A DNA stretch of 64,000 bases, from the NCBI RefSeq assembly GCF_000148725.1, contig NZ_GL476320.1, positions 124,001 through 188,000 of the forward strand, read 5' to 3'. Made by a program: the position numbers and the translations under genes. How positions within the stretch are numbered: position 1 is the first letter of the stretch; each line of letters starts with the position of its first letter. The notes beneath the pieces were generated by a model. That model saw nothing but the letters and a program-made list of their open reading frames with translations. It was not told where the DNA came from and made no database searches. Positions 1-64,000 of the stretch are shown piece after piece. Origin of the DNA: Roseibium sp. TrichSKD4 (GTDB taxonomy: Bacteria; Pseudomonadota; Alphaproteobacteria; Rhizobiales; Stappiaceae).

Positions 1-548
1 CCGCTGCAACTCTGCATGCCATGCACTATCACAAGGTCAGTGTCGCCGACCGTCAGGCCGAGCTAAAATCCCGGGAAGCTGCGAAGCTGGAAGACATCTT
101 GTCCATTCCGGTCGCCGAACGTCCGAACTGGGCTCCGGAAGACATTCAGGCCGAGCTCGACAACAATGCGCAAGGTATCCTTGGCTATGTCGTGCGTTGG
201 GTCGAGCAAGGGATTGGCTGTTCCAAGGTGCCGGACATCAACAATGTTGGCCTGATGGAAGACCGCGCCACCTTGCGCATTTCTGCCCAGCACATTGCCA
301 ATTGGCTGCACCATGGCGTTGCCAGCCGTGAGCAGGTGATGGAAACCATGAAGCGGATGGCCAAGGTCGTCGACGGCCAGAACGAAGGCGATCCGCTCTA
401 TCGTCCGATGGCGGCAGACTATGATGCCTCCGTGGCTTTTCAGGCTGCTTGTGAGCTGGTGTTTGAAGGCACTAAGCAGCCGAGCGGCTACACCGAGCCG
501 GTCCTTCATCGCCGTCGGGCCGAGTTCAAGGCGAAAAACGCCGCCTGA
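1..548 (+). CDS. glcB: Malate synthase G, C-terminal part (5' end outside window)
   Basis: Condenses glyoxylate and acetyl-CoA to malate in the cytosol (glyoxylate shunt, glycolate use). The frame is open from the first bases and reads [12 protein letters not shown] before the first internal Met at 21, which matches the conserved C-terminal region of malate synthase G, so no start is assigned here. About 180 residues of a family of roughly 720 are visible, including the segments NWLHHGVAS and [15 protein letters not shown] typical of the helical C-terminal domain. The stop is followed within 30 bases by a terminator-like hairpin, so this is the end of its transcript. Identification is by recognition of the conserved C-terminus and is firm. 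Confidence 0.93.
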
Positions 549-573
549 CAAAAAAATTTCACATTTAAACGAG

Positions 574-600
574 AGGCGCGGGCGAGAGCTTGCGCCTTTT
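574..600 (+). terminator. Intrinsic terminator of the malate synthase gene
   Basis: Inverted repeat AGGCGC (574-579) / GCGCCT (592-597) with a 12-base loop runs into TTTT. It lies 26 bases after the malate synthase stop. The stem is short, so strength is uncertain. Confidence 0.6.
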
Positions 601-880
601 GTTTGCGATTTTCGTTTTGAAGGAAGTCTTCTTCCTGAAAGTCCCATGCTTTTGAAGGGTATACGCTAAGGCACATGCCTCAGTGAGGCGGTGTGTTGTT
701 GCGTGATGAGCGTCGCCTTGAGTATTAACTCACTGTCATAATTGATGAAAATTACATGTGAATACTGCCGATGAATATGGACACTATTTAAAAGGCGCAA
801 AAATTGCGCTTGCAATGTGCACTTTGTGCGCTTATTTTTGTTGCGTTAGGTCAACAACAATCAGAAAGAAAGGCCAAGCA
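601..880. other. Intergenic region without recognisable gene
   Basis: About 280 bases after the malate synthase terminator show no coding frame I would defend. The part from 720 to 870 is clearly AT-richer than its surroundings and holds a small hairpin (GCGCAA aaa TTGCGC, near 797-811). This is a plausible promoter region for the short transcription unit that ends at 1106. Confidence 0.4.
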
Positions 881-1042
881 ATGAACTTACACACGGCACA
901 ATGCTTCCTGGTGAAGCGCGGTCTCGACTATCACCCTAACAGGCTTCCCTGGTTTTCATCCCGGTTTTACCGCCTGAAATCTGAAGCCCAGCCAGTCTCA
1001 GACACCGGGCCACTTGCACGCCCCTTCTGGCGGCGCCGCTAA
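881..1042 (+). CDS. Possible small cationic protein (53 aa), unknown
   Basis: An ATG at 881 follows the purine-rich stretch AGAAAGGCC and opens a 53-codon frame rich in Arg/Lys that ends in W-R-R-R. I recognise no family. The frame is also open upstream to an ATG at 758, but that segment lacks a ribosome site and looks non-coding. The only argument for reality is context: the frame stops 30 bases before a strong plus-strand terminator (1072-1106), and there is no other plus-strand gene for that terminator to serve. It could equally be a non-coding RNA whose sequence happens to be open. Confidence 0.3.
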   Translation: MNLHTAQCFLVKRGLDYHPNRLPWFSSRFYRLKSEAQPVSDTGPLARPFWRRR

Positions 1043-1071
1043 CCCGGCTCAGTCAATTTTTCAGATACAAT

Positions 1072-1106
1072 CAGGCTCGGCATTTTGCCGGGCCTGTTGT
1101 TTTTTT
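1072..1106 (+). terminator. Strong plus-strand intrinsic terminator
   Basis: An 11-bp stem (1072-1082 with 1086-1096, one G-T wobble) is followed by TTGTTTTTTT. The T-tract is on the plus strand. The adjacent gene on the right is minus strand, so this terminator must serve a plus-strand transcript starting somewhere in 600-1000. Confidence 0.8.
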
Positions 1107-1121
1107 GGGGGAATGTTATCG

Positions 1122-1811
1122 TCAGACGATGGGAAAGACCTTCAAGAGCTCTTGCTGTCCGACAGGCGAGATATGAACGATCCGGCTGGCTTTTTCTCGC
1201 CGGGCCCAGCCGAGGTCCTGAAAACGGGTCAGGAGAGCCGCACCGAGCGCGCCAGCCAAATGATTGCGCCGCTCGCTCCAATCCAGACAGGTGAGGCAAA
1301 CCGGTCGTCGGCCCTTCTTGAGTGGGTGAAGGTCAATCCTCAGCCTTTCGACAAAGGCTTCGCCATCGCGGGTGAGCGCTATTTGGCTTGTCTCAGCATC
1401 AAGGGAAACAAAATCTCGCTGTGACAGGCTGTCGAATATGCGAACTGCCATGTCACCGGCGAGATGGTCATAGCAGACGCGGGCCGCTCTTAAAGCTGGG
1501 TCTTTCGGCCCGGTGCGGGTGCGCAAATGCCCCTGATGCGCGGCAAGGCCCATCAATGCTTCTAGTACCTCGCCCACCTCCGGTCCCGCCAAGGTGAAAT
1601 ATCGGTGCCGCCCCTGTTTGGCTTGGCTGAGCAACCCTCCATCTTGCAACTTGGTCAAGTGAGAGCTGGCGGTTGATAGGCCGACCCCTGCCTCCTGCGC
1701 TAGCTCGGAAACGGTCAAAGCCTTGCCGCTCATGAGGGCAGTCAGCATGTTCGCCCGTGCAGGATCGCCAATCAGCGCGCCAATCTTGGCAATATCCGGT
1801 CCTTCTTTCAT
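1122..1811 (-). CDS. ArsR/SmtB-family winged-helix repressor
   Basis: Dimeric DNA-binding repressor. Residues about 8-85 form the ArsR winged helix (LIGDPARANMLTALMSG, then the recognition segment VGLSTASSHLTKLQDGGLL and the wing KQGRHRYFTL). The remaining ~140 residues are a C-terminal extension; at 229 aa the protein is about twice the length of a minimal ArsR. A cysteine pair, VCLTCLDW, lies near residue 170 and could sense metal or redox state, but this is inference. Divergent from a NIPSNAP/ABM gene pair that it probably controls. The start codon lies 2 bases from a perfect 6+6 inverted repeat, and the likely Shine-Dalgarno AGGA falls inside it, so autorepression is expected. Confidence 0.85.
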   Translation of the reverse strand: MKEGPDIAKIGALIGDPARANMLTALMSGKALTVSELAQEAGVGLSTASSHLTKLQDGGLLSQAKQGRHRYFTLAGPEVGEVLEALMGLAAHQGHLRTRTGPKDPALRAARVCYDHLAGDMAVRIFDSLSQRDFVSLDAETSQIALTRDGEAFVERLRIDLHPLKKGRRPVCLTCLDWSERRNHLAGALGAALLTRFQDLGWARREKASRIVHISPVGQQELLKVFPIV

Positions 1812-1812
1812 A

Positions 1813-1830
1813 CTTCGATCCTAGTCGAAG
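1813..1830. promoter_or_regulatory. Candidate ArsR operator
   Basis: Perfect inverted repeat CTTCGA-6 bp-TCGAAG between the divergent regulator (start 1811) and the NIPSNAP gene (start 1888). It overlaps the regulator's ribosome-binding site. Size and symmetry fit an ArsR-family dimer site; binding itself is inferred. Confidence 0.6.
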
Positions 1831-1887
1831 CATTTGCGTTCAGCAAGATGGCACAAGGCTGGCACACCAAACACGGGAGTGCACGCG

Positions 1888-2205
1888 ATGATCACCTGCT
1901 TTATCCGCTATCACATTGACCCGACCAAAAAGACCGCTTTTGAGGAATATGCACGCAACTGGGGTGTCGCCATCCCGCGCTGCGGCGCAGACCTGATTGG
2001 CTACTATGCTCCGCATGAAGGCTCCAGCACGCTGGCCTATGGGGTCTACAATGTGGAAAGCCTTGCCGAGTACGAAGCCTATCGCAAACGCCTGATGGAA
2101 GATCCGCTGGGCCGCGAAAACTATCTCTTTGCCCAGAAAGAAAAGTTCCTCTTGCGGGAGGATCGAACATTTCTGAAGTTGGCCTCAAAAGGTGAAGGGA
2201 GTTGA
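1888..2205 (+). CDS. NIPSNAP-family ferredoxin-like protein
   Basis: Small cytosolic protein of 105 aa with the dimeric alpha+beta barrel fold: [11 protein letters not shown] at the first strand, the [13 protein letters not shown] turn, and the helix [23 protein letters not shown] proteins have no settled biochemical role. The start at 1888 is chosen because CGGGAG lies 8 bases upstream; an in-frame ATG at 1834 has no ribosome site and would run through the operator region. It is followed at a 5-base gap by a second protein of the same fold, so the two form one transcription unit, probably under the divergent ArsR-type repressor. Confidence 0.8.
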
Positions 2206-2210
2206 AGCGC

Positions 2211-2558
2211 ATGATCGGTGTGATTTTTGAGGTGGAGCCGCATGGCGACAAGAAGCAAGCCTATCTGGAGATGGCCGCAAAAATGCGGCCACTCGTCGAA
2301 CAGATTGACGGCTTCATCTCTGTGGAACGCTTCCAGAGCCTGACCAATCCGGACAAACTCCTGTCTTTGTCTTTCTTTCGAGATGAAGCGGCTTTGAACG
2401 AATGGCGTCAGCTGACCGAGCATCGCAATGCGCAAGTGGCCGGACGCACCAGCTTCTTCAAAGACTACCGCCTGCGCGTTGTCACCATCATGCGGGACTA
2501 TGGGATGAGCGAGCGCGACGAAGCACCCATCGACAGCATCGACGTGCATGGCGAGTGA
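2211..2558 (+). CDS. Antibiotic biosynthesis monooxygenase (ABM)-family protein
   Basis: Cytosolic protein of 115 aa with the ABM dimeric alpha/beta barrel: MIGVIFEVEPHGDKKQAYLE, then PLVEQIDGFISVERFQSL, FFRDEAALNEWRQ and EHRNAQVAGR. Members range from quinol monooxygenases to heme-degrading or uncharacterised enzymes; nothing here fixes a substrate. A TTG at 2202 overlaps the previous stop, but the ATG at 2211 is preferred since AGGGAG sits 9 bases before it. Second gene of the putative ArsR-controlled pair. Two related folds in tandem may act together or as a heteromer, but that is speculation. Confidence 0.8.
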   Translation: MIGVIFEVEPHGDKKQAYLEMAAKMRPLVEQIDGFISVERFQSLTNPDKLLSLSFFRDEAALNEWRQLTEHRNAQVAGRTSFFKDYRLRVVTIMRDYGMSERDEAPIDSIDVHGE

Positions 2559-2581
2559 ATAAGGTCGCGAGTGGCCTCGAC

Positions 2582-2632
2582 GTCATTCCAGACAAGCTGA
2601 ACGGATGTGAAGCGATGATCTGGAATCCAGAC
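2582..2632 (+). repeat. Intergenic palindromic repeat, copy 1
   Basis: An imperfect palindrome starting GTCATTCCAGAC and ending CTGGAATCCAGAC. Copy 2 (2697-2746) is the same element in reverse orientation. The pattern CATTCCGGAC...GGAATCCAG resembles dispersed intergenic palindromes I know from alphaproteobacterial genomes. Confidence 0.65.
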
Positions 2633-2696
2633 ATCATTCACGCGCAGCGTGGCTAACCAAAATTGTTTTGCATTCGGTTGCGCTCATTCTGAAGTG

Positions 2697-2746
2697 CTGG
2701 ATTCCGGATCATCGTGCAGCTTCGCGCTGCACTCGTCCGGAATGTC
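2697..2746 (-). repeat. Intergenic palindromic repeat, copy 2 (inverted)
   Basis: Begins CTGGATTCCGGATCATCG and ends GTCCGGAATGTC. Its reverse complement matches copy 1 at both ends, while the middle differs. The two copies could pair as arms of a larger cruciform between the convergent ABM and histidine kinase genes. Confidence 0.65.
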
Positions 2747-2870
2747 TAAAGGAAATACAGCCACAAACTAAAGCGGACAGCAGTAGGCCAGAAATGAGCA
2801 TGACGAAGCTTGCCAAATTCAGCCGGAGAGGTCGACTGCTTTAGGTCACAAACAAAGTCCGCCTTCATGA

Positions 2871-4295
2871 TCAACCCAGAGGCAGTCTCACCATAGCAAC
2901 AAGTCCACCTTCCGGAACGTTCTGAAGGGACAGACTGCCGCCTTGCGCGTGAATGATGGATCGGGCGATGGACAGGCCGAGGCCGATCCCGCCCGTTTCC
3001 TCATTTCGGGAGTCATCTAGGCGTACGAAGGGTTCAAACACATCGGCAAGCCGGTGTTCTGGAATGCCGGGGCCTTCATCCCGTATTGTAATGACGGCCT
3101 CGCCTTGATCGGAGGCGAGGGTGATTTTGACCCGGTCTCCGTAGCGCACGCCATTTTCAACCAGATTGCGCAGCGCCCGCTTCAAGGCCATGGGGCGACA
3201 CGGCGCCAGCACCGGCGCAACCTCGGCAAAGGTAACGTCATGTCCAAGGACCACTTGGTCAGCCGCCAACTCTGCCAGAAGGTCCGCAAGATCAATGGTG
3301 GTACCTTCTTCTTTTCTGGCTTCTTCCTTGGCAAAGGTGAGCGTTGCTTCCGTCATGGCGGCCATTTCATCGAGCGTCTGGATGATCTTTTCGCGGTTTT
3401 CGTCATCCTCGATAAACTCAGCCCGCAGCCGCAGGGATGTGATCGGGGTTCTAAGGTCGTGGCTGATGGCTGCCAGCATGCGGGTTCGGTCAGACACAAA
3501 GCGGGTGAGGCGCGCCTGCATGTCGTTAAAGGCACTTGTGACACTGCGCACCTCGCGCGGACCCATCTCTTTGAGCGGGGGCACGTCTTCCCCGCGCCCC
3601 AGTTGCCCAGCTGCTTCCGCCAGGTTTTTCAGCGGGCGGGCAATCCGCCGAACCGCGAAAAACACGATCAAGACGATGAGCACAGTCAGAAAACCGAGTT
3701 GAAACAGCAGCGGCAGGATCGCCCATGGCGGTGGTCGATAACTCGTTGCAAGGTTCAAAAACCGACCGTTGTTAAGCGGAATGGTCAGTTCCAGATCCAC
3801 TTTCCGCCCTATGAGGCGGTCCGGATGCCGTTTTTTTCGATTGTCGGCCTGTTCGTCACGTGGTGGCTGTTTGAACAGACGGCGCTCTCCCCGGCGTGGC
3901 GGTTCGCGCATTTGCAAAAGGACAGCCCGGCCATCGGCAAACTCCTCCGACAGCTCTTCCTGAATATGCTGCTCCATTCGGCTGCCACCACCAAAGGTAA
4001 GAAGCGGCGTTTCTGAGTACCAGAACTTTGTGAACCGACTAGAAGAAGCCTCCAGAATGCGGCCATGAAGTATGGGCGGTGTGTCATCCAGAAGCTTGGC
4101 AACTTCGACACTGCGTTGCAGCAGGTTATCCCGTGCCAACTGGATCAGAGCAACGCGCCGCTCATCATGGAATATCCAGATGCCAACCACTTGTGACAAA
4201 AGAACCGCAGTCAGCAACAAGGCAATAAGCTGGGTTGCCAGACTTTGGGGGACCAAGCGCTTGAAGTTGAAACGTGAGAACACGGAACGGTTCAT
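2871..4295 (-). CDS. Sensor histidine kinase (EnvZ-like class)
   Basis: Inner-membrane sensor of 474 aa. One membrane segment at about 22-42, a periplasmic domain at about 43-190 that is rich in charged and Arg/Pro stretches (REPPRRGERRLFKQPP), a second membrane segment at 192-214, then HAMP, HisKA with phospho-acceptor His279 in AAISHDLRTP, and a HATPase domain with NLVENGVRYG, DEGPGIP and GIGLGLSIAR. All catalytic boxes are intact. It overlaps the response-regulator gene by 4 bases, so the two are co-translated. The divergent EF-hand gene suggests envelope or cation stress as input, but the ligand cannot be read from sequence. Confidence 0.92.
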   Translation of the reverse strand: MNRSVFSRFNFKRLVPQSLATQLIALLLTAVLLSQVVGIWIFHDERRVALIQLARDNLLQRSVEVAKLLDDTPPILHGRILEASSSRFTKFWYSETPLLTFGGGSRMEQHIQEELSEEFADGRAVLLQMREPPRRGERRLFKQPPRDEQADNRKKRHPDRLIGRKVDLELTIPLNNGRFLNLATSYRPPPWAILPLLFQLGFLTVLIVLIVFFAVRRIARPLKNLAEAAGQLGRGEDVPPLKEMGPREVRSVTSAFNDMQARLTRFVSDRTRMLAAISHDLRTPITSLRLRAEFIEDDENREKIIQTLDEMAAMTEATLTFAKEEARKEEGTTIDLADLLAELAADQVVLGHDVTFAEVAPVLAPCRPMALKRALRNLVENGVRYGDRVKITLASDQGEAVITIRDEGPGIPEHRLADVFEPFVRLDDSRNEETGGIGLGLSIARSIIHAQGGSLSLQNVPEGGLVAMVRLPLG

Positions 4296-5020
4296 GCTGC
4301 GTGATCCGATACATCAGCAGTGAACATGTAGCCGCCGCCCCAGACGGTCTTGATCAGTTTCGGATCCTTTGGATCCACTTCGATCTTCTTGCGCAGGCGC
4401 GAGACCTGATTGTCAATGGACCGGTCAAAAACGTTGGGCATGCGTCCCGTCGTCAAATCCATCAACTGGTCTCGGTTCAGAACCATTTTTGGACGCTTTA
4501 AAAAAGCGCAGAGCAATTGGAACTCGCCGCTGGAGAGCGGAACCGGCGCGCCTTCCGCATCAAAAAGCTCGCGCTTGCCCACATGCAACTGCCAGCCTTC
4601 AAAGCTCAAAAGCTCGTGGTCCAGAGGATCGCGGTCCTTCGGTTCGGTGTTGGTTCGGCGGAGCACAGCCTTGATCCGCGCAAGCAGTTCGCGCGGGTTG
4701 AACGGCTTGGTGACATAGTCATCTGCGCCGATTTCAAGTCCGATCACCCGGTCCATGTCATCGGCCATTGCCGTCAGCAGGATGACGGGAATGGAACCGG
4801 TGGCCACAAGGTGACGGCAGAGTGACAACCCGTCTTCGCCGGGCATCATGATATCGAGAACCACGAGATCGATGACAGCAGCCTTCAACGCCTTGCGTGC
4901 ATGCGCCGCGCTTTCAACGGACGTGGCCCGAAACCCGTTCTTGATCAGATATCGGGCGAGTGTCTCACGAATATCGCGGTGATCGTCGACAACAAGAATA
5001 TGCGGACTTGGGTCAGACAC
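4292..5020 (-). CDS. OmpR-family response regulator
   Basis: Transcription factor of 242 aa. The receiver domain (residues 7-120) has the acidic pair D12/D13, phospho-acceptor D56 in VVLDIMMPGEDG, and Lys105 in ADDYVTKPFNP. The C-terminal winged helix (about 140-235) includes LSSGEFQLLCAFLKRP and RSIDNQVSRLRKKIE. It is first in a two-gene operon with the kinase. Tandem direct repeats at 10-bp spacing lie 90-130 bases upstream of its start, in the divergent promoter region shared with the EF-hand gene, and are the likely binding sites. Confidence 0.93.
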   Translation of the reverse strand: MSDPSPHILVVDDHRDIRETLARYLIKNGFRATSVESAAHARKALKAAVIDLVVLDIMMPGEDGLSLCRHLVATGSIPVILLTAMADDMDRVIGLEIGADDYVTKPFNPRELLARIKAVLRRTNTEPKDRDPLDHELLSFEGWQLHVGKRELFDAEGAPVPLSSGEFQLLCAFLKRPKMVLNRDQLMDLTTGRMPNVFDRSIDNQVSRLRKKIEVDPKDPKLIKTVWGGGYMFTADVSDHAA

Positions 5021-5106
5021 ACGGGGCTCCAGTTTTCGTTTTCAGTCTTCTCTAAACCAAATTTGGGTCGGTGTTCGCGAAAGTCGCGCCGGTTCTTCGG
5101 TCAAGT

Positions 5107-5153
5107 TGTATCAGTATGTATCAGGCAGCGGATTCGCGACAGTCGGCGACAGT
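5107..5153. promoter_or_regulatory. Two sets of 10-bp-spaced direct repeats, candidate response-regulator sites
   Basis: TGTATCAG occurs at 5107-5114 and again at 5117-5124. GCGACAGT occurs at 5136-5143 and again at 5146-5153. Each pair has exactly one helical-turn spacing, the usual arrangement for OmpR-family dimers. They lie between the divergent regulator (start 5020) and EF-hand gene (start 5251). Confidence 0.55.
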
Positions 5154-5250
5154 TCCGCCCTTTTTGGCGGATAGTTCTGCCACAAGTCGCACCTATCTTG
5201 AGAGTGTCGCAGGGGCAGCCTGTTTAACAAACCCGATGGAGATTATTGGG

Positions 5251-6201
5251 ATGACACCGTTCAAGAAGATGACTTTGGCCCTTTTGGCCGCAACTGTTGC
5301 CGGCACAGCGGTCACTGCAAGCGTTGCTGTTTCTGCGCGTGAAGGAAGCCAATGGGGAGAAGGTAGCAACTTCGGTTGGCACATGCGTGGCGGCAGACGC
5401 GGCGGACAATTGTTCGACCGGTTCGATGCCAACGAAGATGGCTCAATCTCTCAGGAAGAAGTGGATGCGCAAGCCGCAAGCCTGTTTGCAGAAGCCGATG
5501 CAGACCAAAACGGCATCGTCACTCTGGATGAATTCAAGGTCCAGTTCCTCGCCAAATCAGATCAAATGCGCATTAAGGCATTCCAACGGATCGACCGTGA
5601 TGGAGATGGAAGCGTCAGCCAGGAAGACTTCAACAAGCTCTCCGACCGTATTTTCTCCCGCATGGATCGCGACGACGACGGCGTGATCGAGCTGAAGATG
5701 CGCGGTGAACGCGGCAAGCGCAAAGCCGAAGCCGGTGAAAAAGGTGCCGAGGGCAAAAAGCAGCGTCATGCCGACAAGGACCGTGGCGAGCGCGGCGGCA
5801 AACATCATGGCCGTCGTGGTCGTGGCCCGATGAAGATGCTCTTTACAACCTTCGATCAGAACGCCGATGGCAAGGTCACCCGTGAAGAGTTTGAAACCGT
5901 GCGCGGCGAACTCTTTGCATCCGCAGATACCAACGGTTCGGGAAGCTTTGATCTGGAAGGCTTTTCCAATATCTGGGCCACCCTGAACGAAGACCGCGTG
6001 GTGCGTATGTTCCAGTCTCTTGATGCTGACGGCGATCTTGGCGTCACAGCCGAAGAGCAGCAAACCAAAACCGCTAATCTTGTAAGCCGGATGGACCGCA
6101 ACAATGATGGCGTCATCACCAAGGCGGACTTGAAGCGCGGCAAGTGGAAGTGGGGTCGTCACGGTAAAGGCCATGACCGCGGCGAGGGCAACGACAACTG
6201 A
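5251..6201 (+). CDS. Secreted multi-EF-hand calcium-binding protein
   Basis: 316 aa with an N-terminal signal peptide (MTPFKKMTLALLAATVAG...) and about eight EF-hand-like loops, among them DANEDGSISQEE, DADQNGIVTLDE, DRDGDGSVSQED, DQNADGKVTREE and DRNNDGVITKAD; the others are degenerate. A very basic Lys/Arg/Gly linker (about residues 150-190) splits the loops into two halves. Probable role is calcium binding or sensing in the periplasm. The start at 5251 is set by GGAG 9 bases upstream; an in-frame extension to 5071 would run through the regulatory repeats. It is divergent from a two-component system that may control it. A clear terminator follows the gene. Confidence 0.88.
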   Translation: MTPFKKMTLALLAATVAGTAVTASVAVSAREGSQWGEGSNFGWHMRGGRRGGQLFDRFDANEDGSISQEEVDAQAASLFAEADADQNGIVTLDEFKVQFLAKSDQMRIKAFQRIDRDGDGSVSQEDFNKLSDRIFSRMDRDDDGVIELKMRGERGKRKAEAGEKGAEGKKQRHADKDRGERGGKHHGRRGRGPMKMLFTTFDQNADGKVTREEFETVRGELFASADTNGSGSFDLEGFSNIWATLNEDRVVRMFQSLDADGDLGVTAEEQQTKTANLVSRMDRNNDGVITKADLKRGKWKWGRHGKGHDRGEGNDN

Positions 6202-6260
6202 GCTCTTGACCTGAGACCCATGACGGTTTGCAAAACCGGACCGTCTGTCAAATGAAGCGA

Positions 6261-6286
6261 AAGGCCGCGCTGCATGCGGCCTTTTT
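6261..6286 (+). terminator. Terminator after the EF-hand gene
   Basis: Perfect stem AAGGCCGC (6261-6268) / GCGGCCTT (6276-6283) with a 7-base loop and a T run. Confidence 0.85.
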
Positions 6287-6381
6287 CATTGCTGAAGTGC
6301 GGAATTTTCCGCTGGGTTATTTTTATCTTTACGGCTTGTCTGGCATGGTCCTTCGCAACTTTGACGGAGGATGGGTAGGTC

Positions 6382-7389
6382 ATGGCACAGTGCAGTCTGA
6401 ACACCTTGATTGAGGAAATTGCCGCCACCAAACGGATCACGGTGGAAGATGTTTTCGCATTGCGGCGGACAATCTATGGCGACGACAACAGCGTCAGTCT
6501 TGAAGAAGCCGAGGCCTTGCTGCGCCTGAATGAAAAGGTTGATGAGACTGTACCTGCATGGCAGGACTTTTTTCCCGAAGCGTTGTCTGACCTCGTTGTC
6601 CATCAAATCCAGCCAAGCGGGTATGTCACGCAAGAGCACGCGGATTGGCTGATCGCCGAAATGAGCCGTGATGGCCACATCTGCACCCGTTCGGAACTGG
6701 ATGCGATCCTGCATATTCTGGACAAGGCAAAATCCTCCCCACGCTCACTGGAAACCTTTGCCCTTGAAACGGTCAAAAAAGCGGTGATTTCCGGTGAAGG
6801 GGTAACCCGTTCGGGTAAGGATTTGAAACCCGGCGTCATCAGTGATGCAGAAGTCGAGCTGCTGCGAAGTGTGCTTTATGCCGGTGCAGGCTGCGGCGGA
6901 ATTGCAATCTCCCGCGCCGAGGCCGAAATTCTGTTTGATATCAATGATGCGACGATTGAGGCAGAAAACGCTCCAGCTTGGTCAGAGTTGTTTGCCAAGG
7001 CTGTTGCAAACTACCTGATGGCGCTGTCCGGTTATCAAGCACCGTCTCGCGAGGTGGCTCTTGCGCGTGAAAACTGGTTGGCGAAAGAAGGTGGTTTTGA
7101 AGGGGGCATGAAAGGGTTCTTTTCCTCCATGTTCAGCGGCGGTGTATCCGGTGTTCGCGAGGCCATGCGCGACAACACCTCTGCCATGGCAGAGCGCAAT
7201 GCTCAAATGACGGCGGAGATCGCTGTCAACGAGGTCATCACCGAGGAAGAAGCTGAGTGGCTTGTTCACCGCATTGGACGGGACGGCGTTCTTCATGAAA
7301 ACGAAAAAGCGCTTCTGCGTTTCATCAAGGAAGAAAGCCCGAATATTCACCCATTGCTTCATCCCTTGATCGAACAGGCTCATTCCTGA
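6382..7389 (+). CDS. Unknown cytosolic protein with internal duplication
   Basis: 335 aa, acidic, mostly helical, with no signal peptide or membrane segment. I do not recognise a named family. The protein is built from two related halves. VFALRRTIYGDDNSVSLEEAEALL / AWQDFFPEALSDLVV (about residues 23-75) corresponds to VELLRSVLYAG...ISRAEAEILFDIN / AWSELFAKAVANYL (about 156-215). The tail segments WLIAEMSRDGHICTRSEL and WLVHRIGRDGVLHENEK also correspond. The RDG-x-hydrophobic-acidic segments recall degenerate EF-hand loops, which is suggestive beside the EF-hand gene, but they lack most calcium ligands. It is separated from that gene by a terminator, so it is probably transcribed alone. Confidence 0.7.
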   Translation: MAQCSLNTLIEEIAATKRITVEDVFALRRTIYGDDNSVSLEEAEALLRLNEKVDETVPAWQDFFPEALSDLVVHQIQPSGYVTQEHADWLIAEMSRDGHICTRSELDAILHILDKAKSSPRSLETFALETVKKAVISGEGVTRSGKDLKPGVISDAEVELLRSVLYAGAGCGGIAISRAEAEILFDINDATIEAENAPAWSELFAKAVANYLMALSGYQAPSREVALARENWLAKEGGFEGGMKGFFSSMFSGGVSGVREAMRDNTSAMAERNAQMTAEIAVNEVITEEEAEWLVHRIGRDGVLHENEKALLRFIKEESPNIHPLLHPLIEQAHS

Positions 7390-7909
7390 GGCTCGCAATT
7401 TACCTATTTGCGCAATTTGTTTGGCTCTGGTGAAAAACATAAAAAATCCGCTTGATCTGAAAAGCGTTTGGCCGCATACGACGCGTGCCCAAATTCGCAC
7501 GTGCCCGTGGTCGTTCATGAGGTTCATCAGAAACCTCTTAAGGGGCCGCTGCCAAGAAACACCGCCAAGGGGCGGGGCAGCAAAGTCCGGACGGCTTAAA
7601 GCAACGACGTAAGAGGGCCCTTTTGGTCTCTGCCGGGGTTTCCAACCTCCGGGGTAACAGAAGAGGCACTTGTTACATCCTTGCCCGACGTGCGGTTCGG
7701 TTTCCCGATCCAATCAACGGCATTCCCGACGCGGGAAAGCTTTGTGTTTGTCAAAACGCATCGCCCAACCGTCGCTGAGTTTCGAAAGTTGTCTTCCGGC
7801 TCCAAACCGGGGGAGGGCTCGCGTTTCTTCAGCACCCTGCGACGTGAAACTGCAGCGCGCCCGATTTGAGAGAAGCGGCTGCAGCTGAAAATTGGAAGGG
7901 GACATCCCC
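7390..7909 (+). promoter_or_regulatory. Long structured leader of ornithine decarboxylase, probable speF-type leader RNA
   Basis: About 520 bases without a credible gene precede ornithine decarboxylase. The core at 7633-7740 folds locally three times: CCGG-GG/CC-T-CCGG (7633-7652), GTAACA/TGTTAC (7654-7659 with 7671-7676), and TTTCCCG/CGGGAAA (7701-7707 with 7732-7738). A conserved leader RNA (the Rfam speF motif) is known upstream of ornithine decarboxylase genes in alphaproteobacteria, and this location is right for it. I could not align it to the family model, so the assignment rests on position plus structure. The promoter probably lies near 7400-7560. Confidence 0.5.
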
Positions 7910-9040
7910 ATGAGCGAACGTATCCGCGAATTTCTCCGTCGACGTGACGAAGACGGCCCGTGCGTTGTCGTTGATCTCGACATTGTGCGCGACAACTACC
8001 ACGCCTTTGCCCGCTCCCTGCCGGACACATCCGTCTACTACGCGGTGAAAGCCAATCCGGCGCCGGAAATCCTGAGCCTTCTGGAAAGCCTCGGCTCCTG
8101 CTTCGATTGCGCGTCCGTGGGCGAAATCGAAATGGTGCTTGCAACCGGCGCATCAGCTGACCGGATTTCCTACGGAAACACGATCAAGAAGGAAAAGGAC
8201 ATTGCCAAAGCCTATGCGTATGGGGTCCGCCTCTTTGCCGTGGACTGTGTCGAGGAAGTCGACAAGATTGCCCGTTCTGCGCCGGGAAGCCGCGTCTTCT
8301 GCCGCGTCCTGTGCGACGGCATCGGTGCTGAATGGCCGCTCTCTCGCAAATTCGGATGCGATGCAGACATGGCCCCGGACGTGCTCGAATACGCCCACCG
8401 GCTCGGCCTCCAGGCATACGGTGTCTCCTTCCATGTCGGCTCCCAACAAGCCAACCTCGAAGCGTGGGATCTCGCTCTCGCCATGGCAGCCGGGGTCTTC
8501 AAGGAAATGGCGCTTCGCGGGATCGATCTGAAAATGGTCAACATGGGTGGGGGCTTCCCAACCCGTTACCTGAAAGACGTTCCCGGCGTGCCTACCTATG
8601 GTACTGCGATCTTTGAAGCGCTGTGCAAGCATTTTGGCAACCGTCTGCCGTCCACCATCATTGAGCCGGGCCGCGGCATGGTGGGCAATGCGGGCATGAT
8701 TGAGGCTGAAGTTGTTCTGATTTCCAGAAAGTCTGCAGATGACGAAATCCGTTGGGTTTACCTCGACATTGGCAAGTTCAGTGGTCTTGCTGAAACCATG
8801 GACGAAGCCATCCGCTACCCGATCCGCACGCCCAAGGACGGTGATCGGACTGCGCCGTGCGTTTTGGCGGGGCCGACCTGTGACAGTGTCGATGTGATGT
8901 ATGAAAAAACGCCGTATGAGTTGCCGGTCAGCTTGTCCATTGGTGACAAGATCCTGATTGAGGCCTGCGGAGCTTACACAACGACCTATTCAACGGTCAG
9001 CTTCAACGGCTTTGCGCCCTTGGCTTCTCACGTTATCTGA
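7910..9040 (+). CDS. speF: Ornithine decarboxylase (alanine racemase fold)
   Basis: Converts ornithine to putrescine with PLP in the cytosol. 376 aa, the usual length for the alphaproteobacterial fold-III lysine/ornithine decarboxylases. PLP Lys47 lies in YYAVKANPAPE. Also visible are FDCASVGEIE, the SFHVGSQ His, the glycine loop NMGGGFP, EPGRGMVG, and the second active-site segment TCDSVDVMYEK near residue 324. The ATG at 7910 follows GGAAGGGG at 8 bases; a TTG at 7892 overlaps that Shine-Dalgarno and is rejected. It is followed by homospermidine synthase, which consumes putrescine, though a hairpin between them suggests separate or partly uncoupled transcription. The symbol follows alphaproteobacterial usage and the leader RNA name. 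Confidence 0.93.
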   Translation: MSERIREFLRRRDEDGPCVVVDLDIVRDNYHAFARSLPDTSVYYAVKANPAPEILSLLESLGSCFDCASVGEIEMVLATGASADRISYGNTIKKEKDIAKAYAYGVRLFAVDCVEEVDKIARSAPGSRVFCRVLCDGIGAEWPLSRKFGCDADMAPDVLEYAHRLGLQAYGVSFHVGSQQANLEAWDLALAMAAGVFKEMALRGIDLKMVNMGGGFPTRYLKDVPGVPTYGTAIFEALCKHFGNRLPSTIIEPGRGMVGNAGMIEAEVVLISRKSADDEIRWVYLDIGKFSGLAETMDEAIRYPIRTPKDGDRTAPCVLAGPTCDSVDVMYEKTPYELPVSLSIGDKILIEACGAYTTTYSTVSFNGFAPLASHVI

Positions 9041-9096
9041 TGACATTAGGCGGATAGGCGCGCCGGAATTTACCCGTCAAATATCAATAAATTTGC

Positions 9097-9119
9097 AAAA
9101 GCGCATTAGGTGCGCTTTT
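9097..9119 (+). terminator. Terminator after ornithine decarboxylase
   Basis: Perfect 9-bp stem AAAAGCGCA (9097-9105) / TGCGCTTTT (9111-9119) with a 5-base loop, ending in Ts. It separates ornithine decarboxylase from homospermidine synthase. Confidence 0.75.
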
Positions 9120-9183
9120 CTTGCGTTGCTGTGTGAATCGATTGCACAGCCTGATTGGATGCAGCAGGAACGGGACCCAATTC

Positions 9184-11160
9184 ATGATCGACGACAATAA
9201 CGAAACAGGCCCTAAGTCACCTCGCACACGGAGAACCGCTGGTACGGCAACGAGAAGAACGCGCAGTACCGCGTCAAAACCGGCTGCAGAAAAATCGACG
9301 CCAGCAAGCCCTGAAACGACGAAGGCACCAACGCGTACACGGCGCACGGCATCGACAAAACCAGCTGCAAGCGCATCTTCTGCAAGCAAGACAGCTACGC
9401 CAGCCACATCTGCATCTGATGTGGAAACACCGTCGAAGGCACCAGCAAAAACCACACGCACACGCGGTTCGGCCACGACCGTTCAAAAGCCAGCGACTCA
9501 GAGAACAACTCGACAGGCAGCGAGCCAGTCAGCGTCCAAATCTCCACGTCGGACAACCAGCAAGCCTGCCAGCAAAGCAGCTTCGTCTGCGGAAAATAAA
9601 TCGACAGCCAAGACTGGAGCGGCGAAGACAACTACGGCGAGGGCCACGCCCGCCAAAGCGCCAGCCGCCAAGGCAAAGCCTGCTGCCGGAACCACACGAA
9701 CACGCAAGCCCGCAGCCAAGACAGCGCCTTTGGCCAGAACCCGTCAGGCGAAGAAGGCTGCACCAGTTGAAAAAGCCTGGCCGAAGCACGGCACAATAAC
9801 TGGCCCGCTGGTCATGATCGGATTAGGATCCATCGGTAAGGGAACCCTACCACTCATTGAGCGTCACTTCGATTTTGATGCATCGCGTTTCACGGTTATT
9901 GATCCGGTTGATACCGATGCCAAGCTGGTCACCGACAAGGGCTATCGCTTTGAGAAGGTCGGACTGACCCCGCTTTTGACAGAAGGCGAGGGGCAGGGAT
10001 TTGTCGTGAATCTGTCGGTCGACACATCGTCGCTTGATCTGATGAAACTCTGCCGCAAGCTCGGTGTTCTTTACATCGATACGGTCGTGGAGCCGTGGCT
10101 CGGCTTTTATTTCAATGAAAACGCGTCTGCTGCAGAGCGCACCAACTATGCGCTGCGCGAAACTGTTCGCAAGGAGCGAAAAAGGAAACCCGGCGGCACA
10201 ACAGCTGTATCCTGCTGCGGCGCCAATCCGGGCATGGTGTCATGGTTCGTCAAACAGGCACTTGTTGATGTCGCTGCCGAATGCGGTTTGGAATTTGATG
10301 TTCCGGAGTCCCGCAAGGGCTGGGCGAAGCTGATGAAAAAGGCTGGTGTGAAGGGAATTCACATTGCCGAGCGGGACACGCAGCGTTCCAAAGAGCCAAA
10401 ACCGATGGACGCCTTTTGGAACACTTGGTCCGTCGAAGGCTTTCTGTCTGAAGGGTTTCAACCGGCAGAACTTGGTTGGGGCACACACGAAAAGTGGAAG
10501 CCGAAAAACGCCAAGAGCCACAAGAAGGGCTGTGACGCTGCGATTTATCTGGAGCAACCGGGCGCAAGTACGCGCGTGCGGACGTGGTGCCCAACCCCCG
10601 GCGCTCAATACGGTTTTCTGGTCACCCACAACGAAGCCATCTCAATTGCCGATTACTTCACGGTCAAGGACGGCAAGAAGGTCAAGTATCGCCCCACTTG
10701 TCACTACGCTTATCACCCGGCAAATGTTGCGGTTCTGTCCTTGCACGAAACCTTTGGGTCAGCTGGCAAGATACAGCAAAAACTGCATGTTCTGGATGAA
10801 AGCGAAATTCAGGATGGCGCAGATGAACTGGGCGTTCTGCTCTATGGTCACGACAAGAATGCCTATTGGTATGGCTCCCAGCTGACGATTGAGGAAACCC
10901 GAGAATTGGCCCCGTTCCAGAACGCAACAGGACTGCAGGTCACATCTGCGGTGATCGCTGGCATGGTCTGGGCACTTGAAAACCCGGAAGCTGGTATCGT
11001 GGAAACCGACGATATGGACTTCAAGCGTTGCCTTGAAATCCAAAAGCCATATCTTAGTCCGGTGAAAGGCTACTTCACCAACTGGACCCCGCTGGATGAT
11101 CGTCCGGGCTTCTTCAAGGAAGACCTCGACACCTCTGATACCAAACGTCAGATGAAGTGA
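9184..11160 (+). CDS. hss: Homospermidine synthase with histone-H1-like N-terminal extension
   Basis: NAD-dependent synthesis of homospermidine from putrescine. The catalytic part starts near residue 199 (GPLVMIGLGSIGKGTLPLIE, a Rossmann glycine motif) and carries the family hallmarks NLSVDTSSLDLM, YIDTVVEPW, AVSCCGANPGMVSW, HIAERDTQ, NTWSVEGFLSEG, TPGAQYGFLVTHNEA and ELGVLLYGHDKNAYW. The first ~198 residues are low complexity, rich in Lys, Ala, Thr, Pro and Arg with repeated TRRTA/KPA units, like H1-type or AlgP-type tails. That is not part of known homospermidine synthases (about 480 aa). Compared with the family as I recall it, a loop after DKGYRF is about nine residues shorter. The ATG at 9184 follows GGGA at 7 bases. 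An IS begins just after the stop. Confidence 0.92.
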   Translation: MIDDNNETGPKSPRTRRTAGTATRRTRSTASKPAAEKSTPASPETTKAPTRTRRTASTKPAASASSASKTATPATSASDVETPSKAPAKTTRTRGSATTVQKPATQRTTRQAASQSASKSPRRTTSKPASKAASSAENKSTAKTGAAKTTTARATPAKAPAAKAKPAAGTTRTRKPAAKTAPLARTRQAKKAAPVEKAWPKHGTITGPLVMIGLGSIGKGTLPLIERHFDFDASRFTVIDPVDTDAKLVTDKGYRFEKVGLTPLLTEGEGQGFVVNLSVDTSSLDLMKLCRKLGVLYIDTVVEPWLGFYFNENASAAERTNYALRETVRKERKRKPGGTTAVSCCGANPGMVSWFVKQALVDVAAECGLEFDVPESRKGWAKLMKKAGVKGIHIAERDTQRSKEPKPMDAFWNTWSVEGFLSEGFQPAELGWGTHEKWKPKNAKSHKKGCDAAIYLEQPGASTRVRTWCPTPGAQYGFLVTHNEAISIADYFTVKDGKKVKYRPTCHYAYHPANVAVLSLHETFGSAGKIQQKLHVLDESEIQDGADELGVLLYGHDKNAYWYGSQLTIEETRELAPFQNATGLQVTSAVIAGMVWALENPEAGIVETDDMDFKRCLEIQKPYLSPVKGYFTNWTPLDDRPGFFKEDLDTSDTKRQMK

Positions 11161-11202
11161 CTCATATTTGGGCTTCCGGTTTTGTTGCGAATATGATTCC
11201 AG

Positions 11203-11227
11203 ATGGCAAACGATGGGAGTTTGCCAT
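11203..11227 (+). promoter_or_regulatory. Hairpin that buries the transposase start codon
   Basis: Perfect 9-bp stem ATGGCAAAC (11203-11211) / GTTTGCCAT (11219-11227). The right arm includes the first two bases of the ATG at 11226 and the region where a ribosome would bind. Transcripts entering from the upstream gene would expose the full hairpin and be poorly translated, a device known from other insertion sequences. Confidence 0.6.
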
Positions 11228-12286
11228 GGGAGCCGCGATACCGCTTCGAGATGACTTTGACGGTTGTACCCTTCGCCGGTTGGCGAGGGTGTGCCGGGAC
11301 GCCAAACAGACCCGTCGCCTTTTGTCATTGGCGGTGATCTATGATGGGGGGAGCCGTTCGGACGCAGCTCATATTGGCGGAGTGACGCTCCAAATCATTC
11401 GCGATTGGGTGCTGCGTTTCAATGCTTCTGGTCCCAATGGTCTGAAGGATACGCCCAAGTCAGGTCGCCCCTCAAAACTTGACGAGCAGCAGCGTCGTGC
11501 GTTGATCGAGATTGTCGAACGAGGCCCGTATCCATCGGTGGATGCAGTGGTACGTTGGCGCTTGAAGGATCTCGCTGCGTGGATCCTGTCTGAATTTGGC
11601 ATTGTCGTTGACGAGCGTACCGTATCGCGGGAGCTGAAGAATGCGGGTTATCGGCGTCTGACGGCCCGGCCGCAGCATCCGGCGCAAAACGAGTTTGCCG
11701 TCGAGGATTTTAAAAAAGCTTCCCAGCCGAACTGGCGGAAATCGGCAATCAGCTTGAAAGCGGCACCCCGATAGAGGTTTGGTTTCAGGACGAGGCGCGT
11801 GTGGGTCAAAAGACCAAGATCACAAGGCGATGGGCAAAACGCGGGACAAGGCCGCGGGCCCCCAAGGATCAGCGGACAAAGTCAGCATGGATATTTGGGG
11901 CCATCTGCCCGGAACGGGGTGTCGGTGCTGCGCTCGTCCTTCCCAAGTGCAACATCATGGCCATGCAAATGCATCTTCAGGAAATCTCGTCGCAAGTCGC
12001 TCCGGGAGCCCACGCCGTTGTCATCCTTGACCAGGCTGGCTGGCACACATCTGGCAAACTCGACATTCCCAACAACATTACCCTTCTCCCATTGCCACCG
12101 AGGTCTCCCGAATTGAACCCGGTCGAGAACCTATGGCAGTTCATCAGGGATAACTGGCTGTCAAACCGGGTCTTCAAATCCTACGAACAAATCATCGATA
12201 TCTGTTGCCGCGCATGGAACAGGTTAATTGAACAACCATGGACCATCATGTCCATCGGAATGCGAGATTGGGCCCATCGGTTCTGA
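11226..12286 (+). CDS. IS630-family transposase, two frames joined by -1 frameshift
   Basis: DDE transposase. Frame one (11226-11774) gives the helix-turn-helix region: MGAAIPLRDDFDGCTLRRLA, IGGVTLQIIRDWVLRFN, SGRPSKLDEQQR, VDERTVSRELKNAGYRRL and ARPQHPAQNEF. The catalytic half continues in the -1 frame: WFQDEARVGQKTKITRRWAK, VILDQAGWHTSGKL and SPELNPVENLWQF, containing the expected D, D and E. The switch fits the run TTTTAAAAAAGC (11708-11719): reading K-K then slipping one base back gives S-F-P-A-E-L-A-E-I, which restores the family sequence. Programmed frameshifting at an A-run is common in this family, so the gene may be active. A decayed copy is the alternative. The ATG at 11226 lies inside a hairpin. 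Confidence 0.85.
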
Positions 12287-12354
12287 ATTTTGACGGTTGG
12301 TATGACCCGTGGCAGTTCAAGAACATTCTTGTGCGGTAGCCGTCATCAGCCCGA

Positions 12355-13260
12355 TCAAATCGATCCAGGTTTGGGTGGATGGGCTCTAACCGGCCAAACC
12401 TCCAATACACCGGCGGCTATGACGAGAGCGCCGCCGGTCAACTCCAGTGGGCTAAGCATTTCGCCCGCCAAAAGCGCTGCAGAGACTGCGCCGATTAGGA
12501 TTTCAATCATCAAAAGAATGCCGACCCGCGCTGGGTCAAGTCTCGGGGCCGCCCACATGAGGCCGACCATCGTAAGGCCCCACCAAAAGGCCCCGCCAGC
12601 AAGGGCCCACCCCATCGCCGCGACTGGCGAAACAAGCCTTTCCCAGTCTGGAACCGGCGCAAGCAGCGGAGCAAGAACAGCCGCTCCAAGGGTTGCCCCC
12701 ATGGCAAAGACAAAACTTGCCGGTAAAGGTTGAAGTTTTGGCTGAACGCGCAGACCGACTGAAGCAATCGCCCACAAGCCTCCAGACACAAGCGATAGCC
12801 ACTCGCCAAGGTTCTTCGGCAAGGGCAGGGTGCCATCTGCACCCAACATGATCCCGAGGCCAAAAAGGCCCGCAGCAATGGCCACGTAACGCAGTGGCGG
12901 TGTCAGCCAGCCCAGAACAAAGCGCCCGATCAGTGTACTCCAAACCGGTGTCAGGAAGAACATCAGGATGACAAGCGCCACCTGTCCGTAAGCAAAGGCA
13001 ATCGAATAAAGCACGAATGCAAAGCCGCCGAGCGCAATGAAAAATAAGGTTGAGAGCGATGCGGACTTCAAGTCGTGCCAACGGCCAAGCGCCAAGGGTA
13101 AAAGAACCAGGCTGGCGGAGGCGACAATGCCTAAAGATCCCCATGCTCCGTCAAGTCCTGCGTCCTGCAGCTCCCGAACAGGGAGCCAATAAAAGCCCCA
13201 AGTGCAGCCGGTTGCGACAACGATCAAGGTTGCCAGACGTGTTGTGATGTGCGGAGACAT
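12355..13260 (-). CDS. EamA/DMT-superfamily permease
   Basis: Inner-membrane carrier of 301 aa with ten predicted hydrophobic segments in two EamA repeats (about residues 10-140 and 150-290), e.g. LIVVATGCTWGFYWLPVREL at the start, FVLYSIAFAYGQVALVILMF in repeat one and IEILIGAVSAALLAGEMLSP in repeat two. DMT carriers move small metabolites, often amino acids or drugs; no substrate can be assigned. It is transcribed toward the IS and stands alone: the next gene upstream, the cyclase, ends 80 bases before its start on the same strand, so read-through is possible. Confidence 0.88.
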   Translation of the reverse strand: MSPHITTRLATLIVVATGCTWGFYWLPVRELQDAGLDGAWGSLGIVASASLVLLPLALGRWHDLKSASLSTLFFIALGGFAFVLYSIAFAYGQVALVILMFFLTPVWSTLIGRFVLGWLTPPLRYVAIAAGLFGLGIMLGADGTLPLPKNLGEWLSLVSGGLWAIASVGLRVQPKLQPLPASFVFAMGATLGAAVLAPLLAPVPDWERLVSPVAAMGWALAGGAFWWGLTMVGLMWAAPRLDPARVGILLMIEILIGAVSAALLAGEMLSPLELTGGALVIAAGVLEVWPVRAHPPKPGSI

Positions 13261-13340
13261 GAAAAGCCTGAAGGGGCCCTCCTTTTTTCGAAGGGCGCCC
13301 GTTTGCGGGAAAAGGTAAATTCAGAGGCCGGAAACTGGCA

Positions 13341-15203
13341 TCAAACAGAGACCCTGACAACCTCAACCGGCTCAAGTTTGCCTTTGACTGTCCGGTTGCC
13401 GATGCTCTCTACAGAAATGTCTGGCATGTCCAATTTTCCGATAACTTCGCGAGACGCGAGGATGACGACATCGGCACTGGGGTCAACATCTCGCCCCATG
13501 CTTTCCAAACGGGAGGCGATGTTCACGGTATCTCCGATAACGGTGTAATTCACCCGCCCCGGGGCACCGATGTCTCCAACAACCAGCGGGCCCACATGCA
13601 GGCCGATGCGAATGCGCACCGGTGGCAAGCCTTTGTCTTCTCGGGCCTTGTTATCTGCGCGGATGGCCAGCGTAATTGCGTTGGCCGCAGCCAATGCGTG
13701 CTTCTCCGGGTGTTCTGACTGTTCGGGAGCTCCCCAAAAGGCCATCACGCTGTCGCCGATATATTTGTCAATCGTTCCGCCATGCCGCTCAATGGCTCCA
13801 CCGACAATGGTCAGATGCTGATTGATGAACTCCGCCGTTTCAACGGCACTCATCTTTTCCGAGATCGACGTGAAACCTGCAATATCCGTAAAGAGGACAG
13901 CGAGTTGCCTCTCTGCAGGAGCAGAAACATCGCTTCCCTCTGATAGTATTCGGCGGACAAGGGATCGCGGGACATAGCGCACAAAGGCGTTCAGGACACC
14001 AACCATGGAATTGAAGCCAGACGCCAGATCATTGAGTTCGCGAATGTTGCTGGCAGGAAGCGTTTGAACCGCTTCGAGTTCTAAGGCTGCGACGTGCCTT
14101 GCACCGGAGGCAGCCCGGCGAACAGGGCGGGCAATCCACCGCGCGAGAAGGATTGCACAGACAAGAGCCACGAGTAGGATCGCCACCGCCAAATAAGATG
14201 ACCGAAGCATTTGCTCATATGGCTGAACAAGTACAGCGGCATCAAAATGCGCTCCGATTGGAATAGTGGAGAATTCACCTTCAAGTGGATGCCGTATAAC
14301 GAGAAAACGCTCTTGCCCGCTGGCATCGGTGCCAAAATAGAGCTCGAAATTCTCTTCAAGTCCGAGCTCTTCTGCAGGAAGCTTCTCAAGCGATTTGTAA
14401 TTCGCCAAAAAAGGATCGGAGACGTCGTTTATGCTCGGAAACAAGCGTTTTGAAGACAGATTGGGGAGTGCATCTTTCATATTCGGATGAGCAAGGAGCG
14501 CCTCATCATCGATCATGAAAACGGTGAGATATTCATCGGACATCTCATCCGCTATCTCTGAAACCCGCCGTAGTGAAACCGTCGATAGCACGAGGCCAAT
14601 TGTTTTATCGCCTTCCAGGATCGGCACTGCGTGGACAAAGTAACTCTGTCCCTTACTGGCAAAGAACACCGGTTCCGTCCAAAAAGGATCTTTGGTGCTT
14701 TGTGCGAATTTGAAGGTTTCCAGCAAAAAGGCTGTGTCTTCGACCCGGCCAAAATTTGGGGTCATAACCCCATCACTATCGCCCTGTTCCACGCCGACAG
14801 TTCGCCCATTTTGGTCAATAACCCAGATACTCGATGTTTGGACAGTTCCTGCAAGGGCACCATAGATGAACAAAGCTATATTTTGCTTATCCTCAAGCAG
14901 CACTGTGCCAGCTTCGATTGATGAGGCAATGAAGAGGGCTTGATCCTCCACATCCATGCCGCGCCCGTCAAATTCCAGACTGAGGCCCTGCATTGAGGTC
15001 CAGATAAAATCGCTTCCCAAAGATCGAATGATGTTTTGCGACGAACGAAATTCGATCACAACGATTGTTACTGTTGTGAGCAGGATGAAGACCCCAATGA
15101 CAGTTGCGAGGGTCGGTGTCAGTCTTAATCGAAGTGCCACGAAACAGTCCGCCCCCAAAAACATCCAGCCAAACTGCCGGAGTCGCCGATTATCAATTGT
15201 CAT
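13341..15203 (-). CDS. Membrane-bound class III adenylate cyclase
   Basis: 620 aa. A first membrane segment (about residues 20-45, TLATVIGVFILLTTVTIVVI) is followed by a ~280-residue periplasmic Cache-like sensor region, a second segment (SSYLAVAILLVALVCAILLA), a HAMP linker and the cyclase domain. Catalytic residues are present: the metal Asp in VLFTDIAGFTS, Lys plus the second Asp in TIDKYIGDSVMAFWG, and VIGDTVNIASRLE with the transition-state Asn and Arg. The Lys/Asp pair indicates ATP rather than GTP as substrate. It makes cAMP in response to an extracytoplasmic signal. The start at 15203 gives a compact N-terminus; an ATG 23 codons earlier is less likely. It lies downstream of the SulP gene on the same strand but after a terminator. 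Confidence 0.88.
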   Translation of the reverse strand: MTIDNRRLRQFGWMFLGADCFVALRLRLTPTLATVIGVFILLTTVTIVVIEFRSSQNIIRSLGSDFIWTSMQGLSLEFDGRGMDVEDQALFIASSIEAGTVLLEDKQNIALFIYGALAGTVQTSSIWVIDQNGRTVGVEQGDSDGVMTPNFGRVEDTAFLLETFKFAQSTKDPFWTEPVFFASKGQSYFVHAVPILEGDKTIGLVLSTVSLRRVSEIADEMSDEYLTVFMIDDEALLAHPNMKDALPNLSSKRLFPSINDVSDPFLANYKSLEKLPAEELGLEENFELYFGTDASGQERFLVIRHPLEGEFSTIPIGAHFDAAVLVQPYEQMLRSSYLAVAILLVALVCAILLARWIARPVRRAASGARHVAALELEAVQTLPASNIRELNDLASGFNSMVGVLNAFVRYVPRSLVRRILSEGSDVSAPAERQLAVLFTDIAGFTSISEKMSAVETAEFINQHLTIVGGAIERHGGTIDKYIGDSVMAFWGAPEQSEHPEKHALAAANAITLAIRADNKAREDKGLPPVRIRIGLHVGPLVVGDIGAPGRVNYTVIGDTVNIASRLESMGRDVDPSADVVILASREVIGKLDMPDISVESIGNRTVKGKLEPVEVVRVSV

Positions 15204-15277
15204 TCCCGATAGATTAGCGAAGCGAGAGGGCTCGTGAAAAGCGCTAATATCAGATGACCAATAGGGCCACAAAAAAA

Positions 15278-15296
15278 GGGCGGATCATTTCCGCCC
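15278..15296 (-). terminator. Terminator of the SulP gene
   Basis: Stem GGGCGGA (15278-15284) / TCCGCCC (15290-15296). On the minus strand it is followed by a run of seven Ts (15271-15277). It lies just after the SulP stop. Confidence 0.85.
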
Positions 15297-15306
15297 CGTT
15301 TTCTAA

Positions 15307-16899
15307 TCAGGATTTTGCCGTCGGCTCAACGAATGCGTCGCCGTAATCAACCGCGATCTCATAGTCCGGATCTTCCAGAATAGAAACCTCGACGAGGTTC
15401 CCGGCTTTTGTCAGGAGCTTCTGGCAGTCCGGCGAGAGATGGCGCAGGTGCAGGCGTTTGCCAACGGCCAGATACTTGGCAGCAACCGCATCAATTGCCT
15501 CAAGGCCGGAGTGATCCACCACGCGGCTGTCGATAAAGTCGATCACCACGTCTTCCGGATCTTTGGCTGGATCAAAGAGTTCGGTAAACCCTGTGGTGGA
15601 GCCAAAGAACAGGGGGCCAGAGAGGCGATAGACCTTCCAGCCTTCTTTGCTGGTGCCGATCCGCGCATCAATACGCTTGGCCGCATTCCAAGCGTAAGCC
15701 AGCGCTGAGATAATCACACCAACCACAACAGCGACGGCCAGATCGGCATAAACCGTGACACAGGTCACGACGATCATAACAAGCGCGTCGGTCATCGGGA
15801 TCTTGTGCATGATCTTCAAGCTGGCCCAAGCAAAAGTGCCAATCACGACCATGAACATGACGCCCACGAGCGCCGCAACCGGGATCTGCTCAATGAGCGG
15901 GGAAGCAAACAGAATGAATGACAACAGGAACAGTGCGGCCATAATTCCGGAGATCCGAGTGCGCGCGCCGGATTTCACGTTGATCATGGATTGGCCAATC
16001 ATCGCGCAGCCACCCATGCCGCCGAAGAAGCCGGTGACCACATTGGAAGCCCCTTGTGCCACGCATTCCTTCGATGCGCCACCCTTGGTGTCAGTCATGT
16101 CCGCAACGAGGTTCAGCGTCAAAAGGGATTCAATCAACCCGATGGCAGCCAGAATGACAGCGTAGGGCAGGATGATCTTCAGCGTTTCAAGGTTCAGCGG
16201 AACCATTGGAATGTGAAAGCTTGGAAACCCGCCAGCAATGCTCGCAAGGTCGCCAACCGAGCGTGTGTCGAGACCAAGACCCAGCACAATGGCAGACACC
16301 AGCAGGATGCCCGCAAGCGGGGCTGGAAACGCGTTGGTCAGTTTCGGCAACAGCCAGATAACGGCCATTGTCAGAGCAACAAGTCCGAGCATCAGATAAA
16401 GGTCCATGCCGGTCATCCATGTCAGGTTGCCGGCACCATCATCGACTTTGAATTGCCCCATTTGGGCCAAAAAGATCACAATGGCGAGCCCGTTGACAAA
16501 GCCTAGCATCACCGGATGTGGCACCATGCGAATGAATTTTCCCCATCTCAAAATGCCAACCACAATCTGAATAAGACCCATGAGCACCACGGTGGCAAAG
16601 AGATATTCAACGCCGTGCTGCGCGACCAGCGACACCATCACGACGGCCAATGCGCCTGTTGCACCGGAAATCATGCCCGGACGACCGCCGAAACAAGCCG
16701 TGATCAATCCGACAATTAAGGCAGCGTAGAGGCCGACCAGCGGATTGACACCGGCAACAAAGGCAAAGGCAACCGCTTCCGGTACAAGCGCCAAGGCGAC
16801 GGTGAGGCCGGCAAGGACTTCGATCTTGATCCGGTTGGGAGTGAGTTTCGTTGAAACGGGCGAAAGAGGTTCGGCTCGCGCGGACAATGCGGGCTCCAT
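15307..16899 (-). CDS. SulP-family anion transporter with STAS domain
   Basis: Inner-membrane carrier of 530 aa. The SLC26/SulP core begins LAGLTVALALVPEAVAFAFV and keeps GLYAALIVGLITACFGGRPGM, GATGALAVVM and GFVNGLAIVIFLAQM. The C-terminal STAS domain (about 420-520) contains GPLFFGS and VVIDFIDSRVVDHSGLEAID. Bacterial SulP proteins carry sulfate, bicarbonate or dicarboxylates; the substrate is not determinable here, and a marine bicarbonate/sodium role (BicA/DauA-like) is possible. No sulfate-assimilation genes are adjacent. Its promoter lies in the divergent AT-rich gap 16900-17207. Confidence 0.9.
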   Translation of the reverse strand: MEPALSARAEPLSPVSTKLTPNRIKIEVLAGLTVALALVPEAVAFAFVAGVNPLVGLYAALIVGLITACFGGRPGMISGATGALAVVMVSLVAQHGVEYLFATVVLMGLIQIVVGILRWGKFIRMVPHPVMLGFVNGLAIVIFLAQMGQFKVDDGAGNLTWMTGMDLYLMLGLVALTMAVIWLLPKLTNAFPAPLAGILLVSAIVLGLGLDTRSVGDLASIAGGFPSFHIPMVPLNLETLKIILPYAVILAAIGLIESLLTLNLVADMTDTKGGASKECVAQGASNVVTGFFGGMGGCAMIGQSMINVKSGARTRISGIMAALFLLSFILFASPLIEQIPVAALVGVMFMVVIGTFAWASLKIMHKIPMTDALVMIVVTCVTVYADLAVAVVVGVIISALAYAWNAAKRIDARIGTSKEGWKVYRLSGPLFFGSTTGFTELFDPAKDPEDVVIDFIDSRVVDHSGLEAIDAVAAKYLAVGKRLHLRHLSPDCQKLLTKAGNLVEVSILEDPDYEIAVDYGDAFVEPTAKS

Positions 16900-17207
16900 T
16901 ATGTTTCGAAGGCGATTGGTTTCTTGCGTTTGTGCGCTCAGTACAGCGCCTGCTTAACAAAAACGCGACATTGCGCCCGCTTCTACAGGCCTTTCGCGAA
17001 TGCAGCAACCTTTGGACCTCACGATAGGTCAAATTTCATGCCAAAACTCGCCGGTTCTCAGTGCTAATTCGAATTAAGAATTGAGGAGATTAGCCAAAAT
17101 TGTTAAAAGTCCTAAGTATCATATAAGTAAAATATGGGTAGGTTAATTAGGTCATATAGTCTCTGAATTTTGTATACACATGGCTGTTTTGTGAAGGTTT
17201 AGGTCCA
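16900..17207. other. Divergent AT-rich intergenic region
   Basis: 308 bases between the SulP gene (minus) and a solute-binding-protein gene (plus). The part 17060-17200 is markedly AT-rich and contains GCTAAT...ATTAGC (17063-17094) as a wide inverted repeat. I see no gene, only the expected two promoters, whose boxes I cannot fix with confidence. Confidence 0.4.
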
Positions 17208-17999
17208 GTGAAAACATGGTGGTCAAGAATTGATATTCCGACACACCAACGACTCCGGAGCTTGGTTGTTGCTGGGGTCGGCTACCTTGCAAGTGTAACA
17301 CTGTCTCATGCAGAGCCGATTAGAATTGCAGTCGATAACTGGCCTCCATTCCAATACGAGACCGAGAGCGGTTTCGTAGGCATCGACATTGAGCTTGCGA
17401 AAGAAATTGCAGAGCGCATGTCGGCAGAGCTTCAAGTGTTGAAAAAACCTTGGGGTCGAAGCTTGAAGTCCATGGAAACAGGGCAAGTCGACATCTTAAC
17501 CGGTCTTGCCTACCGCGAAGAGCGTGCGAAATACATCGCATATACCGACACGCCTTATTATGCCTGCTCGACCGTGTTTTATACGGCGAAGGGCGAGGGC
17601 AACGATATCAAGACATATGAAGATCTGAAACGGTTCAGCGTCGGTTACGTGCTGCACTCGGCCTATTTTGAGCCCTTTGACTCCGATGATGCAATCACCA
17701 AGGTCGGCGTCGCAACCGAAGACAATCTGATGGACATGTTAGTCAACAAGCGGATCAAGACGATTGTCGGGACCGACTGCCAGGTTGATTATTATCTTCA
17801 GACCCACAATCTCCATCAAATGATCGAAAAGGCCGAGTTTCGGCCGGGTAACACCGTCAACCTGTTTCTGGGTGTCTCCAAAAAGTCACCATGGGCAGCA
17901 CGGCTGGACGAATTCAATGCGGTTGTGAAAGAGCTGGTGGATGAGGGCTATGTCTTAGAGGCTTCCAAAAGCTACTACGGAACTCTTGGTGTGAATTGA
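17208..17999 (+). CDS. Family 3 solute-binding protein, periplasmic
   Basis: 263 aa. The GTG start is followed by a basic n-region and a hydrophobic stretch (LVVAGVGYLASVTLSHA), then the mature start EPIRIAVDNWPPFQYET, the usual beginning of SBP_bac_3 proteins. The central segments GFVGIDIELAKEIAERM, GRSLKSMETGQVDILTG and RAKYIAYTDTPYY are conserved. These proteins bind amino acids or similar small ligands, but no ABC permease or ATPase lies nearby. It may therefore be an orphan receptor rather than part of a transporter. The upstream region is AT-rich and the gene seems monocistronic. Confidence 0.85.
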   Translation: MKTWWSRIDIPTHQRLRSLVVAGVGYLASVTLSHAEPIRIAVDNWPPFQYETESGFVGIDIELAKEIAERMSAELQVLKKPWGRSLKSMETGQVDILTGLAYREERAKYIAYTDTPYYACSTVFYTAKGEGNDIKTYEDLKRFSVGYVLHSAYFEPFDSDDAITKVGVATEDNLMDMLVNKRIKTIVGTDCQVDYYLQTHNLHQMIEKAEFRPGNTVNLFLGVSKKSPWAARLDEFNAVVKELVDEGYVLEASKSYYGTLGVN

Positions 18000-18172
18000 A
18001 ACGTAGCAGCTACGCTGGGAAAACAGCTTGCACTTAGCATCTCGTTGGCCACCGGCGAGAACAGTACTCGCCTCGTAATGTCCGAATTTCGAATTTTTTA
18101 AATCCACTTTGTCGATGCCAATTTGGTTGGCTTCTGCGCAAAAGGCTTGATGTTGGGTCAGGGTTAGGCTAA

Positions 18173-18190
18173 TTGTCCTAATTAGGTCAA
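18173..18190. promoter_or_regulatory. Candidate TetR operator
   Basis: Near-perfect 18-bp palindrome TTGTCCTAATTAGGTCAA, centred on TAATTA, 31 bases before the TetR start. Flanking half-like copies (CTAATTG before, CAATTGCCCTAAT after) extend the symmetry. Autoregulation is the likely function. Confidence 0.7.
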
Positions 18191-18220
18191 TTGCCCTAAT
18201 TTTGAATGCTGAGGTTCTGA

Positions 18221-18799
18221 ATGGCGCGCCGACAAACGAGAGAGCACATTATCGCCGAAGCAGATCGGCTGTTTTACGAAAGCGGATTTGAAACAACTTC
18301 TTTCGCTGACATCGCTGCAGCTGTCGCGATTACTCGGGGCAATTTCTACTATCATTTCAAAACCAAGGACGAGATCCTTTCAGCGGTTATCAAGAAGCGG
18401 ATGGCTGACAGGCTCAAGATGTTAGAGGCATGGGAAGCTGATCGAACGCCGAGCGAGCGAATCCGGGCATTCATTGAAATATTGATCACGAACCAGACAA
18501 AAATCCGGGCGTTTGGCTGTCCCATAGGAACACTCGCTACAGAGCTGACAAAACTAAATCATGCAGCACGCGGAGAAGCTGTTGCACTGTTTGACGTGTT
18601 TCGCGATTGGCTCGGTCGCCAGTTTTTCGATCTGGGTTTTAAAGCGCGTTCTGATGATCTTGCGATGCATGTCCTGATGCGTTCTCAAGGCGTAGCGTCG
18701 CTTGCAACAGCCTACAATGACTTGAAATTCATTCAGCGAGAAGTCGAAGACCTATGCCGATGGCTGGATGCAGAAGTTCAATCACTCAATGAAAAATAG
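18221..18799 (+). CDS. TetR-family repressor
   Basis: 192 aa. The N-terminal helix-turn-helix occupies residues 5-55: HIIAEADRLFYESGFETTSF, then AAVAITRGNFYYHFKTKDEI, the standard TetR recognition helix. The ligand domain is of the C-terminal type seen in regulators with FGCPIGTLATEL, which carries a Cys at the pocket mouth. It is followed after 9 bases by a YciI-type gene, forming a two-gene operon controlled by the palindrome at 18173-18190. The inducer is unknown; reactive small electrophiles would fit the Cys, but this is speculation. Confidence 0.9.
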   Translation: MARRQTREHIIAEADRLFYESGFETTSFADIAAAVAITRGNFYYHFKTKDEILSAVIKKRMADRLKMLEAWEADRTPSERIRAFIEILITNQTKIRAFGCPIGTLATELTKLNHAARGEAVALFDVFRDWLGRQFFDLGFKARSDDLAMHVLMRSQGVASLATAYNDLKFIQREVEDLCRWLDAEVQSLNEK

Positions 18800-18808
18800 G
18801 ACAGGGAA

Positions 18809-19096
18809 ATGCTCATTGCTTATTTAACCTTCGGAAAAAACCGTGAAAAAGCTCCTCAGTTGATGGAGGCGCACAAAGCCTGGATTGCAAAGGGGTTTGC
18901 AGAAAATGGATTTGTCATGGTCGGCAGTCTGAAAGACGGAGGAGGTGGCGCTGTGCTGGCCAACGACATAACTCGCGATGCATTCGAAGCCTACCTTCAG
19001 CAGGATCCGTTTGTTATCGAGGAAATCGTAGAAACAGAAGTTCGGGAAATAACACCTGCCAGAACAGATGAACGGCTCGCCTTTCTTGCTGCTTGA
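18809..19096 (+). CDS. YciI-family protein
   Basis: 95 aa, small cytosolic ferredoxin-like fold: MLIAYLTFGKNREKAPQLME, HKAWIAKGFAENGFVMVGSL, and the turn PFVIEEIVETEVREI. YciI-like proteins carry a conserved His-Asp pair thought to act catalytically; here His23 is present, in AHKAWIA, and ITRDAFEAYLQQDPF supplies the Asp. The enzymatic reaction is not established for the family. It is co-transcribed with the TetR gene and so is probably the induced effector of that unit. Confidence 0.8.
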   Translation: MLIAYLTFGKNREKAPQLMEAHKAWIAKGFAENGFVMVGSLKDGGGGAVLANDITRDAFEAYLQQDPFVIEEIVETEVREITPARTDERLAFLAA

Positions 19097-19109
19097 CGGC
19101 GATTGTTGC

Positions 19110-19137
19110 GGTGCGGACCCAAAATGCGGTCCGCACC
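19110..19137. terminator. Bidirectional terminator-like hairpin
   Basis: Perfect 10-bp GC-rich stem GGTGCGGACC (19110-19119) / GGTCCGCACC (19128-19137) between convergent genes. T-tracts are weak on both sides. Confidence 0.6.
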
Positions 19138-19155
19138 GAGGGTTTTCAAGTTCAA

Positions 19156-20937
19156 TCAGTTCCCCTGCTGTCGCTGTGCCTGAGGGGCTTGCATGTTGGA
19201 AAGACTGGAGCCGATTAGGGCCGCCGCACCCGCCATACCGGCGTCTCCACCGACAATTGTGTTGGGCACAAGTTTGCCGACAAGGCTCACAAGCTCAGGC
19301 TTGCGCTCCAGAGACGTAAGCAGCTTTTCCAATGCTTGCAGCAGTGCAACACGGTCCTGGCCCAGAACGTCAACCTGAGCGCGCTGACCGCGAGCCAGTT
19401 CCTCAAGATACTGACGCTCGGCGCGGCCTAGTGCTGCCCGTTCCTGTTCGCGCTGATTGGCAACTTGCACCGCGATTTGCGCTTCTACGAGACGCGGCTG
19501 CTCGTCAGCTGTGGAGCGGGCCTGCTCGGTCTCAATCCGCTTCTGCTGCGCGTCGGTTTCCCGCTCATAGGCGGTTGAAAGTTGGTCTGCCAGTTGGACC
19601 CGCAAACGGGAGACGAGGAGTTCTGGCGGAATGGCGGGTTCACCAAGGCGGATCTCCCGAATGTCAACGCCAGCCTTGTTGCCTTCAACCTTGATGAGGC
19701 CCTCAATGGTTTCCTCCAACGCTCCCCGGTTTTCAATAAGGTCCAAAACCCGCGTTGGGCGAAGTGTGAAGCTTGGCGGTGAGACAAGATTGCCTTCTGC
19801 ATCCCGATCGGGCACGCGGATGGACGCTCCAGCGACATTGCGCACGATGGAGCGGATGGCTGGGGTCAAGATGCGGTCTTCAATTTCGGTCAGGCCACCG
19901 ACTGACCCAACCACGACGGGCGCATTTGACGGGTCAACCTGAACCAGCGCGCGCAATTCCAAGGGAATGTCCCAGCCTTCGACTTTCACAAATACCGCAC
20001 GGTCTGCAGCGTGATCCGGAATGCCTTCGCTAACGGAGCGTTCGTTTTGCTGAATGTTGCCTTGCTGGTCGACAGAAAGATCGATGATCCGCTTGGTGTA
20101 TCCGCCCTTGTACTCCCAAGTTTGCACCCGCGTGTCGACAAGCGTCACGTCATAGGCCTTCCGGTTTAGGTAATAGGCTCCGGGAAAGAGCGGTTCTTTC
20201 CAGATGCCAACACAGCCGCGCGGGACAAGGGGGACAGTCAAGGCTTCGCGTGAGGCCTGAGAGGCCGAGACTTCCTCCTCAATACAGTTGATGCCCGGTT
20301 GGGTAACATTGGATTTGACCACGCCGACATGACCAGCTGGAATGATCGTGGCGGTCGTGTTTTCATCCAGACGAACATCAAACAGATAGCGGTTCAGACG
20401 ATACTGGCCGGGCTTGAGAACGGTCTCTTGGGGGCCGCGCAACCCGCCCTCTGAAAGGAAGGTTTCCGCCTTCAACATATCGCCAACCCGTTCATCCGGG
20501 ATGGAAGGTGCCATGAACATGCCAGAGGGCATGGCCGCGCCATCAAGTGTCGTCAATTGGCCATAGTAGCCTTCTGGAATGGTGACGACTTCATATTCTT
20601 CAATGTCATAGATGACCCGAACAAGCGGAATGAAATGAAAGCCTGGGCCTAGGATTTGAGCTTGCGGCCCCTTTTCACCGTTCATTGCGATGATACGACC
20701 GGGGGGCAATTCTTTGAAGGCATAGATCCGTTTCAAGTGTCCCACGCTGTTGGCGTCGACAAATACGAAGGATGTCGAGGCCAGAAGGAATAACCCGAAA
20801 GCCGCCAAACCACCGCCGATCACTTTGGTGACGATTGTTTGAGGAACTTTGCCAACTTTTCCGGAGCTCACCGGCGTCTTAAATAGGAAAAACAGACCAA
20901 TCGCTACGGCAATTATGCCGATCAAAACGCCTAACAT
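19156..20937 (-). CDS. SPFH/band-7 domain membrane protein (flotillin-like)
   Basis: 593 aa. Two N-terminal hydrophobic segments (residues 1-20 and about 38-60) precede a band-7 domain in which GHLKRIYAFKELPPGRIIA, GPGFHFIPLVRVIYDIEEYE and ELRALVQVDPSNAPVVVGSV are visible. A long coiled coil with many Glu/Gln/Arg (about 455-545) follows, ending in a Gly/Ala-rich tail. Such proteins oligomerise at the inner membrane and organise microdomains or regulate proteases; the partner here is unknown, and no NfeD gene is adjacent. The ATG at 20937 has GAGG 9 bases upstream. A TTG 11 codons earlier is in frame but weaker. Confidence 0.85.
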   Translation of the reverse strand: MLGVLIGIIAVAIGLFFLFKTPVSSGKVGKVPQTIVTKVIGGGLAAFGLFLLASTSFVFVDANSVGHLKRIYAFKELPPGRIIAMNGEKGPQAQILGPGFHFIPLVRVIYDIEEYEVVTIPEGYYGQLTTLDGAAMPSGMFMAPSIPDERVGDMLKAETFLSEGGLRGPQETVLKPGQYRLNRYLFDVRLDENTTATIIPAGHVGVVKSNVTQPGINCIEEEVSASQASREALTVPLVPRGCVGIWKEPLFPGAYYLNRKAYDVTLVDTRVQTWEYKGGYTKRIIDLSVDQQGNIQQNERSVSEGIPDHAADRAVFVKVEGWDIPLELRALVQVDPSNAPVVVGSVGGLTEIEDRILTPAIRSIVRNVAGASIRVPDRDAEGNLVSPPSFTLRPTRVLDLIENRGALEETIEGLIKVEGNKAGVDIREIRLGEPAIPPELLVSRLRVQLADQLSTAYERETDAQQKRIETEQARSTADEQPRLVEAQIAVQVANQREQERAALGRAERQYLEELARGQRAQVDVLGQDRVALLQALEKLLTSLERKPELVSLVGKLVPNTIVGGDAGMAGAAALIGSSLSNMQAPQAQRQQGN

Positions 20938-21137
20938 TAGAAATAACCTCGAATCAGGAAGTATCGCCAAAAGCTTATCCGATGTAAGTAATTACGGAAC
21001 ACAGTTTTATGTCGAATTTAACGATGGCAAACTATCTGTTGGTAGCGCTGTGGTTGTGCGCGTTCGTGCCCTCGACGGTTTGAGGTTGGACCGGTACAAG
21101 AACGCAACGATAAAGGGAACGCCTCCGGGAGAACCGA

Positions 21138-22319
21138 ATGAAACCGACCAACCCCATCTTCACCGGCATTGAGACGACCATATTCGAGACCATGTCCCGA
21201 CTGGCCATGGCTCATGATGCAGTCAATCTCGGTCAGGGGTTTCCGGATGTGGACGGACCGGAGGATATTCGCAAGGTTGCGGCCGACGCTCTCTTGGAAG
21301 GTCCCAACCAGTATCCTCCGATGCTCGGCTTGCCAGAACTGCGTCAGGCAGTGGCCGATGCCAACAAGCGCTTTTATGGGCTGGACATCGATTGGCAGAC
21401 CGAGGTTCTTGTCACGTCCGGTGCTACCGAAGCGCTTGCAGACAGCATCATGGCGTTGATCGAACCGGGTGACGAAGTCATTCTGATCGAGCCGCTGTAT
21501 GATTGTTATCTGCCTTTGGTGAAACGCGCTGGCGGCATCCCGGTTCGGGTTCGAGTAACGCCGCCAACCTGGGAGTTGGATCTTGAAGCGCTGGCAGGGG
21601 CATTTACGGAAAACACCAAGTCGATCCTGATCAACAACCCGATGAACCCGGCAGCGAAAGTGTTTGATGATCGGGAATTCAACGAGATCGCCAATTTGTG
21701 CGTCAAACATGATGTCTTTGCGATATGCGACGAAGTTTATGAGCATTTGGTGTTTGATGGTGCGACGCATTGGCCGTTGATGAATTTCAAGGGCATGCGC
21801 GAACGGTGTGTGCGGATCGGGTCTGCCGGCAAAACCTTTTCGCTCACCGGCTGGAAAGTTGGCTACATAACAGGTGCGCCCAAATTGCTGGAGCCGATCG
21901 CCAAAGCGCACCAGTTTGTAACTTTCACCACTCCGCCAAACCTCCAAAAGGCGGTGGCCTATGGTATCGCCAAGGGCGACAGCTATTACGAGACACTCGC
22001 AGCGGATCTTCAGGCAAAGCGCGACCGTATGGCTGCGGGCCTTCAAGAGCTTGGTTTCGGTGTGCTGCCCTGTGCTGCGACTTACTTCCTGACCTGCGAC
22101 ATTTCCGGGCTTGAGTTGGGCGACAATGACGTAGACGTTTGCATGAAACTGGTGGAGGAAGCTGGCGTGGCTGTTGTGCCGGTTTCCGCCTTTTATGCCA
22201 GTGACGCGCCCACCCAATTCATCCGCTTTTGCTTCTGCAAACGCGATGAGGTGATTGACGAAGCGTTATCGCGCTTGTCTGCCTATCTGCTGCCTGATAA
22301 AGCCGTTGCCCGAAACTGA
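21138..22319 (+). CDS. Class I/II pyridoxal-phosphate aminotransferase
   Basis: Cytosolic transaminase of 393 aa, fold type I. Visible are NLGQGFPDVDGPEDI, YPPMLGLPELRQAV, TSGATEALADS, NNPMNPAAKVF, ICDEVYEHLVFD and the PLP lysine K232 in GSAGKTFSLTGWKVG. The pattern is that of the methionine/kynurenine/DapC-like subgroup; the precise amino donor cannot be set from sequence. It starts a run on the plus strand with asparaginase (30 bases later) and an RraA-like gene, which suggests amino-acid catabolism. The divergent SPFH gene shares the 200-base promoter gap. Confidence 0.9.
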   Translation: MKPTNPIFTGIETTIFETMSRLAMAHDAVNLGQGFPDVDGPEDIRKVAADALLEGPNQYPPMLGLPELRQAVADANKRFYGLDIDWQTEVLVTSGATEALADSIMALIEPGDEVILIEPLYDCYLPLVKRAGGIPVRVRVTPPTWELDLEALAGAFTENTKSILINNPMNPAAKVFDDREFNEIANLCVKHDVFAICDEVYEHLVFDGATHWPLMNFKGMRERCVRIGSAGKTFSLTGWKVGYITGAPKLLEPIAKAHQFVTFTTPPNLQKAVAYGIAKGDSYYETLAADLQAKRDRMAAGLQELGFGVLPCAATYFLTCDISGLELGDNDVDVCMKLVEEAGVAVVPVSAFYASDAPTQFIRFCFCKRDEVIDEALSRLSAYLLPDKAVARN

Positions 22320-22349
22320 CTTTGATTTCCTTCTCCTGAAAGCTGCATC

Positions 22350-23378
22350 ATGGAAAATCCGACGCTTGTAGAAGTGACCCGTGGGTCTTTGGTTGAAAGC
22401 CGTCATCGCGGGGCGGTGTCCATCTTTGATGCGGACGGCAAAAAGGTTCTGTCGCTTGGCGATACAGAGGCTCGGGTGTTTCCGCGCTCCGCCATCAAGG
22501 CGCTGCAGGCCCTTCCACTGGTGGAAAGTGGTGCGGCCGATGCCCTCGATTATGATGAAGCTGAGCTGGCTTTGGCCTGCGCCTCCCACAATGGAGAAGA
22601 GGTTCACGCTCGCGGTGCACGCGTCATGCTCATGAAGGCAGGCTTGAGCGAAGAGGCGCTGGAATGCGGGCCTCAATGGCCAAAACGCATGGAAGATGCT
22701 GCCAAGCTCATTCAGGAAAATGAAAAGCCTTGCGCCCTGCACAACAATTGTTCCGGCAAGCACGCGGCGTTTTTGGGTCTGGCGCGCACGATGGGCGCAC
22801 CAACGGAAGGCTATGTGAACCCGGAACATGCCGTTCAGCAGGAAATCAAACTGGCGCTGGAGCAAATGACGGGCGACACCCTGACATCAGACATCTGCGG
22901 AACAGATGGCTGTTCGATCCCGACTTATGCAACGGCCCTGGATCGCTATGCCTTGGCTTTTGCCCGTTTTGGAACGGGTGAGGGGCTTGAGGAAGAGCGC
23001 GCCAAGGCGTGCGAGCGTCTTTATGAAGCTTGCGTCAACGAAGCCTATTTTGTGGCCGGAGCCGAACGCTTCTGCACGGACATCATGAACGCCTTCCGTG
23101 GGCGGGTGTTCGTCAAAACCGGAGCCGAGGGTGTCTTCTGTGCATCTGTTCCGGAACTCGGACTTGGTGTTGCTTTGAAATGCGAAGATGGCGCCACCCG
23201 TGCAGCCGAAGTCATGATGGCGACGGTTCTGGAAGGTGTGCTGGATGTCAATGACGAGGAGGGCAAGGTGCTGGAAAAGGCCGTGCGTCCGGACATCGTG
23301 ACGCGCCGCGGCGCTGTTGCCGGTGTCGTGCGTCCCACTGAGGGGTTCATCAACCAACTGACTTCGCTGGCCAACTGA
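22350..23378 (+). CDS. L-asparaginase, Rhizobium etli (class 3) type
   Basis: Hydrolyses asparagine to aspartate and ammonia; unrelated to E. coli type I/II enzymes. 342 aa. The serine-hydrolase-like SxxK motif is S47-A-I-K50 in FPRSAIKALQ. The zinc-site residues known from the R. etli inducible enzyme (Cys135, Lys138, Cys189 there) are matched here with an offset of one: C134 and K137 in NNCSGKHAAF, and C188 in CGTDGCSIP. HNNCSGKH and GVVRPTEGF are further family marks. It lies 30 bases after an aminotransferase gene, so probably in one operon. All catalytic residues are present, so an active enzyme is expected. Confidence 0.9.
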   Translation: MENPTLVEVTRGSLVESRHRGAVSIFDADGKKVLSLGDTEARVFPRSAIKALQALPLVESGAADALDYDEAELALACASHNGEEVHARGARVMLMKAGLSEEALECGPQWPKRMEDAAKLIQENEKPCALHNNCSGKHAAFLGLARTMGAPTEGYVNPEHAVQQEIKLALEQMTGDTLTSDICGTDGCSIPTYATALDRYALAFARFGTGEGLEEERAKACERLYEACVNEAYFVAGAERFCTDIMNAFRGRVFVKTGAEGVFCASVPELGLGVALKCEDGATRAAEVMMATVLEGVLDVNDEEGKVLEKAVRPDIVTRRGAVAGVVRPTEGFINQLTSLAN

Positions 23379-23478
23379 GCAGCCACACGTAACGCGCAAA
23401 CCGAACACCTTGGGTCTGAACTGCCATTGTCAGCCGTTTTTGTGCTCTTTACCGTTGGGACAAGACGGAGAGAGACGC

Positions 23479-24177
23479 ATGATCGAAGAACCAAAATCCT
23501 TGACGGTCCGCAAAGACTGGAAACGCCCGACAAAAGAGCAGGTCGACGCCTTTCGGGATGTGACAACAAGTTTTGTTGTCGATGCCATGGACGGGCGCGG
23601 CGCGCTCAATATGTCGATTAGACCGATAGGTGACGGCCGTGATTTGAACTGTGTCGCCGTAGGACCAGCGATCACGGCGGACAACGGTCCAGCTGATCTC
23701 TTGGCAACTCTGGCCGCTATGAGCTTTATGAAGGCAGGCGACATTCTTGTCGCCGGAAATGACGGTCATCAAGGCACTGCAGTTGCCGGTGACCGGGTCA
23801 TGGGCATGTTGAAGAACAACGGTGGTGTCGGGTTTGTCACAGACGGCCCAATGCGTGATTATCAGGGCATCGTGGATGCAGGAGTTCCTGCTTGGTGCAC
23901 GGGGTTAAACCCGGCATCACCATTTGGGTCCGGACCGGGGCGCGTTGGTTTGCCATTGAATATCGGCGGCCAGACGGTAAAGAGCGGCGATATGATTATC
24001 GCAGACCGAGACGGTGTGGTTGTCGTTCCCTTCGAGCAGATTGATCAGGCCATCGAGCGATTGCAACACGTTAAGTCACTCGAAGCAAAGTTAGACGCTG
24101 AAGTTGCCGAAGGTCGAACCAGTTTTGACACTGTGACCGCCATGCTGAACGATGGCCGAACGAGATATGTGGAATGA
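23479..24177 (+). CDS. RraA-like protein (HMG aldolase/oxaloacetate decarboxylase family)
   Basis: 232 aa. The RraA fold signature is clear: VDAMDGRGALNMSIRPIG, AGDILVAGNDGHQGTAVAGD, then GGVGFVTDGPMRDYQGI with the catalytic Arg-Asp pair, and SGDMIIADRDGVVVVP. Members act as 4-hydroxy-4-methyl-2-oxoglutarate aldolases or oxaloacetate decarboxylases rather than as true RNase E inhibitors; the substrate is not settled. Translation probably starts at the ATG at 23479 behind GGAGAG; an upstream in-frame ATG at 23410 gives a Cys-rich unlikely leader. Last gene of the plus-strand run, ended by a strong hairpin. Confidence 0.85.
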   Translation: MIEEPKSLTVRKDWKRPTKEQVDAFRDVTTSFVVDAMDGRGALNMSIRPIGDGRDLNCVAVGPAITADNGPADLLATLAAMSFMKAGDILVAGNDGHQGTAVAGDRVMGMLKNNGGVGFVTDGPMRDYQGIVDAGVPAWCTGLNPASPFGSGPGRVGLPLNIGGQTVKSGDMIIADRDGVVVVPFEQIDQAIERLQHVKSLEAKLDAEVAEGRTSFDTVTAMLNDGRTRYVE

Positions 24178-24183
24178 GCAATA

Positions 24184-24208
24184 AAGGTGCTTTCAAAGCA
24201 CCTTTTTC
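24184..24208. terminator. Bidirectional terminator
   Basis: Stem AAGGTGC (24184-24190) / GCACCTT (24198-24204) with a T run follows the RraA-like gene. It also overlaps the stop of the opposing acetyltransferase gene. Confidence 0.85.
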
Positions 24209-24630
24209 ATCGTGACTTTTGGGCCTTTCTGGCCGGTCACGACCCAGCCGAGGTGTTCGTAAAGGCTGACATTTTGCGGCATGTCTTTATGGGTTGCGAG
24301 GTAAAGATGCGTGTGTCCCTTTTGGCGCACGTGGTCTTCCACCTTCTCGATAAGAGCGCCGCCAATGCCCTTGCCGCCATGGTTCGGATCAACCGCCAGA
24401 TTGGCGAGGGTCGCGCGATCATCTGAAATCATCGCAACCGCGCCGCCTGCGATTTCGCCATTCGAGACGGCGACGAACACCGTGTTGATCGCTATGTCAT
24501 CCGCAAGCCCTGCAGACACATCCGGCAAATCGGGAATATCCTGCCGAAACCGGGCATAAGCCTTGTCGATCAAGGCCGATAATGCCTCGTCATCTTCAGG
24601 GCGTGCCAGTCTAAGAGTGACGTCCGTCAT
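24193..24630 (-). CDS. GNAT-family N-acetyltransferase
   Basis: 145 aa, transfers an acetyl group from acetyl-CoA to an amine. Visible are VTLRLARPEDDEALSALIDK, the beta-4 strand ATLANLAVDP and the pyrophosphate-binding loop NHGGKGIGGALIEKVEDHVR, then LYLATHKDMPQNVSLYEHLG. The substrate is unknown. The ATG at 24630 (MTDVTLRL) has TGGAA upstream; longer in-frame versions would run into the divergent DDAH gene. The 25-base gap to that gene means the two promoters overlap the opposite coding starts. Confidence 0.85.
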   Translation of the reverse strand: MTDVTLRLARPEDDEALSALIDKAYARFRQDIPDLPDVSAGLADDIAINTVFVAVSNGEIAGGAVAMISDDRATLANLAVDPNHGGKGIGGALIEKVEDHVRQKGHTHLYLATHKDMPQNVSLYEHLGWVVTGQKGPKVTMKKVL

Positions 24631-24655
24631 TTGTATTTCCATTCGAGTGCTTGCC

Positions 24656-25468
24656 ATGTCTGACTTTCCCGGATTGTCCTTCCGTTTCACCCACGCGATC
24701 ACTCGCACGCCTTCAGACAGTGTCGCTAAAGGTTTGCGGGCCGTGGATACAGGCAATCCGGATGGAGCTGCTTTCCGCTCTGAACATGAGGCTTACGTAA
24801 AGTCGCTGCAAGGGGCGGGGATCGACGTGACCGTTTTGCCAGCCTTGGAAGCATACCCGGATAGCTGTTTTGTAGAAGACCCGGCCTTTTGTCTGCCACA
24901 GGGGGCGATTGTCCTGCGTCCGGGAGCCAAAAGCCGCGAAGGCGAGGCTGAGGAAATTCGCAGCGCACTAGAAGACACGTTCGATGTTGTCGTGGACTTG
25001 CCAGAGGGCGGATATGTCGATGGGGGAGACATCCTCACGCTGGACGATGAAATTCTGATCGGCCTGTCCGCACGAACTGATCGTCAAGGCGCAGAGCATT
25101 TTCAGGCGATCCTGACCGCGTGGGGCTACTCGGCGCGAGTTTGCGAAACGCCCGAAGGTGTCCTGCATTTCAAAACCGCTTGTTCCACCCTTGGTGATGG
25201 CGTCATTCTCGCAACGCAGCCGATGGCAGATAGTGGCTTTTTCGCAGGTCGAAAGCTGGTGGTGGTGCCGGATGGCGAAGAATACGCGGCTAATGTGATC
25301 CGCGTGAATGATGTGGTTCTGGTGCCGGAGGGCTATCCCAAAACAGAGGCTGCGATCCAGGCCGCCGGGTTTAAAACTGTGCTTGTGCCCACCCATGAAG
25401 CCCGTAAAGTGGACGGTGGATTGTCCTGTTTATCGCTTCGCTTCGCGTTGGACGCTTCAAACAGCTGA
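24656..25468 (+). CDS. Dimethylarginine dimethylaminohydrolase (DDAH)-like amidinotransferase
   Basis: Likely hydrolyses N-methylated arginine to citrulline and methylamine, in the cytosol. 270 aa. Guanidine-modifying fold with CFVEDPAFCLP, EGGYVDGGDIL, the catalytic His171 in GVLHFKTACSTL and the nucleophile Cys258 in GGLSCLSLRF at the C-terminus. An ATG further upstream (24563) is in frame but runs antisense to the acetyltransferase, so 24656 is preferred. With the aminotransferase, asparaginase and GNAT genes it forms a nitrogen-scavenging neighbourhood. Confidence 0.88.
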   Translation: MSDFPGLSFRFTHAITRTPSDSVAKGLRAVDTGNPDGAAFRSEHEAYVKSLQGAGIDVTVLPALEAYPDSCFVEDPAFCLPQGAIVLRPGAKSREGEAEEIRSALEDTFDVVVDLPEGGYVDGGDILTLDDEILIGLSARTDRQGAEHFQAILTAWGYSARVCETPEGVLHFKTACSTLGDGVILATQPMADSGFFAGRKLVVVPDGEEYAANVIRVNDVVLVPEGYPKTEAAIQAAGFKTVLVPTHEARKVDGGLSCLSLRFALDASNS

Positions 25469-25471
25469 TTC

Positions 25472-25524
25472 CCTTGGGGAATTATGGCGTTTCCAGATGT
25501 CCTGTCTTGCCAAGTTCCCCAAGG
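25472..25524. repeat. Wide inverted repeat after the DDAH gene
   Basis: CCTTGGGGAA (25472-25481) is perfectly repeated in inverse as TTCCCCAAGG (25515-25524), 33 bases apart. No T-tract follows, so it may be a regulatory or RNA-stability structure rather than a terminator. Confidence 0.5.
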
Positions 25525-25568
25525 CATGTTTGCCTTGATCCATTCTTTTATGAGTGGAGCCGGGACAA

Positions 25569-25871
25569 GTGACCAACGAAGAACTGGCAGGGCATTTACA
25601 AGATCTGATTGACCGCACCCGCATGGTGGAGCAGGTGTTCCTGACCTTTATCGTGCGCAATTTGCAAATGGAGCTTCAAGCCTCTGAAGCCCCTCAATTG
25701 ACAGCCATCGACATGCGCTATTCGCTGGTGGATACGCTGGAGTGTCTCGTGCCGGAAACAATCGCTGAAAGCGATCCGTCACTGGCAGATATCCGCGCCA
25801 AGGCCGAAGCAATGCTGCGCAATCTCGTCGGTCAAGCCGAAGACCTGCAGCAGAACCAGATCGTCAGCTGA
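25569..25871 (+). CDS. Unknown small helical protein
   Basis: 100 aa, acidic, predicted all-helical, with no signal peptide: TNEELAGHLQDLIDRTRMVE, then a hydrophobic helix QVFLTFIVRNLQMELQAS and AEAMLRNLVGQAEDLQQ. I do not recognise a family. The GTG at 25569 is chosen because GGAG lies 9 bases upstream; a GTG five codons earlier lies on top of that site. Convergent with the Tat-exported protein gene, 12 bases away. Confidence 0.6.
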   Translation: MTNEELAGHLQDLIDRTRMVEQVFLTFIVRNLQMELQASEAPQLTAIDMRYSLVDTLECLVPETIAESDPSLADIRAKAEAMLRNLVGQAEDLQQNQIVS

Positions 25872-25883
25872 GCGAGGGAATGG

Positions 25884-27272
25884 TTACCCCGATATCTGGT
25901 TCCCGGTCACGCTCAGGTGAGAAAAGTCGGTGACGTTGTTCAATTCACCGGTTGCCTTGTCCAGCCAGCGGTAGCCGTTGATGGCACCTATTTCGCTGCC
26001 TTGAATGACATTGTTGGAAATAATGGCGCTTTTCGCCCCCTCAACGACTGTCACGGCGATGCCGGTACCGCAATTGCGCAAGATGTTTTGGGAGGCCACC
26101 ACATTGCGCATGTAGGGCCCCCAACCCAGCAGTAGCCCAAAGCGCGGAGCCCCTTCAATCACATTGCCGGTAACCGTCGTTTCAGCTTCTGCGGCAATTC
26201 CAATTCCAAACCCGGCAACTTCAGCCGGATAGGGGCCTTTGTCGGTCAGGTTTCGGATGAGGTTGCCTGAACACACGGCCAACCGTCCGCCACTTTGAAA
26301 GTTGGCAATGGAAACGCCGGTCGTGCCGCCGTCGATCACATTGTTGGAAATCAGCGCGCCCTGAAACCCGAACTCCGAATAGATCGCTACTTCGCCGGAG
26401 CGAAGGCAGGTGTTGCCAGATATCTGGACATTGGATCCGGTGTTGGAGCGGATGGCGGAAAACGCGCAATCAGACACCATATTGTTGGTGATGGAAACAC
26501 CATGGGCGCGAAACACATTGATGCCGTTGCCGAACTGGCCCGTGCCGCCATATTTGGCGCCAATGCGTTCCACCCGATTATGGGCAACAATGGTCCGGTC
26601 TTCGCCTTCCTTCCAGCGATGCACCCAAATGCCGCCATTGGCGCAGTCCGCAACCGTGTTGCCGGTGATGGAAAGCCCTGTGGCCTCATTTGAGCGAATG
26701 CCAGCTTCTGCAGCACCCGTGATACGGCAATCCTGAATGCGCCCGGAGCACCGATCTACCAACAAACCGGTGCGCGTTGAGCCGACAATCTCACAGTTTT
26801 CAAGCGACAGATTGCGAACGCCGATAAAGTGCAGCAGCCCTTCGGTGAACTCTCCAATGCTCCGGTTTGCACCGTCAAAGGTGATGCCGGACAGGCCGAC
26901 ATTGCTGACCCCTTCAGCGCGGGCCAGCAACCCGCCTCCACCCTGATAAACAAGCCGCGTGCGTCCTGGAATGCCGACAATCAAGGTGCCACTTGGAAAG
27001 CGCAGGTTGGCAACGGGATAGATGCCTGCGGGCAGAAACAACGCACGGCCATTTTCCACGGCCCGGTTGACGGCATTTTGAAACTGCTGGGTCTGGTCAG
27101 TTCCGGTATTGGGTAAAAGCCCCAGCTCGGGGGCTTCGATGGACCCGCGCATTTCGGCTATTTGCACGAGCGCATTTGCCTTCGCAGCACTCAAGGACAG
27201 AGCCGTTCCCGCCAAAAAGGCACGACGACTGAGAAGAGATGTGTATCGATACGCCACGGTTCTGCCCTGCAT
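25884..27272 (-). CDS. Tat-exported right-handed beta-helix protein (TIGR03808 type)
   Basis: 462 aa. The twin-arginine signal S-R16-R17-A-F-L-A-G (residues 15-21) shows export in folded form. The body is a parallel beta-helix with repeated N-N-x-V/I turns: ISNNVIDGG, ITNNMVSDC, VTGNVIEG and SQNILRNCG. The architecture matches an uncharacterised family of twin-arginine-translocated repeat proteins (TIGR03808) found in Hyphomicrobiales; function unknown, possibly polysaccharide binding or cleavage as in other beta-helix proteins. No pectate-lyase catalytic set was recognised. It lies downstream of the YHS gene but beyond its terminator. Confidence 0.88.
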   Translation of the reverse strand: MQGRTVAYRYTSLLSRRAFLAGTALSLSAAKANALVQIAEMRGSIEAPELGLLPNTGTDQTQQFQNAVNRAVENGRALFLPAGIYPVANLRFPSGTLIVGIPGRTRLVYQGGGGLLARAEGVSNVGLSGITFDGANRSIGEFTEGLLHFIGVRNLSLENCEIVGSTRTGLLVDRCSGRIQDCRITGAAEAGIRSNEATGLSITGNTVADCANGGIWVHRWKEGEDRTIVAHNRVERIGAKYGGTGQFGNGINVFRAHGVSITNNMVSDCAFSAIRSNTGSNVQISGNTCLRSGEVAIYSEFGFQGALISNNVIDGGTTGVSIANFQSGGRLAVCSGNLIRNLTDKGPYPAEVAGFGIGIAAEAETTVTGNVIEGAPRFGLLLGWGPYMRNVVASQNILRNCGTGIAVTVVEGAKSAIISNNVIQGSEIGAINGYRWLDKATGELNNVTDFSHLSVTGNQISG

Positions 27273-27365
27273 TGTCCCAATTCGGGATCATTCGTTTAAC
27301 TTGGGTCAAACGGAGCAAGGACCGTGCCGAATGCACGTTGCGGCAGAAGAAGAGGGGCGAAAAAG

Positions 27366-27393
27366 GCAAAAGCCGGTGGGGGCCGGCTTTTGC
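27366..27393 (-). terminator. Terminator of the YHS-protein gene
   Basis: Perfect 11-bp stem GCAAAAGCCGG (27366-27376) / CCGGCTTTTGC (27383-27393). On the minus strand it is followed by CCTTTTT. Confidence 0.85.
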
Positions 27394-27425
27394 ATCTGGC
27401 AAGTCGTCAAAGAAAGGGGATCACT

Positions 27426-27860
27426 TCAGCCCTTGCCAGTTCTTGTGGCCTTGGAGATGTAACCGGGAATATCGCGGCTCCAGGTGCGCTGGACAGATTT
27501 GGAGTAGTTCACGTAAAGCTTGCCATCCACGACCTTATAGGCCAGCGGATCAACCCCGACCTTGTAGCCACGGGAAACGCCATAAGCACAGTAGCCGTCA
27601 AACTGCGGCGCATAACGAGCCGGATTGGCCTTAAAGGCATCCAAGTTCCGCTTGTTGGCAAACTGGTAAGTGTGCCCCCGATGCTGCGCCGTAAATTGTG
27701 AGCTGCCCTTTTGCGGTCTGCTACCGGAAAAGTAAGATACAGGATCATAACCGGTCAGACTCAGCGGGTCCTTGGCAAAGGAGGGGACCGCAGGCGCGAG
27801 GACTCCGGCAAACGCCATGAAGACGACAGCTAAACCAAACACTCCGCGACGCATGTTCAT
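27426..27860 (-). CDS. Secreted YHS-domain protein
   Basis: 144 aa. Signal peptide MNMRRGVFGLAVVFMAFAG... cleaved near PSFA-KDPLSL. The mature part starts LTGYDPVSYF, followed by YQFANKRNLDAFKANPARYAP and QFDGYCAYGVSRG, the conserved YHS-like core (the family name refers to Tyr-His-Ser; here the aligned segment is G-Y-D-P-V). Such proteins are thought to bind metal in the periplasm. The ATG at 27860 has GGAG 8 bases upstream; a longer frame extends upstream but lacks a ribosome site. Confidence 0.82.
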   Translation of the reverse strand: MNMRRGVFGLAVVFMAFAGVLAPAVPSFAKDPLSLTGYDPVSYFSGSRPQKGSSQFTAQHRGHTYQFANKRNLDAFKANPARYAPQFDGYCAYGVSRGYKVGVDPLAYKVVDGKLYVNYSKSVQRTWSRDIPGYISKATRTGKG

Positions 27861-27960
27861 TAGGTTTCTCCAGCAGAACTTCCTAGCCAAAAAGATGGCG
27901 GGGGATCTGCTGACATTCAAACAACATTCGCGTGAGCCGGACGATGCCACATGGAAGGGA

Positions 27961-28563
27961 TCAGCTGAGCTTTAGCGCCAAATCGCTCAGCAGATACACC
28001 GCTGCAGTCTCGACAGAGTGGTAGGAGGGTCTATTCTCATAACGACCCCGAGGCAGGGAAGGCACATGAACAAATACAGCCTGCCGTCCAGTGCCAAGCG
28101 TGTCCCATAGTGTGGCATTGCAGAGATAATCCCCGGCATTGTTGGAAAGCCGAACATCCACACCACTGCGTCGCGCCGACTTTTGAAGAGATCGAACAGG
28201 CAGCGTTGCACGCCGGTTGGGCGTTCCCGCTTTGGCAAGCAGGCGATGAGGGGCGACGTCACCGGCCGCGTCTGCACGGGTGGTCGACGCCCAATTGCGA
28301 GCCAAGGTCTCAATGTTGATGGATCGCTGCGACCCGTCCACCCCAAAATGCACCACGGCGACCGGGTCCACCTTTTTGATGATGTGCTGCGTTCTCTCCT
28401 CTCGCGCCCGCCACTCCGGCGGCAGAACGGCATAGCAAAACCGAACACCATGAATGTGCGCCGGCAACCGCTTCGGCAACCGGCCCATCAAGCGCTCTGT
28501 CGGATTGACCGGCATGCCGGGAAAACCGGAAAAGCCTGTCGCGAGGAGTGTTTTTGTGGTCAT
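27961..28563 (-). CDS. Pyroglutamyl-peptidase-like cysteine peptidase (C15)
   Basis: 200 aa, cytosolic. Family signs in order: ATGFSGFPGMPVNPTERL at the N-terminus, Glu85 in SINIETLARN, Cys148 in NNAGDYLCNATLW and His166 in VFVHVPSLP. These are the Glu, Cys and His of the C15 catalytic triad, so the enzyme should be active in removing N-terminal pyroglutamate or a related residue. The segment between (residues 95-135) is more basic than usual. It precedes the YHS gene on the same strand, about 100 bases apart, probably under its own promoter. Confidence 0.85.
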   Translation of the reverse strand: MTTKTLLATGFSGFPGMPVNPTERLMGRLPKRLPAHIHGVRFCYAVLPPEWRAREERTQHIIKKVDPVAVVHFGVDGSQRSINIETLARNWASTTRADAAGDVAPHRLLAKAGTPNRRATLPVRSLQKSARRSGVDVRLSNNAGDYLCNATLWDTLGTGRQAVFVHVPSLPRGRYENRPSYHSVETAAVYLLSDLALKLS

Positions 28564-28763
28564 GGGAAGGTGATTATCAGATCTTTTCCGGAACTGAAAT
28601 CAATAAGAAGTTCAGCCGGTTACAGAGCTGCTTTTTCGGCCAGGATAGTGCAGGGTTTTCCTCTGCCTTCAACCAAAGCGCAGGTGTATCGGTTGACCGG
28701 CATCCGTCGCAGGTACCGATCCATGGTTCGGCCAAAGTGGCGCTGTTGGCAACTGCGTGTTGG

Positions 28764-28877
28764 TTATTTGGACTGACTTGAAACCAGAATAACCTGCCCA
28801 GGCCCCGCCTGAACCAATCCAGCATTTGCAAAGCACAGGCCCAATGCAAGGATCAGGGCTATAAGCGCGTGTTTCAT
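28764..28877 (-). CDS. Tiny secreted peptide (37 aa)
   Basis: An ATG at 28877 follows AAAGGACAAGTAA and opens 37 codons. The peptide is a complete signal sequence, MKHALIALILALGLCFANAG, followed by a short tail GPGQVILVSSQSK. Cleavage after VQA would leave about 13 residues. I recognise no family; a Cys at residue 15 is in the hydrophobic core rather than in a true lipobox. It lies 45 bases after the stop of the next minus-strand gene (28923-29603) and may be co-transcribed with it. The good ribosome site and clear signal peptide argue that it is real. Confidence 0.55.
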   Translation of the reverse strand: MKHALIALILALGLCFANAGLVQAGPGQVILVSSQSK

Positions 28878-28922
28878 TTACTTGTCCTTTCGGCTTTTAC
28901 TGATCGTGATGCTTGATCAAGA

Positions 28923-29603
28923 TCAGGCAGCCATTTGTTTGTTGGCAACATACCGGACGTCCATGTAATCGACGATCTCGGTCAGCACATCGGTGTAGAA
29001 TATATCTGCAACGGGCCCCACCGAGATGGCATAGCCCTGTTTCTCGCGTCCGTTCGCCAGACCCAGAGCAGCTAGGTCGCCCAGATACTTGTCGCGGATT
29101 TTGGTTGGCTTTGTGCCTTTGCCATTTCCGAACAGTTGGCTGAGTTCGGCAAGTGTGGAGCTATCGGACAGGTGAGGCGAATGGCGGCGGATCACCAGTT
29201 GGCCGAGAACGACCGGTGTCATGGCAGAAACGACCATGTCGATGACGCGATCATTCAGCTTGTCGATGATTCCGTCGTGCTCTAGTCCGCGCAGATAGTG
29301 CAGCATACCGTGCTCATAGGCGCGATCCTGCAGGACACGCTGACGGCAAAGCTGTAGCACCTTGCTACCGGTTTGGGGCGGTGCAGGCCACCATGGCTCG
29401 GATTGTTTTAAGCTGCCACTTGCTTCATAGGATTGCTTGTTGTCCCGCATCCACTCGAGTGTCTTTTGCGCTTGAAGCTTTAGTGCCTCTGTTACCTCGG
29501 CTTTCGCAAAGTAACGACGCGCTTTGTCAATCTCCCATTGGACATCTTGCTGTCCAGTACGCTTTACATCGTAGATTGCCGGTCTGTCTTCCGGCTTTTT
29601 CAT
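28923..29603 (-). CDS. Unknown cytosolic protein, possible winged helix
   Basis: 226 aa, with no signal peptide or membrane segment. The ATG at 29603 is well supported by GGAGGAGAG. The N-terminal half is helical and charged (WEIDKARRYFAKAEVTEALK). The C-terminal part IRDKYLGDLAALGLANGREK followed by GYAISVGPVADIFYTDVL has the spacing of a winged-helix unit (helix, recognition helix, beta hairpin). That is only a suggestion; I know no homologous family. It is divergent from the collagen-like gene, with 212 bases between the starts, so it could be its regulator. Confidence 0.6.
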   Translation of the reverse strand: MKKPEDRPAIYDVKRTGQQDVQWEIDKARRYFAKAEVTEALKLQAQKTLEWMRDNKQSYEASGSLKQSEPWWPAPPQTGSKVLQLCRQRVLQDRAYEHGMLHYLRGLEHDGIIDKLNDRVIDMVVSAMTPVVLGQLVIRRHSPHLSDSSTLAELSQLFGNGKGTKPTKIRDKYLGDLAALGLANGREKQGYAISVGPVADIFYTDVLTEIVDYMDVRYVANKQMAA

Positions 29604-29815
29604 ACGAACTCTCCTCCAAAAGTCGTTGATTGAAAAAGTAGGCACGTAATAAGGCGAAATAAAGTGCCGGTTTCATTGGGGGTACCTGTCGGGCACCCCT
29701 TGCCTGTCCCCCTCTGATGGGTGCTCGGCAGGTCGGGTCTTGCGGGGCATTTTTGGCGGGCGGCGAATGTTCGGGTTCGCTGCCTCGTCTGAAAAACTCC
29801 ACGGGAGACACTGAT

Positions 29816-30720
29816 ATGAACAAGATTGGTATTGCAGCGCTGCTGCTTGCGTCCGCACTGGTTAGCCCAGCATCGGGCTTGGGTGACAAGGCGCTGGACA
29901 ACGCTGATGACCTGATCGTCAAGCAGGGACAGGTGATGACCCTTGAGGGCGGTGCCCACACCTTCGATGATCTGGTCATCGGCAACGATGGCATCCTTCG
30001 CGTTGCCGCAGGTACCAATATCACCGCCAACCGCATCCATTCCGATGGTGGTAAGATCGAATACATCCAGGGGTCAGGAAACGGAGCGACCCCGACCATC
30101 ACACTTATCGGTCTGGATGCATCTGAGGTGCGTGACCTCGCAGTCGTGTAGAGGGCTTCAAGGTCATCAATCACACGTCCACACCCGGCGGGAATGGCCA
30201 GCACGGCGTTCGTGGCAGCAACGGCGAGAATGGTGCGCAAGTGACAGTCTATCTCGTCGGGGCACAGCCAGGAGCCTTGATCCGCTTCAATGCCGTTGGT
30301 GGCGATGGTGGTCGTGGTCAACCGGGCGGTGCTGGCGGAAATGGTGGCAACAAGTCTCGTCTGCACAGCGAAAGCGGTGGCGGTACCGGCGGGAACGGTG
30401 GTCAGGGCGGTGATGCCGGCGACAGCGGTCGTGTCACGGCTTATCTGATTGCGGACAGCGTGTCGCAAGAGATTGAGCCAAACTGGATCAAAGTGGTGGC
30501 CAATGTTGCCGCCGGGCAGCGCGGCGAAGGCGGTGCGCGTGGCCCTGCTGGTCGCCGTGGGCACCACGGCAACAAGGGGGCGTTGGGTGCCGTCGGCAAG
30601 GCGCCGACAGACACGAGCCACGATGACTTTGCTCAGGTTCTGATCATGGACCGTGCGACATTCGCCGAGTTTGCGTTGGCCAACAAGGTCATCAATACCA
30701 AAAAAGACCTGACAAATTAA
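29816..30720 (+). pseudogene. Secreted collagen-like repeat protein, frameshifted
   Basis: Frame one starts at ATG 29816 (Shine-Dalgarno GGGAG) with a signal peptide MNKIGIAALLLASALVSPAS and a beta-rich domain, and stops at 30149-30151. The neighbouring frame is open from 30136 and continues with EGFKVINHTSTPGGNGQHG, then Gly-X-Y-like runs (GGRGQPGGAGGNGG, GGNGGQGGDAGDSG, GARGPAGRRGHHGNKG) and a final non-repeat domain to 30720. Reading one base back near 30148 joins the two smoothly, so this was one gene of about 300 codons. It may be a true pseudogene, a phase-variable gene or a sequencing error; the joint region has no long homopolymer. The product would be an extracellular or periplasmic fibrous protein. 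The gene is followed by a strong terminator. Confidence 0.75.
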
Positions 30721-30725
30721 ACCAA

Positions 30726-30762
30726 GCGATGAGCCGCGCGGCAGCGTGGCTCATCGCCTTTT
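30726..30762 (+). terminator. Terminator after the collagen-like gene
   Basis: Perfect 10-bp stem GCGATGAGCC (30726-30735) / GGCTCATCGC (30748-30757) followed by CTTTTC. Confidence 0.8.
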
Positions 30763-30850
30763 CAGAAGGTGGTCGGTGAAGTGGGATGTTGATTCTAACA
30801 AAAAATTCTCCACTCCTCGCTCGCAGCTAGAAAGGCTTGTCCTGCGGCTT

Positions 30851-31852
30851 TTAGGTATCAAGCCCAATCAGTCCCGCCAGTTCGTCAACGGCAAACGAAA
30901 CAGCCGTGTCACCAGAGCGGACGGAGGTCTCCAAGGTTTTGAGGCGATCGGATGTGCGCGGGTCGTTTTGCAGGGCATCCATCATGCGCTGCTGCAGCAT
31001 GTCCCACATCCAGGCCACTTGCTGGTCCGCGCGCCTCGTTTGCCACTCGCCCGTTGCTGTCATCTTGGCGCGGTGCAGCTCTACTTGCTCCCACAGCTTG
31101 TCGAGATCCTGATTGGCAAGGCCGGAGACGGTGATGACCGGCGGGGACCATGTCGGTGACTTGGGCGCGAGAATATGCAGGGCTGCGCGGTAGTCAGAGG
31201 CCGCAGAGCGCGCGCGCATGGCGCCATCCCCATCGGCCTTGTTGACGGCAATCATGTCGGCAATTTCCAAAACGCCCTTCTTGATGCCCTGCAGTTCATC
31301 GCCTGCGCCCGGCAGCATCAGAACGAGGAAAAAGTCGACCATGTCGGCGACCGTTGTTTCCGACTGGCCGATTCCGACCGTCTCCACCAAAATGACATCA
31401 AACCCGGCAGCTTCGCACAAAAGCATGGACTCGCGGGTTTTTGCGGCCACGCCTCCCAAGGTTCCGGCGGACGGGGAGGGGCGGATGAAGGCGTTTTTGT
31501 CCACCGCCAGCTGCGCCATGCGGGTCTTGTCGCCCAAGATGGAACCGCCAGTACGGGTGGATGAAGGATCAACAGCCAGAACGGCGACCTTGTGACCACT
31601 CGCGGTCAGGTTTGATCCTAAAGTGTCGATGGTTGTGGATTTGCCAACCCCCGGAACGCCGGTAATGCCGACGCGGTGCGCTTTGCCGGTGAGCGGCAAT
31701 AGGTCTTGAATGAGGACACGGGCAATCTGCCGATGCTCTGCCTTGCGCGATTCCACAAGGGTGATCGCTCGCGCCAGTGCAGCCCGGTTGCCGTTTCGCA
31801 AGCCTTCGGCCAGCGCATCTTTGTCGAGCCGGGAGGGAATCGAGTTTGACAT
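30851..31852 (-). CDS. meaB: Methylmalonyl-CoA mutase chaperone GTPase MeaB/ArgK
   Basis: G-protein of 333 aa that loads and protects adenosylcobalamin in methylmalonyl-CoA mutase, using GTP. Walker A is GITGVPGVGKSTTIDTLG (about residues 64-80); then AVDPSSTRTGGSILGDKTRM, the switch region VETVGIGQSETTVADMVD and the NKAD specificity motif. The length is normal. A TTG two codons upstream is less likely than the ATG at 31852. The mutase subunits lie about 8 kb away (39911-44100) on the other strand, so expression is not coupled by an operon. No atypical residues are seen in the G motifs. Confidence 0.93.
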   Translation of the reverse strand: MSNSIPSRLDKDALAEGLRNGNRAALARAITLVESRKAEHRQIARVLIQDLLPLTGKAHRVGITGVPGVGKSTTIDTLGSNLTASGHKVAVLAVDPSSTRTGGSILGDKTRMAQLAVDKNAFIRPSPSAGTLGGVAAKTRESMLLCEAAGFDVILVETVGIGQSETTVADMVDFFLVLMLPGAGDELQGIKKGVLEIADMIAVNKADGDGAMRARSAASDYRAALHILAPKSPTWSPPVITVSGLANQDLDKLWEQVELHRAKMTATGEWQTRRADQQVAWMWDMLQQRMMDALQNDPRTSDRLKTLETSVRSGDTAVSFAVDELAGLIGLDT

Positions 31853-31976
31853 GCCCAAGGCTTACCCGACACGGCTGCGGACGTCACGGGTCTTTTGCCC
31901 ACAAAGTCTGCTTCAAATATCAGACATTGGGATGATGCAATTGCGGCGCGGGCAGGTCGAGCCCGATCAGGTCAAG

Positions 31977-32564
31977 TCAGGATTGGGGCGTCCAGACAAT
32001 CCGCTGCAACATGGCACCCTTCAATTCGCTATCGGGTGCCAGACGATCAAATGGCCCTTGATAACCGGGAATGGAGTAAATCAGCTCTACGCTCGGGTGC
32101 CCCTTGGCCTTGCAGATGGCCATTCCGCGCCAGAGGTTCTTGCCAACCCGGCAAGCACGACGGCTTTGGCGTGTTTCAGCAAAGGTCATGCCGATGCGCT
32201 CGCCATTCGGGCCTTCCAGATGGTGAGTGACCCCGTGAACGGTGCGCACTTTGCCATCACTGGCCTTAAATACCTGCAACACCTGAAATCCGTCAGAATT
32301 GAATGCAGCCAAGGCCCATTCCGTCTTGTTCTCATTCGCGGACTGGATGCCTTCGGTGGTGAAGCCGGGCAGGGCCGCTTCAATGGCTTTTGCGCCATAA
32401 GCCGTTTCAGCAGTGATGCCGCCCACATGGTCGTCTGTGAATTTGACGAGCGTGACGTTTGACGTTCTGGCGCTGATGGCTGGTCCTTCACCCACAACAG
32501 CTGGAGAACACGCCGCAGCTCCGGCGGCAAGAAGAACAGCAGCGACAAGACGCGACAAATGCAT
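31977..32564 (-). CDS. DUF1131-family lipoprotein
   Basis: 195 aa. Signal peptide with lipobox: MHLSRLVAAVLLAAGAAACS, lipid attached at the Cys. The mature protein carries the conserved DUF1131 features VGGITAETAYGAKAIEAALP, VHGVTHHLEGPNGERIGMTF and, near the end, SIPGYQGPFDRLAP. Function is unknown; it is probably anchored in the outer or inner membrane and faces the periplasm. The ATG at 32564 places the signal peptide correctly; an in-frame start 23 codons upstream would bury it. Upstream of meaB on the same strand with a 124-base gap, likely independent. Confidence 0.8.
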   Translation of the reverse strand: MHLSRLVAAVLLAAGAAACSPAVVGEGPAISARTSNVTLVKFTDDHVGGITAETAYGAKAIEAALPGFTTEGIQSANENKTEWALAAFNSDGFQVLQVFKASDGKVRTVHGVTHHLEGPNGERIGMTFAETRQSRRACRVGKNLWRGMAICKAKGHPSVELIYSIPGYQGPFDRLAPDSELKGAMLQRIVWTPQS

Positions 32565-32708
32565 GGAAATTCCACTCGACAATGTTGTTATTATCAGTGG
32601 CGTGGAGATAGCACCCAAATTTGGGCAAGGCAAAGGCAGGAAAAACTTCTGAACCGGTTTTTCAATTAGATAAAAATTGTCAGTGCCTTACCGGTATCAG
32701 ATTGCACC

Positions 32709-33290
32709 TTATGTCTCGCTTTTCTTGATCCACTTGGGGGTGGAAGGCGGCTCGTAGGCACGAAACAGGTCTAGCAAGGCCTCCGGTGTTTCGGCCACTT
32801 GCACCATGTCGCGCATCATATGTTTCATAAAGCCTTCATTGGTCTGCATGTCGAAGAACTTGATCAGGAGATCGTAGAAGCCATTGGTGTTCAGAAACCC
32901 ACAGGGCTTTTTGTGAAGACCAAGTTGGCCCCAAGTCCAGACTTCGAAAATCTCTTCCATCGTGCCTGCCCCGCCCGGCAGAGAGACGAAGGCATCGGAG
33001 CGCTCAGCCATCATGGCCTTGCGTTCATGCATTGAAGACACAACGTGGAGTTCGCTCAAACCATCATGGGCGATCTCCTTTTCCTGAAGCGATTGGGGGA
33101 GAACACCGATCACCTCACCACCAGCTTCCAGCGCAGCATCCGCCACAATCCCCATCAGGCCGACATTGGCTCCGCCGTAAACCAGTGTGTATCCGGCGTC
33201 AGCAACGGATTTGCCCATCGCCCAGGCGGCTTCCGCATAACTTTCGCTGCTGCCGTAGCTGGATCCGCAAAACACGCAAACAGATTTCAT
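32709..33290 (-). CDS. LOG-family nucleotide phosphoribohydrolase (TIGR00730)
   Basis: Rossmann-fold enzyme of 193 aa that cleaves nucleoside 5'-monophosphates, in plants activating cytokinins. VCVFCGSSYGS at the N-terminus, YGGANVGLMGIVADAAL, and the catalytic LOG motif PGGAGTMEE (about residues 103-111) with the preceding Arg in MHERKAMM are all present. In bacteria the physiological substrate is often AMP or a cytokinin-like nucleotide. The ATG at 33290 has AGGA upstream. Separated from the M20 peptidase gene by a terminator hairpin. Confidence 0.9.
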   Translation of the reverse strand: MKSVCVFCGSSYGSSESYAEAAWAMGKSVADAGYTLVYGGANVGLMGIVADAALEAGGEVIGVLPQSLQEKEIAHDGLSELHVVSSMHERKAMMAERSDAFVSLPGGAGTMEEIFEVWTWGQLGLHKKPCGFLNTNGFYDLLIKFFDMQTNEGFMKHMMRDMVQVAETPEALLDLFRAYEPPSTPKWIKKSET

Positions 33291-33335
33291 CACCGATGTC
33301 CTTTAAAAAGCAATTCCCCTTGTTTTGGGGAAGAA

Positions 33336-33360
33336 GGCCGCAAGATCAAGTCTTGCGGCC
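33336..33360 (-). terminator. Terminator-like hairpin after the M20 peptidase gene
   Basis: Perfect 10-bp stem GGCCGCAAGA (33336-33345) / TCTTGCGGCC (33351-33360). On the minus strand it is followed by a T-rich but C-interrupted tract. Confidence 0.65.
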
Positions 33361-33367
33361 CCGAGTG

Positions 33368-34756
33368 TCAGCTTTTGGAGAGCTCATCAAGAACACGCGC
33401 CCAAGAGCGAATACCCTTGTGGAAGCTCTTGATATTGTATTTTTCATTCGGCGAATGGATCTGATCGTCTTCAAGGGCAAAGCCAATCAACAGCGAATCC
33501 ATGTCGAGCATGCGCTTGAAGTCGCCAACGATCGGGATGGAGCCGCCCATACCGACAAGCGCCGCATCCACGCCCCACTCGTCCTTCAAGGCTTTCTTGC
33601 CTTTGGCGACAGCCGGAATGGTGGTGTCGAGGCGTGTTGCGGGGCTTCCTTCCTTGGCAATGAACTCCACTGCACAGTCTGCCGGGATCTTGGAGCGGAC
33701 ATAGTTGCGGAAGCTTTCCTGCACCTTGTCCGGGTCTTGATCACCAACGAGACGGAAGGTGAATTTCGCATGAGCTTCGGCCGGGATCACGGTCTTGGAT
33801 CCAGCGCCTTGGTATCCGCCCCACATGCCGTTGACTTCGGCAGTTGGCCGTGCCCAGAGGTGCTCCAGCGGCGTCCGATCCTTTTCGCCGCGCGGGTGCT
33901 TCAATCCAATCTCGCCAAGAAACTCTTCGACCTTAAAGCCAAGCGACTCCCAATTGGCCTTCACCTCATCAGAAACTTCCAGAACCCCGTCATAAAAGCC
34001 CGGCAGGGCCACCTTGCCATTTTCATCGTGAAGTCCTGCAATGATATCGGCAATGATGTGGTTCGGGTTTTGGGCAGAACCGCCATAAGCACCCGAATGC
34101 AGGTCACGCGAAGCGCCCCGCACGATGATCTCATCGCCGACCATGCCGCGAAGGGACATGGAAATTGCCGGTGTATCCGCATCCCACATGCCAGTGTCGC
34201 ACACCAGCGCCAGATCGCAGGAAAGTTCTTGCTTGTTGGCTTCCAGGAACGGATGCAGCGACGGAGAACCAGATTCTTCTTCCCCTTCAAACAGGATGCT
34301 TACATCGATTGGCAAATCACCTGTCTCGGCCATGAAGGCGCGAGCGGCTTCCACAAAGGTCATCAACTGGCCTTTGTCGTCCGACGCGCCGCGTGCGACC
34401 AGCATCTTTGTGCCGTCGTCCTTGGTCACGATTTGCGGTTCAAACGGGTCGCTGTTCCACAGCTCCAGCGGATCGACCGGCTGAACATCATAATGGCCAT
34501 AGAAGAGGACATGCGGCCCGACCTTGCCGGAATTTTTGTGCCCAACGACCATCGGATGACCGGCCGTGTCGCGCACACTCGCTTCAATTCCGATCTCGTT
34601 GAGTTCACGCACCAGCCATTCAGCGGCTGCGCGGCAGTCAGCCTTATAGGCTGGATCAGTGGAAATGCTTTTGATTTTCAAAAGTTCTGAGAGGCGGTCG
34701 AGGCTCGCATCCAGATCAGTATCGATCCGCGCGAGAACAGCGTCGATGGTGCTCAT
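33368..34756 (-). CDS. M20-family metallopeptidase (dipeptidase type)
   Basis: 462 aa, cytosolic, two-zinc enzyme. Metal motif YGHYDVQPVDP, then RGASDDKGQLM, the catalytic FEGEEESGSPSL, VCDTGMWD and, in the C-terminal lobe, MGGSIPIVGDF and HSPNEKYN. A dimerisation domain lies between (about 190-370). The pattern is that of the carnosinase/CNDP-like dipeptidases rather than of succinyl-diaminopimelate desuccinylase. It probably degrades small peptides as nutrients. Monocistronic with a promoter in the gap before 34756. Confidence 0.9.
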   Translation of the reverse strand: MSTIDAVLARIDTDLDASLDRLSELLKIKSISTDPAYKADCRAAAEWLVRELNEIGIEASVRDTAGHPMVVGHKNSGKVGPHVLFYGHYDVQPVDPLELWNSDPFEPQIVTKDDGTKMLVARGASDDKGQLMTFVEAARAFMAETGDLPIDVSILFEGEEESGSPSLHPFLEANKQELSCDLALVCDTGMWDADTPAISMSLRGMVGDEIIVRGASRDLHSGAYGGSAQNPNHIIADIIAGLHDENGKVALPGFYDGVLEVSDEVKANWESLGFKVEEFLGEIGLKHPRGEKDRTPLEHLWARPTAEVNGMWGGYQGAGSKTVIPAEAHAKFTFRLVGDQDPDKVQESFRNYVRSKIPADCAVEFIAKEGSPATRLDTTIPAVAKGKKALKDEWGVDAALVGMGGSIPIVGDFKRMLDMDSLLIGFALEDDQIHSPNEKYNIKSFHKGIRSWARVLDELSKS

Positions 34757-34864
34757 CGTAGGTCCTTAGAAATGTGAAAATTCGGCGTCAGGCCATGCCC
34801 GAAGAAGGCCTCAAGAGACACCAAATCGGGGCCAATCGCAAACCGAATTTAGCTGTTTTTTGGG

Positions 34865-35803
34865 TCACGTTGGGTGAGAAGGTAGCGGTCCGGCATTTGC
34901 GGTTAGCACGACTTCCACTCGTGTTGGCCCTATCAGGTCTTCCAATTGCGCTGACACCTTGTCGCGGTACGCATCGACTTCGACTCCGGTCAAAGGGGCA
35001 ATCGCGTCAACATAGATCGCGGCATAATGCATGCGACCAGCCTGCAGCACAGCAGTGCGATGAAACTTGAGGTTCATCTCGCGGGCAAGGTCGCGTGCTG
35101 CCCTTGCGACTGGTGAGACTGTCTTTGCCGGCGCACTGACCGCGGCGAGATCCGATAAAGTCTCCCGGAAGGCAGCCAGCGGCTGCCAGATAATGAAAAC
35201 CAGCATCAGCAAAACAATAACTGCATCACCGATTGGAATATAATATTCGAGGGGAGTGCCGTTTAAGTAGGTCAGTGATAAAAGCGCTAACCCTGAACCG
35301 ATACTCAAAGCGCCATCTACAAACGCGGCGCGTGCCTCTGTTTTTAAGATTTTGCTCTTTTTTCCAGTTTTGAAGTAGGCTCTGCGGAAATTGAAGGCAA
35401 GCAAAAGACAAATTAGCGCTACGAAAATTGCGTAGATTGCTATCGGCCCGAATACCAGTTCAGGAACCTCTCCACCGGAGAGAAAAGTGTAGATCTTGTT
35501 TCCGGAGATAAATGCCGCAAAGACTAGCACACCAATTAGAATGAGATTTCGAAAGGTGACATATAGTACCTCGTCAAAGTCATGTCCCCAAGGGCGTACC
35601 CGAGTTGGGGGAGCACCTACGCGCCGACCAATTGCTGCTGCCGCTATGGCGGAGGCAAAATTGATACCGGAATAAAGCCCATCAACCAAAATGGCATCCG
35701 AGCGAGATAACCATGCCGCCAAAATTCCGGCAAAGGCCATGACCAAGTTAGCCCATTTTGCTACGGACAGGGCGTTCTGCTCTACTTTTAAATCAAAAGT
35801 CAC
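34865..35803 (-). CDS. Cation diffusion facilitator-family protein with altered metal site
   Basis: Inner-membrane protein of 312 aa with about six hydrophobic segments and a C-terminal cytosolic ferredoxin-like domain (LNLKFHRTAVLQAG...). The overall order fits CDF metal exporters, but transport-site residues differ. In the second membrane helix the usual D-x-x-x-D is D-G-L-Y-S (in ILVDGLYSGINFAS), and in the fifth the usual H-x-x-x-D is replaced in AAFVDGALSIGSG. Metal selectivity may therefore be different, or transport may be lost. Neighbours do not hint at a metal. Confidence 0.75.
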   Translation of the reverse strand: MTFDLKVEQNALSVAKWANLVMAFAGILAAWLSRSDAILVDGLYSGINFASAIAAAAIGRRVGAPPTRVRPWGHDFDEVLYVTFRNLILIGVLVFAAFISGNKIYTFLSGGEVPELVFGPIAIYAIFVALICLLLAFNFRRAYFKTGKKSKILKTEARAAFVDGALSIGSGLALLSLTYLNGTPLEYYIPIGDAVIVLLMLVFIIWQPLAAFRETLSDLAAVSAPAKTVSPVARAARDLAREMNLKFHRTAVLQAGRMHYAAIYVDAIAPLTGVEVDAYRDKVSAQLEDLIGPTRVEVVLTANAGPLPSHPT

Positions 35804-35851
35804 TTCGTTTGTCGCTTTTGAAAACGCTTGGTTCGGCGGATAAATATAAGC

Positions 35852-37411
35852 CTAAAATCCCCGTTTCAAAGAGCCAAGGAGCCCACGTACCAACGCCCGG
35901 CCCAGAGAGTTGCCAATGCTGCGCGCGGCAGACTTGAGCCCTACCTCAATGGCTGTATCGCGAGAGCGGCGGCGTTTGGTTCGGGTTTTTCGGCTGCTTG
36001 GGCGCGGGCTGTCATCGCGGCCAAAGTCTGGCAGTTGAAAGCCTGAACGGGTGCGACGAGGCTCGCCGGTCTTCTTCCAGAGCTTCTCTTCCGCCTCGGC
36101 CTGTCGCTCTTCCTGGCGTTGGGCTTCTTCGGCCCGTTGTTGAAGCATTTCATAGGCTGAATGGCGGTCTTTGGTCCGTTCATAAACACCAAAACTCGGG
36201 CTGGCCTGAATGAGCGCGCGGCGCTCTGCCTTGGTCACCGGTCCCAATCGTGAAGAGGGGGGGCGAATGAGTGTCCGCTTAACAATTGACGGGATGCCCT
36301 TACCCTCCAGCGTTGAGACCAGCGCCTCGCCAACACCCAGTTCTGTGATGACCCGTTCTGTATCCAGATCAGGATTGGGTCGGAAGGTTTCCGCTGCGGT
36401 TCTAACAGCGCGTTGATCGCGCGGTGTAAAGGCGCGTAGTGCATGTTGAACCCGGTTACCGAGCTGGGCAAGAACAGCGTCCGGAATATCCAGCGGGTTT
36501 TGAGTCACAAAATAAACGCCAACACCTTTGGAACGGATCAGACGAACAACCTGCTCCACCTTTTCAACCAGTGCCTTTGGCGCGTCCTTGAACAGAAGAT
36601 GGGCCTCGTCAAAAAAGAAGACCAGCTTCGGTTTGTCCGGATCGCCAACTTCTGGCAGTTCTTCAAACAGTTCTGACAACAACCAAAGCAGAAACACGGA
36701 GTAGAGGCGCGGCGCAGTCATCAGCTTGTCCGCCGCCAGCACGTTGATCATCCCGCGTCCATCATGGGTGGTGCGAAGGAAGTCGCGGATATTGAGGGCA
36801 GGCTCCCCAAAAAAGTTCTCCGCACCCTGCCGCTCCAGCACCAGAAGGCGTCTCTGGATCGCACCAATGGAGGCTTTGGAGACATTGCCATAGTGCTTGG
36901 AAAGTTCACTGGCTCGCTCGGCCACGTGGGCCAGAATGGCGCGCAGGTCTTTTAAATCCAGAAGCAGCAGACCTTCATCATCTGCCAGTTCAAAGGCGAT
37001 GTTCAAAACGCCTTCCTGAGTGTCGTTGAGTTCCAGAAGGCGGGCGAGGAGGAGGGGGCCGACTTCGGAAATGGTGGTGCGGATCGGGTGGCCCTGTTCG
37101 CCCAGAAGGTCCCAGAAGGTGGCAGGAGAGGCTTCGTATTTGTACTTCTTTGAAAAGCCGATATCAGCGGCGCGTTTTTCCAGAAAGTCTTTTTCAACGC
37201 CGGCCATGGCGATACCGGACAAGTCTCCTTTGATATCGGCACAAAACACTGGAACGCCCGCGTTGGAAAACCCTTCTGCAAGAATTTGCAGGGAAACGGT
37301 CTTGCCGGTTCCGGTCGCGCCCGCAATCAAGCCATGGCGATTGGCCAGCTTGAGGTCCAAAAACATGTCCCTGGAAGCAGCGCCAACGAAAATTCCCTTG
37401 TTCTTGCTCAC
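35852..37411 (-). CDS. HerA-like ATPase, DUF853/YjgR family
   Basis: 519 aa. Walker [21 protein letters not shown] starts near residue 27, followed by [16 protein letters not shown], the Walker B strand [12 protein letters not shown] and [20 protein letters not shown]. The C-terminal ~100 residues are basic and coiled ([17 protein letters not shown]) and end in a Gly/Leu/Arg tail. E. coli YjgR has the same organisation; members are putative nucleic-acid-pumping ATPases without assigned function. The GTG at 37411 (reads SKNKGIFVG) matches the E. coli N-terminus. The frame is open 23 codons further to a GTG at 37480, so the start is uncertain. No NurA nuclease is adjacent. Confidence 0.85.
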
Positions 37412-37569
37412 CGATCTCAAACCCCACCGAATCTTATTGTCATTTCTGATAAGAAAAGCACTCTGCACCTGCGTTGTCACGGTCGACGATTCTCTTCGTC
37501 TACCTTATCGCGATGGAGTGCAATATTTTTCAGACAAGGCCCAAGTGTTGGCCGTTGTGGGAGTGACCT

Positions 37570-37965
37570 ATGGAAGAACTAATCAGCCGCATCGCAAACG
37601 CTGCGGGAGTTGATCCGGAGCTGGCGCAAAAGGCCGTTGGAATTATCCTCGACTTTCTGAACAAGGAAGGTCCTGCTGACCAGATGCAGCAAGTCATGGC
37701 AGCTCTTCCAGGCGCATCCGATCTGCTCGCTGAGCGTGCTGGCGCTGAAGCTGGCGGCGGCGGTCTGTTGGGCGCAATTGGCGGCATGATGGGCGGCGGC
37801 GGTGGTGCCATGGCAGCCCTGGGTGAACTGACATCTTCCGGGCTTTCCATGGGAGAAGTGCAATCAGTTACAAAAGAACTTGTTTCTTATGCTAAGGAAA
37901 AAGCAGGAGATGACGTCGTTGACGATGTGATTTCCAACATTCCGGGCCTGAGTCAGATTATTTAA
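37570..37965 (+). CDS. DUF2267-like small protein with glycine-rich linker
   Basis: 131 aa. An N-terminal helical domain (ELISRIANAAGVDPELAQKA, then VGIILDFLNKEGPADQMQQV) and a C-terminal helical domain (VTKELVSYAKEKAGDDVVDD, ending NIPGLSQII) are joined by a very Gly/Met-rich linker (about 55-85, GGGGLLGAIGGMMGGGGGAM). The arrangement resembles DUF2267 proteins; function unknown, and the linker could insert into or lie on membranes. It precedes a DUF4332 gene with an 82-base gap, so the pair may be one unit. It is divergent from the HerA-like ATPase gene. Confidence 0.65.
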   Translation: MEELISRIANAAGVDPELAQKAVGIILDFLNKEGPADQMQQVMAALPGASDLLAERAGAEAGGGGLLGAIGGMMGGGGGAMAALGELTSSGLSMGEVQSVTKELVSYAKEKAGDDVVDDVISNIPGLSQII

Positions 37966-38047
37966 CTGCCCCAGGGTTCGAAAGGTTCGGGGCCTGATCC
38001 GCAGTTGACAGGTAACTGGCCCATAATTTGGAAGGAGACATTGGCTG

Positions 38048-38455
38048 ATGGGATACTCGATCATCGAGATTGAAGGAATCGGTCCGACTTACGCTGAAAA
38101 GCTCAATGCTTCTGGCATCAAGACCACAGATGCCTATCTGGAGCGCGCCAAAGATCCGAAAGGGCGCAAGGCGCTGGCTGAAGAAACTGGCATTGATGAC
38201 AAGCGCATCCTGAAATGGGCGAATATGGCTGACCTCATGCGCATCAAGGGCGTGGGGGAAGAGTATTCCGAGCTGTTGGAAGCTGCAGGTGTTGACACCG
38301 TAAAGGAGCTGAAACATCGCAAGCCGGAAAATCTCGCTGCGAAAATGGCCGAGGTCAACGAAGAGAAAAAGCTCGTTCGTCAGGTTCCAAGTGAAACTCA
38401 GGTCGTGAAGTGGGTCGATCAGGCCAAAGAACTTCCGCCAATGATGACCTACTGA
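38048..38455 (+). CDS. DUF4332 helix-hairpin-helix protein
   Basis: 135 aa. Two helix-hairpin-helix-like repeats, IEIEGIGPTYAEKLNASGI and MRIKGVGEEYSELLEAAGV, are the DUF4332 hallmark and resemble the DNA-backbone-binding motifs of polymerase beta and ComEA. The repeats (about residues 5-30 and 60-85) are followed by a charged helical tail. The likely property is nucleic-acid binding without known role. It ends before a strong terminator and probably shares a transcript with the DUF2267-like gene. Confidence 0.82.
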   Translation: MGYSIIEIEGIGPTYAEKLNASGIKTTDAYLERAKDPKGRKALAEETGIDDKRILKWANMADLMRIKGVGEEYSELLEAAGVDTVKELKHRKPENLAAKMAEVNEEKKLVRQVPSETQVVKWVDQAKELPPMMTY

Positions 38456-38475
38456 ACAGGGTCAACTTAGATGAT

Positions 38476-38506
38476 AAAATACCCGCCAATTTGGCGGGTA
38501 TTTTTG
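38476..38506 (+). terminator. Terminator of the DUF4332 gene
   Basis: Perfect 12-bp stem AAAATACCCGCC (38476-38487) / GGCGGGTATTTT (38493-38504) with a T run. Confidence 0.9.
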
Positions 38507-38534
38507 TTCAAGTGCCTGAGGTCGCGAAGAAAAA

Positions 38535-38562
38535 AGGCACCTGCTGGTGGAAGCAGGTGCCT
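38535..38562 (-). terminator. Terminator of the LuxR-type gene
   Basis: Perfect 11-bp stem AGGCACCTGCT (38535-38545) / AGCAGGTGCCT (38552-38562). On the minus strand it runs into TTTTTT. The convergent genes thus have back-to-back terminators. Confidence 0.88.
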
Positions 38563-38591
38563 GAAAAGTCACGTCAGTTGAAAGGGTTCAG

Positions 38592-39302
38592 TCAAACGCG
38601 AATTTGACCGTACCTGAGTGCCTCGACAACAGTGTGTGTCTTGTTGGAGGCGTTCAATTTCACACTGGCATTTTGCAGGTGAGCGTGAACCGTCCGCTGC
38701 GAGATGTCGAGAAGATCGGCAATCTCACCGGCAGTTTTGCCATAGGCAGTTAGTTCCAACACCTTGCGTTCACGAGTGGACAGGGCGCCCGGGCGCTGAC
38801 CTGAAACAACGCCGAGATCCCGCAGGCGGGCAAAAGCGGCATTGGAAAGAACTTCAAGACCGGCCAGTTCCCACTTGTTGGCCTGCAGGGACGGGCCGCT
38901 TGCATAAACAAAGGCCTGGAACGGATGCAGCTCAGTCACCGGAACGATGACGACCTGATTGCCTTCGCCAGCAGCAGCGAGAAGATCGGAGTGCTCCATG
39001 TCGCCAGCCGAAATGGTCCAGACCATGGCGCGATTGGAAGCAAGGCCAAGCATCAATGCGCTGTCATTGGCAGAAAGTGATGTGCTTTCAATGCCATCGT
39101 TGCGTTGATCCGGCCAGCGAAAACGGTGAACAAGGCTGTCGATTGGGCGGTTCGGCATAGGAAGGCCGGTGATCAAAACGTGGGTCGCACCCATGCGCCG
39201 CAGATTGGATTCTAGGATATCCAGCACGTGGTGAGCGGCATTCGCCTCGGAAACAGCGCGCAGTTTGTTCTTCAGTTCAGATTGGTCAAGCATTGTGCAC
39301 AT
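38592..39302 (-). CDS. LuxR-family transcriptional regulator
   Basis: 236 aa. The C-terminal GerE helix-turn-helix is clear: LSTRERKVLELTAYGKTAGE, IADLLDISQRTVHAHLQNAS, VKLNASNKTHTVVEAL. The N-terminal ~165 residues have the length of an autoinducer-binding domain. I see FRWPDQRNDG but not the full set of conserved Trp/Tyr/Asp residues of acyl-homoserine-lactone receptors, so it is best called LuxR-type with unknown ligand; no synthase gene is near. Two possible starts, 39302 and 39293, differ by three codons. Its upstream region is the long AT-rich gap before the mutase genes. Confidence 0.82.
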   Translation of the reverse strand: MCTMLDQSELKNKLRAVSEANAAHHVLDILESNLRRMGATHVLITGLPMPNRPIDSLVHRFRWPDQRNDGIESTSLSANDSALMLGLASNRAMVWTISAGDMEHSDLLAAAGEGNQVVIVPVTELHPFQAFVYASGPSLQANKWELAGLEVLSNAAFARLRDLGVVSGQRPGALSTRERKVLELTAYGKTAGEIADLLDISQRTVHAHLQNASVKLNASNKTHTVVEALRYGQIRV

Positions 39303-39910
39303 CCATTTTCTTGCGATTCAATGATCGCTTTCTTTGTCCGGCCCGCTCGCTGCGCATTTTTGCGCTTATTTCGGCGGCCCGCCGATGGGTTTTTGCAGAT
39401 TTCAGCCTCAACTTCCGTTGAGTAGTCGAGGCTCTGCAAGCCTTCTGCTAGTATGGTGCTTTCTTCCCATGCGGCAGTGACGAAAACGTACAACACAATT
39501 GAGGTTCATACCAATAGGGAAATTCGGGTAATTTTGCTTATTACGCCAGAAATTTGTCGTAAAAAGTCGGGTTAAGAATTTGGACATCGTAAAGAGACCC
39601 TCGTGTAACGATGGGCAAGGTTCAAGCTGTCAATTTCATCGATAAGGATAAGTAATCATAGAATAACGGTTATTTCTGATAGTTAATTACAATTAACTCA
39701 ATTTTAAATTGTAAGTAAAAGTCGAATTTCCCTCACTGGCTGTATTGTCTTCAGAACGGCAGAATAGACTTAATTCGAGGGCTAAAATTATCTGGCGCTG
39801 TGGATAATTCTGGTTGATAGGAAGAAATACCAATACTTGCAGACTATCCCAACGGCTGAGTTGCCTTTGTTTTGTCTTCAAGACTAAAACATGGGGCAAT
39901 GGAGACGCGA
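39303..39910. other. Long AT-rich divergent regulatory region
   Basis: About 600 bases with no credible gene between the LuxR-type regulator and the mutase operon; 39560-39720 is strongly AT-rich compared with the window. It carries nested inverted repeats at 39682-39714 (separate entry). Promoters of both divergent units must lie here. Confidence 0.55.
39682..39714. promoter_or_regulatory. Nested inverted repeats, candidate operator
   Basis: GTTAATT-AC-AATTAAC (39682-39697) is a perfect palindrome of 7-bp arms. It overlaps TTACAATT (39687-39694) / AATTGTAA (39707-39714), 8-bp arms with a 12-bp spacer. The regulator that binds is unknown; the divergent LuxR-type protein is one candidate. Confidence 0.45.
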
Positions 39911-41935
39911 ATGACCGACAGTCCTTTGATCACGATACCCGATTCCTTTTTATCCTCTGGCGAAGAGGATTGGTTCAAAGCGGTGGACGCTGCTTTAAAG
40001 GGCGCTGACCGATCCCGATTGACCGGGGCGTCGGAAGATGGGTTTCCTATCGCCCCTATATATAAGCGTCGCGCGGACACCGCTCCGCAAACTGGCCGGA
40101 GTGCTGGAACACCGTGGACTGTGATCCAAAGGGTGGACCTGCCCGACCCAAAGGATGCGAATGCGCAGATCTTGGAAGACCTGAATGGCGGGGCGGGCGG
40201 TATGGAGTTGGTTTTTGCCAGCTCAACCGTTTCTGACGGAAACGGTATTCGCGTGAACACGCTTTCTGATCTGGAGCAGCTTCTGGATGGTGTGCTTCTT
40301 GACTTGGTGACCATCCGTATTGGCGCTGGGCATGAATGGGCGCCTATGCTGGCCATGTTCGCTGCGCATCTGAAAAAGACAGGTATTGACCCGAAAACCA
40401 TCTCCCTGAATGCCGGATGGGATCCATTAGGCTGGAATGCGCAGCGCGGCGAATATTGGTTCAGCAGAGAGATGGTCAGCGCCCGCATTTGCGACGCTGT
40501 AGTGGCGCTTGATGAAATAGGCTGTGCAACACGGGTTCTGGAGCCGGACGGACGCACTTGGCACAATGCCGGTGCCAGCCAAGCCGAAGAGCTCGCCTGC
40601 GTCATGGCTGCCGGAATTGAGTATCTGCGTCTTCTGGACAAGGGATTGCCAGCGCAGGCAGCGCCGCACAACCGAATTGGCTTCACACTGGCAGCAGACG
40701 CGGATCAAATTGGCACCATTGCGAAAGCCAGAGCCGCGCGGCGACTTTGGGCGGCGATCCTGGAGCAAAGCGGTCTTGAGCAAAGCCCGATGCGCCTGCA
40801 CATGCAGTCCTCCTATCGCATGCTGACCACGCAAGACCCGTGGGTGAACTTGTTACGCAACACGGTGGCTGCTTTTTCGGCCGGGGTTGGCGGAGCGGAC
40901 ACAGTCGCCATTTTGCCCTTTACCGGCAGCATTGGTCTGCCTGACGGGTTTGCCCGTAGATTGTCGCGGAACACCCAGTCCATCCTGATTGAGGAAAGCA
41001 ACCTTCACATGGTGGCTGACCCATCTGCAGGTTCTGGCGCAATTGAAGCGCGGACCGAGGAACTGGTCGCGGCAGCCTGGAGCATGCTTCAGGAGATTGA
41101 AAAGGAAGGTGGCCTCTTCAAGGCGCTCGTGGCTGGCAAGGTTCAAAATCGGATTGCGGACACTGCGGCTGCGCGTGGCGAAAAAATCGCGCGCCGCGTG
41201 CGCCCGATCACCGGGGTCAGCGAATTCCCGGATCTGGCTGAAAAACCGGTTCATGTCCTGCCTAACAAGGCGCAGGATGTTGAACTGAGCGACGCCCGTC
41301 GCGAACTGCCGCTCCCTGCCTCGGATGGGCGTTTCCTGAAAGCCAAAATCGCGGCCTATCTGGATGGTGCAGACATTTGTGAGTTGATCACCATCGGCAA
41401 CGCCAACAGCGCTCCCGTCGGCACAATGGAAAAGCTGCACCCTGTTCGCGATGCTGTTCCGTTTGAGGACCTGAGAGCGCAAGCAAATGCGCATAAGGCG
41501 GAATCGGGGCAGGCTCCGATACTGTTCCTTGCCTGCCTGGGCAGTCTGTCCGAGTTTACCGCCCGTGCCACCTGGACGAAGAATGCCTTTGCCGCCGGTG
41601 GATTGGAAACTCAAGGTGGCGAGCCGGTTGAAAACCTGGAAGCGTTGGTCGCAGCTTTTAGTGAAAGCGGCGCGAAGATGGCCTGTCTGGTCTCCTCGGA
41701 CCGCGTTTACGCAGAGCAAGCCGTCGATGCGGCCAAGGCATTGAAGGATGCCGGGGCGTCTCACCTTTATCTCGCCGGGAAGCCGGGTGACTTGAAAGAC
41801 GCACTTCAGGAGGCGGGCATCGACACATTCCTTTATGCAGGTGGAAACCTGCTCATGTTGCTGAGAGAGGCGCATACACGGTTGGGGCTTGGGCTAATGG
41901 GCGACAATGTCATTGCACTGGAGGGCCGATCATGA
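39911..41935 (+). CDS. mutA: Methylmalonyl-CoA mutase, small (non-catalytic) subunit
   Basis: 674 aa. With the large subunit it interconverts succinyl-CoA and methylmalonyl-CoA (propionate use, ethylmalonyl/propionyl routes). TIM-barrel residues such as [34 protein letters not shown] and [20 protein letters not shown] are conserved, but the C-terminal cobalamin-type domain lacks the D-x-H-x-x-G motif, as expected for the structural subunit. The ATG at 39911 has GGAG 6 bases upstream; ATGs at 39872 and 39899 are in frame but worse. The stop overlaps the start of the large subunit by 4 bases, giving translational coupling. Confidence 0.92.
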
Positions 41936-44100
41936 GCCGGATCCCAGACTTCTCCACCATTCCCTTCAAGGACGCACTCGGCGAAGCGGCTGCGCCATCG
42001 AACGCAAATGCCTGGACCACACCGGAAGGCATTGATGTCGCGCCTGTCGTAAAAGCTGAAGATGTTGCTGATCTGAAGCACCTCGACACTTGGCCGGGTC
42101 TGGCTCCCTTCATGCGCGGGCCATATCCGACAATGTATGTCCAGCGGCCCTGGACAGTGCGCCAGTATGCTGGCTTTTCAACGGCGGAAGAATCCAACGC
42201 CTTTTATCGGCGCAATCTGGCAGCTGGTCAGAAAGGTCTGTCTGTCGCCTTCGACCTTGCCACACACCGAGGCTATGACAGCGACCATCCGCGCGTTGCC
42301 GGCGATGTCGGCATGGCCGGTGTCGCGATCGATTCCATCTATGATATGCGCACGCTTTTCTCCGGCATTCCGCTGGACAAGATGAGCGTCTCCATGACCA
42401 TGAACGGCGCTGTTCTGCCCGTTCTGGCGCTTTACATTGTGGCAGCGGAAGAGCAGGGCGTTGCCCAAAAGGACCTATCCGGAACCATTCAAAATGACAT
42501 TTTGAAGGAGTTCATGGTCCGCAACACCTATATCTACCCGCCGAAGCACTCGATGAAGATCATCTCTGATATCTTCTCATACACGTCGCAAAATATGCCG
42601 CGCTTCAATTCCATCTCCATTTCCGGCTACCATATGCAGGAAGCTGGGGCGACGGCAGACCTGGAACTCGCCTATACTATTGCGGACGGCATCGAATATG
42701 CCCGCGCTGGTGTCGCGGCGGGCATGGATATTGATGCGTTCGCACCGCGTTTGTCGTTTTTCTGGGCGATTGGCATGAACTTCTTCATGGAAGTGGCCAA
42801 GCTGCGCGCTGCGCGCCTCATCTGGTCCACCTTGATGCGCGAAAACTTCAATCCGCAGAACCCGAAATCCCTATCACTTCGCACCCACTCCCAGACTTCC
42901 GGCTGGTCCTTGACCGCGCAGGACGTCTTCAACAACGTCATCCGCACGTGTGTTGAGGCCATGGCGGCCACACAAGGTCACACCCAGTCGCTGCACACCA
43001 ATGCGCTGGACGAAGCGTTGGCCCTGCCGACGGACTTCTCCGCACGTATTGCCCGCAACACCCAGCTGTTCCTGCAGCAGGAAAGCGGCACCACGCAGGT
43101 GATCGACCCATGGGGTGGATCGTTCTATGTCGAGAAGCTCACCGCAGACCTTGCCGCCAAGGCGATGGAACATATTCGCGAGGTGGAAGAACTGGGCGGC
43201 ATGGCCAAGGCCATCGAAAAAGGCATCCCGAAGCTCCGGATCGAGGAAGCTGCCGCCAAGACGCAAGCCCGCATCGACAGTGGCAATCAGACTGTGGTGG
43301 GCGTCAACAAGTTCAAGCCGGACTCAGAACAACCGATTGACGTTCTGAAAGTCGACAACGCGGAAGTCCGCGCCCGCCAGATCGAAAAGCTGGAACGCCT
43401 GCGCGCTGAGCGCAATGAGGCGGAAACACAGGCTGCGCTGGAAGCCCTGACCAACTGCGCCCAAAATGGCGACGGCAATCTGCTCGACCTCTCGGTCAAG
43501 GCGGCCCGCGCCAAGGCCACCGTTGGTGAGATTTCCATGGCGATGGAAAAGGTCTTTGATCGCCACCGGGCCGAAATCAAATCCATTTCCGGCGTTTACA
43601 AGAGGGAGGCAGGTGCCATGGGCGGAACGCTCGACAAGGTTCAGGCCCTCGTGGAAGAGTTTGAGGAAAATGATGGTCGCCGTCCGCGCATCCTTGTTGC
43701 CAAGATGGGGCAGGACGGTCACGATCGCGGCCAGAAGGTCATCGCCTCAGCCTTTGCCGATCTCGGCTTTGACGTGGATATCGGACCTCTGTTCCAGACA
43801 CCCGATGAAGCTGCCCGTCAGGCGGTGGAAAACGATGTTCATGTCGTTGGCGTGTCATCGCTCGCCGCAGGGCATCTGACGCTTGTGCCTGCGCTCAAAA
43901 AGGCACTGGCGGACGAAGGCCGCGAAGACATCATGATCGTGGTTGGCGGCGTTGTTCCCCCGCAAGATTACGACGAACTCCTCGCCGCTGGCGCCTCAGC
44001 CATCTTCCCCCCCGGCACCGTCATCGCCGAAGCCGCTGTCGATCTCATTGGCAAGCTCAACACAGCGCTGGGCTACGAGCCGAAACAGGCGGCGGAGTAG
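41932..44100 (+). CDS. mutB: Methylmalonyl-CoA mutase, large (catalytic) subunit
   Basis: 722 aa, adenosylcobalamin enzyme. The catalytic barrel shows [77 protein letters not shown] and [16 protein letters not shown]. The C-terminal cobalamin-binding domain has the base-off ligand His597 in [13 protein letters not shown] and [10 protein letters not shown]. The overlap with mutA and intact motifs point to an active heterodimer. meaB lies elsewhere in the window. A cluster of hairpin repeats follows the stop. Confidence 0.95.
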
Positions 44101-44133
44101 GGGCAGCGGTTGGCACCGCCAACTGCAAACTAC

Positions 44134-44205
44134 GTCTTGGTCGGGCCTGTCCCGACCAACTTACGAACATCAGACATGGGTAGATCCTCGGCTCAAGGCC
44201 GAGGA
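44134..44205. repeat. Two hairpin repeats after the mutase operon
   Basis: TTGGTCGGG (44137-44145) / CCCGACCAA (44151-44159) and TCCTCGGC (44185-44192) / GCCGAGGA (44198-44205). Both are compact perfect hairpins of the kind dispersed between genes in this group of bacteria; the first may also act as transcript end. Confidence 0.7.
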
Positions 44206-44225
44206 AGACGACCAAATCTCTCGAC

Positions 44226-44315
44226 CGCCGTCCCGGCCAAGCGCAGCGCGCGCCGGGATCTGCTGCGACTGTCGATGAGTGTTGAAACAGGTCCCGCATC
44301 GAGTGCGGGACGGCA
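44226..44315 (+). repeat. Composite ~90-bp hairpin element, copy A
   Basis: Contains TCCCGGCCAAGCGCAGCGCG / CGCCGGGATCTG followed about 30 bases on by GTCCCGCATCGAGTGCGGGAC and CGGCA. The same two-hairpin arrangement, in the same orientation, recurs at 48490-48582, so this is a repeated element rather than a chance fold. Confidence 0.75.
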
Positions 44316-44388
44316 GAAGGCTGGCACCATTTATAGACGCCAAGACCGTGCTGATTGAGGGTGACTCGCGCCTTGTTTCAAAGAACGA

Positions 44389-44610
44389 TCAGCTCTCGGA
44401 GCCGTCTTCCGGTTCGTAGATAAGAATGTCGCCGGGTTGGCAGTTCAGGACTTCGCAGATCTTTTCAAGGGTCTCGAACCGCACGCCCTTCACCTTGCCG
44501 GATTTCAGCAAGGAGACGTTTTGCTCAGTAATGCCAATGCGCTCGGCCAGTTCCTTGGACCGCATCTTGCGCCTGGCAAGCATGACATCCAGTTCAATGA
44601 CAATCGGCAT
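44389..44610 (-). CDS. YozG-like Cro/CI-type small regulator
   Basis: 73 aa, essentially one XRE helix-turn-helix: MLARRKMRSKELAERIGITE, QNVSLLKSGKVKGVRFETLE and KICEVLNCQPGDILIYEPED. This subgroup is regularly paired with DUF2975 membrane proteins, as here, where two such genes lie immediately upstream on the same strand (38-base gap to the nearest). It probably represses its own operon. No toxin-like partner is evident. Confidence 0.88.
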   Translation of the reverse strand: MPIVIELDVMLARRKMRSKELAERIGITEQNVSLLKSGKVKGVRFETLEKICEVLNCQPGDILIYEPEDGSES

Positions 44611-44648
44611 GATGAACCCCTAAGGTCCTAGCGGGTGAGATGGTGCGA

Positions 44649-45230
44649 TCAGACAAACTGCCGATTCTCCTCATCAATAGCTGCCGCCTCGCGCATGATC
44701 CAGCCAAAGACAAGGATCAAGCCACCAAAGACGAGGAAAAACAGCTCGCTACCGTCCAATCCAACTATCAGTTGGCGTTGGCCTTCAGGATAATCCAGCG
44801 TTGCCAAAATCGAGGAAATCGGATCCTCCACGATGTCAAACACCCCGAAGGCAATCAGGCACGACCCGGCCAGAAGAATGCGGTTCAAGGTTGCCAATTC
44901 AAAAAAGCGGAGCTCCTGAAATTGGCTGAAAAGTCTGCGCAGGTTCCAGGCCATGGCGATCAGAATTCCGAAATAGACCAACATCAAACAGAGAATGCCC
45001 ATCCGCTGCACAAACGGGATATCGGCATAAGGGCGTTCCTGTTCGTCCAGATAGACAGCGGTTTCCGTTGCCAGGAAATCAAGGCTTGGATCAATCAGGG
45101 CAAGCGCCAACCCAAGCGCCACCACTACCATGATCGCAGCGCAAAGTGTCGACACCCATTTCATCACGCAGGAGAGGCCGTACAGGCGGTTCAAACGCGG
45201 GTGTTGACGGGCGGAAAGGTCAGTGGCCAT
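44649..45230 (-). CDS. DUF2975 membrane protein, copy 2
   Basis: 193 aa with four hydrophobic segments (WVSTLCAAIMVVVALGLALA; GILCLMLVYFGILIAMAWNL; ILLAGSCLIAFGVFDIV; ELFFLVFGGLILVFGWIMRE). The ending GWIMREAAAIDEENRQFV is nearly repeated in the adjacent upstream gene. The ATG at 45230 has a weak GGA site; an ATG six codons earlier has none. Inner membrane; the function of the family is unknown. Member of a three-gene operon with a paralogue and a YozG-type regulator. Confidence 0.82.
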   Translation of the reverse strand: MATDLSARQHPRLNRLYGLSCVMKWVSTLCAAIMVVVALGLALALIDPSLDFLATETAVYLDEQERPYADIPFVQRMGILCLMLVYFGILIAMAWNLRRLFSQFQELRFFELATLNRILLAGSCLIAFGVFDIVEDPISSILATLDYPEGQRQLIVGLDGSELFFLVFGGLILVFGWIMREAAAIDEENRQFV

Positions 45231-45251
45231 GGCAAGGTGTCCATTCACAAC

Positions 45252-45845
45252 TTAGATAAACTGGCGGTTTTCATCCGCAATTTCAGCGGCTTCTCGCAAC
45301 GTCCAGCCGAACACGATCATCAGGCTGCCAATCACGATGAAGAACAGCTCGCCGCCGTCAATGGTGAGGTCCAGTTGTCGTTGGCCTTCGGGCAAATCCA
45401 GTGTGAAGAGCAGCGTCATCAGCGGGTCGGTCAACACATCCAGAAGGCCGAAGGCAATCAGCCAGCCACCGATGCCAACAAAGCGGAAAAGCGTGCGCGG
45501 TGAGAAATAATCTCCCTGACGCAGAAACTCGAACAACTGGCGGATTTGCCAGCAAATCCCCACCAAAATGCCGAATGAAATCACCACAAGGGCCGACACG
45601 CCTGCCCGTTGGACCAGAGGGACGTCACCGAGGCGGCGCTCCACCTCTCCGAGATCCATCATCTCGTTCATGGCTTCAAAGGGACCGGGAAACACCAGCA
45701 GGGCAGACAGGAGAAGGCCGACCGCAACCAGCAGGAGCAAGACACACGTGACGAACCACTTCATGAAGCGGGACACCCGGCGGATCCTGGTCAGCCGCGC
45801 TGTTCGTTGCGCTTGAAGGACGTCGGCACTGTGGCTCGTGGTCAT
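45252..45845 (-). CDS. DUF2975 membrane protein, copy 1
   Basis: 197 aa, four hydrophobic segments (WFVTCVLLLLVAVGLLLSAL; VSALVVISFGILVGICWQI; FVGIGGWLIAFGLLDVL; ELFFIVIGSLMIVFGWTLRE). It shares with the next gene the order PLVQRAG, a central FG-rich helix, PEGQRQL, DG-ELFF and GW-REAAEI-ENRQF, so the pair arose by tandem duplication and has since diverged. The ATG at 45845 has GGAG 6 bases upstream; an earlier ATG lacks this. Stop and next start are 22 bases apart. It leads the operon from an extremely AT-rich upstream region (45895-46010). Confidence 0.82.
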   Translation of the reverse strand: MTTSHSADVLQAQRTARLTRIRRVSRFMKWFVTCVLLLLVAVGLLLSALLVFPGPFEAMNEMMDLGEVERRLGDVPLVQRAGVSALVVISFGILVGICWQIRQLFEFLRQGDYFSPRTLFRFVGIGGWLIAFGLLDVLTDPLMTLLFTLDLPEGQRQLDLTIDGGELFFIVIGSLMIVFGWTLREAAEIADENRQFI

Positions 45846-46021
45846 AAGCGTCTCCAAAAAGAAAGGGTCAGGCAATGGTGGCTATCTAACGCGGTGCAGG
45901 AAATAACACAACAAAAAAATAAACCCATTGACAAAAAAATAAAACTATAAGATTTGAAAATTATTGTTTTACGATAATTATTTGTGAAACGATGTATTTG
46001 TCACATAAATTGGGAAATCCC

Positions 46022-46792
46022 ATGCAGATTGATCAGATGAGGACGCGTCAGGCGACCTTCCCGTATTCCCGCGCAATTTGGGCTGGAAAAACCGGTGTTT
46101 CCATGGGCAGTGGTTCCAAGGGAAGCGCACACCGGTTTTGGGTGCGTCCGCTTGTTATGTGCGCCGTGTTGGGCGGGCTGGTTGCCGGAGCAAAGGCTGC
46201 CGACATGCCGGTCTATGATGATTTCGTCACGCCAAACCTGCCATCTGCCGGTTCGGTTTGGGAGGGCGGATACGTCGGTGCTGAGGCGGGCCTATCGCAG
46301 ACATTGACCGAATCCAAAGTGCCCGGCGCCAAAAGCACGGCATCAAAGATGGACGCGGCCTTCGGCTTGTTTGGCGGTTACAATTGGCAGGTGTCCCGCG
46401 TTGTTCTCGGTGTGGAAGCGGGAGCCACATATCTGGGCGGACAGGCCAAAAAGAACCTTAGTGGTGTCGGCCAAGTTAAGGCTGGCAGCCAATGGTCGGC
46501 CAGTTTGCGCGGGCGCGTTGGTCTGCCGTTTGAAAGCTTCATGCCGTATCTGACCGCAGGTCTCGCTGCCACGGACCATTCCACAAAGGCAAATGGCAAG
46601 ACCCACTCTGCCTTGGGTGTCGGGCTGATGTTCGGCGGTGGTCTGGAAGTGGCTGTTTCGGAAAACTGGCGTGTTCGGGCCGACTACTCCATGACCGGCA
46701 TTTTGAACGAAAAAGACATGTTCGGTGGAACGCGGATTGAGCGAACGGCCGCAAATCATCGTCTGATGCTCGGTGTCTCCTACGCATTTTGA
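46022..46792 (+). CDS. Outer-membrane beta-barrel protein (Omp25/Opa-like)
   Basis: 256 aa. A late signal peptide (FWVRPLVMCAVLGGLVAGAK, cleaved before ADMPVYDDF) precedes an eight-strand barrel with alternating residues: WEGGYVGAEAGLSQTL, FGLFGGYNWQVSRVVLGVEA, SASLRGRVGLPFESFMPYLT, GLEVAVSENWRVRADYSM, and a final strand HRLMLGVSYAF ending in Phe as required for BAM assembly. ATG 46022 has GGGA 6 bases upstream but gives an unusually long region before the hydrophobic core; ATG 46103 would give a more usual signal peptide without a ribosome site. Confidence 0.82.
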   Translation: MQIDQMRTRQATFPYSRAIWAGKTGVSMGSGSKGSAHRFWVRPLVMCAVLGGLVAGAKAADMPVYDDFVTPNLPSAGSVWEGGYVGAEAGLSQTLTESKVPGAKSTASKMDAAFGLFGGYNWQVSRVVLGVEAGATYLGGQAKKNLSGVGQVKAGSQWSASLRGRVGLPFESFMPYLTAGLAATDHSTKANGKTHSALGVGLMFGGGLEVAVSENWRVRADYSMTGILNEKDMFGGTRIERTAANHRLMLGVSYAF

Positions 46793-46862
46793 GGACAGGA
46801 AAAGACTGGTCGGCCCCACACCGGCCAGCCTCCTGTTGCGGGCATTTTAAAAGGATCTCTAA

Positions 46863-47324
46863 ATGACAAGACGTCACACACTCGTTGCCAGCATTTTTGC
46901 TGCCGCCGCTTTGGCAGGATGTGCTGAAACCACCACCGGTAGCGGCCAACTTACCTCGCTTAATGGCTATGCTGCTGAACGCGTCTCATTTCAAATTCGT
47001 GAAGAGTTGTTCAAGAACAGCGCAGTTGCGACCGCAACCTTGAAAAATGGCGAGATTTTTCAAGGCAAGATGGTCATTGAAAAATCGCGCTCTGAAGACT
47101 TTGGCAGCAGCTATCTCTGGGATGACGACAAAAGCGATGACGAGTTTGGGTTATTTGAAAATTCCAGGGTCACCTACAGCCCCAAAGCCCGCGGTGTCCT
47201 CATGAGCCATTCGCGGTCAATGCAATGCCAAATGACACTGTCGGACGCGTCACTTGGCTTTTCGGCAGGTGGGATCGGCACCTGCCGTCTGTCAACCGGT
47301 GAAACACTGCCTGTGCAGTTCTAG
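46863..47324 (+). CDS. Lipoprotein of unknown function
   Basis: 153 aa. The signal peptide MTRRHTLVASIFAAAALAGC ends in a lipobox (LAGC), lipidation at Cys20. The mature part begins with a Thr/Ser/Gly-rich tether and contains VATATLKNGEIFQGKMVIEK and GIGTCRLSTGETLPVQF, suggesting a small beta-rich domain like other uncharacterised proteobacterial lipoproteins that report on cell-envelope composition. Two Cys in the mature region (MQCQM and GTCRL) may form a disulfide. It lies 70 bases after the barrel gene and may be co-transcribed with it. Confidence 0.72.
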   Translation: MTRRHTLVASIFAAAALAGCAETTTGSGQLTSLNGYAAERVSFQIREELFKNSAVATATLKNGEIFQGKMVIEKSRSEDFGSSYLWDDDKSDDEFGLFENSRVTYSPKARGVLMSHSRSMQCQMTLSDASLGFSAGGIGTCRLSTGETLPVQF

Positions 47325-47357
47325 AGCATTTTCGCCGGCTATCGCGCTTGATTGCCT

Positions 47358-47720
47358 CTAGAACTCGCGTTCACGCACGATAAAGGCGGAGGATTTGGAG
47401 TGGTCGATGAACGTGCTTTCATCGGCAAGAAGCTCTTCGCCCAGTTTCGCCATTTCTGGCGTGGACATGGCGGCCATCAGGTCTTCTTCCGATTCAAACC
47501 AGACCTCGGCGACACCATCATAATCTGCCTGTAGGCCTCTGGACTCGCGAAACGCGTCGTTCAGCGGTGTCGTGACCGTGAGGGACTGAACGTATTTTTT
47601 CGCCCGCATCGTCTCGATGTTTTTCATGAAAAACGGACCATGACTGTTCTGCCAGTAATCCTGAAAAGACTCGCGGCTCAGGTCCGGGTGGCGTGTCAGG
47701 CACATAATGAGTTTAATCAT
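47358..47720 (-). CDS. EthD-domain protein
   Basis: 120 aa, dimeric alpha/beta-barrel protein. MIKLIMCLTRHPDLSRESFQ, the family's conserved W-x-x-x-H-G-P segment (DYWQNSHGPFF), then GVAEVWFESEEDLMAAM. EthD proteins are linked to degradation of ethers or act as decarboxylase-like enzymes in aromatic or polyketide pathways, but most are unassigned. It stands alone, convergent with the lipoprotein gene. Confidence 0.82.
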   Translation of the reverse strand: MIKLIMCLTRHPDLSRESFQDYWQNSHGPFFMKNIETMRAKKYVQSLTVTTPLNDAFRESRGLQADYDGVAEVWFESEEDLMAAMSTPEMAKLGEELLADESTFIDHSKSSAFIVREREF

Positions 47721-47895
47721 GGGTCACGTTCCTTGGTTTAGGGTCCGCAGGGATTGTTGACTTAGCGATTTCAAACGTTGGCAACAGGTGGGGAAGGCAT
47801 GAGATGTCTACAAGGGGCGGGGCAACAAATTGCAGAGCGGAACGTTGGCAGTCTGTGGTAAGAAAATGCATCAATTCATTGGAGGTGTTTTCAAA

Positions 47896-48309
47896 ATGAG
47901 TTCGACAGTCAAAGCCAATATTTTTGGTGTTGCCCTGATGGTTGCTCCCTTGGTTCTGCTCTCTGCGCCTGTTGCAATGGCTCAGGAAGGTGTTAACCGG
48001 ACGGTGCTCAACCGCGCCGATCTCACACGCGATCCATCGATGGAGGTGGTGGTGTCTCGTCTGGAGATTGCACCGGGCGCGCGCATACCGCTTCACACCC
48101 ATTTCGGGGATGAGCATCTGGTCGTGGTTGATGGCGGTGAAATGACCGCACCCAATGGCAAGGCGGTGAATTTCAAACAAGGCATGACGGTGTATTTCCC
48201 CGAAGGGCAGGTGCATGGCGGCATGACCAACACCGGATCGGCCCCCGTGGTTGTCTACACAACGCATGTCATTGAAAAAGGAAAACCGTTTCAAACCGCT
48301 GCGGAGTAG
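47896..48309 (+). CDS. Exported cupin-domain protein
   Basis: 137 aa. Signal peptide MSSTVKANIFGVALMVAPLV... cleaved at AMA-QEG. The cupin core has the metal motif H-x-H-x4-E-H (LHTHFGDEHLVVVDGGEM) and the second motif VYFPEGQVHGGMTN. It is likely to bind a metal in the periplasm; the substrate is unknown. The start at 47896 is fixed by GGAGGTG 9 bases upstream, while two upstream ATGs in frame lack a site. It is followed by a repeat-rich gap. Confidence 0.83.
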   Translation: MSSTVKANIFGVALMVAPLVLLSAPVAMAQEGVNRTVLNRADLTRDPSMEVVVSRLEIAPGARIPLHTHFGDEHLVVVDGGEMTAPNGKAVNFKQGMTVYFPEGQVHGGMTNTGSAPVVVYTTHVIEKGKPFQTAAE

Positions 48310-48339
48310 AAGCCTCCTGCGATTTCTTTGACAGTGAGC

Positions 48340-48475
48340 ACGCTTCGTTCACCTCTCCCATGGGCAGAGGTCGGCGCGCAGCGGCCGGTGAGGGGAGGCG
48401 ATCTCTCAGGGAGGCGGTGGCCATCCCAGCACCTCACCCCAACCCTCTCCCAGCGGGCGAGGGGGCGCATCGGTG
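48340..48475. repeat. Dispersed hairpin-type repeat in intergenic gap
   Basis: CACCTCTCCCATGGGCAGAGG...GGTGAGGGGAGG and the CACCTCACCCCAACCCTCTC...GAGGGGGC stretch form mutually complementary arms. This sequence style (CCTCTCCC / GGGAGAGG with GCGCGCAGCG) is a common genome-wide repeat in Proteobacteria. No gene is present. Confidence 0.6.
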
Positions 48476-48489
48476 ACTGATTGCATTTC

Positions 48490-48582
48490 TGCCCGTCTTC
48501 CTGGCCAAGCGTAGCGCGAGCCGGGGTCTGTCGCGGTGAACAGCCATACTGAAAGAGGCCCCGGAGCAAGTCCGGGGCGGCG
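48490..48582 (+). repeat. Composite ~90-bp hairpin element, copy B
   Basis: CCTGGCCAAGCGTAGCGCGA / GCCGGGGTCTG, then after about 25 bases GCCCCGGA (48558-48565) / TCCGGGGC (48571-48578). It matches copy A at 44226-44315 in order, spacing and orientation. Confidence 0.75.
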
Positions 48583-48601
48583 CAAGTGGCGCTGCGAGGT
48601 C

Positions 48602-49264
48602 CTAACCCAGTGCAGGCAGGCCTGTGAGGTCGCTCAAGGTGGCTGCTGGGGAAAGATCCGCATACTCATCGGGCATGCCGGTACGGTTCATCCAGACAGT
48701 TCGGAAACCGAATTTGGTGGCACCGGCAATATCCCAGCGGTTTGATGACTGGAAGGACACGGCATCGGCGTAGATGCGATAAGAGAACGTCACTTCCTCA
48801 TAGACCTTCGGGTCGGTCTTGAAGGTTTTCAGGCTATCGACGGAAAAGACGTCATCCAGAAGGTCAGACAGGCCAGCCGCTTTCACGGCGGCGTCCAGCA
48901 TTTCCGGAGATCCGTTTGACAGGATCGCAAGTTTCGCGCCGGTTGCCTTGAGTTCCGTCAGCACTTCCGGGACTTCCGGATAGCAATCCAGCGTCATGTA
49001 AGCACTTAAAAGATCAGCGCGCATGGACTTGTCGGCGGTTGGTACAAGAGCAAAGGCCGTGTCGAGCGCATCTTCCGTTAGCTGCCAGAAGTCTTTGTAT
49101 TGGCCCATGAGGGCCCGCACCCAGGAATACTCCAATTGCTTCTCACGCCATAGGGACGACAGCCGCTGCGCATCTGGCCCCAGCTTCGCCGCATGCTTGC
49201 GAACAGCTGCGTGGACATCAAACAAAGTCCCATATGCATCAAAAACATAAGCCGCATGCGACAT
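48602..49264 (-). CDS. Haloacid dehalogenase, type II ((S)-2-haloacid dehalogenase-like)
   Basis: 220 aa, HAD-fold hydrolase. Nucleophile Asp9 in VFDAYGTLFDVHAAV; then the lid helices with WREKQLEYSWVRALMGQY (conserved Arg and Trp), AILSNGSPEML with the Ser/Asn pair, Lys in KTFKTDPKVY, and FQSSNRWDIAGATKFGF with the late acidic motif. These are the markers of L-2-haloacid dehalogenases rather than phosphatases. It can remove halide from short 2-haloacids such as chloroacetate, plausible in a marine setting. The start at 49264 follows GGAG; longer frames upstream have no family similarity. Confidence 0.88.
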   Translation of the reverse strand: MSHAAYVFDAYGTLFDVHAAVRKHAAKLGPDAQRLSSLWREKQLEYSWVRALMGQYKDFWQLTEDALDTAFALVPTADKSMRADLLSAYMTLDCYPEVPEVLTELKATGAKLAILSNGSPEMLDAAVKAAGLSDLLDDVFSVDSLKTFKTDPKVYEEVTFSYRIYADAVSFQSSNRWDIAGATKFGFRTVWMNRTGMPDEYADLSPAATLSDLTGLPALG

Positions 49265-49635
49265 GACAAGCTCCAAGCCCGATAATGAATGTGTGGCGCA
49301 TACATGCCCCGCTACCGAAAGAAACGTCAAGCCGTAGAAACCGCGTAAGTGTGCACTGCGGCATAGTGCCGTGGATGAGTGGGGCAAGTGGACAATCGCG
49401 CGAACATCGATAGATCGGGCTGGTTTTCGGTCGGGAAATTCTGTTTTTGGAAAGGTTTGATTGATGAGAAAAATTCCGGTTCTGCGGATTGCGTGGGATA
49501 ATCTATCTCAAAATTGCGGAGTGGCCGCGAAAGTGTTGACCTTGCTGGCTCTGTGTCGTTTTTTCAAGGCAATAATCAAGGTACGCAGCGCGTGGTTGGC
49601 CCATGGAGCTGCCGATTTTAGGGAAGAAACACATC
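49265..49635. other. Divergent intergenic region
   Basis: About 370 bases between the dehalogenase (minus) and aminotransferase (plus). I see no supported gene. A weak open frame from 49461 is low in coding quality and lacks a ribosome site. Promoters of both neighbours are expected here. Confidence 0.4.
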
Positions 49636-50493
49636 ATGAGCACCTGGAGCGAGACCTGGACCTGGTATGAAGGCGAATGGTATTCGGGCAACCCGCCGAT
49701 CATGGGGCCGCGAACCCATGCAGCGTGGCTCGGCTCCAGCGTGTTTGACGGTGCCCGGTATTTCGAGGGCGTTATGCCAGACCTCGATTTGCACTGTCAG
49801 CGCGTCAATGATTCTGCCGATGCGTTGGGCATGAAAGCGACCTTCGAAGTCGGCAAGATGATGGAGCTGACGAAAGACGGCGTGAATAAATTCAGCCCAG
49901 ACAAGCAAATCTATATCAAGCCGATGTATTGGGCGGAAGCGGACGGACCGGGCGTAATCGCCGCTGATCCGGAAAGTACACGCTTCTGCCTTTGTCTTTT
50001 CGATGCCCCGATGGCGCCGAAGGAAGCTGCAGCGTCGGTGACTTTGTCTCCATTCCGCCGTCCAACCATGGAAACCATGCCGGTCAATGCCAAAGCCGGT
50101 TGCCTTTATCCGAACAACGCGCGCGCGATGGTGGAAGCCAAAAGCCGCGGGTTTGATAATGCTGTTGTGCTGGACATGCTTGGCAATGTAGCCGAGCTGA
50201 CATCGGCCAACCTTTTCATGGCAAAGGATGGTGAGGTTCACACGCCAGCCCCCAACGGAACGTTCCTGAATGGCCTGACACGCCAGCGCGTGATCCACCT
50301 GCTGCGCACCGCCGGGTACAAGGTCCATGAGCGCACAATCGGCTATCCGGAGTTTTTAGAGGCTGACGAGATTTTCTCAACCGGCAACTACAACAAGGTT
50401 TCACCTGTGAACCGCATCGAAACGCGGGACATCCAGCCCGGCCCGATTGCGGCCAAGGCGCGGGAGCTTTATTGGGAATTTGCCCACGCCTGA
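49636..50493 (+). CDS. Class IV aminotransferase (branched-chain type)
   Basis: 285 aa, fold type IV PLP enzyme. SSVFDGARYFEG at the N-terminal pocket, then Lys153 in MPVNAKAGCLYPNNARAMV, the expected site of the Schiff base, GNVAELTSANLFM and NGTFLNGLTRQRVI. These are the branched-chain/D-amino-acid transaminase marks. The active-site neighbourhood around Lys153 deviates from IlvE (K-x-S/G-G-N-Y there, A-G-C-L-Y here), so it may not be the housekeeping valine/isoleucine/leucine enzyme; (R)-selective amine or pantothenate-related activity is possible. The ATG at 49636 has AGGGAAG upstream. Convergent with an MFS transporter gene, 6 bases away. Confidence 0.87.
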   Translation: MSTWSETWTWYEGEWYSGNPPIMGPRTHAAWLGSSVFDGARYFEGVMPDLDLHCQRVNDSADALGMKATFEVGKMMELTKDGVNKFSPDKQIYIKPMYWAEADGPGVIAADPESTRFCLCLFDAPMAPKEAAASVTLSPFRRPTMETMPVNAKAGCLYPNNARAMVEAKSRGFDNAVVLDMLGNVAELTSANLFMAKDGEVHTPAPNGTFLNGLTRQRVIHLLRTAGYKVHERTIGYPEFLEADEIFSTGNYNKVSPVNRIETRDIQPGPIAAKARELYWEFAHA

Positions 50494-50499
50494 TGGGGG

Positions 50500-51687
50500 T
50501 TATCTGACGACAAGCAGCGCCGCGACAACAAGCGCGGCGGCTGCGCATAAGGTGGGGGCCTCAAAAGACCCGGTCAGGGTGTACAACTCGCCAGCAAACC
50601 AAGGCCCTGCCATCTGACCAAGGCCGAAACTGGCAGTCATAAGCGCCAAAATGCGTCTTGGGTCCGCTGTTCCCAGTTTGGCCAGATGGGCCCGCGCTTC
50701 CACTAATCCCAGCGCTGTGATGCCCATAAAGGTGCCGCCAAGCAGAGCTGCGCCAAACCTGAAAATCAGGGGCTCTTGCGATAGCACGGTGAGACTGACG
50801 CCGACTGCTTCTGTGAGGCAGGCGAGAGCAATGGCGCGCCGTGCGCCAGTTCGCTCGGAGATCTGGTTCCAGATGAAAATGGAAGGCGCTGCCGCTAGGC
50901 CAACGATCAGCCAGACATATGGCTCACTTGGCTGTAAGTCTGGCGTCGTTCGGGCAAGAACCGAAACAAAAGTTGCTGTGATCACATAACCAAAGCCGAA
51001 CAAGCCGTAGGCAAAGATCAGCCGGATAAGCGAGCCATCCAGTTGCAGCTTATCTGAAACGGGGCCTTGCTCCGGCGCGGGTACTTCCATAGTTGGTACA
51101 TTCGACTGAGCCGGAACCAAATTTGCGCTGATCAGCAGCAAGAGAAGGCTTGCACCACCGGCTGCAAACCAAAGGTCTGACGAGCTCGCATTTGCCAGTG
51201 CCAGCAGTGCGATCAAAAGGGCTGAAAAGGCAATCCCGCTGCCGACACCTGCAAAATGAACCGCTGATAACCCCGGCTTTCCCGAGGTGCGCAAGCGATC
51301 CAGAATGAGGCTGGAGGAAAATACCAGAACAAGGGCGCTTGCGACCCCACCTATAAACCGGAGTGCCAGAAAGGTCTCAAGACTTGTAACGGTTCCCATC
51401 AGTCCCGTTGTCGCCGCACTGGCAAAAAGAGCACCCAAAAACCAGCTTCTGGCGCTGCCCGGCAGACCACGCATAGCCCCGAAAAGCGCGCCAATAAGAT
51501 AGCCGAGAAAATTGGCGGAGGCGATCAATCCTGCATCATCTGCGCTGAGATTAAGCCCATCCACCATAAAGGGCAGGATGGGCGTATAGACAAACCGCCC
51601 AATACCCATGGCTGCAGCCAAAGACAGAAGGCCGCCGATGGCCAACAGGGTGGGGGACGTTAAACTGCGCAAGAAAGAACCAGCCAA
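50500..51687 (-). CDS. YbfB/YjiJ-family MFS transporter
   Basis: 395 aa with twelve hydrophobic segments. AAAMGIGRFVYTPILPFMVD in the first helix region is the YbfB/YjiJ signature, with NFLGYLIGALFGAMRG, LRFIGGVASALVLVFSSSLI and YGLFGFGYVITATFVSVLAR. Substrates are unknown for the family. It ends so close to the aminotransferase that their transcripts overlap in antisense. It reads as a single gene. Confidence 0.88.
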   Translation of the reverse strand: MAGSFLRSLTSPTLLAIGGLLSLAAAMGIGRFVYTPILPFMVDGLNLSADDAGLIASANFLGYLIGALFGAMRGLPGSARSWFLGALFASAATTGLMGTVTSLETFLALRFIGGVASALVLVFSSSLILDRLRTSGKPGLSAVHFAGVGSGIAFSALLIALLALANASSSDLWFAAGGASLLLLLISANLVPAQSNVPTMEVPAPEQGPVSDKLQLDGSLIRLIFAYGLFGFGYVITATFVSVLARTTPDLQPSEPYVWLIVGLAAAPSIFIWNQISERTGARRAIALACLTEAVGVSLTVLSQEPLIFRFGAALLGGTFMGITALGLVEARAHLAKLGTADPRRILALMTASFGLGQMAGPWFAGELYTLTGSFEAPTLCAAAALVVAALLVVR

Positions 51688-51767
51688 GTGATGGAATACG
51701 AACAGACGCTAGCCGCACTTCCAGCATCAAGGCAAGGACTAATCAAGCGGTCTTTTTTGGGGGCATC

Positions 51768-54004
51768 TCAGATCTTGTTGGCTTGGTAGTATTGTACGTC
51801 CCGCGCGGCAAATTGGGGTGGCTGGTGACTCAGGACGGCGTGGATCCTCTCGGAGAGGTCTTTCAATGAGAACGGCTTCAACAAGACATCCGTGCCATGC
51901 GGTGGTTTGACCTTGGAGAAGCCCGAAACATAGACAACACCCGGTGAAGTTTTGCAGGCGCGCCGTAAATCTTCTACTGGCTGAAAGGCATGCCCATCTG
52001 ACAGCACTGCGTCGCTGACGATCAGGTCCAACGGGTCTTCCGGATCAACTCTGTATTGGAGTTCCGCAATGCTCTCGGCGTTTGTTACGTTAAAGCCAAG
52101 ATCTGTCAGCATCTCGTTCAAGGTCTGAAGTAGCTCGGGATTGTCCTCGATCACGAGCGCTTTGCGGCCAGAATAGTTCGCATTTTGCCTTGGCGAGGCC
52201 GTTTCGTTTGTCGGGTGCTGGACTGGTTGGGCCATGGGAATTGCTAGCGGCAAGGTCAGGATCGCCTCTGCTCCCGGACCAGCATTCTGAAGCTGAACTT
52301 CGCCGTCCGACTTGTGTGCAAAGCCTCTGACCATTGCAAGCCCTAGACCCGCGCCACCTTCGCCGTGCCGGGTGGTGAAAAACGGCTCAAAAATGCGGTC
52401 GAGAATCTCCTCCGATATACCCGCCCCATAATCTCGGATGCGAAGTTCCACGCGGGCATCTTTCGCCAACGTTGCGGTCACATCAACATAGCCAGAGCTC
52501 AACATCGCCTTTGCTGCATTCTCCATCAAATTGCGCAAGGCACGGTGAAAAGTGACCACGTCGACCAACACATGTAGCCCTTCATCGATATCGATCTGGA
52601 AAATCAGGCCCTGTCCATGGGCGCTGATGATTTCTCTCGACACTTCCTGAACAGCTTTCAGGCAATTGACCTGTTTGGCGTTTTGAAGCTTGTGGTCCTT
52701 GGTGAAGGACAGAAGGTCATGAGTGACCTTGGCTGCGCGCATCGCTCCATTACGGGCATTGTTAAGTGCCTTTTCGCCAGCAGCCGACAGGTTTTCCCTG
52801 AACTCTAGAACATCGAGAGAACCCACAACAGTCGCCAGATAGTTGTTGAAGTCATGAGCAATAATTGCCGTCATGCGCACAATCGCATCGTGCCTCTCCC
52901 GTTCTGCGGCAGACACTTGAAGCGCGTGACTTTCCGAAAAGTCGTGGGCCACAAAACGATAGCCTTTGAAATGCTCATCTTCATCGAAATAGGGACGCCC
53001 ACGCAGCTTCCAAAATCGGTTCGGGGCGGGTTGTTTTAATTGAAGAACGACATCCTTGATCGGTTGTTGGATCTGAAGAGTGTTCTCCAGTTGGTAAGCC
53101 GCGCTGGTTCCTTTGACGAAGAGCTCGCCGAGAAGAGTTTCGTTTTCGATCAGCTCATGAGGCTCAGCGGCCATATGCATTCGATCGGGAATAGAGATCA
53201 GGTGACCGGACTTGTTGGTCTCAAGAGCCAGTCTTCTGCCGAATTCTCAAACTCGGCGAGCGCCAACGAAATATAGTCCCAGGAGCGCTGCAACTCGTCG
53301 CGCAAAAGCGCGCCGTCGACAAAGACCCTCCATTGGCGCCAGAAGAAGACCGAATAGAGGATGAAAATGCTGACAACAGTCCATTCGATAGTACCGATGA
53401 CGCCGCTGTTCTCGGACATCATCAGGTAGATCGCAGCCATGGTCGTTAGACCGGTTAGGCCCATAACCGGGAAAATGCTGCACCACCACGTAACAAAAAA
53501 CATCCAAACCAGAAAAGTAAAATAGAGGCAGATTTTCTGGATATCGCCATGATTGGCTTGGTCCGTCAGGACCGGCATTGTTCCGATTGCAAGCGAAATC
53601 CAGATCGTCATGACGAAGTATACGGCGTAAATATGCCGCCGCTTGTACTTGCGTCTTTTAGCCTCTGTTCCAAACAAAAATATCAGACCGGCTTGAACCA
53701 CAAACTCCAGCGCCGTGAAGATGAACCAGTAGATTTGCGGCAGGCCAATTGCCGGATAAACGGTAATAAAGGTACTGATAAGTCCAGGTATCGCCAACAG
53801 CTGCATATGCGTGTTGCCAGCGAAAAAACTTCGGAACTGCTCCTGCCGCACAAAGCGAGCAGTACTCTTCTTAAAAGCGTTGCCTTGAAGACCAAAGCCA
53901 AGTTTCAGGATATCGACTTCAGAGGGGCGGCTTGAATAGGATGGGCTGGAAGCGTCAAGAAAACTGGCAGTCCGTGAGCCTGAATGGGCTGATCGCGTTG
54001 ACAT
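51768..54004 (-). pseudogene. Hybrid sensor histidine kinase split by a frameshift
   Basis: Two adjacent frames on the minus strand together make one protein. The N-terminal piece (54004-53198) has five or six membrane segments (e.g. IYWFIFTALEFVVQAGLIFL) and ends ALAEFENSAEDWLL, the normal beginning of a PAS domain. The continuation is in the other frame: after W-L the expected E-T-N-K-S-G-H-L-I-S-I-P-D-R reads on into the C-terminal piece, so one base is missing near 53221-53228. The C-terminal piece has HisKA (AIIAHDFNNYLATVVGSLDV), HATPase (GEGGAGLGLAMVRG) and a receiver domain (ALVIEDNPELL, phospho-site in DLIVSDAVLSDG, Lys in LLKPFSL). The kinase and receiver parts keep their key residues. 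Sequencing error is the main alternative to true inactivation. Confidence 0.85.
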
Positions 54005-54232
54005 GCTATAGACGGTCCGGATTTCACCATAAGTCTCGATGCAAAGCAGGCGGCAAAATTGTAGAAGAACAAATTCAACGCGCGTTAATGTTGCAATTGC
54101 GAATGGAAGTATAGTTCAGTCGAGGTAGAGCGTGTAACCGTCTATAGGTTGTATATAGGGCAGAGCCTCTACGTCATTTAGGCTTGGTTTTGAACGAGTT
54201 CGGAAATATTGAGACAAGGTCTGGACACGAAT

Positions 54233-54925
54233 TCAGGAGCCGGCAGATGGACGCCACCCCGCGGCTAAGGCCTCTGCTTCTGAACAAAACCATCGCTCTC
54301 CCTTGGCTTCGTTGATCCGTGTCCTCGAGTATGAAGGAGCCCAAGGTGGATGATAGATCCGTCCACGGTTGGAAATGTTTCCTTTGATCGGACAACCTAC
54401 GGGCGCGCTTTGGTCTGCAACCTGCCACTTGGCCTTTCGGTAATCCCACGGGGCCTCTGCCCAACCTGACCACATTCCCACCCGAGATTGGCGCGCGATC
54501 TTCTCGTCCATCACATATTGATGGGAGTATTTGACGAAAGCGAAAGCGTGTCCGGACCGGACCATTTCCGCATTCATGTTCACATGACCGGCAAAACAGG
54601 TTGCGATCCGTCGCTGGTATCGGTCCGTCTCAGTGCCTTCGCAATGAACTGGCCCTTGTTGGGCAAGGCGTTCCAGCTGTTTCTTGGCAAGTGCCCCGCA
54701 CCGTGTGATTTGTCCCGTTTTGTCGAGGCAGCGTTGACCAAGCTCTGGTGCATCAATTCCATCTAACCGGATGCGTTCACCTGACAGAACGATCGTGTCG
54801 CCATCAACAATACGCAATCCCTCGTTTGCCTGTGCCGTACCGCTCATCTGCAAGAGGGCGAAGGACAGCATCAGGGAAAGGGCAAAAGTTCGGTGTCCCG
54901 ATGCGGTCAGGATTGATTGGAGCAT
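54233..54925 (-). CDS. Secreted thermonuclease-like (SNase) nuclease
   Basis: 230 aa. Signal peptide LSLMLSFALLQMSGTAQA cleaved before NEGLRIV. The SNase core has RIVDGDTIVLSGERIRLDGI, then DAPELGQRCLD, where the conserved Asp and Arg lie, GTETDRYQRRIATCFAGHVN and MVRSGHAFAFVKYSHQY. Metal-dependent cleavage of nucleic acid outside the cytosol, probably for phosphate or nucleotide supply. The C-terminal ~65 residues contain Trp/Cys-rich segments (CPIKGNISNRGRIYH, WFCSEAEA) resembling the excalibur-like ends of some of these nucleases. Start at 54925; a GTG upstream is in frame but poorer. Confidence 0.85.
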   Translation of the reverse strand: MLQSILTASGHRTFALSLMLSFALLQMSGTAQANEGLRIVDGDTIVLSGERIRLDGIDAPELGQRCLDKTGQITRCGALAKKQLERLAQQGPVHCEGTETDRYQRRIATCFAGHVNMNAEMVRSGHAFAFVKYSHQYVMDEKIARQSRVGMWSGWAEAPWDYRKAKWQVADQSAPVGCPIKGNISNRGRIYHPPWAPSYSRTRINEAKGERWFCSEAEALAAGWRPSAGS

Positions 54926-55149
54926 GTCACGCGCTCTGGCTGTGTCTGAAACGTGCGGCAACTCTGACACGGCGAAGGTTACCGGCAGGTTGATATCTCA
55001 AAGAGGCTTGGGGATAGAGACGCGCCCAAAAAGCGTATGTGACCGAAATGTGCGATCGAACCGAATGATATAATCCGGCAAAACGCGCCAATTGACGAAA
55101 GGTCAATAATACCGCTGTAAAAACGTGGCCCATCAAAAGGGGTTTTCAG

Positions 55150-56007
55150 GTGTTTTCAAAAATTTCGCGCGCGTACAGTCTGGTTGGTCCTTGTTGGCGG
55201 GTTCTGATGCTCGACAAGGAGCTATTGTTGTTTCCGATCATGAGCGCCATTGCTTTGGCAACGGTTCTCGGCGCGACCGTTTATCCGCTTTATGCCTCTG
55301 GCGCATTGGAAATGCTGGTCAACGACTTGCAAACAGAGCAGGGGGCAGAACAGCATTTGCTCTATCTAGCCGTTGGACTCGGGTTCTATTTTGTCTGTTA
55401 TTTTGTGATCATTTTCTTCAACGCAGCCCTGATTGGCTGTGCGTTGATCCGTTTTGGTGGGGGAGATCCGACGGTTGCTGACGGTTTCAGGCTGTCACTT
55501 CGGAACCTGCCTCAAATCACTTTATGGGCGCTGGTGATGGCAACGGTGGGCTTTCTGCTGCAGCTCCTTGAAAGTCGTTTCAGAGGACTTGCTCGCTTTC
55601 TGGTTGGTTTCATCGGAGCCGCTTGGTCTGTCGCTACCTTTTTCGCAGTCCCCATTCTTGTGGTTGACGGTGTTGGGCCGGTCGATGCGGTCAAACGCTC
55701 GGTTGCTGCCATCCGAAAGACTTGGGGCGAAGCTCTGGTGAGCCATGTCGGATTCGGCATCCTTGGCGGTTTGGCGACGCTCATCATGCTGCCGTTGTTC
55801 GCGGGTGCGGTTTGGATTGCGCCGACATCTTCTACAATGGCAATCGGATTGGCGTTCGTGGCGCTGGTCTGGATCCTCCTGGTCAATCTGGTTCTGACGA
55901 CCTTGAGTGCCATCATGCGCGCAGCGCTTTACATCTATGCGGTCGAAGGCGAGATCCCTGCTCACTTCGACAGTCAGCTCATGAAAGACGCTTTTGGCGC
56001 TACGTGA
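55150..56007 (+). CDS. DUF6159-type membrane protein
   Basis: 285 aa, GTG start. About six hydrophobic segments, beginning MFSKISRAYSLVGPCWRVLM, then ELLLFPIMSAIALATVLGAT, YFVCYFVIIFFNAALIGCAL and SVATFFAVPILVVDGVGPVD. The pattern of a short cytosolic N-terminus followed by paired helices matches membrane proteins annotated as DUF6159; function unknown. The promoter lies in the 225-base gap shared with the divergent nuclease gene. The superoxide dismutase gene starts 155 bases after its stop, likely a separate unit. Confidence 0.75.
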   Translation: MFSKISRAYSLVGPCWRVLMLDKELLLFPIMSAIALATVLGATVYPLYASGALEMLVNDLQTEQGAEQHLLYLAVGLGFYFVCYFVIIFFNAALIGCALIRFGGGDPTVADGFRLSLRNLPQITLWALVMATVGFLLQLLESRFRGLARFLVGFIGAAWSVATFFAVPILVVDGVGPVDAVKRSVAAIRKTWGEALVSHVGFGILGGLATLIMLPLFAGAVWIAPTSSTMAIGLAFVALVWILLVNLVLTTLSAIMRAALYIYAVEGEIPAHFDSQLMKDAFGAT

Positions 56008-56162
56008 TTGTCCGTAGGGACAAAAAACAAGAAAAAATTTCTTTATTTGGAAATCCGTCATTGCCGTTTGGCATTCAGGCTCCTAAATTGCCGGGCGAAG
56101 CGGGGAGCTATGGCAGATTTGGGCTGCGCTCTCCGTCCGCCTCAACCCAATGGAGTTTTGCC

Positions 56163-56762
56163 ATGTCTTTTGAATTGCCTGATCTTCCGTATGCCCATGA
56201 TGCGCTCGGCCCGTACATGTCTTCTGAAACTCTCGAGTTTCACCACGACAAGCACCACATGGCCTATGTGACCAAGGGTAATGAACTTCTCGCTGGCAGC
56301 GGTCTTGAAGGTAAGTCCCTCGAAGAGGTTGTGAAAGAAAGCTTTGGCAAGTACGCCCCACTGTTCAACAATGCCGGTCAGCATTTCAACCACATCCATT
56401 TCTGGAACTGGATGAAGCCAAATGGTGGCGGCACATCTCTTCCGGGCGCATTGGCTTCCAAAATCGACAGCGATCTGGGCGGCTTTGACAAGTTCCGTGC
56501 CGACTTCATCGCAGCTGGTGTTGGCCAGTTCGGTTCCGGTTGGGCCTGGCTTGTATTGAAAGACGGCAAGCTGGAAATCATGAAGACACCGAACGGTGAA
56601 AATCCGCTCGTTCACGGCGCAGCTCCGCTGCTCGGCGTCGATGTTTGGGAGCACTCCTACTACATCGACTATCGCAACGCGCGTCCGAAGTACCTCGAAG
56701 CCTTCGTCGATAATCTCGTCAACTGGGATTACGTTCTGGAGCTTTACGAAGCAGCTTCCTGA
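56163..56762 (+). CDS. sodB: Superoxide dismutase, iron type
   Basis: Dismutates superoxide to peroxide and oxygen in the cytosol. 199 aa. Metal ligands: His27 in ETLEFHHDKHH, His77 in GQHFNHIHFWNW, Asp160 and His164 in GVDVWEHSYYIDY. The active-site Gln73 before His77 is in the position typical of iron rather than manganese enzymes. The start at 56163 has GGAG 8 bases upstream; the frame is open far upstream but that part runs over the preceding gene. It stands alone, with its own terminator. Confidence 0.96.
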   Translation: MSFELPDLPYAHDALGPYMSSETLEFHHDKHHMAYVTKGNELLAGSGLEGKSLEEVVKESFGKYAPLFNNAGQHFNHIHFWNWMKPNGGGTSLPGALASKIDSDLGGFDKFRADFIAAGVGQFGSGWAWLVLKDGKLEIMKTPNGENPLVHGAAPLLGVDVWEHSYYIDYRNARPKYLEAFVDNLVNWDYVLELYEAAS

Positions 56763-56790
56763 ACGAAGCAAAGCGCTGAATGATTTGAGA

Positions 56791-56818
56791 AAACCCGGCC
56801 ATTGTGGCCGGGTTTTTT
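56791..56818 (+). terminator. Terminator of the superoxide dismutase gene
   Basis: Perfect 10-bp stem AAACCCGGCC (56791-56800) / GGCCGGGTTT (56806-56815) followed by Ts. Confidence 0.92.
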
Positions 56819-56936
56819 TGTGCGTGGCATTGATCACGTTCCCGTGTCTTGTCTCCGTAACACAGACATGTCTAAGTTTTTTCCCTTAGGTGAGATTTAA
56901 CAATTTGGACGCGATTTTTCTGGAGAGGAGAACCCT

Positions 56937-57398
56937 ATGCGCTTTTTGAAATATGGAATTGCCGTTGCTGCGCTCGCTGCTGCAAGTCTTTCCCTGAATG
57001 CGGCTGCCGCATCAGATGACCCGGTTGCGGACCGCAAAGCTGTCATGCAATCGGTTGGTGCCGCTGCCGGCCTTGGTGGCGGAATGCTGAAAGGGCAGAT
57101 CGAGTATACGCCAGCTGCGGGCAAGGCAGCCATTTCCACCATGAACGCAGCTGCGCACACGTTTGGGGGTCTGTTCCCGGATGGGTCTGACATGGCTGAC
57201 AATTCAACAGCAGCTCCAGCGATTTGGGATGACCGCGCCGGTTTTGATGCCGAGCTCGCCAAATTCGCTGCGGCAACAGGTGCAGCGGCCAAAGCTTCCG
57301 GCAAAGAGGGGCCTGCAGACCTCGATGCATTCAAGGCTGTATTTGGCCCGGTTTTGGGAACCTGCAAATCCTGTCATGAGGGCTTCCGGGTGAAGTAA
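56937..57398 (+). CDS. Cytochrome c'/c-556-family periplasmic cytochrome
   Basis: 153 aa. Signal peptide MRFLKYGIAVAALAAASLSL..., cleaved after AAA-SDD. The mature protein is helical with the heme site CKSCHEGFRVK at the very C-terminus (residues about 143-147), the class II cytochrome c position, and an N-terminal Arg in ADRKAVMQSVGAAAGLGGGM. It probably carries electrons or binds small gases in the periplasm. A diheme cytochrome gene follows by 87 bases, so the two are likely co-expressed and may be redox partners. Confidence 0.87.
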   Translation: MRFLKYGIAVAALAAASLSLNAAAASDDPVADRKAVMQSVGAAAGLGGGMLKGQIEYTPAAGKAAISTMNAAAHTFGGLFPDGSDMADNSTAAPAIWDDRAGFDAELAKFAAATGAAAKASGKEGPADLDAFKAVFGPVLGTCKSCHEGFRVK

Positions 57399-57485
57399 CC
57401 CGAGCGGGTATTTCAACCCATCGAATAGATATCGCGTCGCTTGAAAGGCCAAGCGGCGTGATTGCTGTTATTGCCGGAGGTTTTC

Positions 57486-58400
57486 ATGAAAAGAGTTTTG
57501 CTGGGCCTGGTTTCGTTGGCTGCTATCGCCGCTGTTGTAGCTTGGGTGTTGTCCGCCCCGCAAACCTTGTCTGAAACAGCTCTGGCAAATCTTCAGCCCG
57601 GTGACGCTGTTCGCGGTGAGCAGGTGTTTTGGGCGGGCGGTTGTGCATCTTGTCACGCGGCACCGGGTGCAAAAGGTGAAGACAAACTGCGCCTCGTCGG
57701 GGGTGTGAAGCTGGAAAGCCCATTCGGTGACTTTATAGCGCCTAACATTTCCATGAGCGCGCCGGATGGACTGGCGAATTGGTCGCTGGAGCAGTTTGCC
57801 AATGCCATGCTCAAGGGAACGTCCCCGGATGGACAAAACTATTTCCCGGCCTTTCCCTATACGTCCTACACGCGCATGGAGTTGCAGGATGTGGCCGACC
57901 TTTTTGCGTTCATGAAAACGCTTCCCGCTGTCGATGGTAAAGCACCGGATCATGAGGTTGGGTTTCCCTTCAATATCCGCCGGGCAGTTGGGCTCTGGAA
58001 GGTCCTGTTTCTAAAAGAGGGGCCAGTGATCGCTGAGCCACTGACCTCAGAAACAGATTTGGCCGTCTGGCAACGCGGGCGCTATTTGGTGGAAGGTGCT
58101 GGCCATTGCGGCGAATGCCACACGCCTCGTAATCCCGTCGGCGGCCTTGAGCTTGCATCTTGGCTTTCTGCGGCAAAAGCACCCGTCGGAAACGGCACCA
58201 TTCCGGATATCACGGCTTCTGAAAAGGGAATTGGCAGCTGGTCCGTTGAAGACATTGCCTACTATCTGGAAAGCGGCTTTACGCCAGACTACGATTCGGT
58301 CGGCGGTGAGATGGTGTCGGTGCAGGAAAACATGGCCAAATTACCCGCTTCAGACCGAGAAGCTATCGCGGTTTACCTGAAAAATATCCCGCATAAATAG
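57486..58400 (+). CDS. Diheme c-type cytochrome, membrane-anchored
   Basis: 304 aa. An N-terminal hydrophobic anchor or signal (RVLLGLVSLAAIAAVVAWVL) is followed by two cytochrome c domains with heme motifs CASCH (about residue 55) and CGECH (about residue 210). The axial Met may be that of APNISMSAP in the first domain and MVSVQENM in the second. Layout and size resemble the cytochrome subunits of membrane alcohol/sugar dehydrogenases, but no dehydrogenase gene is beside it. The ATG at 57486 has GGAGG. Downstream of the cytochrome c' gene, probably one operon. Confidence 0.87.
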   Translation: MKRVLLGLVSLAAIAAVVAWVLSAPQTLSETALANLQPGDAVRGEQVFWAGGCASCHAAPGAKGEDKLRLVGGVKLESPFGDFIAPNISMSAPDGLANWSLEQFANAMLKGTSPDGQNYFPAFPYTSYTRMELQDVADLFAFMKTLPAVDGKAPDHEVGFPFNIRRAVGLWKVLFLKEGPVIAEPLTSETDLAVWQRGRYLVEGAGHCGECHTPRNPVGGLELASWLSAAKAPVGNGTIPDITASEKGIGSWSVEDIAYYLESGFTPDYDSVGGEMVSVQENMAKLPASDREAIAVYLKNIPHK

Positions 58401-58571
58401 AGCGTCCAATTCCATTCAAAGCAGTGTTTCTGGCCAAATTTTGTGTCCGACACCGACTGGCAAGAATGCGTCAAAAGCGACTACCTAAGACAAAAGTAGG
58501 TCGCAATCGTGCAAATGCCTAACGCATGGTAAACTACTCTTAACCGTTATACGTACGGGGGAGGAGACGTA

Positions 58572-60266
58572 ATGAGCGATAGTCACCCAAACAGTCACCT
58601 TGTAGCGAAGAGTGGCCTCTTCGCCGGGTTACATCCGGGCATGGGCATTGCCGCAAAGGGGATGGTTGCGGCGTTTGTAATTTTCACGGTTTTGAATGTT
58701 GATTTTGCGGGTAAGGTCTACGGAGCCGTCCGCAGCTGGATCGAAAGCGGTCTGGGTTGGTATTACATCACGGCGATGACGGTTATGTTCTTCGTCTGTG
58801 TGTTTTTGATGTTCTCCAAGCATGGGTCACTTCGACTTGGAGATGATGACAGTCGACCGGAATTCAGCAATTTCTCTTGGTTTTCCATGCTGTTTTCCGC
58901 CGGTGTCGGCATCGGCATCCTGTTCTTTGGTGTCGCAGAACCGGTCTTCTACTTCGATAACTCTGGTGCATTTGGATATCCAAACAACCCTCATGCCGAC
59001 CTGAACGGCCACGGGGACATGAATATCCAACGTGCCGTCGACGCCATGCGGGTGACTTACTTCCACTGGGGTTTCCATGGTTGGTCGGTCTACGTGATGG
59101 TCGGCCTGTGTCTGGCCTATTTCGGGTTCCGTAAAAAGCTGCCGCTCACCATGCGGTCTGCCCTTTTCCCGCTGATCGGGAACAAGATTTACGGTCCATG
59201 GGGTCATGCTGTTGACCTGCTGGCTGTTTTCGGCACCGTTTTCGGTGTTGCGACATCGCTGGGTCTTGGTGTCAGCCAAATGGCAGAGGGGCTCAATGTT
59301 CTGTTTGGCATTGAACCTTCGATCTTCACCAAACTGATGCTTATCCTTGTCATCTCGGTGATCGCGACACTTTCCGCCGTTTCTGGTGTTGGCAATGGCA
59401 TCCGTATAATTTCCGAATGGAACATCTGGCTGTCTGTCGTGCTGCTGGCCGCCTTTGTCGCTATTGGCCCGTTCAAGTGGCTCATGAGCTTCTTCGTGAC
59501 CTCCATCGGCGACTATATCTGGAACGTTGTTCCGATGGGTTTCTGGACCGCGAATGAGGCAGGCAACGCTGCGTGGCAGGGTGGCTGGACCATCTTCTAC
59601 TGGGGCTGGTGGATTTCCTGGTCACCGTTTGTTGGTATGTTCATCGCCCGTATTTCGCGTGGTCGCACAATCCGTGAGTTCATGGTTGGCGTTATGTTCG
59701 TCCCAACGCTGATCGCGTTCTTCTGGCTCTGCATGTTTGGCGGCAACGCCATCTGGCAGGAACTGAATGCAGCCGGTGGACCAGGTGTTGCCGGCGGAGC
59801 AGGGGTCATCGAAACGGTACGGGCGTGGAATCTTCCGGCAGCCCTTTATGGCACCATTGACAACCTTGGCCGGACGTCCTGGCTGGGTGACATGAGCTGG
59901 ACCATCTGGCCACTGTCGGCGCTTGCCACATTCCTGTTGGCCTCGTGGTTCATAACATCGTCCGACTCCGGAACACTTGTGATCACCACCATGCTCTCCA
60001 TGGGTGATGACAACCCGCCAAAGATCTTCCGGATCGTCTGGGGCATGGGTGAAGGTCTTGTGGCTGCAGTTCTGCTGTTGGCCGGTGGACTTGGTGCGCT
60101 TCAAACCGCGTCGATTGCCGCGGCGTTCCCGATTTCCTTTGTTCTGCTGGCCATGTGCTGGGGACTGTTGAAATCGCTGAAGGAAGATCCGTCCGCATCC
60201 CCGGCCATCGCGCCGGATGCTGTGGCGCCGGATGGCACACACATTGCGCAGGACCTGCACGCCTGA
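58572..60266 (+). CDS. BCCT-family osmolyte transporter
   Basis: Inner-membrane Na- or proton-coupled carrier of 564 aa, for betaine, choline, carnitine or DMSP-like compounds. Twelve hydrophobic segments; the family signature WTIFYWGWWISWSPFVGMFI (about residues 336-355) with ARISRGRTIREF, and the glycine stretch SAGVGIGILFFGVAEPV. A typical marine osmoprotection gene; the exact ligand cannot be told. The start at 58572 has GGGGAGGAG. It appears monocistronic with its own promoter and terminator. Confidence 0.93.
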   Translation: MSDSHPNSHLVAKSGLFAGLHPGMGIAAKGMVAAFVIFTVLNVDFAGKVYGAVRSWIESGLGWYYITAMTVMFFVCVFLMFSKHGSLRLGDDDSRPEFSNFSWFSMLFSAGVGIGILFFGVAEPVFYFDNSGAFGYPNNPHADLNGHGDMNIQRAVDAMRVTYFHWGFHGWSVYVMVGLCLAYFGFRKKLPLTMRSALFPLIGNKIYGPWGHAVDLLAVFGTVFGVATSLGLGVSQMAEGLNVLFGIEPSIFTKLMLILVISVIATLSAVSGVGNGIRIISEWNIWLSVVLLAAFVAIGPFKWLMSFFVTSIGDYIWNVVPMGFWTANEAGNAAWQGGWTIFYWGWWISWSPFVGMFIARISRGRTIREFMVGVMFVPTLIAFFWLCMFGGNAIWQELNAAGGPGVAGGAGVIETVRAWNLPAALYGTIDNLGRTSWLGDMSWTIWPLSALATFLLASWFITSSDSGTLVITTMLSMGDDNPPKIFRIVWGMGEGLVAAVLLLAGGLGALQTASIAAAFPISFVLLAMCWGLLKSLKEDPSASPAIAPDAVAPDGTHIAQDLHA

Positions 60267-60291
60267 TTACGGGAATGTGCCTTCAAAAACG

Positions 60292-60320
60292 AAAATGCCC
60301 GCCAAATCGGCGGGCATTTT
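60292..60320 (+). terminator. Terminator of the BCCT gene
   Basis: Perfect 12-bp stem AAAATGCCCGCC (60292-60303) / GGCGGGCATTTT (60309-60320). Confidence 0.92.
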
Positions 60321-60352
60321 TATTGGGTTTTCAAAGCAATTGAGGTCTTTCC

Positions 60353-60706
60353 TCAGGCCCCGATTTCCTGACAGCGCGAGTAGATGGTGATCTGGATCAT
60401 TCCGCTGATATAGCCGAGGAATGTCTTGCACTCTGGCAGTGTTTTAAAGCAACCCACCCGGGTTACATTCCGGTTTTCGCCAAAAGCTGCATACTTGCCA
60501 CCGACAGTCCCTTTCCAGCCCGGACCATTGAAGGACCGGCAGTCGTAGCGGGTGTTATAGGTCTGCGGGATGCTTCTGAATGACGGTGTCGGGTTGGACA
60601 GGAAATCGTCGAAGTTTTGGTTTTGGCAGCCGACCAAAAAGACTGAAAAGGCGGCCACACAGCCAAGCTTGGCTGCGCGTTTTACGAATGGTGTCGCGCT
60701 TGGCAT
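60353..60706 (-). CDS. Lipoprotein of unknown function
   Basis: 117 aa. The signal peptide ends in lipobox LVGC (VAAFSVFLVGCQNQNFDDFL). The mature part is Tyr/Arg-rich with four further Cys (YDCRSF, VGCFKT, PECKTF, YSRCQEIG), which could form two disulfides, and the Gly-rich GPGWKGTVGGKYAAFG. I do not recognise a family. It stands 130 bases downstream of the peptide-binding-protein gene on the same strand, and its own promoter is likely within that gap. Confidence 0.7.
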   Translation of the reverse strand: MPSATPFVKRAAKLGCVAAFSVFLVGCQNQNFDDFLSNPTPSFRSIPQTYNTRYDCRSFNGPGWKGTVGGKYAAFGENRNVTRVGCFKTLPECKTFLGYISGMIQITIYSRCQEIGA

Positions 60707-60836
60707 TGAAAATCTCCTGAACCGAATGCGTAGGGTCTGAATTGATCTTGCTCTGGCCTACAACCCTCTGGCGACCTTGCCAAGGGATTGCGATGCGAAA
60801 GTGGGTACCCGGCGGCCATATGCCACCGGTCGAAGG

Positions 60837-62423
60837 TCAATCCACCGTGATCCAACGTAGCATGACAAAATTGTCCGCACGCTGCACCAGCTTCACATCG
60901 GCGCGCGAAGCCCACAAAAGCGGCTGGATGTGCAGCGGAACATAGACCTGGTCGCTTTGTACAATGCTTGCCACTTCATCAAGCATTGCCTGACGCTTGG
61001 CCGGATCAAGCTCGCGCTGAATTTGCGGCAGAAGCTCGTCGACCCGCGGGTTGGAATAGCCGCCGAAATTCCAGCTGCCCAGTTTCTTTTCCTTGTTCGG
61101 TGTGTTCACAAGAAAGCGGATTGGATGTTCCGCATCAAAGGTGCCCGGCGACCAGCCGAGCAGGTACATGTCGAAGTTGCCTTCGCGCAGTTCTTTCCAG
61201 TAGTTGCGGACCGGCATTGCGTTGACATTGGCGCGAACATTCACCCGCGCGAGCATTGCGGCGATGGCCTTGCAGATCGCTTCATCGTTGATGTAGCGGT
61301 CATTCGGACACATGAGGCCAAAAGAAAATCCGTTTGGATAACCGGCGTCTGCAAGCAGTTCACGAGCCTTTTGCGGATTGAATTCAACACCAGCGGCGTT
61401 GGCGCTGCTGTAGCCGTTCATGTGGCGGCTGACCAGTTGGGAGGCCGTTTCGCCATTGCCGCGCATGATCTTGTCGACAATTGCCTGCGTGTTCACCGCA
61501 TGAGCTACGGCTTGCCGAACGCGAGCGTTCTGAAACGGATTCTTGTCCTGTTCTTCCTGATTGTATTTCAGCGCGTCGGCATCGTGGCCGAAGCCGAGCA
61601 TGATCACCCGCGCCTCAATGTCGCGATGGACCGCGATCTCAAGGTTTTGGTCCAATCGGTCAATATCCTGAACTGGAACCGGATTGATGAGGTCGATCTC
61701 ACCGGTCAAAAGCGCTGCGACGGAAGTTGCCGGGTTGGAAATCGGGAAAAATTCAACACGTGTTAGATTATGCGTTGATGTGTCCCACCAGTCCGCATGA
61801 GGCACAAGCACGGTTTGCACGCCCGGTTCCCGGTCTTGAACCTCAAATGGTCCTGTTCCGTTGGTCCGCAAGGTGGCGAATGTTTCTTGATCGCGGGCTG
61901 GGCGGCTTGCCTTGTTGGCTTCAGCCCAGTCCTTGTCCATGATCAGGAAGTTGGCGATGGAATCTGGAAAGATCGGGTTAGGTTCATGGGTCAGAAAGTC
62001 GATGGTGTATTCGTCAACGACCTTGACTTGGGCAACCGGTGCAAACCACGACTGAACGTCAGAATCGTCTGACGCCGCCCGTTCATAGGAGAACAGGACA
62101 TCTTCAGCGGTAAAGTCAGCACCATCATGAAACTTGACGCCCCTTCTCAGGTGAAACCGCCAACCGGTTTCACCGAGTGGTTCCCAGCTTTCTGCCAATG
62201 AGGCCTCAATCGCCATGTCCTTGTTGCGGCGGACAAGCCCCTCGTAAACATTGTTCAAGAACCCAAGAACCGCCGCGGAGTTGACAGCGTGAGGGTCCAT
62301 TGTTTGCGGGTCGGTCGGTGACGCCCATCGCAATTCGGCTGCTGACGCCGTTCCGGACAAAAAGACGGCCGTAAGGGCACCTGCCAGTCCGCGCATCAGT
62401 GCATTGTTTTTTGGTCGTGTCAT
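60837..62423 (-). CDS. Peptide/nickel-type ABC solute-binding protein (family 5)
   Basis: 528 aa, periplasmic. Signal peptide GALTAVFLSGTASA-AEL. The mature part has the SBP_bac_5 marks: LRWASPTDPQTMDPHAVNSA, YEGLVRRNKDMAIEASLAES, WRFHLRRGVKFHDGADFTAE, and near the end QSDQVYVPLHIQPLLWAS. It binds oligopeptides or similar molecules; no permease gene is found within the window on either side. It could belong to an operon whose other genes are elsewhere, or act as an orphan receptor. Confidence 0.9.
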   Translation of the reverse strand: MTRPKNNALMRGLAGALTAVFLSGTASAAELRWASPTDPQTMDPHAVNSAAVLGFLNNVYEGLVRRNKDMAIEASLAESWEPLGETGWRFHLRRGVKFHDGADFTAEDVLFSYERAASDDSDVQSWFAPVAQVKVVDEYTIDFLTHEPNPIFPDSIANFLIMDKDWAEANKASRPARDQETFATLRTNGTGPFEVQDREPGVQTVLVPHADWWDTSTHNLTRVEFFPISNPATSVAALLTGEIDLINPVPVQDIDRLDQNLEIAVHRDIEARVIMLGFGHDADALKYNQEEQDKNPFQNARVRQAVAHAVNTQAIVDKIMRGNGETASQLVSRHMNGYSSANAAGVEFNPQKARELLADAGYPNGFSFGLMCPNDRYINDEAICKAIAAMLARVNVRANVNAMPVRNYWKELREGNFDMYLLGWSPGTFDAEHPIRFLVNTPNKEKKLGSWNFGGYSNPRVDELLPQIQRELDPAKRQAMLDEVASIVQSDQVYVPLHIQPLLWASRADVKLVQRADNFVMLRWITVD

Positions 62424-62549
62424 TGTGTTTTCCTTCGACTTCGGTCGAGCGATAAAAACTCTAAACAGAGTTCAAAATAAAGAAACGCCGGACTGCAAAT
62501 TCAGCCCGGCGGGGATTTCAATTCTAAGTGATATGGGCGGGTGTTGGGA

Positions 62550-64000
62550 TCAGGCTTTCCCCGTCACCATCAGTGCAAATGCCTGATTCAAGGCAACTTC
62601 CTTCAGGCGGTCAAACCGCCCGGACGCACCGCCGTGGCCCGCATCCATGTTTGTTTTCAGCATCAAGACACTGTCACCGGTTTTGGTCGCTCGTAACTTG
62701 GCAACCCATTTTGCCGGTTCCCAATAGGTCACGCGCGGGTCGGTCAAGCCGCCAACCGCCAAGATTGCCGGATAGTCCTTCGCCTCGACATTGTCGTAAG
62801 GCGAATAGGACGCAATGTATTGATAAGCGTCCGTGTCGGTGATCGGATTGCCCCATTCCGGCCATTCCGGCGGTGTGAGGGGCAGGGTGTCATCCACCAT
62901 GGTGTTCAGCACGTCGACAAACGGTACTTCAGCAATGATGCCTGCGAATTTTTCGGGGGCCATGTTGCTCACAGCGCCCATCAGCATGCCGCCGGCAGAT
63001 CCGCCCTGCGCAACAATCCGATCATGGGCGGTCAAGTTTTCGGCCACCAGATGGTCAGCCGCGGCGATGAAGTCTGCAAACGTGTTTTTTTTGTGCTCCC
63101 GGCGGCCATCCTTGTACCAGCGGAAGCCCTTGTCCTTGCCGCCACGAATATGGGCGATGGCATAAACAAAACCGCGATTGGCCAGAGACAGCGCGTTGGT
63201 GTTGAAGCTTGCCGGAATGGATATGCCGTAGGAGCCATAGCCGTACAGAAGGCAGGGTGAAGTGCCATCAAGCGGTGTATCCTTGTGATAAAACAAGGAA
63301 ATTGGAACGGTCTCACCATCGGCAGTTGGGGCCTGCAAGCGGCGGCTGACATAATCTGACGCCGTGTGCCCGGATGGGACTTCCTGTTCTTTCAACAGCG
63401 AGCGTTCGCGCGTTTGAACGTTGTAATCAAACGTTTGCGACGGCGTTGTCATCGAAGAATAGGAAAAGCGGATCGTTTGAGTGTCGAACTCGTAACCGCC
63501 GCCCATGCCCAGCGAATAGGCCTCTTCGTCAAAGGCAACTTCATGTTCGCTGTTGTCCGCAAGACTGCGGATCACGATGCGTGGCAGGCCGTTTTCCCGC
63601 TCCAGCCTTGTCATGAAGGTCTTGTAGACCGTCAGCGACAGAATGAGCGTGCCCGGCTTGTGAGCAACCAGATCGCTCCAGTTGTCCTTCCCAGGTGCTA
63701 ATTTGGGGGCGGTGACGATCTTGAAGTCTTCCGCATCCCCGGCATTGGTGAGGATGTAAAGCGTATCGCCATGGTCTTCGACGGAATACTCAATGCTGGT
63801 TTCGCGCGGGGCGATCAGCACCGGCTCACTGAGCGGCGCATCCGACGGGATCATCCAGACTTCCGATGTCTCGTGATCGTGAATGTCGATCAGGATCGTA
63901 TCGCCAGACTGGGTTTCGCCAACGCCCATGAAAAAGCCGGCATCCTTTTCCTCATGGACCAGTACATCATTGGCCGGGTCGGTGCCGATTTCATGTCGAA
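62550..64000 (-). CDS. S9-family serine peptidase (oligopeptidase B type), N-terminus outside window
   Basis: The frame is open from the right edge (reading HEIGTDPANDVLVHEEKDAG) to the stop at 62550, so the N-terminal part is missing here. Visible: part of the beta-propeller (HTASDYVSRRLQAPTADGET), and the alpha/beta hydrolase domain with YGYGSYG, IAHIRGGKDKGFRWYKDG, the nucleophile Ser in AQGGSAGGMLMGAV, and Asp and His in GLTDPRVTYWEPAKWV and DAGHGGASGRF. All three catalytic residues are present. This is the protease II/oligopeptidase B group, cleaving after basic residues in peptides. Immediately upstream of the binding-protein gene on the same strand, which suggests use of imported peptides. 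Confidence 0.93.
   Translation of the reverse strand, partial: RHEIGTDPANDVLVHEEKDAGFFMGVGETQSGDTILIDIHDHETSEVWMIPSDAPLSEPVLIAPRETSIEYSVEDHGDTLYILTNAGDAEDFKIVTAPKLAPGKDNWSDLVAHKPGTLILSLTVYKTFMTRLERENGLPRIVIRSLADNSEHEVAFDEEAYSLGMGGGYEFDTQTIRFSYSSMTTPSQTFDYNVQTRERSLLKEQEVPSGHTASDYVSRRLQAPTADGETVPISLFYHKDTPLDGTSPCLLYGYGSYGISIPASFNTNALSLANRGFVYAIAHIRGGKDKGFRWYKDGRREHKKNTFADFIAAADHLVAENLTAHDRIVAQGGSAGGMLMGAVSNMAPEKFAGIIAEVPFVDVLNTMVDDTLPLTPPEWPEWGNPITDTDAYQYIASYSPYDNVEAKDYPAILAVGGLTDPRVTYWEPAKWVAKLRATKTGDSVLMLKTNMDAGHGGASGRFDRLKEVALNQAFALMVTGKA

Follow-up and report, generated by a model that had tools for sequence, protein, structure and literature searches.

A polycationic, histone H1/AlgP-like N-terminal tail on homospermidine synthase in Roseibium and its family

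Introduction

Polyamines act chiefly as ligands of nucleic acids and polyphosphate, and the site within the cell at which they are synthesized is usually taken as unimportant. Basic N-terminal extensions are carried by eukaryotic aminoacyl-tRNA synthetases, where they raise the affinity for RNA. The closest described bacterial counterparts to the protein studied here are those with KPAA-type domains. AlgP (AlgR3) of Pseudomonas aeruginosa has 25 perfect repeats in a region of 154 residues, is reported to bind DNA and associates with polyphosphate granules, whose even spacing is lost when the domain is removed, while the domain of the Pseudomonas putida phasin PhaF is believed to attach to DNA and to position granules (PMC9239181). 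The enzyme itself, homospermidine synthase (HSS), is represented by that of Blastochloris viridis (BvHSS; PDB 4plp, EC 2.5.1.44), for which Asp94, Glu117, Tyr123, Asn162, Trp229, Glu237, His296 and Glu298 are described as active-site residues (PMC4725965).

Here we describe an HSS from Roseibium sp. TrichSKD4, encoded in a stretch of 64,000 nucleotides that we call the window. What appears to be new is the combination: a known bacterial enzyme with an AlgP/H1-like arm, the likeness being one of composition and of selection on charge. Among the titles and abstract openings listed by keyword searches of the open-access literature, none describes such a tail on HSS, although tails described under other names may escape such searches.

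Results

HSS is encoded in the window by an open reading frame of 658 residues that begins with ATG (9184-11160, plus strand; Table 1). A preliminary description of this DNA had reported a Lys/Ala/Thr/Pro/Arg-rich stretch ahead of the Rossmann glycine motif, and its frame, coordinates and composition stand, with the ATG at 9184 and 197 residues ahead of AWPKHGTITGPLVMIGLGSIG. The ribosome site that it called good is only fair, since most long-tailed relatives have the stronger GGAG. Its premise that known HSS start near the motif holds for HSS outside the family of Roseibium sediminis (as delimited by the genome tool; Stappiaceae by NCBI taxonomy).

Table 1. Features of the HSS locus, in window coordinates
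Feature	Position	Strand	Basis
PLP-dependent ornithine/diaminopimelate/arginine-type decarboxylase gene	7910..9040	+	PF02784 E 3.9e-55, PF00278 E 5.3e-13
Possible ribosome-binding site	9166..9175	+	AGGA and GGGA, 14 and 8 nt ahead of the ATG
N-terminal H1/AlgP-like polycationic tail, residues 1-197	9184..9774	+	Composition, relatives, dN/dS, charge constraint, pLDDT
HSS catalytic part as far as the IS junction	9775..11139	+	Sacchrp_dh_NADP and Sacchrp_dh_C domains
Site of 9 missing residues (LTPENYEEV-type in relatives)	9964..9972	+	Alignment; helix start after the third Rossmann strand
IS630-like element cutting off the HSS C-terminus	11139..12302	+	Inverted ends, TGA flanks, transposase domains
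Replacement C-terminus TKRQMK and stop	11140..11160	+	Encoded within the IS end
Stranded original HSS 3' end, PWQFKNILVR and stop	12307..12339	+	Pattern match, sequence beyond the IS

Two Pfam domains lie above cut-off, PF03435 (Sacchrp_dh_NADP, residues 210-342, E 7.5e-28) and PF16653 (Sacchrp_dh_C, residues 346-629, E 5.1e-33). No NCBIfam model matches the protein, and neither a Pfam nor an NCBIfam model matches the tail itself. Residues 198-653 align with BvHSS (E 6e-214), and the equivalents of all eight active-site residues, located by manual count along the 4plp alignment, are common to both proteins. Judged by its sequence, the window protein is a bacterial-type NAD-dependent HSS. Compared with BvHSS, it adds the 197-residue tail before the motif and is without nine Rossmann-helix residues and the C-terminal PWQF segment.

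The decarboxylase gene lies directly upstream of HSS, with 143 nt between them, and would be the likely supplier of putrescine for the enzyme. Where the retrieved flank is long enough to contain the entire gene, a full-length decarboxylase match precedes HSS in every family locus (31 of 31), and none was found in the 10 family loci with a flank of just 264-906 nt. In R. sediminis, a GNAT acetyltransferase gene (PF00583; L002:3314-3865) sits between the two. This gene is missing from the window (gap 9041-9183) and, by gap length, also from several relatives, and gap lengths suggest a gene at this position in many others. We considered acetylation of tail lysines by the neighbouring GNAT protein and left the idea because its gene is absent, by gap length, from the window and six long-tailed relatives.

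The window tail is made up largely of small and basic residues (45 Ala, 39 Thr, 23 Lys, 23 Ser, 20 Arg and 19 Pro among 197), with nine Asp/Glu and no aromatics. AlphaFold gives residues 1-195 a pLDDT of about 30 and no secondary structure, and on this model the tail is intrinsically disordered. It is therefore long, disordered, rich in Lys, Ala and Pro and poor in aromatic and acidic residues, as are H1/AlgP-like domains. Acidic residues fall mostly within the first 12 tail positions (75 of 137 over 31 tails, with the window counted in and L101 excluded). The repeats noted in the preliminary description are present at the protein level, where KPAA occurs four times, but not at the DNA level, where Tandem Repeats Finder reports none in the window tail.

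HSS is present in 58 of 87 genomes of the R. sediminis family. Our rule assigned a start in 57 of these; the remaining locus, L096, is cut by a contig end yet bears the same kind of tail. The N-terminal extension is at least 18 residues long in 55 of the 57 and reaches 100-412 residues in 31, with two proteins (L135, L136) having none. Net charge per residue is at least 0.10 in 46 of the 57 relatives and below 0.10 in 11, among them two negative and two tailless cases, so short extensions are not uniformly basic. In the relatives' tails of at least 100 residues, by comparison, it lies between 0.16 and 0.24 in all 31. In the long-tailed clade, most proteins begin with an MTDD/MTDE-like sequence, preceded by GGAG.

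A tree of 77 HSS cores places the window protein as sister to that of R. sediminis (support 100/95), within a clade of 35 (100/98) whose tails are all at least 54 residues long. The sister tail itself has 54 residues against 197 in the window, and tail length has therefore changed between the two. The single fusion event implied by the preliminary description gives way to a family trait, given the extensions of at least 18 residues in nearly all members. We infer that the tail originated within the R. sediminis family, at first as a short leader, and that its greatest lengthening took place in the Roseibium clade (54-412 residues). Tail length initially seemed to follow genome size (Spearman 0.79 across 57 genomes, 0.59 within 33 long-tailed ones), but the relation is weak after phylogenetically independent contrasts, both as a correlation (r 0.39, p 0.003 on raw length; 0.26, p 0.05 on log length) and by rank (0.23, p 0.09, and 0.13, p 0.33), and we base no conclusion on it.

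Outside the family, HSS matches occur in 159 of 297 genomes of the order, 64 of 289 of the class and 66 of 398 of the phylum, sets that overlap and include a few fragments and weak matches. Among named genomes, we took the best 80 of 349 relatives. A readable motif was found in 77 of these loci, and K/A/P-rich tails occur in both Roseibium ones (R. aquae and R. sediminis) and were seen in none of the other 75. A further 82 loci were fetched from outside the family, of which two were repeats, leaving 80 distinct; most were chosen for long open frames, so the sample favours finding tails, and none has a long K/A/P tail running from a start with a ribosome site. Short basic leaders occur in three of the 80, L223/L241 (MMARTAKKAAAPARRKVAGKAAGAAKAAYRK), L227 (MAKKTARKPAAKK) and L239 (MARKAARKTASRK), all from distant alphaproteobacteria. 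Because their HSS are 53-55% identical to that of the window, such leaders seem to have evolved repeatedly, apparently independently of the family tail.

In another three loci (L213-L215, from G414, G540 and G636), HSS lies in one uninterrupted frame behind an upstream protein (810 residues in L213, 815 in L214). The upstream protein of L213, the one searched, matches BrkB (PF03631), a membrane protein. The junction is conserved and AGGAG stands ahead of an internal ATG, and the arrangement may represent either HSS fused to a membrane anchor or two genes that overlap without an intervening stop, the second having its own start. The other 74 outside loci have a start codon near the beginning of homology. 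GC-rich open frames ahead of the true start (L140, L142, L211, L212 and others) can be R/A/P-rich by chance, so tail composition alone is no proof of a tail; conservation and selection are.

Selection was assessed in pairs of relatives. In the long tails of close relatives, most changes fall at third codon positions. Of the 12 pairs with tails of more than 150 residues, 11 have a dN/dS of 0.14-0.39; the exception, L110/L114, has very few changes and gives 0.61, while cores give 0.02-0.08, with the invalid L095/L138 core pair set aside. Seven pairs with tails of 28-68 residues, too short to judge, span 0 to 1.06. DNA alignments of the tails of 11 pairs contain no out-of-frame codon. Among the 45 tails longer than 40 residues, Tandem Repeats Finder detected arrays in 23, with a period divisible by three in 74 of 74 arrays, most commonly 15 nt.

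The charge of the tails is conserved as well. Single-step substitutions that change charge number 32 of 240 in 11 pairs, three of which share L083 and two L110, against 75.5 expected from the codons. With DNA alignments of eight non-overlapping pairs, the count is 27 of 205 against 64.8 (p 8e-10), where the expectation gives transitions a weight of 2 and supposes no further bias. No other result here argues as strongly for a role of the positive charge as this depletion. By these substitution patterns, the tail is translated and its positive charge is under selection. Together with the relatives and the AlphaFold model, they support the earlier proposal of an H1/AlgP-like polycationic tail on HSS. 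Among relatives, we found no conserved start near residue 190 behind sequence free of coding selection; the start with a ribosome site sits at the beginning of the tail, which is under purifying selection for both sequence and charge.

The window copy is damaged in two places. The loop of about nine residues that the preliminary description thought missing is indeed absent, the window core having 461 residues against 473-475 in 56 of 57 family relatives (by our own core boundary; the 57th, L138, runs into unknown bases). Among 58 aligned family cores, the gap is confined to the window, where CTGACCCCG looks like the remnant of two short direct repeats. The helix affected spans residues 123-131 in the AlphaFold model of the intact R. 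sediminis protein and is reduced to 262-265 in the window model; both models are poor across much of the C-terminal half, so we take nothing further from them.

The second lesion had been overlooked. In 56 of 57 relatives, HSS ends with DPWQF and five to six more residues; the window protein ends in SDTKRQMK, its last ten residues being lost and replaced because an IS630-like element sits there. Both the intact Rossmann helix and the DPWQF C-terminus, present in 56 of 57 relatives, are therefore missing from the window protein. The element has TGA on each side (11136-11138 and 12303-12305) and a transposase in two frames, 11157-11774 and 11801-12286 (PF13565/PF13592 and DDE_3 PF13358), and a similar plasmid gene is annotated as an IS630 family transposase. 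The point at which the two frames (within 11157-12286) diverge lies close to six consecutive A (TTTTAAAAAAG); this stretch may serve for programmed frameshifting, or the gene may simply be broken there. Beyond the element, the original end of HSS matches its pattern without mismatch at 12307-12329, where 0.01 chance matches would be expected at up to three mismatches.

With this second site of damage, the window copy may not make polyamine at all, and we consider it probably impaired or inactive on the strength of its two lesions. Any loss of function would be recent, because point substitutions show little decay: the core differs from that of R. sediminis by a dN of 0.067 at a dS of 1.39, and 2 of 213 family-invariant sites are changed. 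At sites invariant in the Roseibium clade, 5 of 265 are changed, the second highest count of 35. Otherwise, the changes may be tolerated, or the nine-residue gap may be an assembly error. A second HSS may lie elsewhere in the genome of the strain, beyond the window.

Similar tails occur on other proteins. A search of 11 genomes for an exact KPAA-type DNA pattern gave matches in 39 places, 30 of them loci. Besides HSS, they include DNA topoisomerase I, which bears the tail at its C-terminus in five genomes of the 11 (L166, L171, L178, L180, L182), a Clp-type ATPase in two (L164, L190), a DEAD-box helicase and a DUF3141 protein (L183). Four loci (L161, L163, L172, L179) were rejected as chance frames by their appearance, and L162 looks like another kind of repeat. 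A homology search with the L083 tail in seven genomes recovered that tail itself and one other protein, a class II aldolase of G064 (L160, PF00596); it did not find the HSS tail of G064, so such searches miss much. The aldolase has a C-terminal tail of more than 100 residues that is rich in KPAA-type units, so metabolic enzymes other than HSS can bear such tails too. Since a Clp-type ATPase, a DUF3141 protein and a class II aldolase are among the bearers, the tail need not mean nucleic acid.

Discussion

The HSS tail resembles several known basic domains and matches none of them fully. Like AlgP, it is K/A/P-rich and disordered, with four exact KPAA units in the window and 35 in L088. However, the AlgP domain is C-terminal on a small helical protein, whereas the HSS tail stands on an enzyme, and the window tail is richer in Thr and Arg. 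DNA binding is reported for AlgP and is putative for the HSS tail. PhaF carries a KPAA-type domain on a phasin, and no phasin or granule domain is matched by Pfam in the window HSS. The DNA topoisomerase I of the same genomes has the same kind of lysine-rich tail, but at the C-terminus and on an enzyme whose substrate is DNA. Aminoacyl-tRNA synthetases likewise place a basic disordered arm on an otherwise conserved enzyme; they act on RNA, whereas for HSS nucleic acid is a ligand of the product alone.

We think it reasonably probable that these HSS carry a translated, disordered and charge-selected H1/AlgP-like arm that putatively tethers the enzyme to a polyanion. In our model, the flexible arm of each subunit, with some +10 to +90 charges, would act electrostatically to hold HSS on nucleoid DNA, on RNA or ribosomes, or on polyphosphate. 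Synthesis of homospermidine could then take place at the polyanions that require it, with the enzyme adding a fixed counter-charge of its own. In the window strain, the tail is intact but the catalytic domain has lost a helix segment and its conserved C-terminus. Such a tether to DNA, RNA or polyphosphate is our best guess at the role of the tail, because of the granule behaviour of AlgP and the other tail bearers. The company that the tail keeps makes DNA the first candidate, with polyphosphate and RNA as candidates too; since the KPAA protein AlgP associates with polyphosphate granules, polyphosphate or another polyanion would fit as well as nucleic acid.

Several other explanations have to be weighed. 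Translation could start near residue 190, with the upstream frame open by chance, as HSS of other families begin there, the window has an in-frame TTG 27 residues before the motif and long chance frames precede HSS elsewhere. Yet no ribosome site turned up at this TTG in a motif scan, and an untranslated upstream frame is ruled out by the starts of relatives, the purifying selection measured as dN/dS and the retention of frame, which makes this start exceedingly improbable. It is also conceivable that the tail is translated but functionless, a disordered N-terminus that is harmless because it lies well away from the active site, and that was produced by slippage in A/K/P-rich codons that duplicate easily. 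Tail length does vary widely, about half of the longer tails contain tandem arrays, dN/dS exceeds the core value severalfold in long tails and unrelated proteins bear similar tails. Against this stand the more than twofold depletion of charge-changing substitutions in both sets of pairs, dN/dS below 1 in 12 of 12 long-tail pairs, a charge density that stays even across 100-412 residues and the retention of extensions in 55 of 57 relatives, and we regard a mere by-product as unlikely.

If the arm is a tether, its target could be polyphosphate or PHA granules, as for AlgP and PhaF, or ribosomes and RNA, and not DNA. The AlgP study, in which removal of the KPAA domain perturbs granule spacing, points this way (PMC9239181), as does the presence of similar tails on a DUF3141 protein and a class II aldolase, which shows that they are not confined to DNA enzymes. 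Polyamines are, moreover, counter-ions of all these polymers. But HSS matches no phasin or other granule domain, and DNA topoisomerase I is the commonest other bearer among the loci read, so an exclusively non-DNA target is in our view a tentative possibility. A separate question is whether the window HSS is a dying gene, its tail a relic without meaning for this strain, and here the case seems evenly balanced. The gap unique to this copy, the lost C-terminus, the absence of the GNAT gene found between decarboxylase and HSS in R. sediminis and the number of changed clade-invariant sites all suggest decay, but there is no stop or frameshift within the frame, dN is low relative to dS, family-invariant sites are nearly all kept and the catalytic residues are retained.

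It is tempting to speculate further that in this family HSS has become a two-in-one chromosome-dressing factor, a polyamine-making enzyme whose arm would coat the nucleoid (or polyphosphate) and thereby supply a large polycation along with the small one. Arm length would be adjusted to genome or polyanion load, a relation to genome size that survives in this boldest reading alone, and in strains such as that of the window, the arm might be kept though catalysis is failing. We consider this scenario quite improbable. The tether itself is open to experiment: with a histone-like arm that reaches 412 residues and is under selection for charge, polyanion-localised polyamine synthesis and its importance become testable, and the natural series of lengths, from 0 to 412 residues on a near-constant core, is a ready-made experiment.

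Two minor observations concern other sequences. In G049 (contig C16, L138), HSS matches extend to about query residue 367 and then meet unknown bases, and the last part of HSS matches some 112 kb away on the opposite strand; this split is probably a scaffolding error, and possibly a rearrangement. Elsewhere in the window, positions 5071-6201 encode a protein in which several EF-hand-like acidic repeats can be seen by eye.
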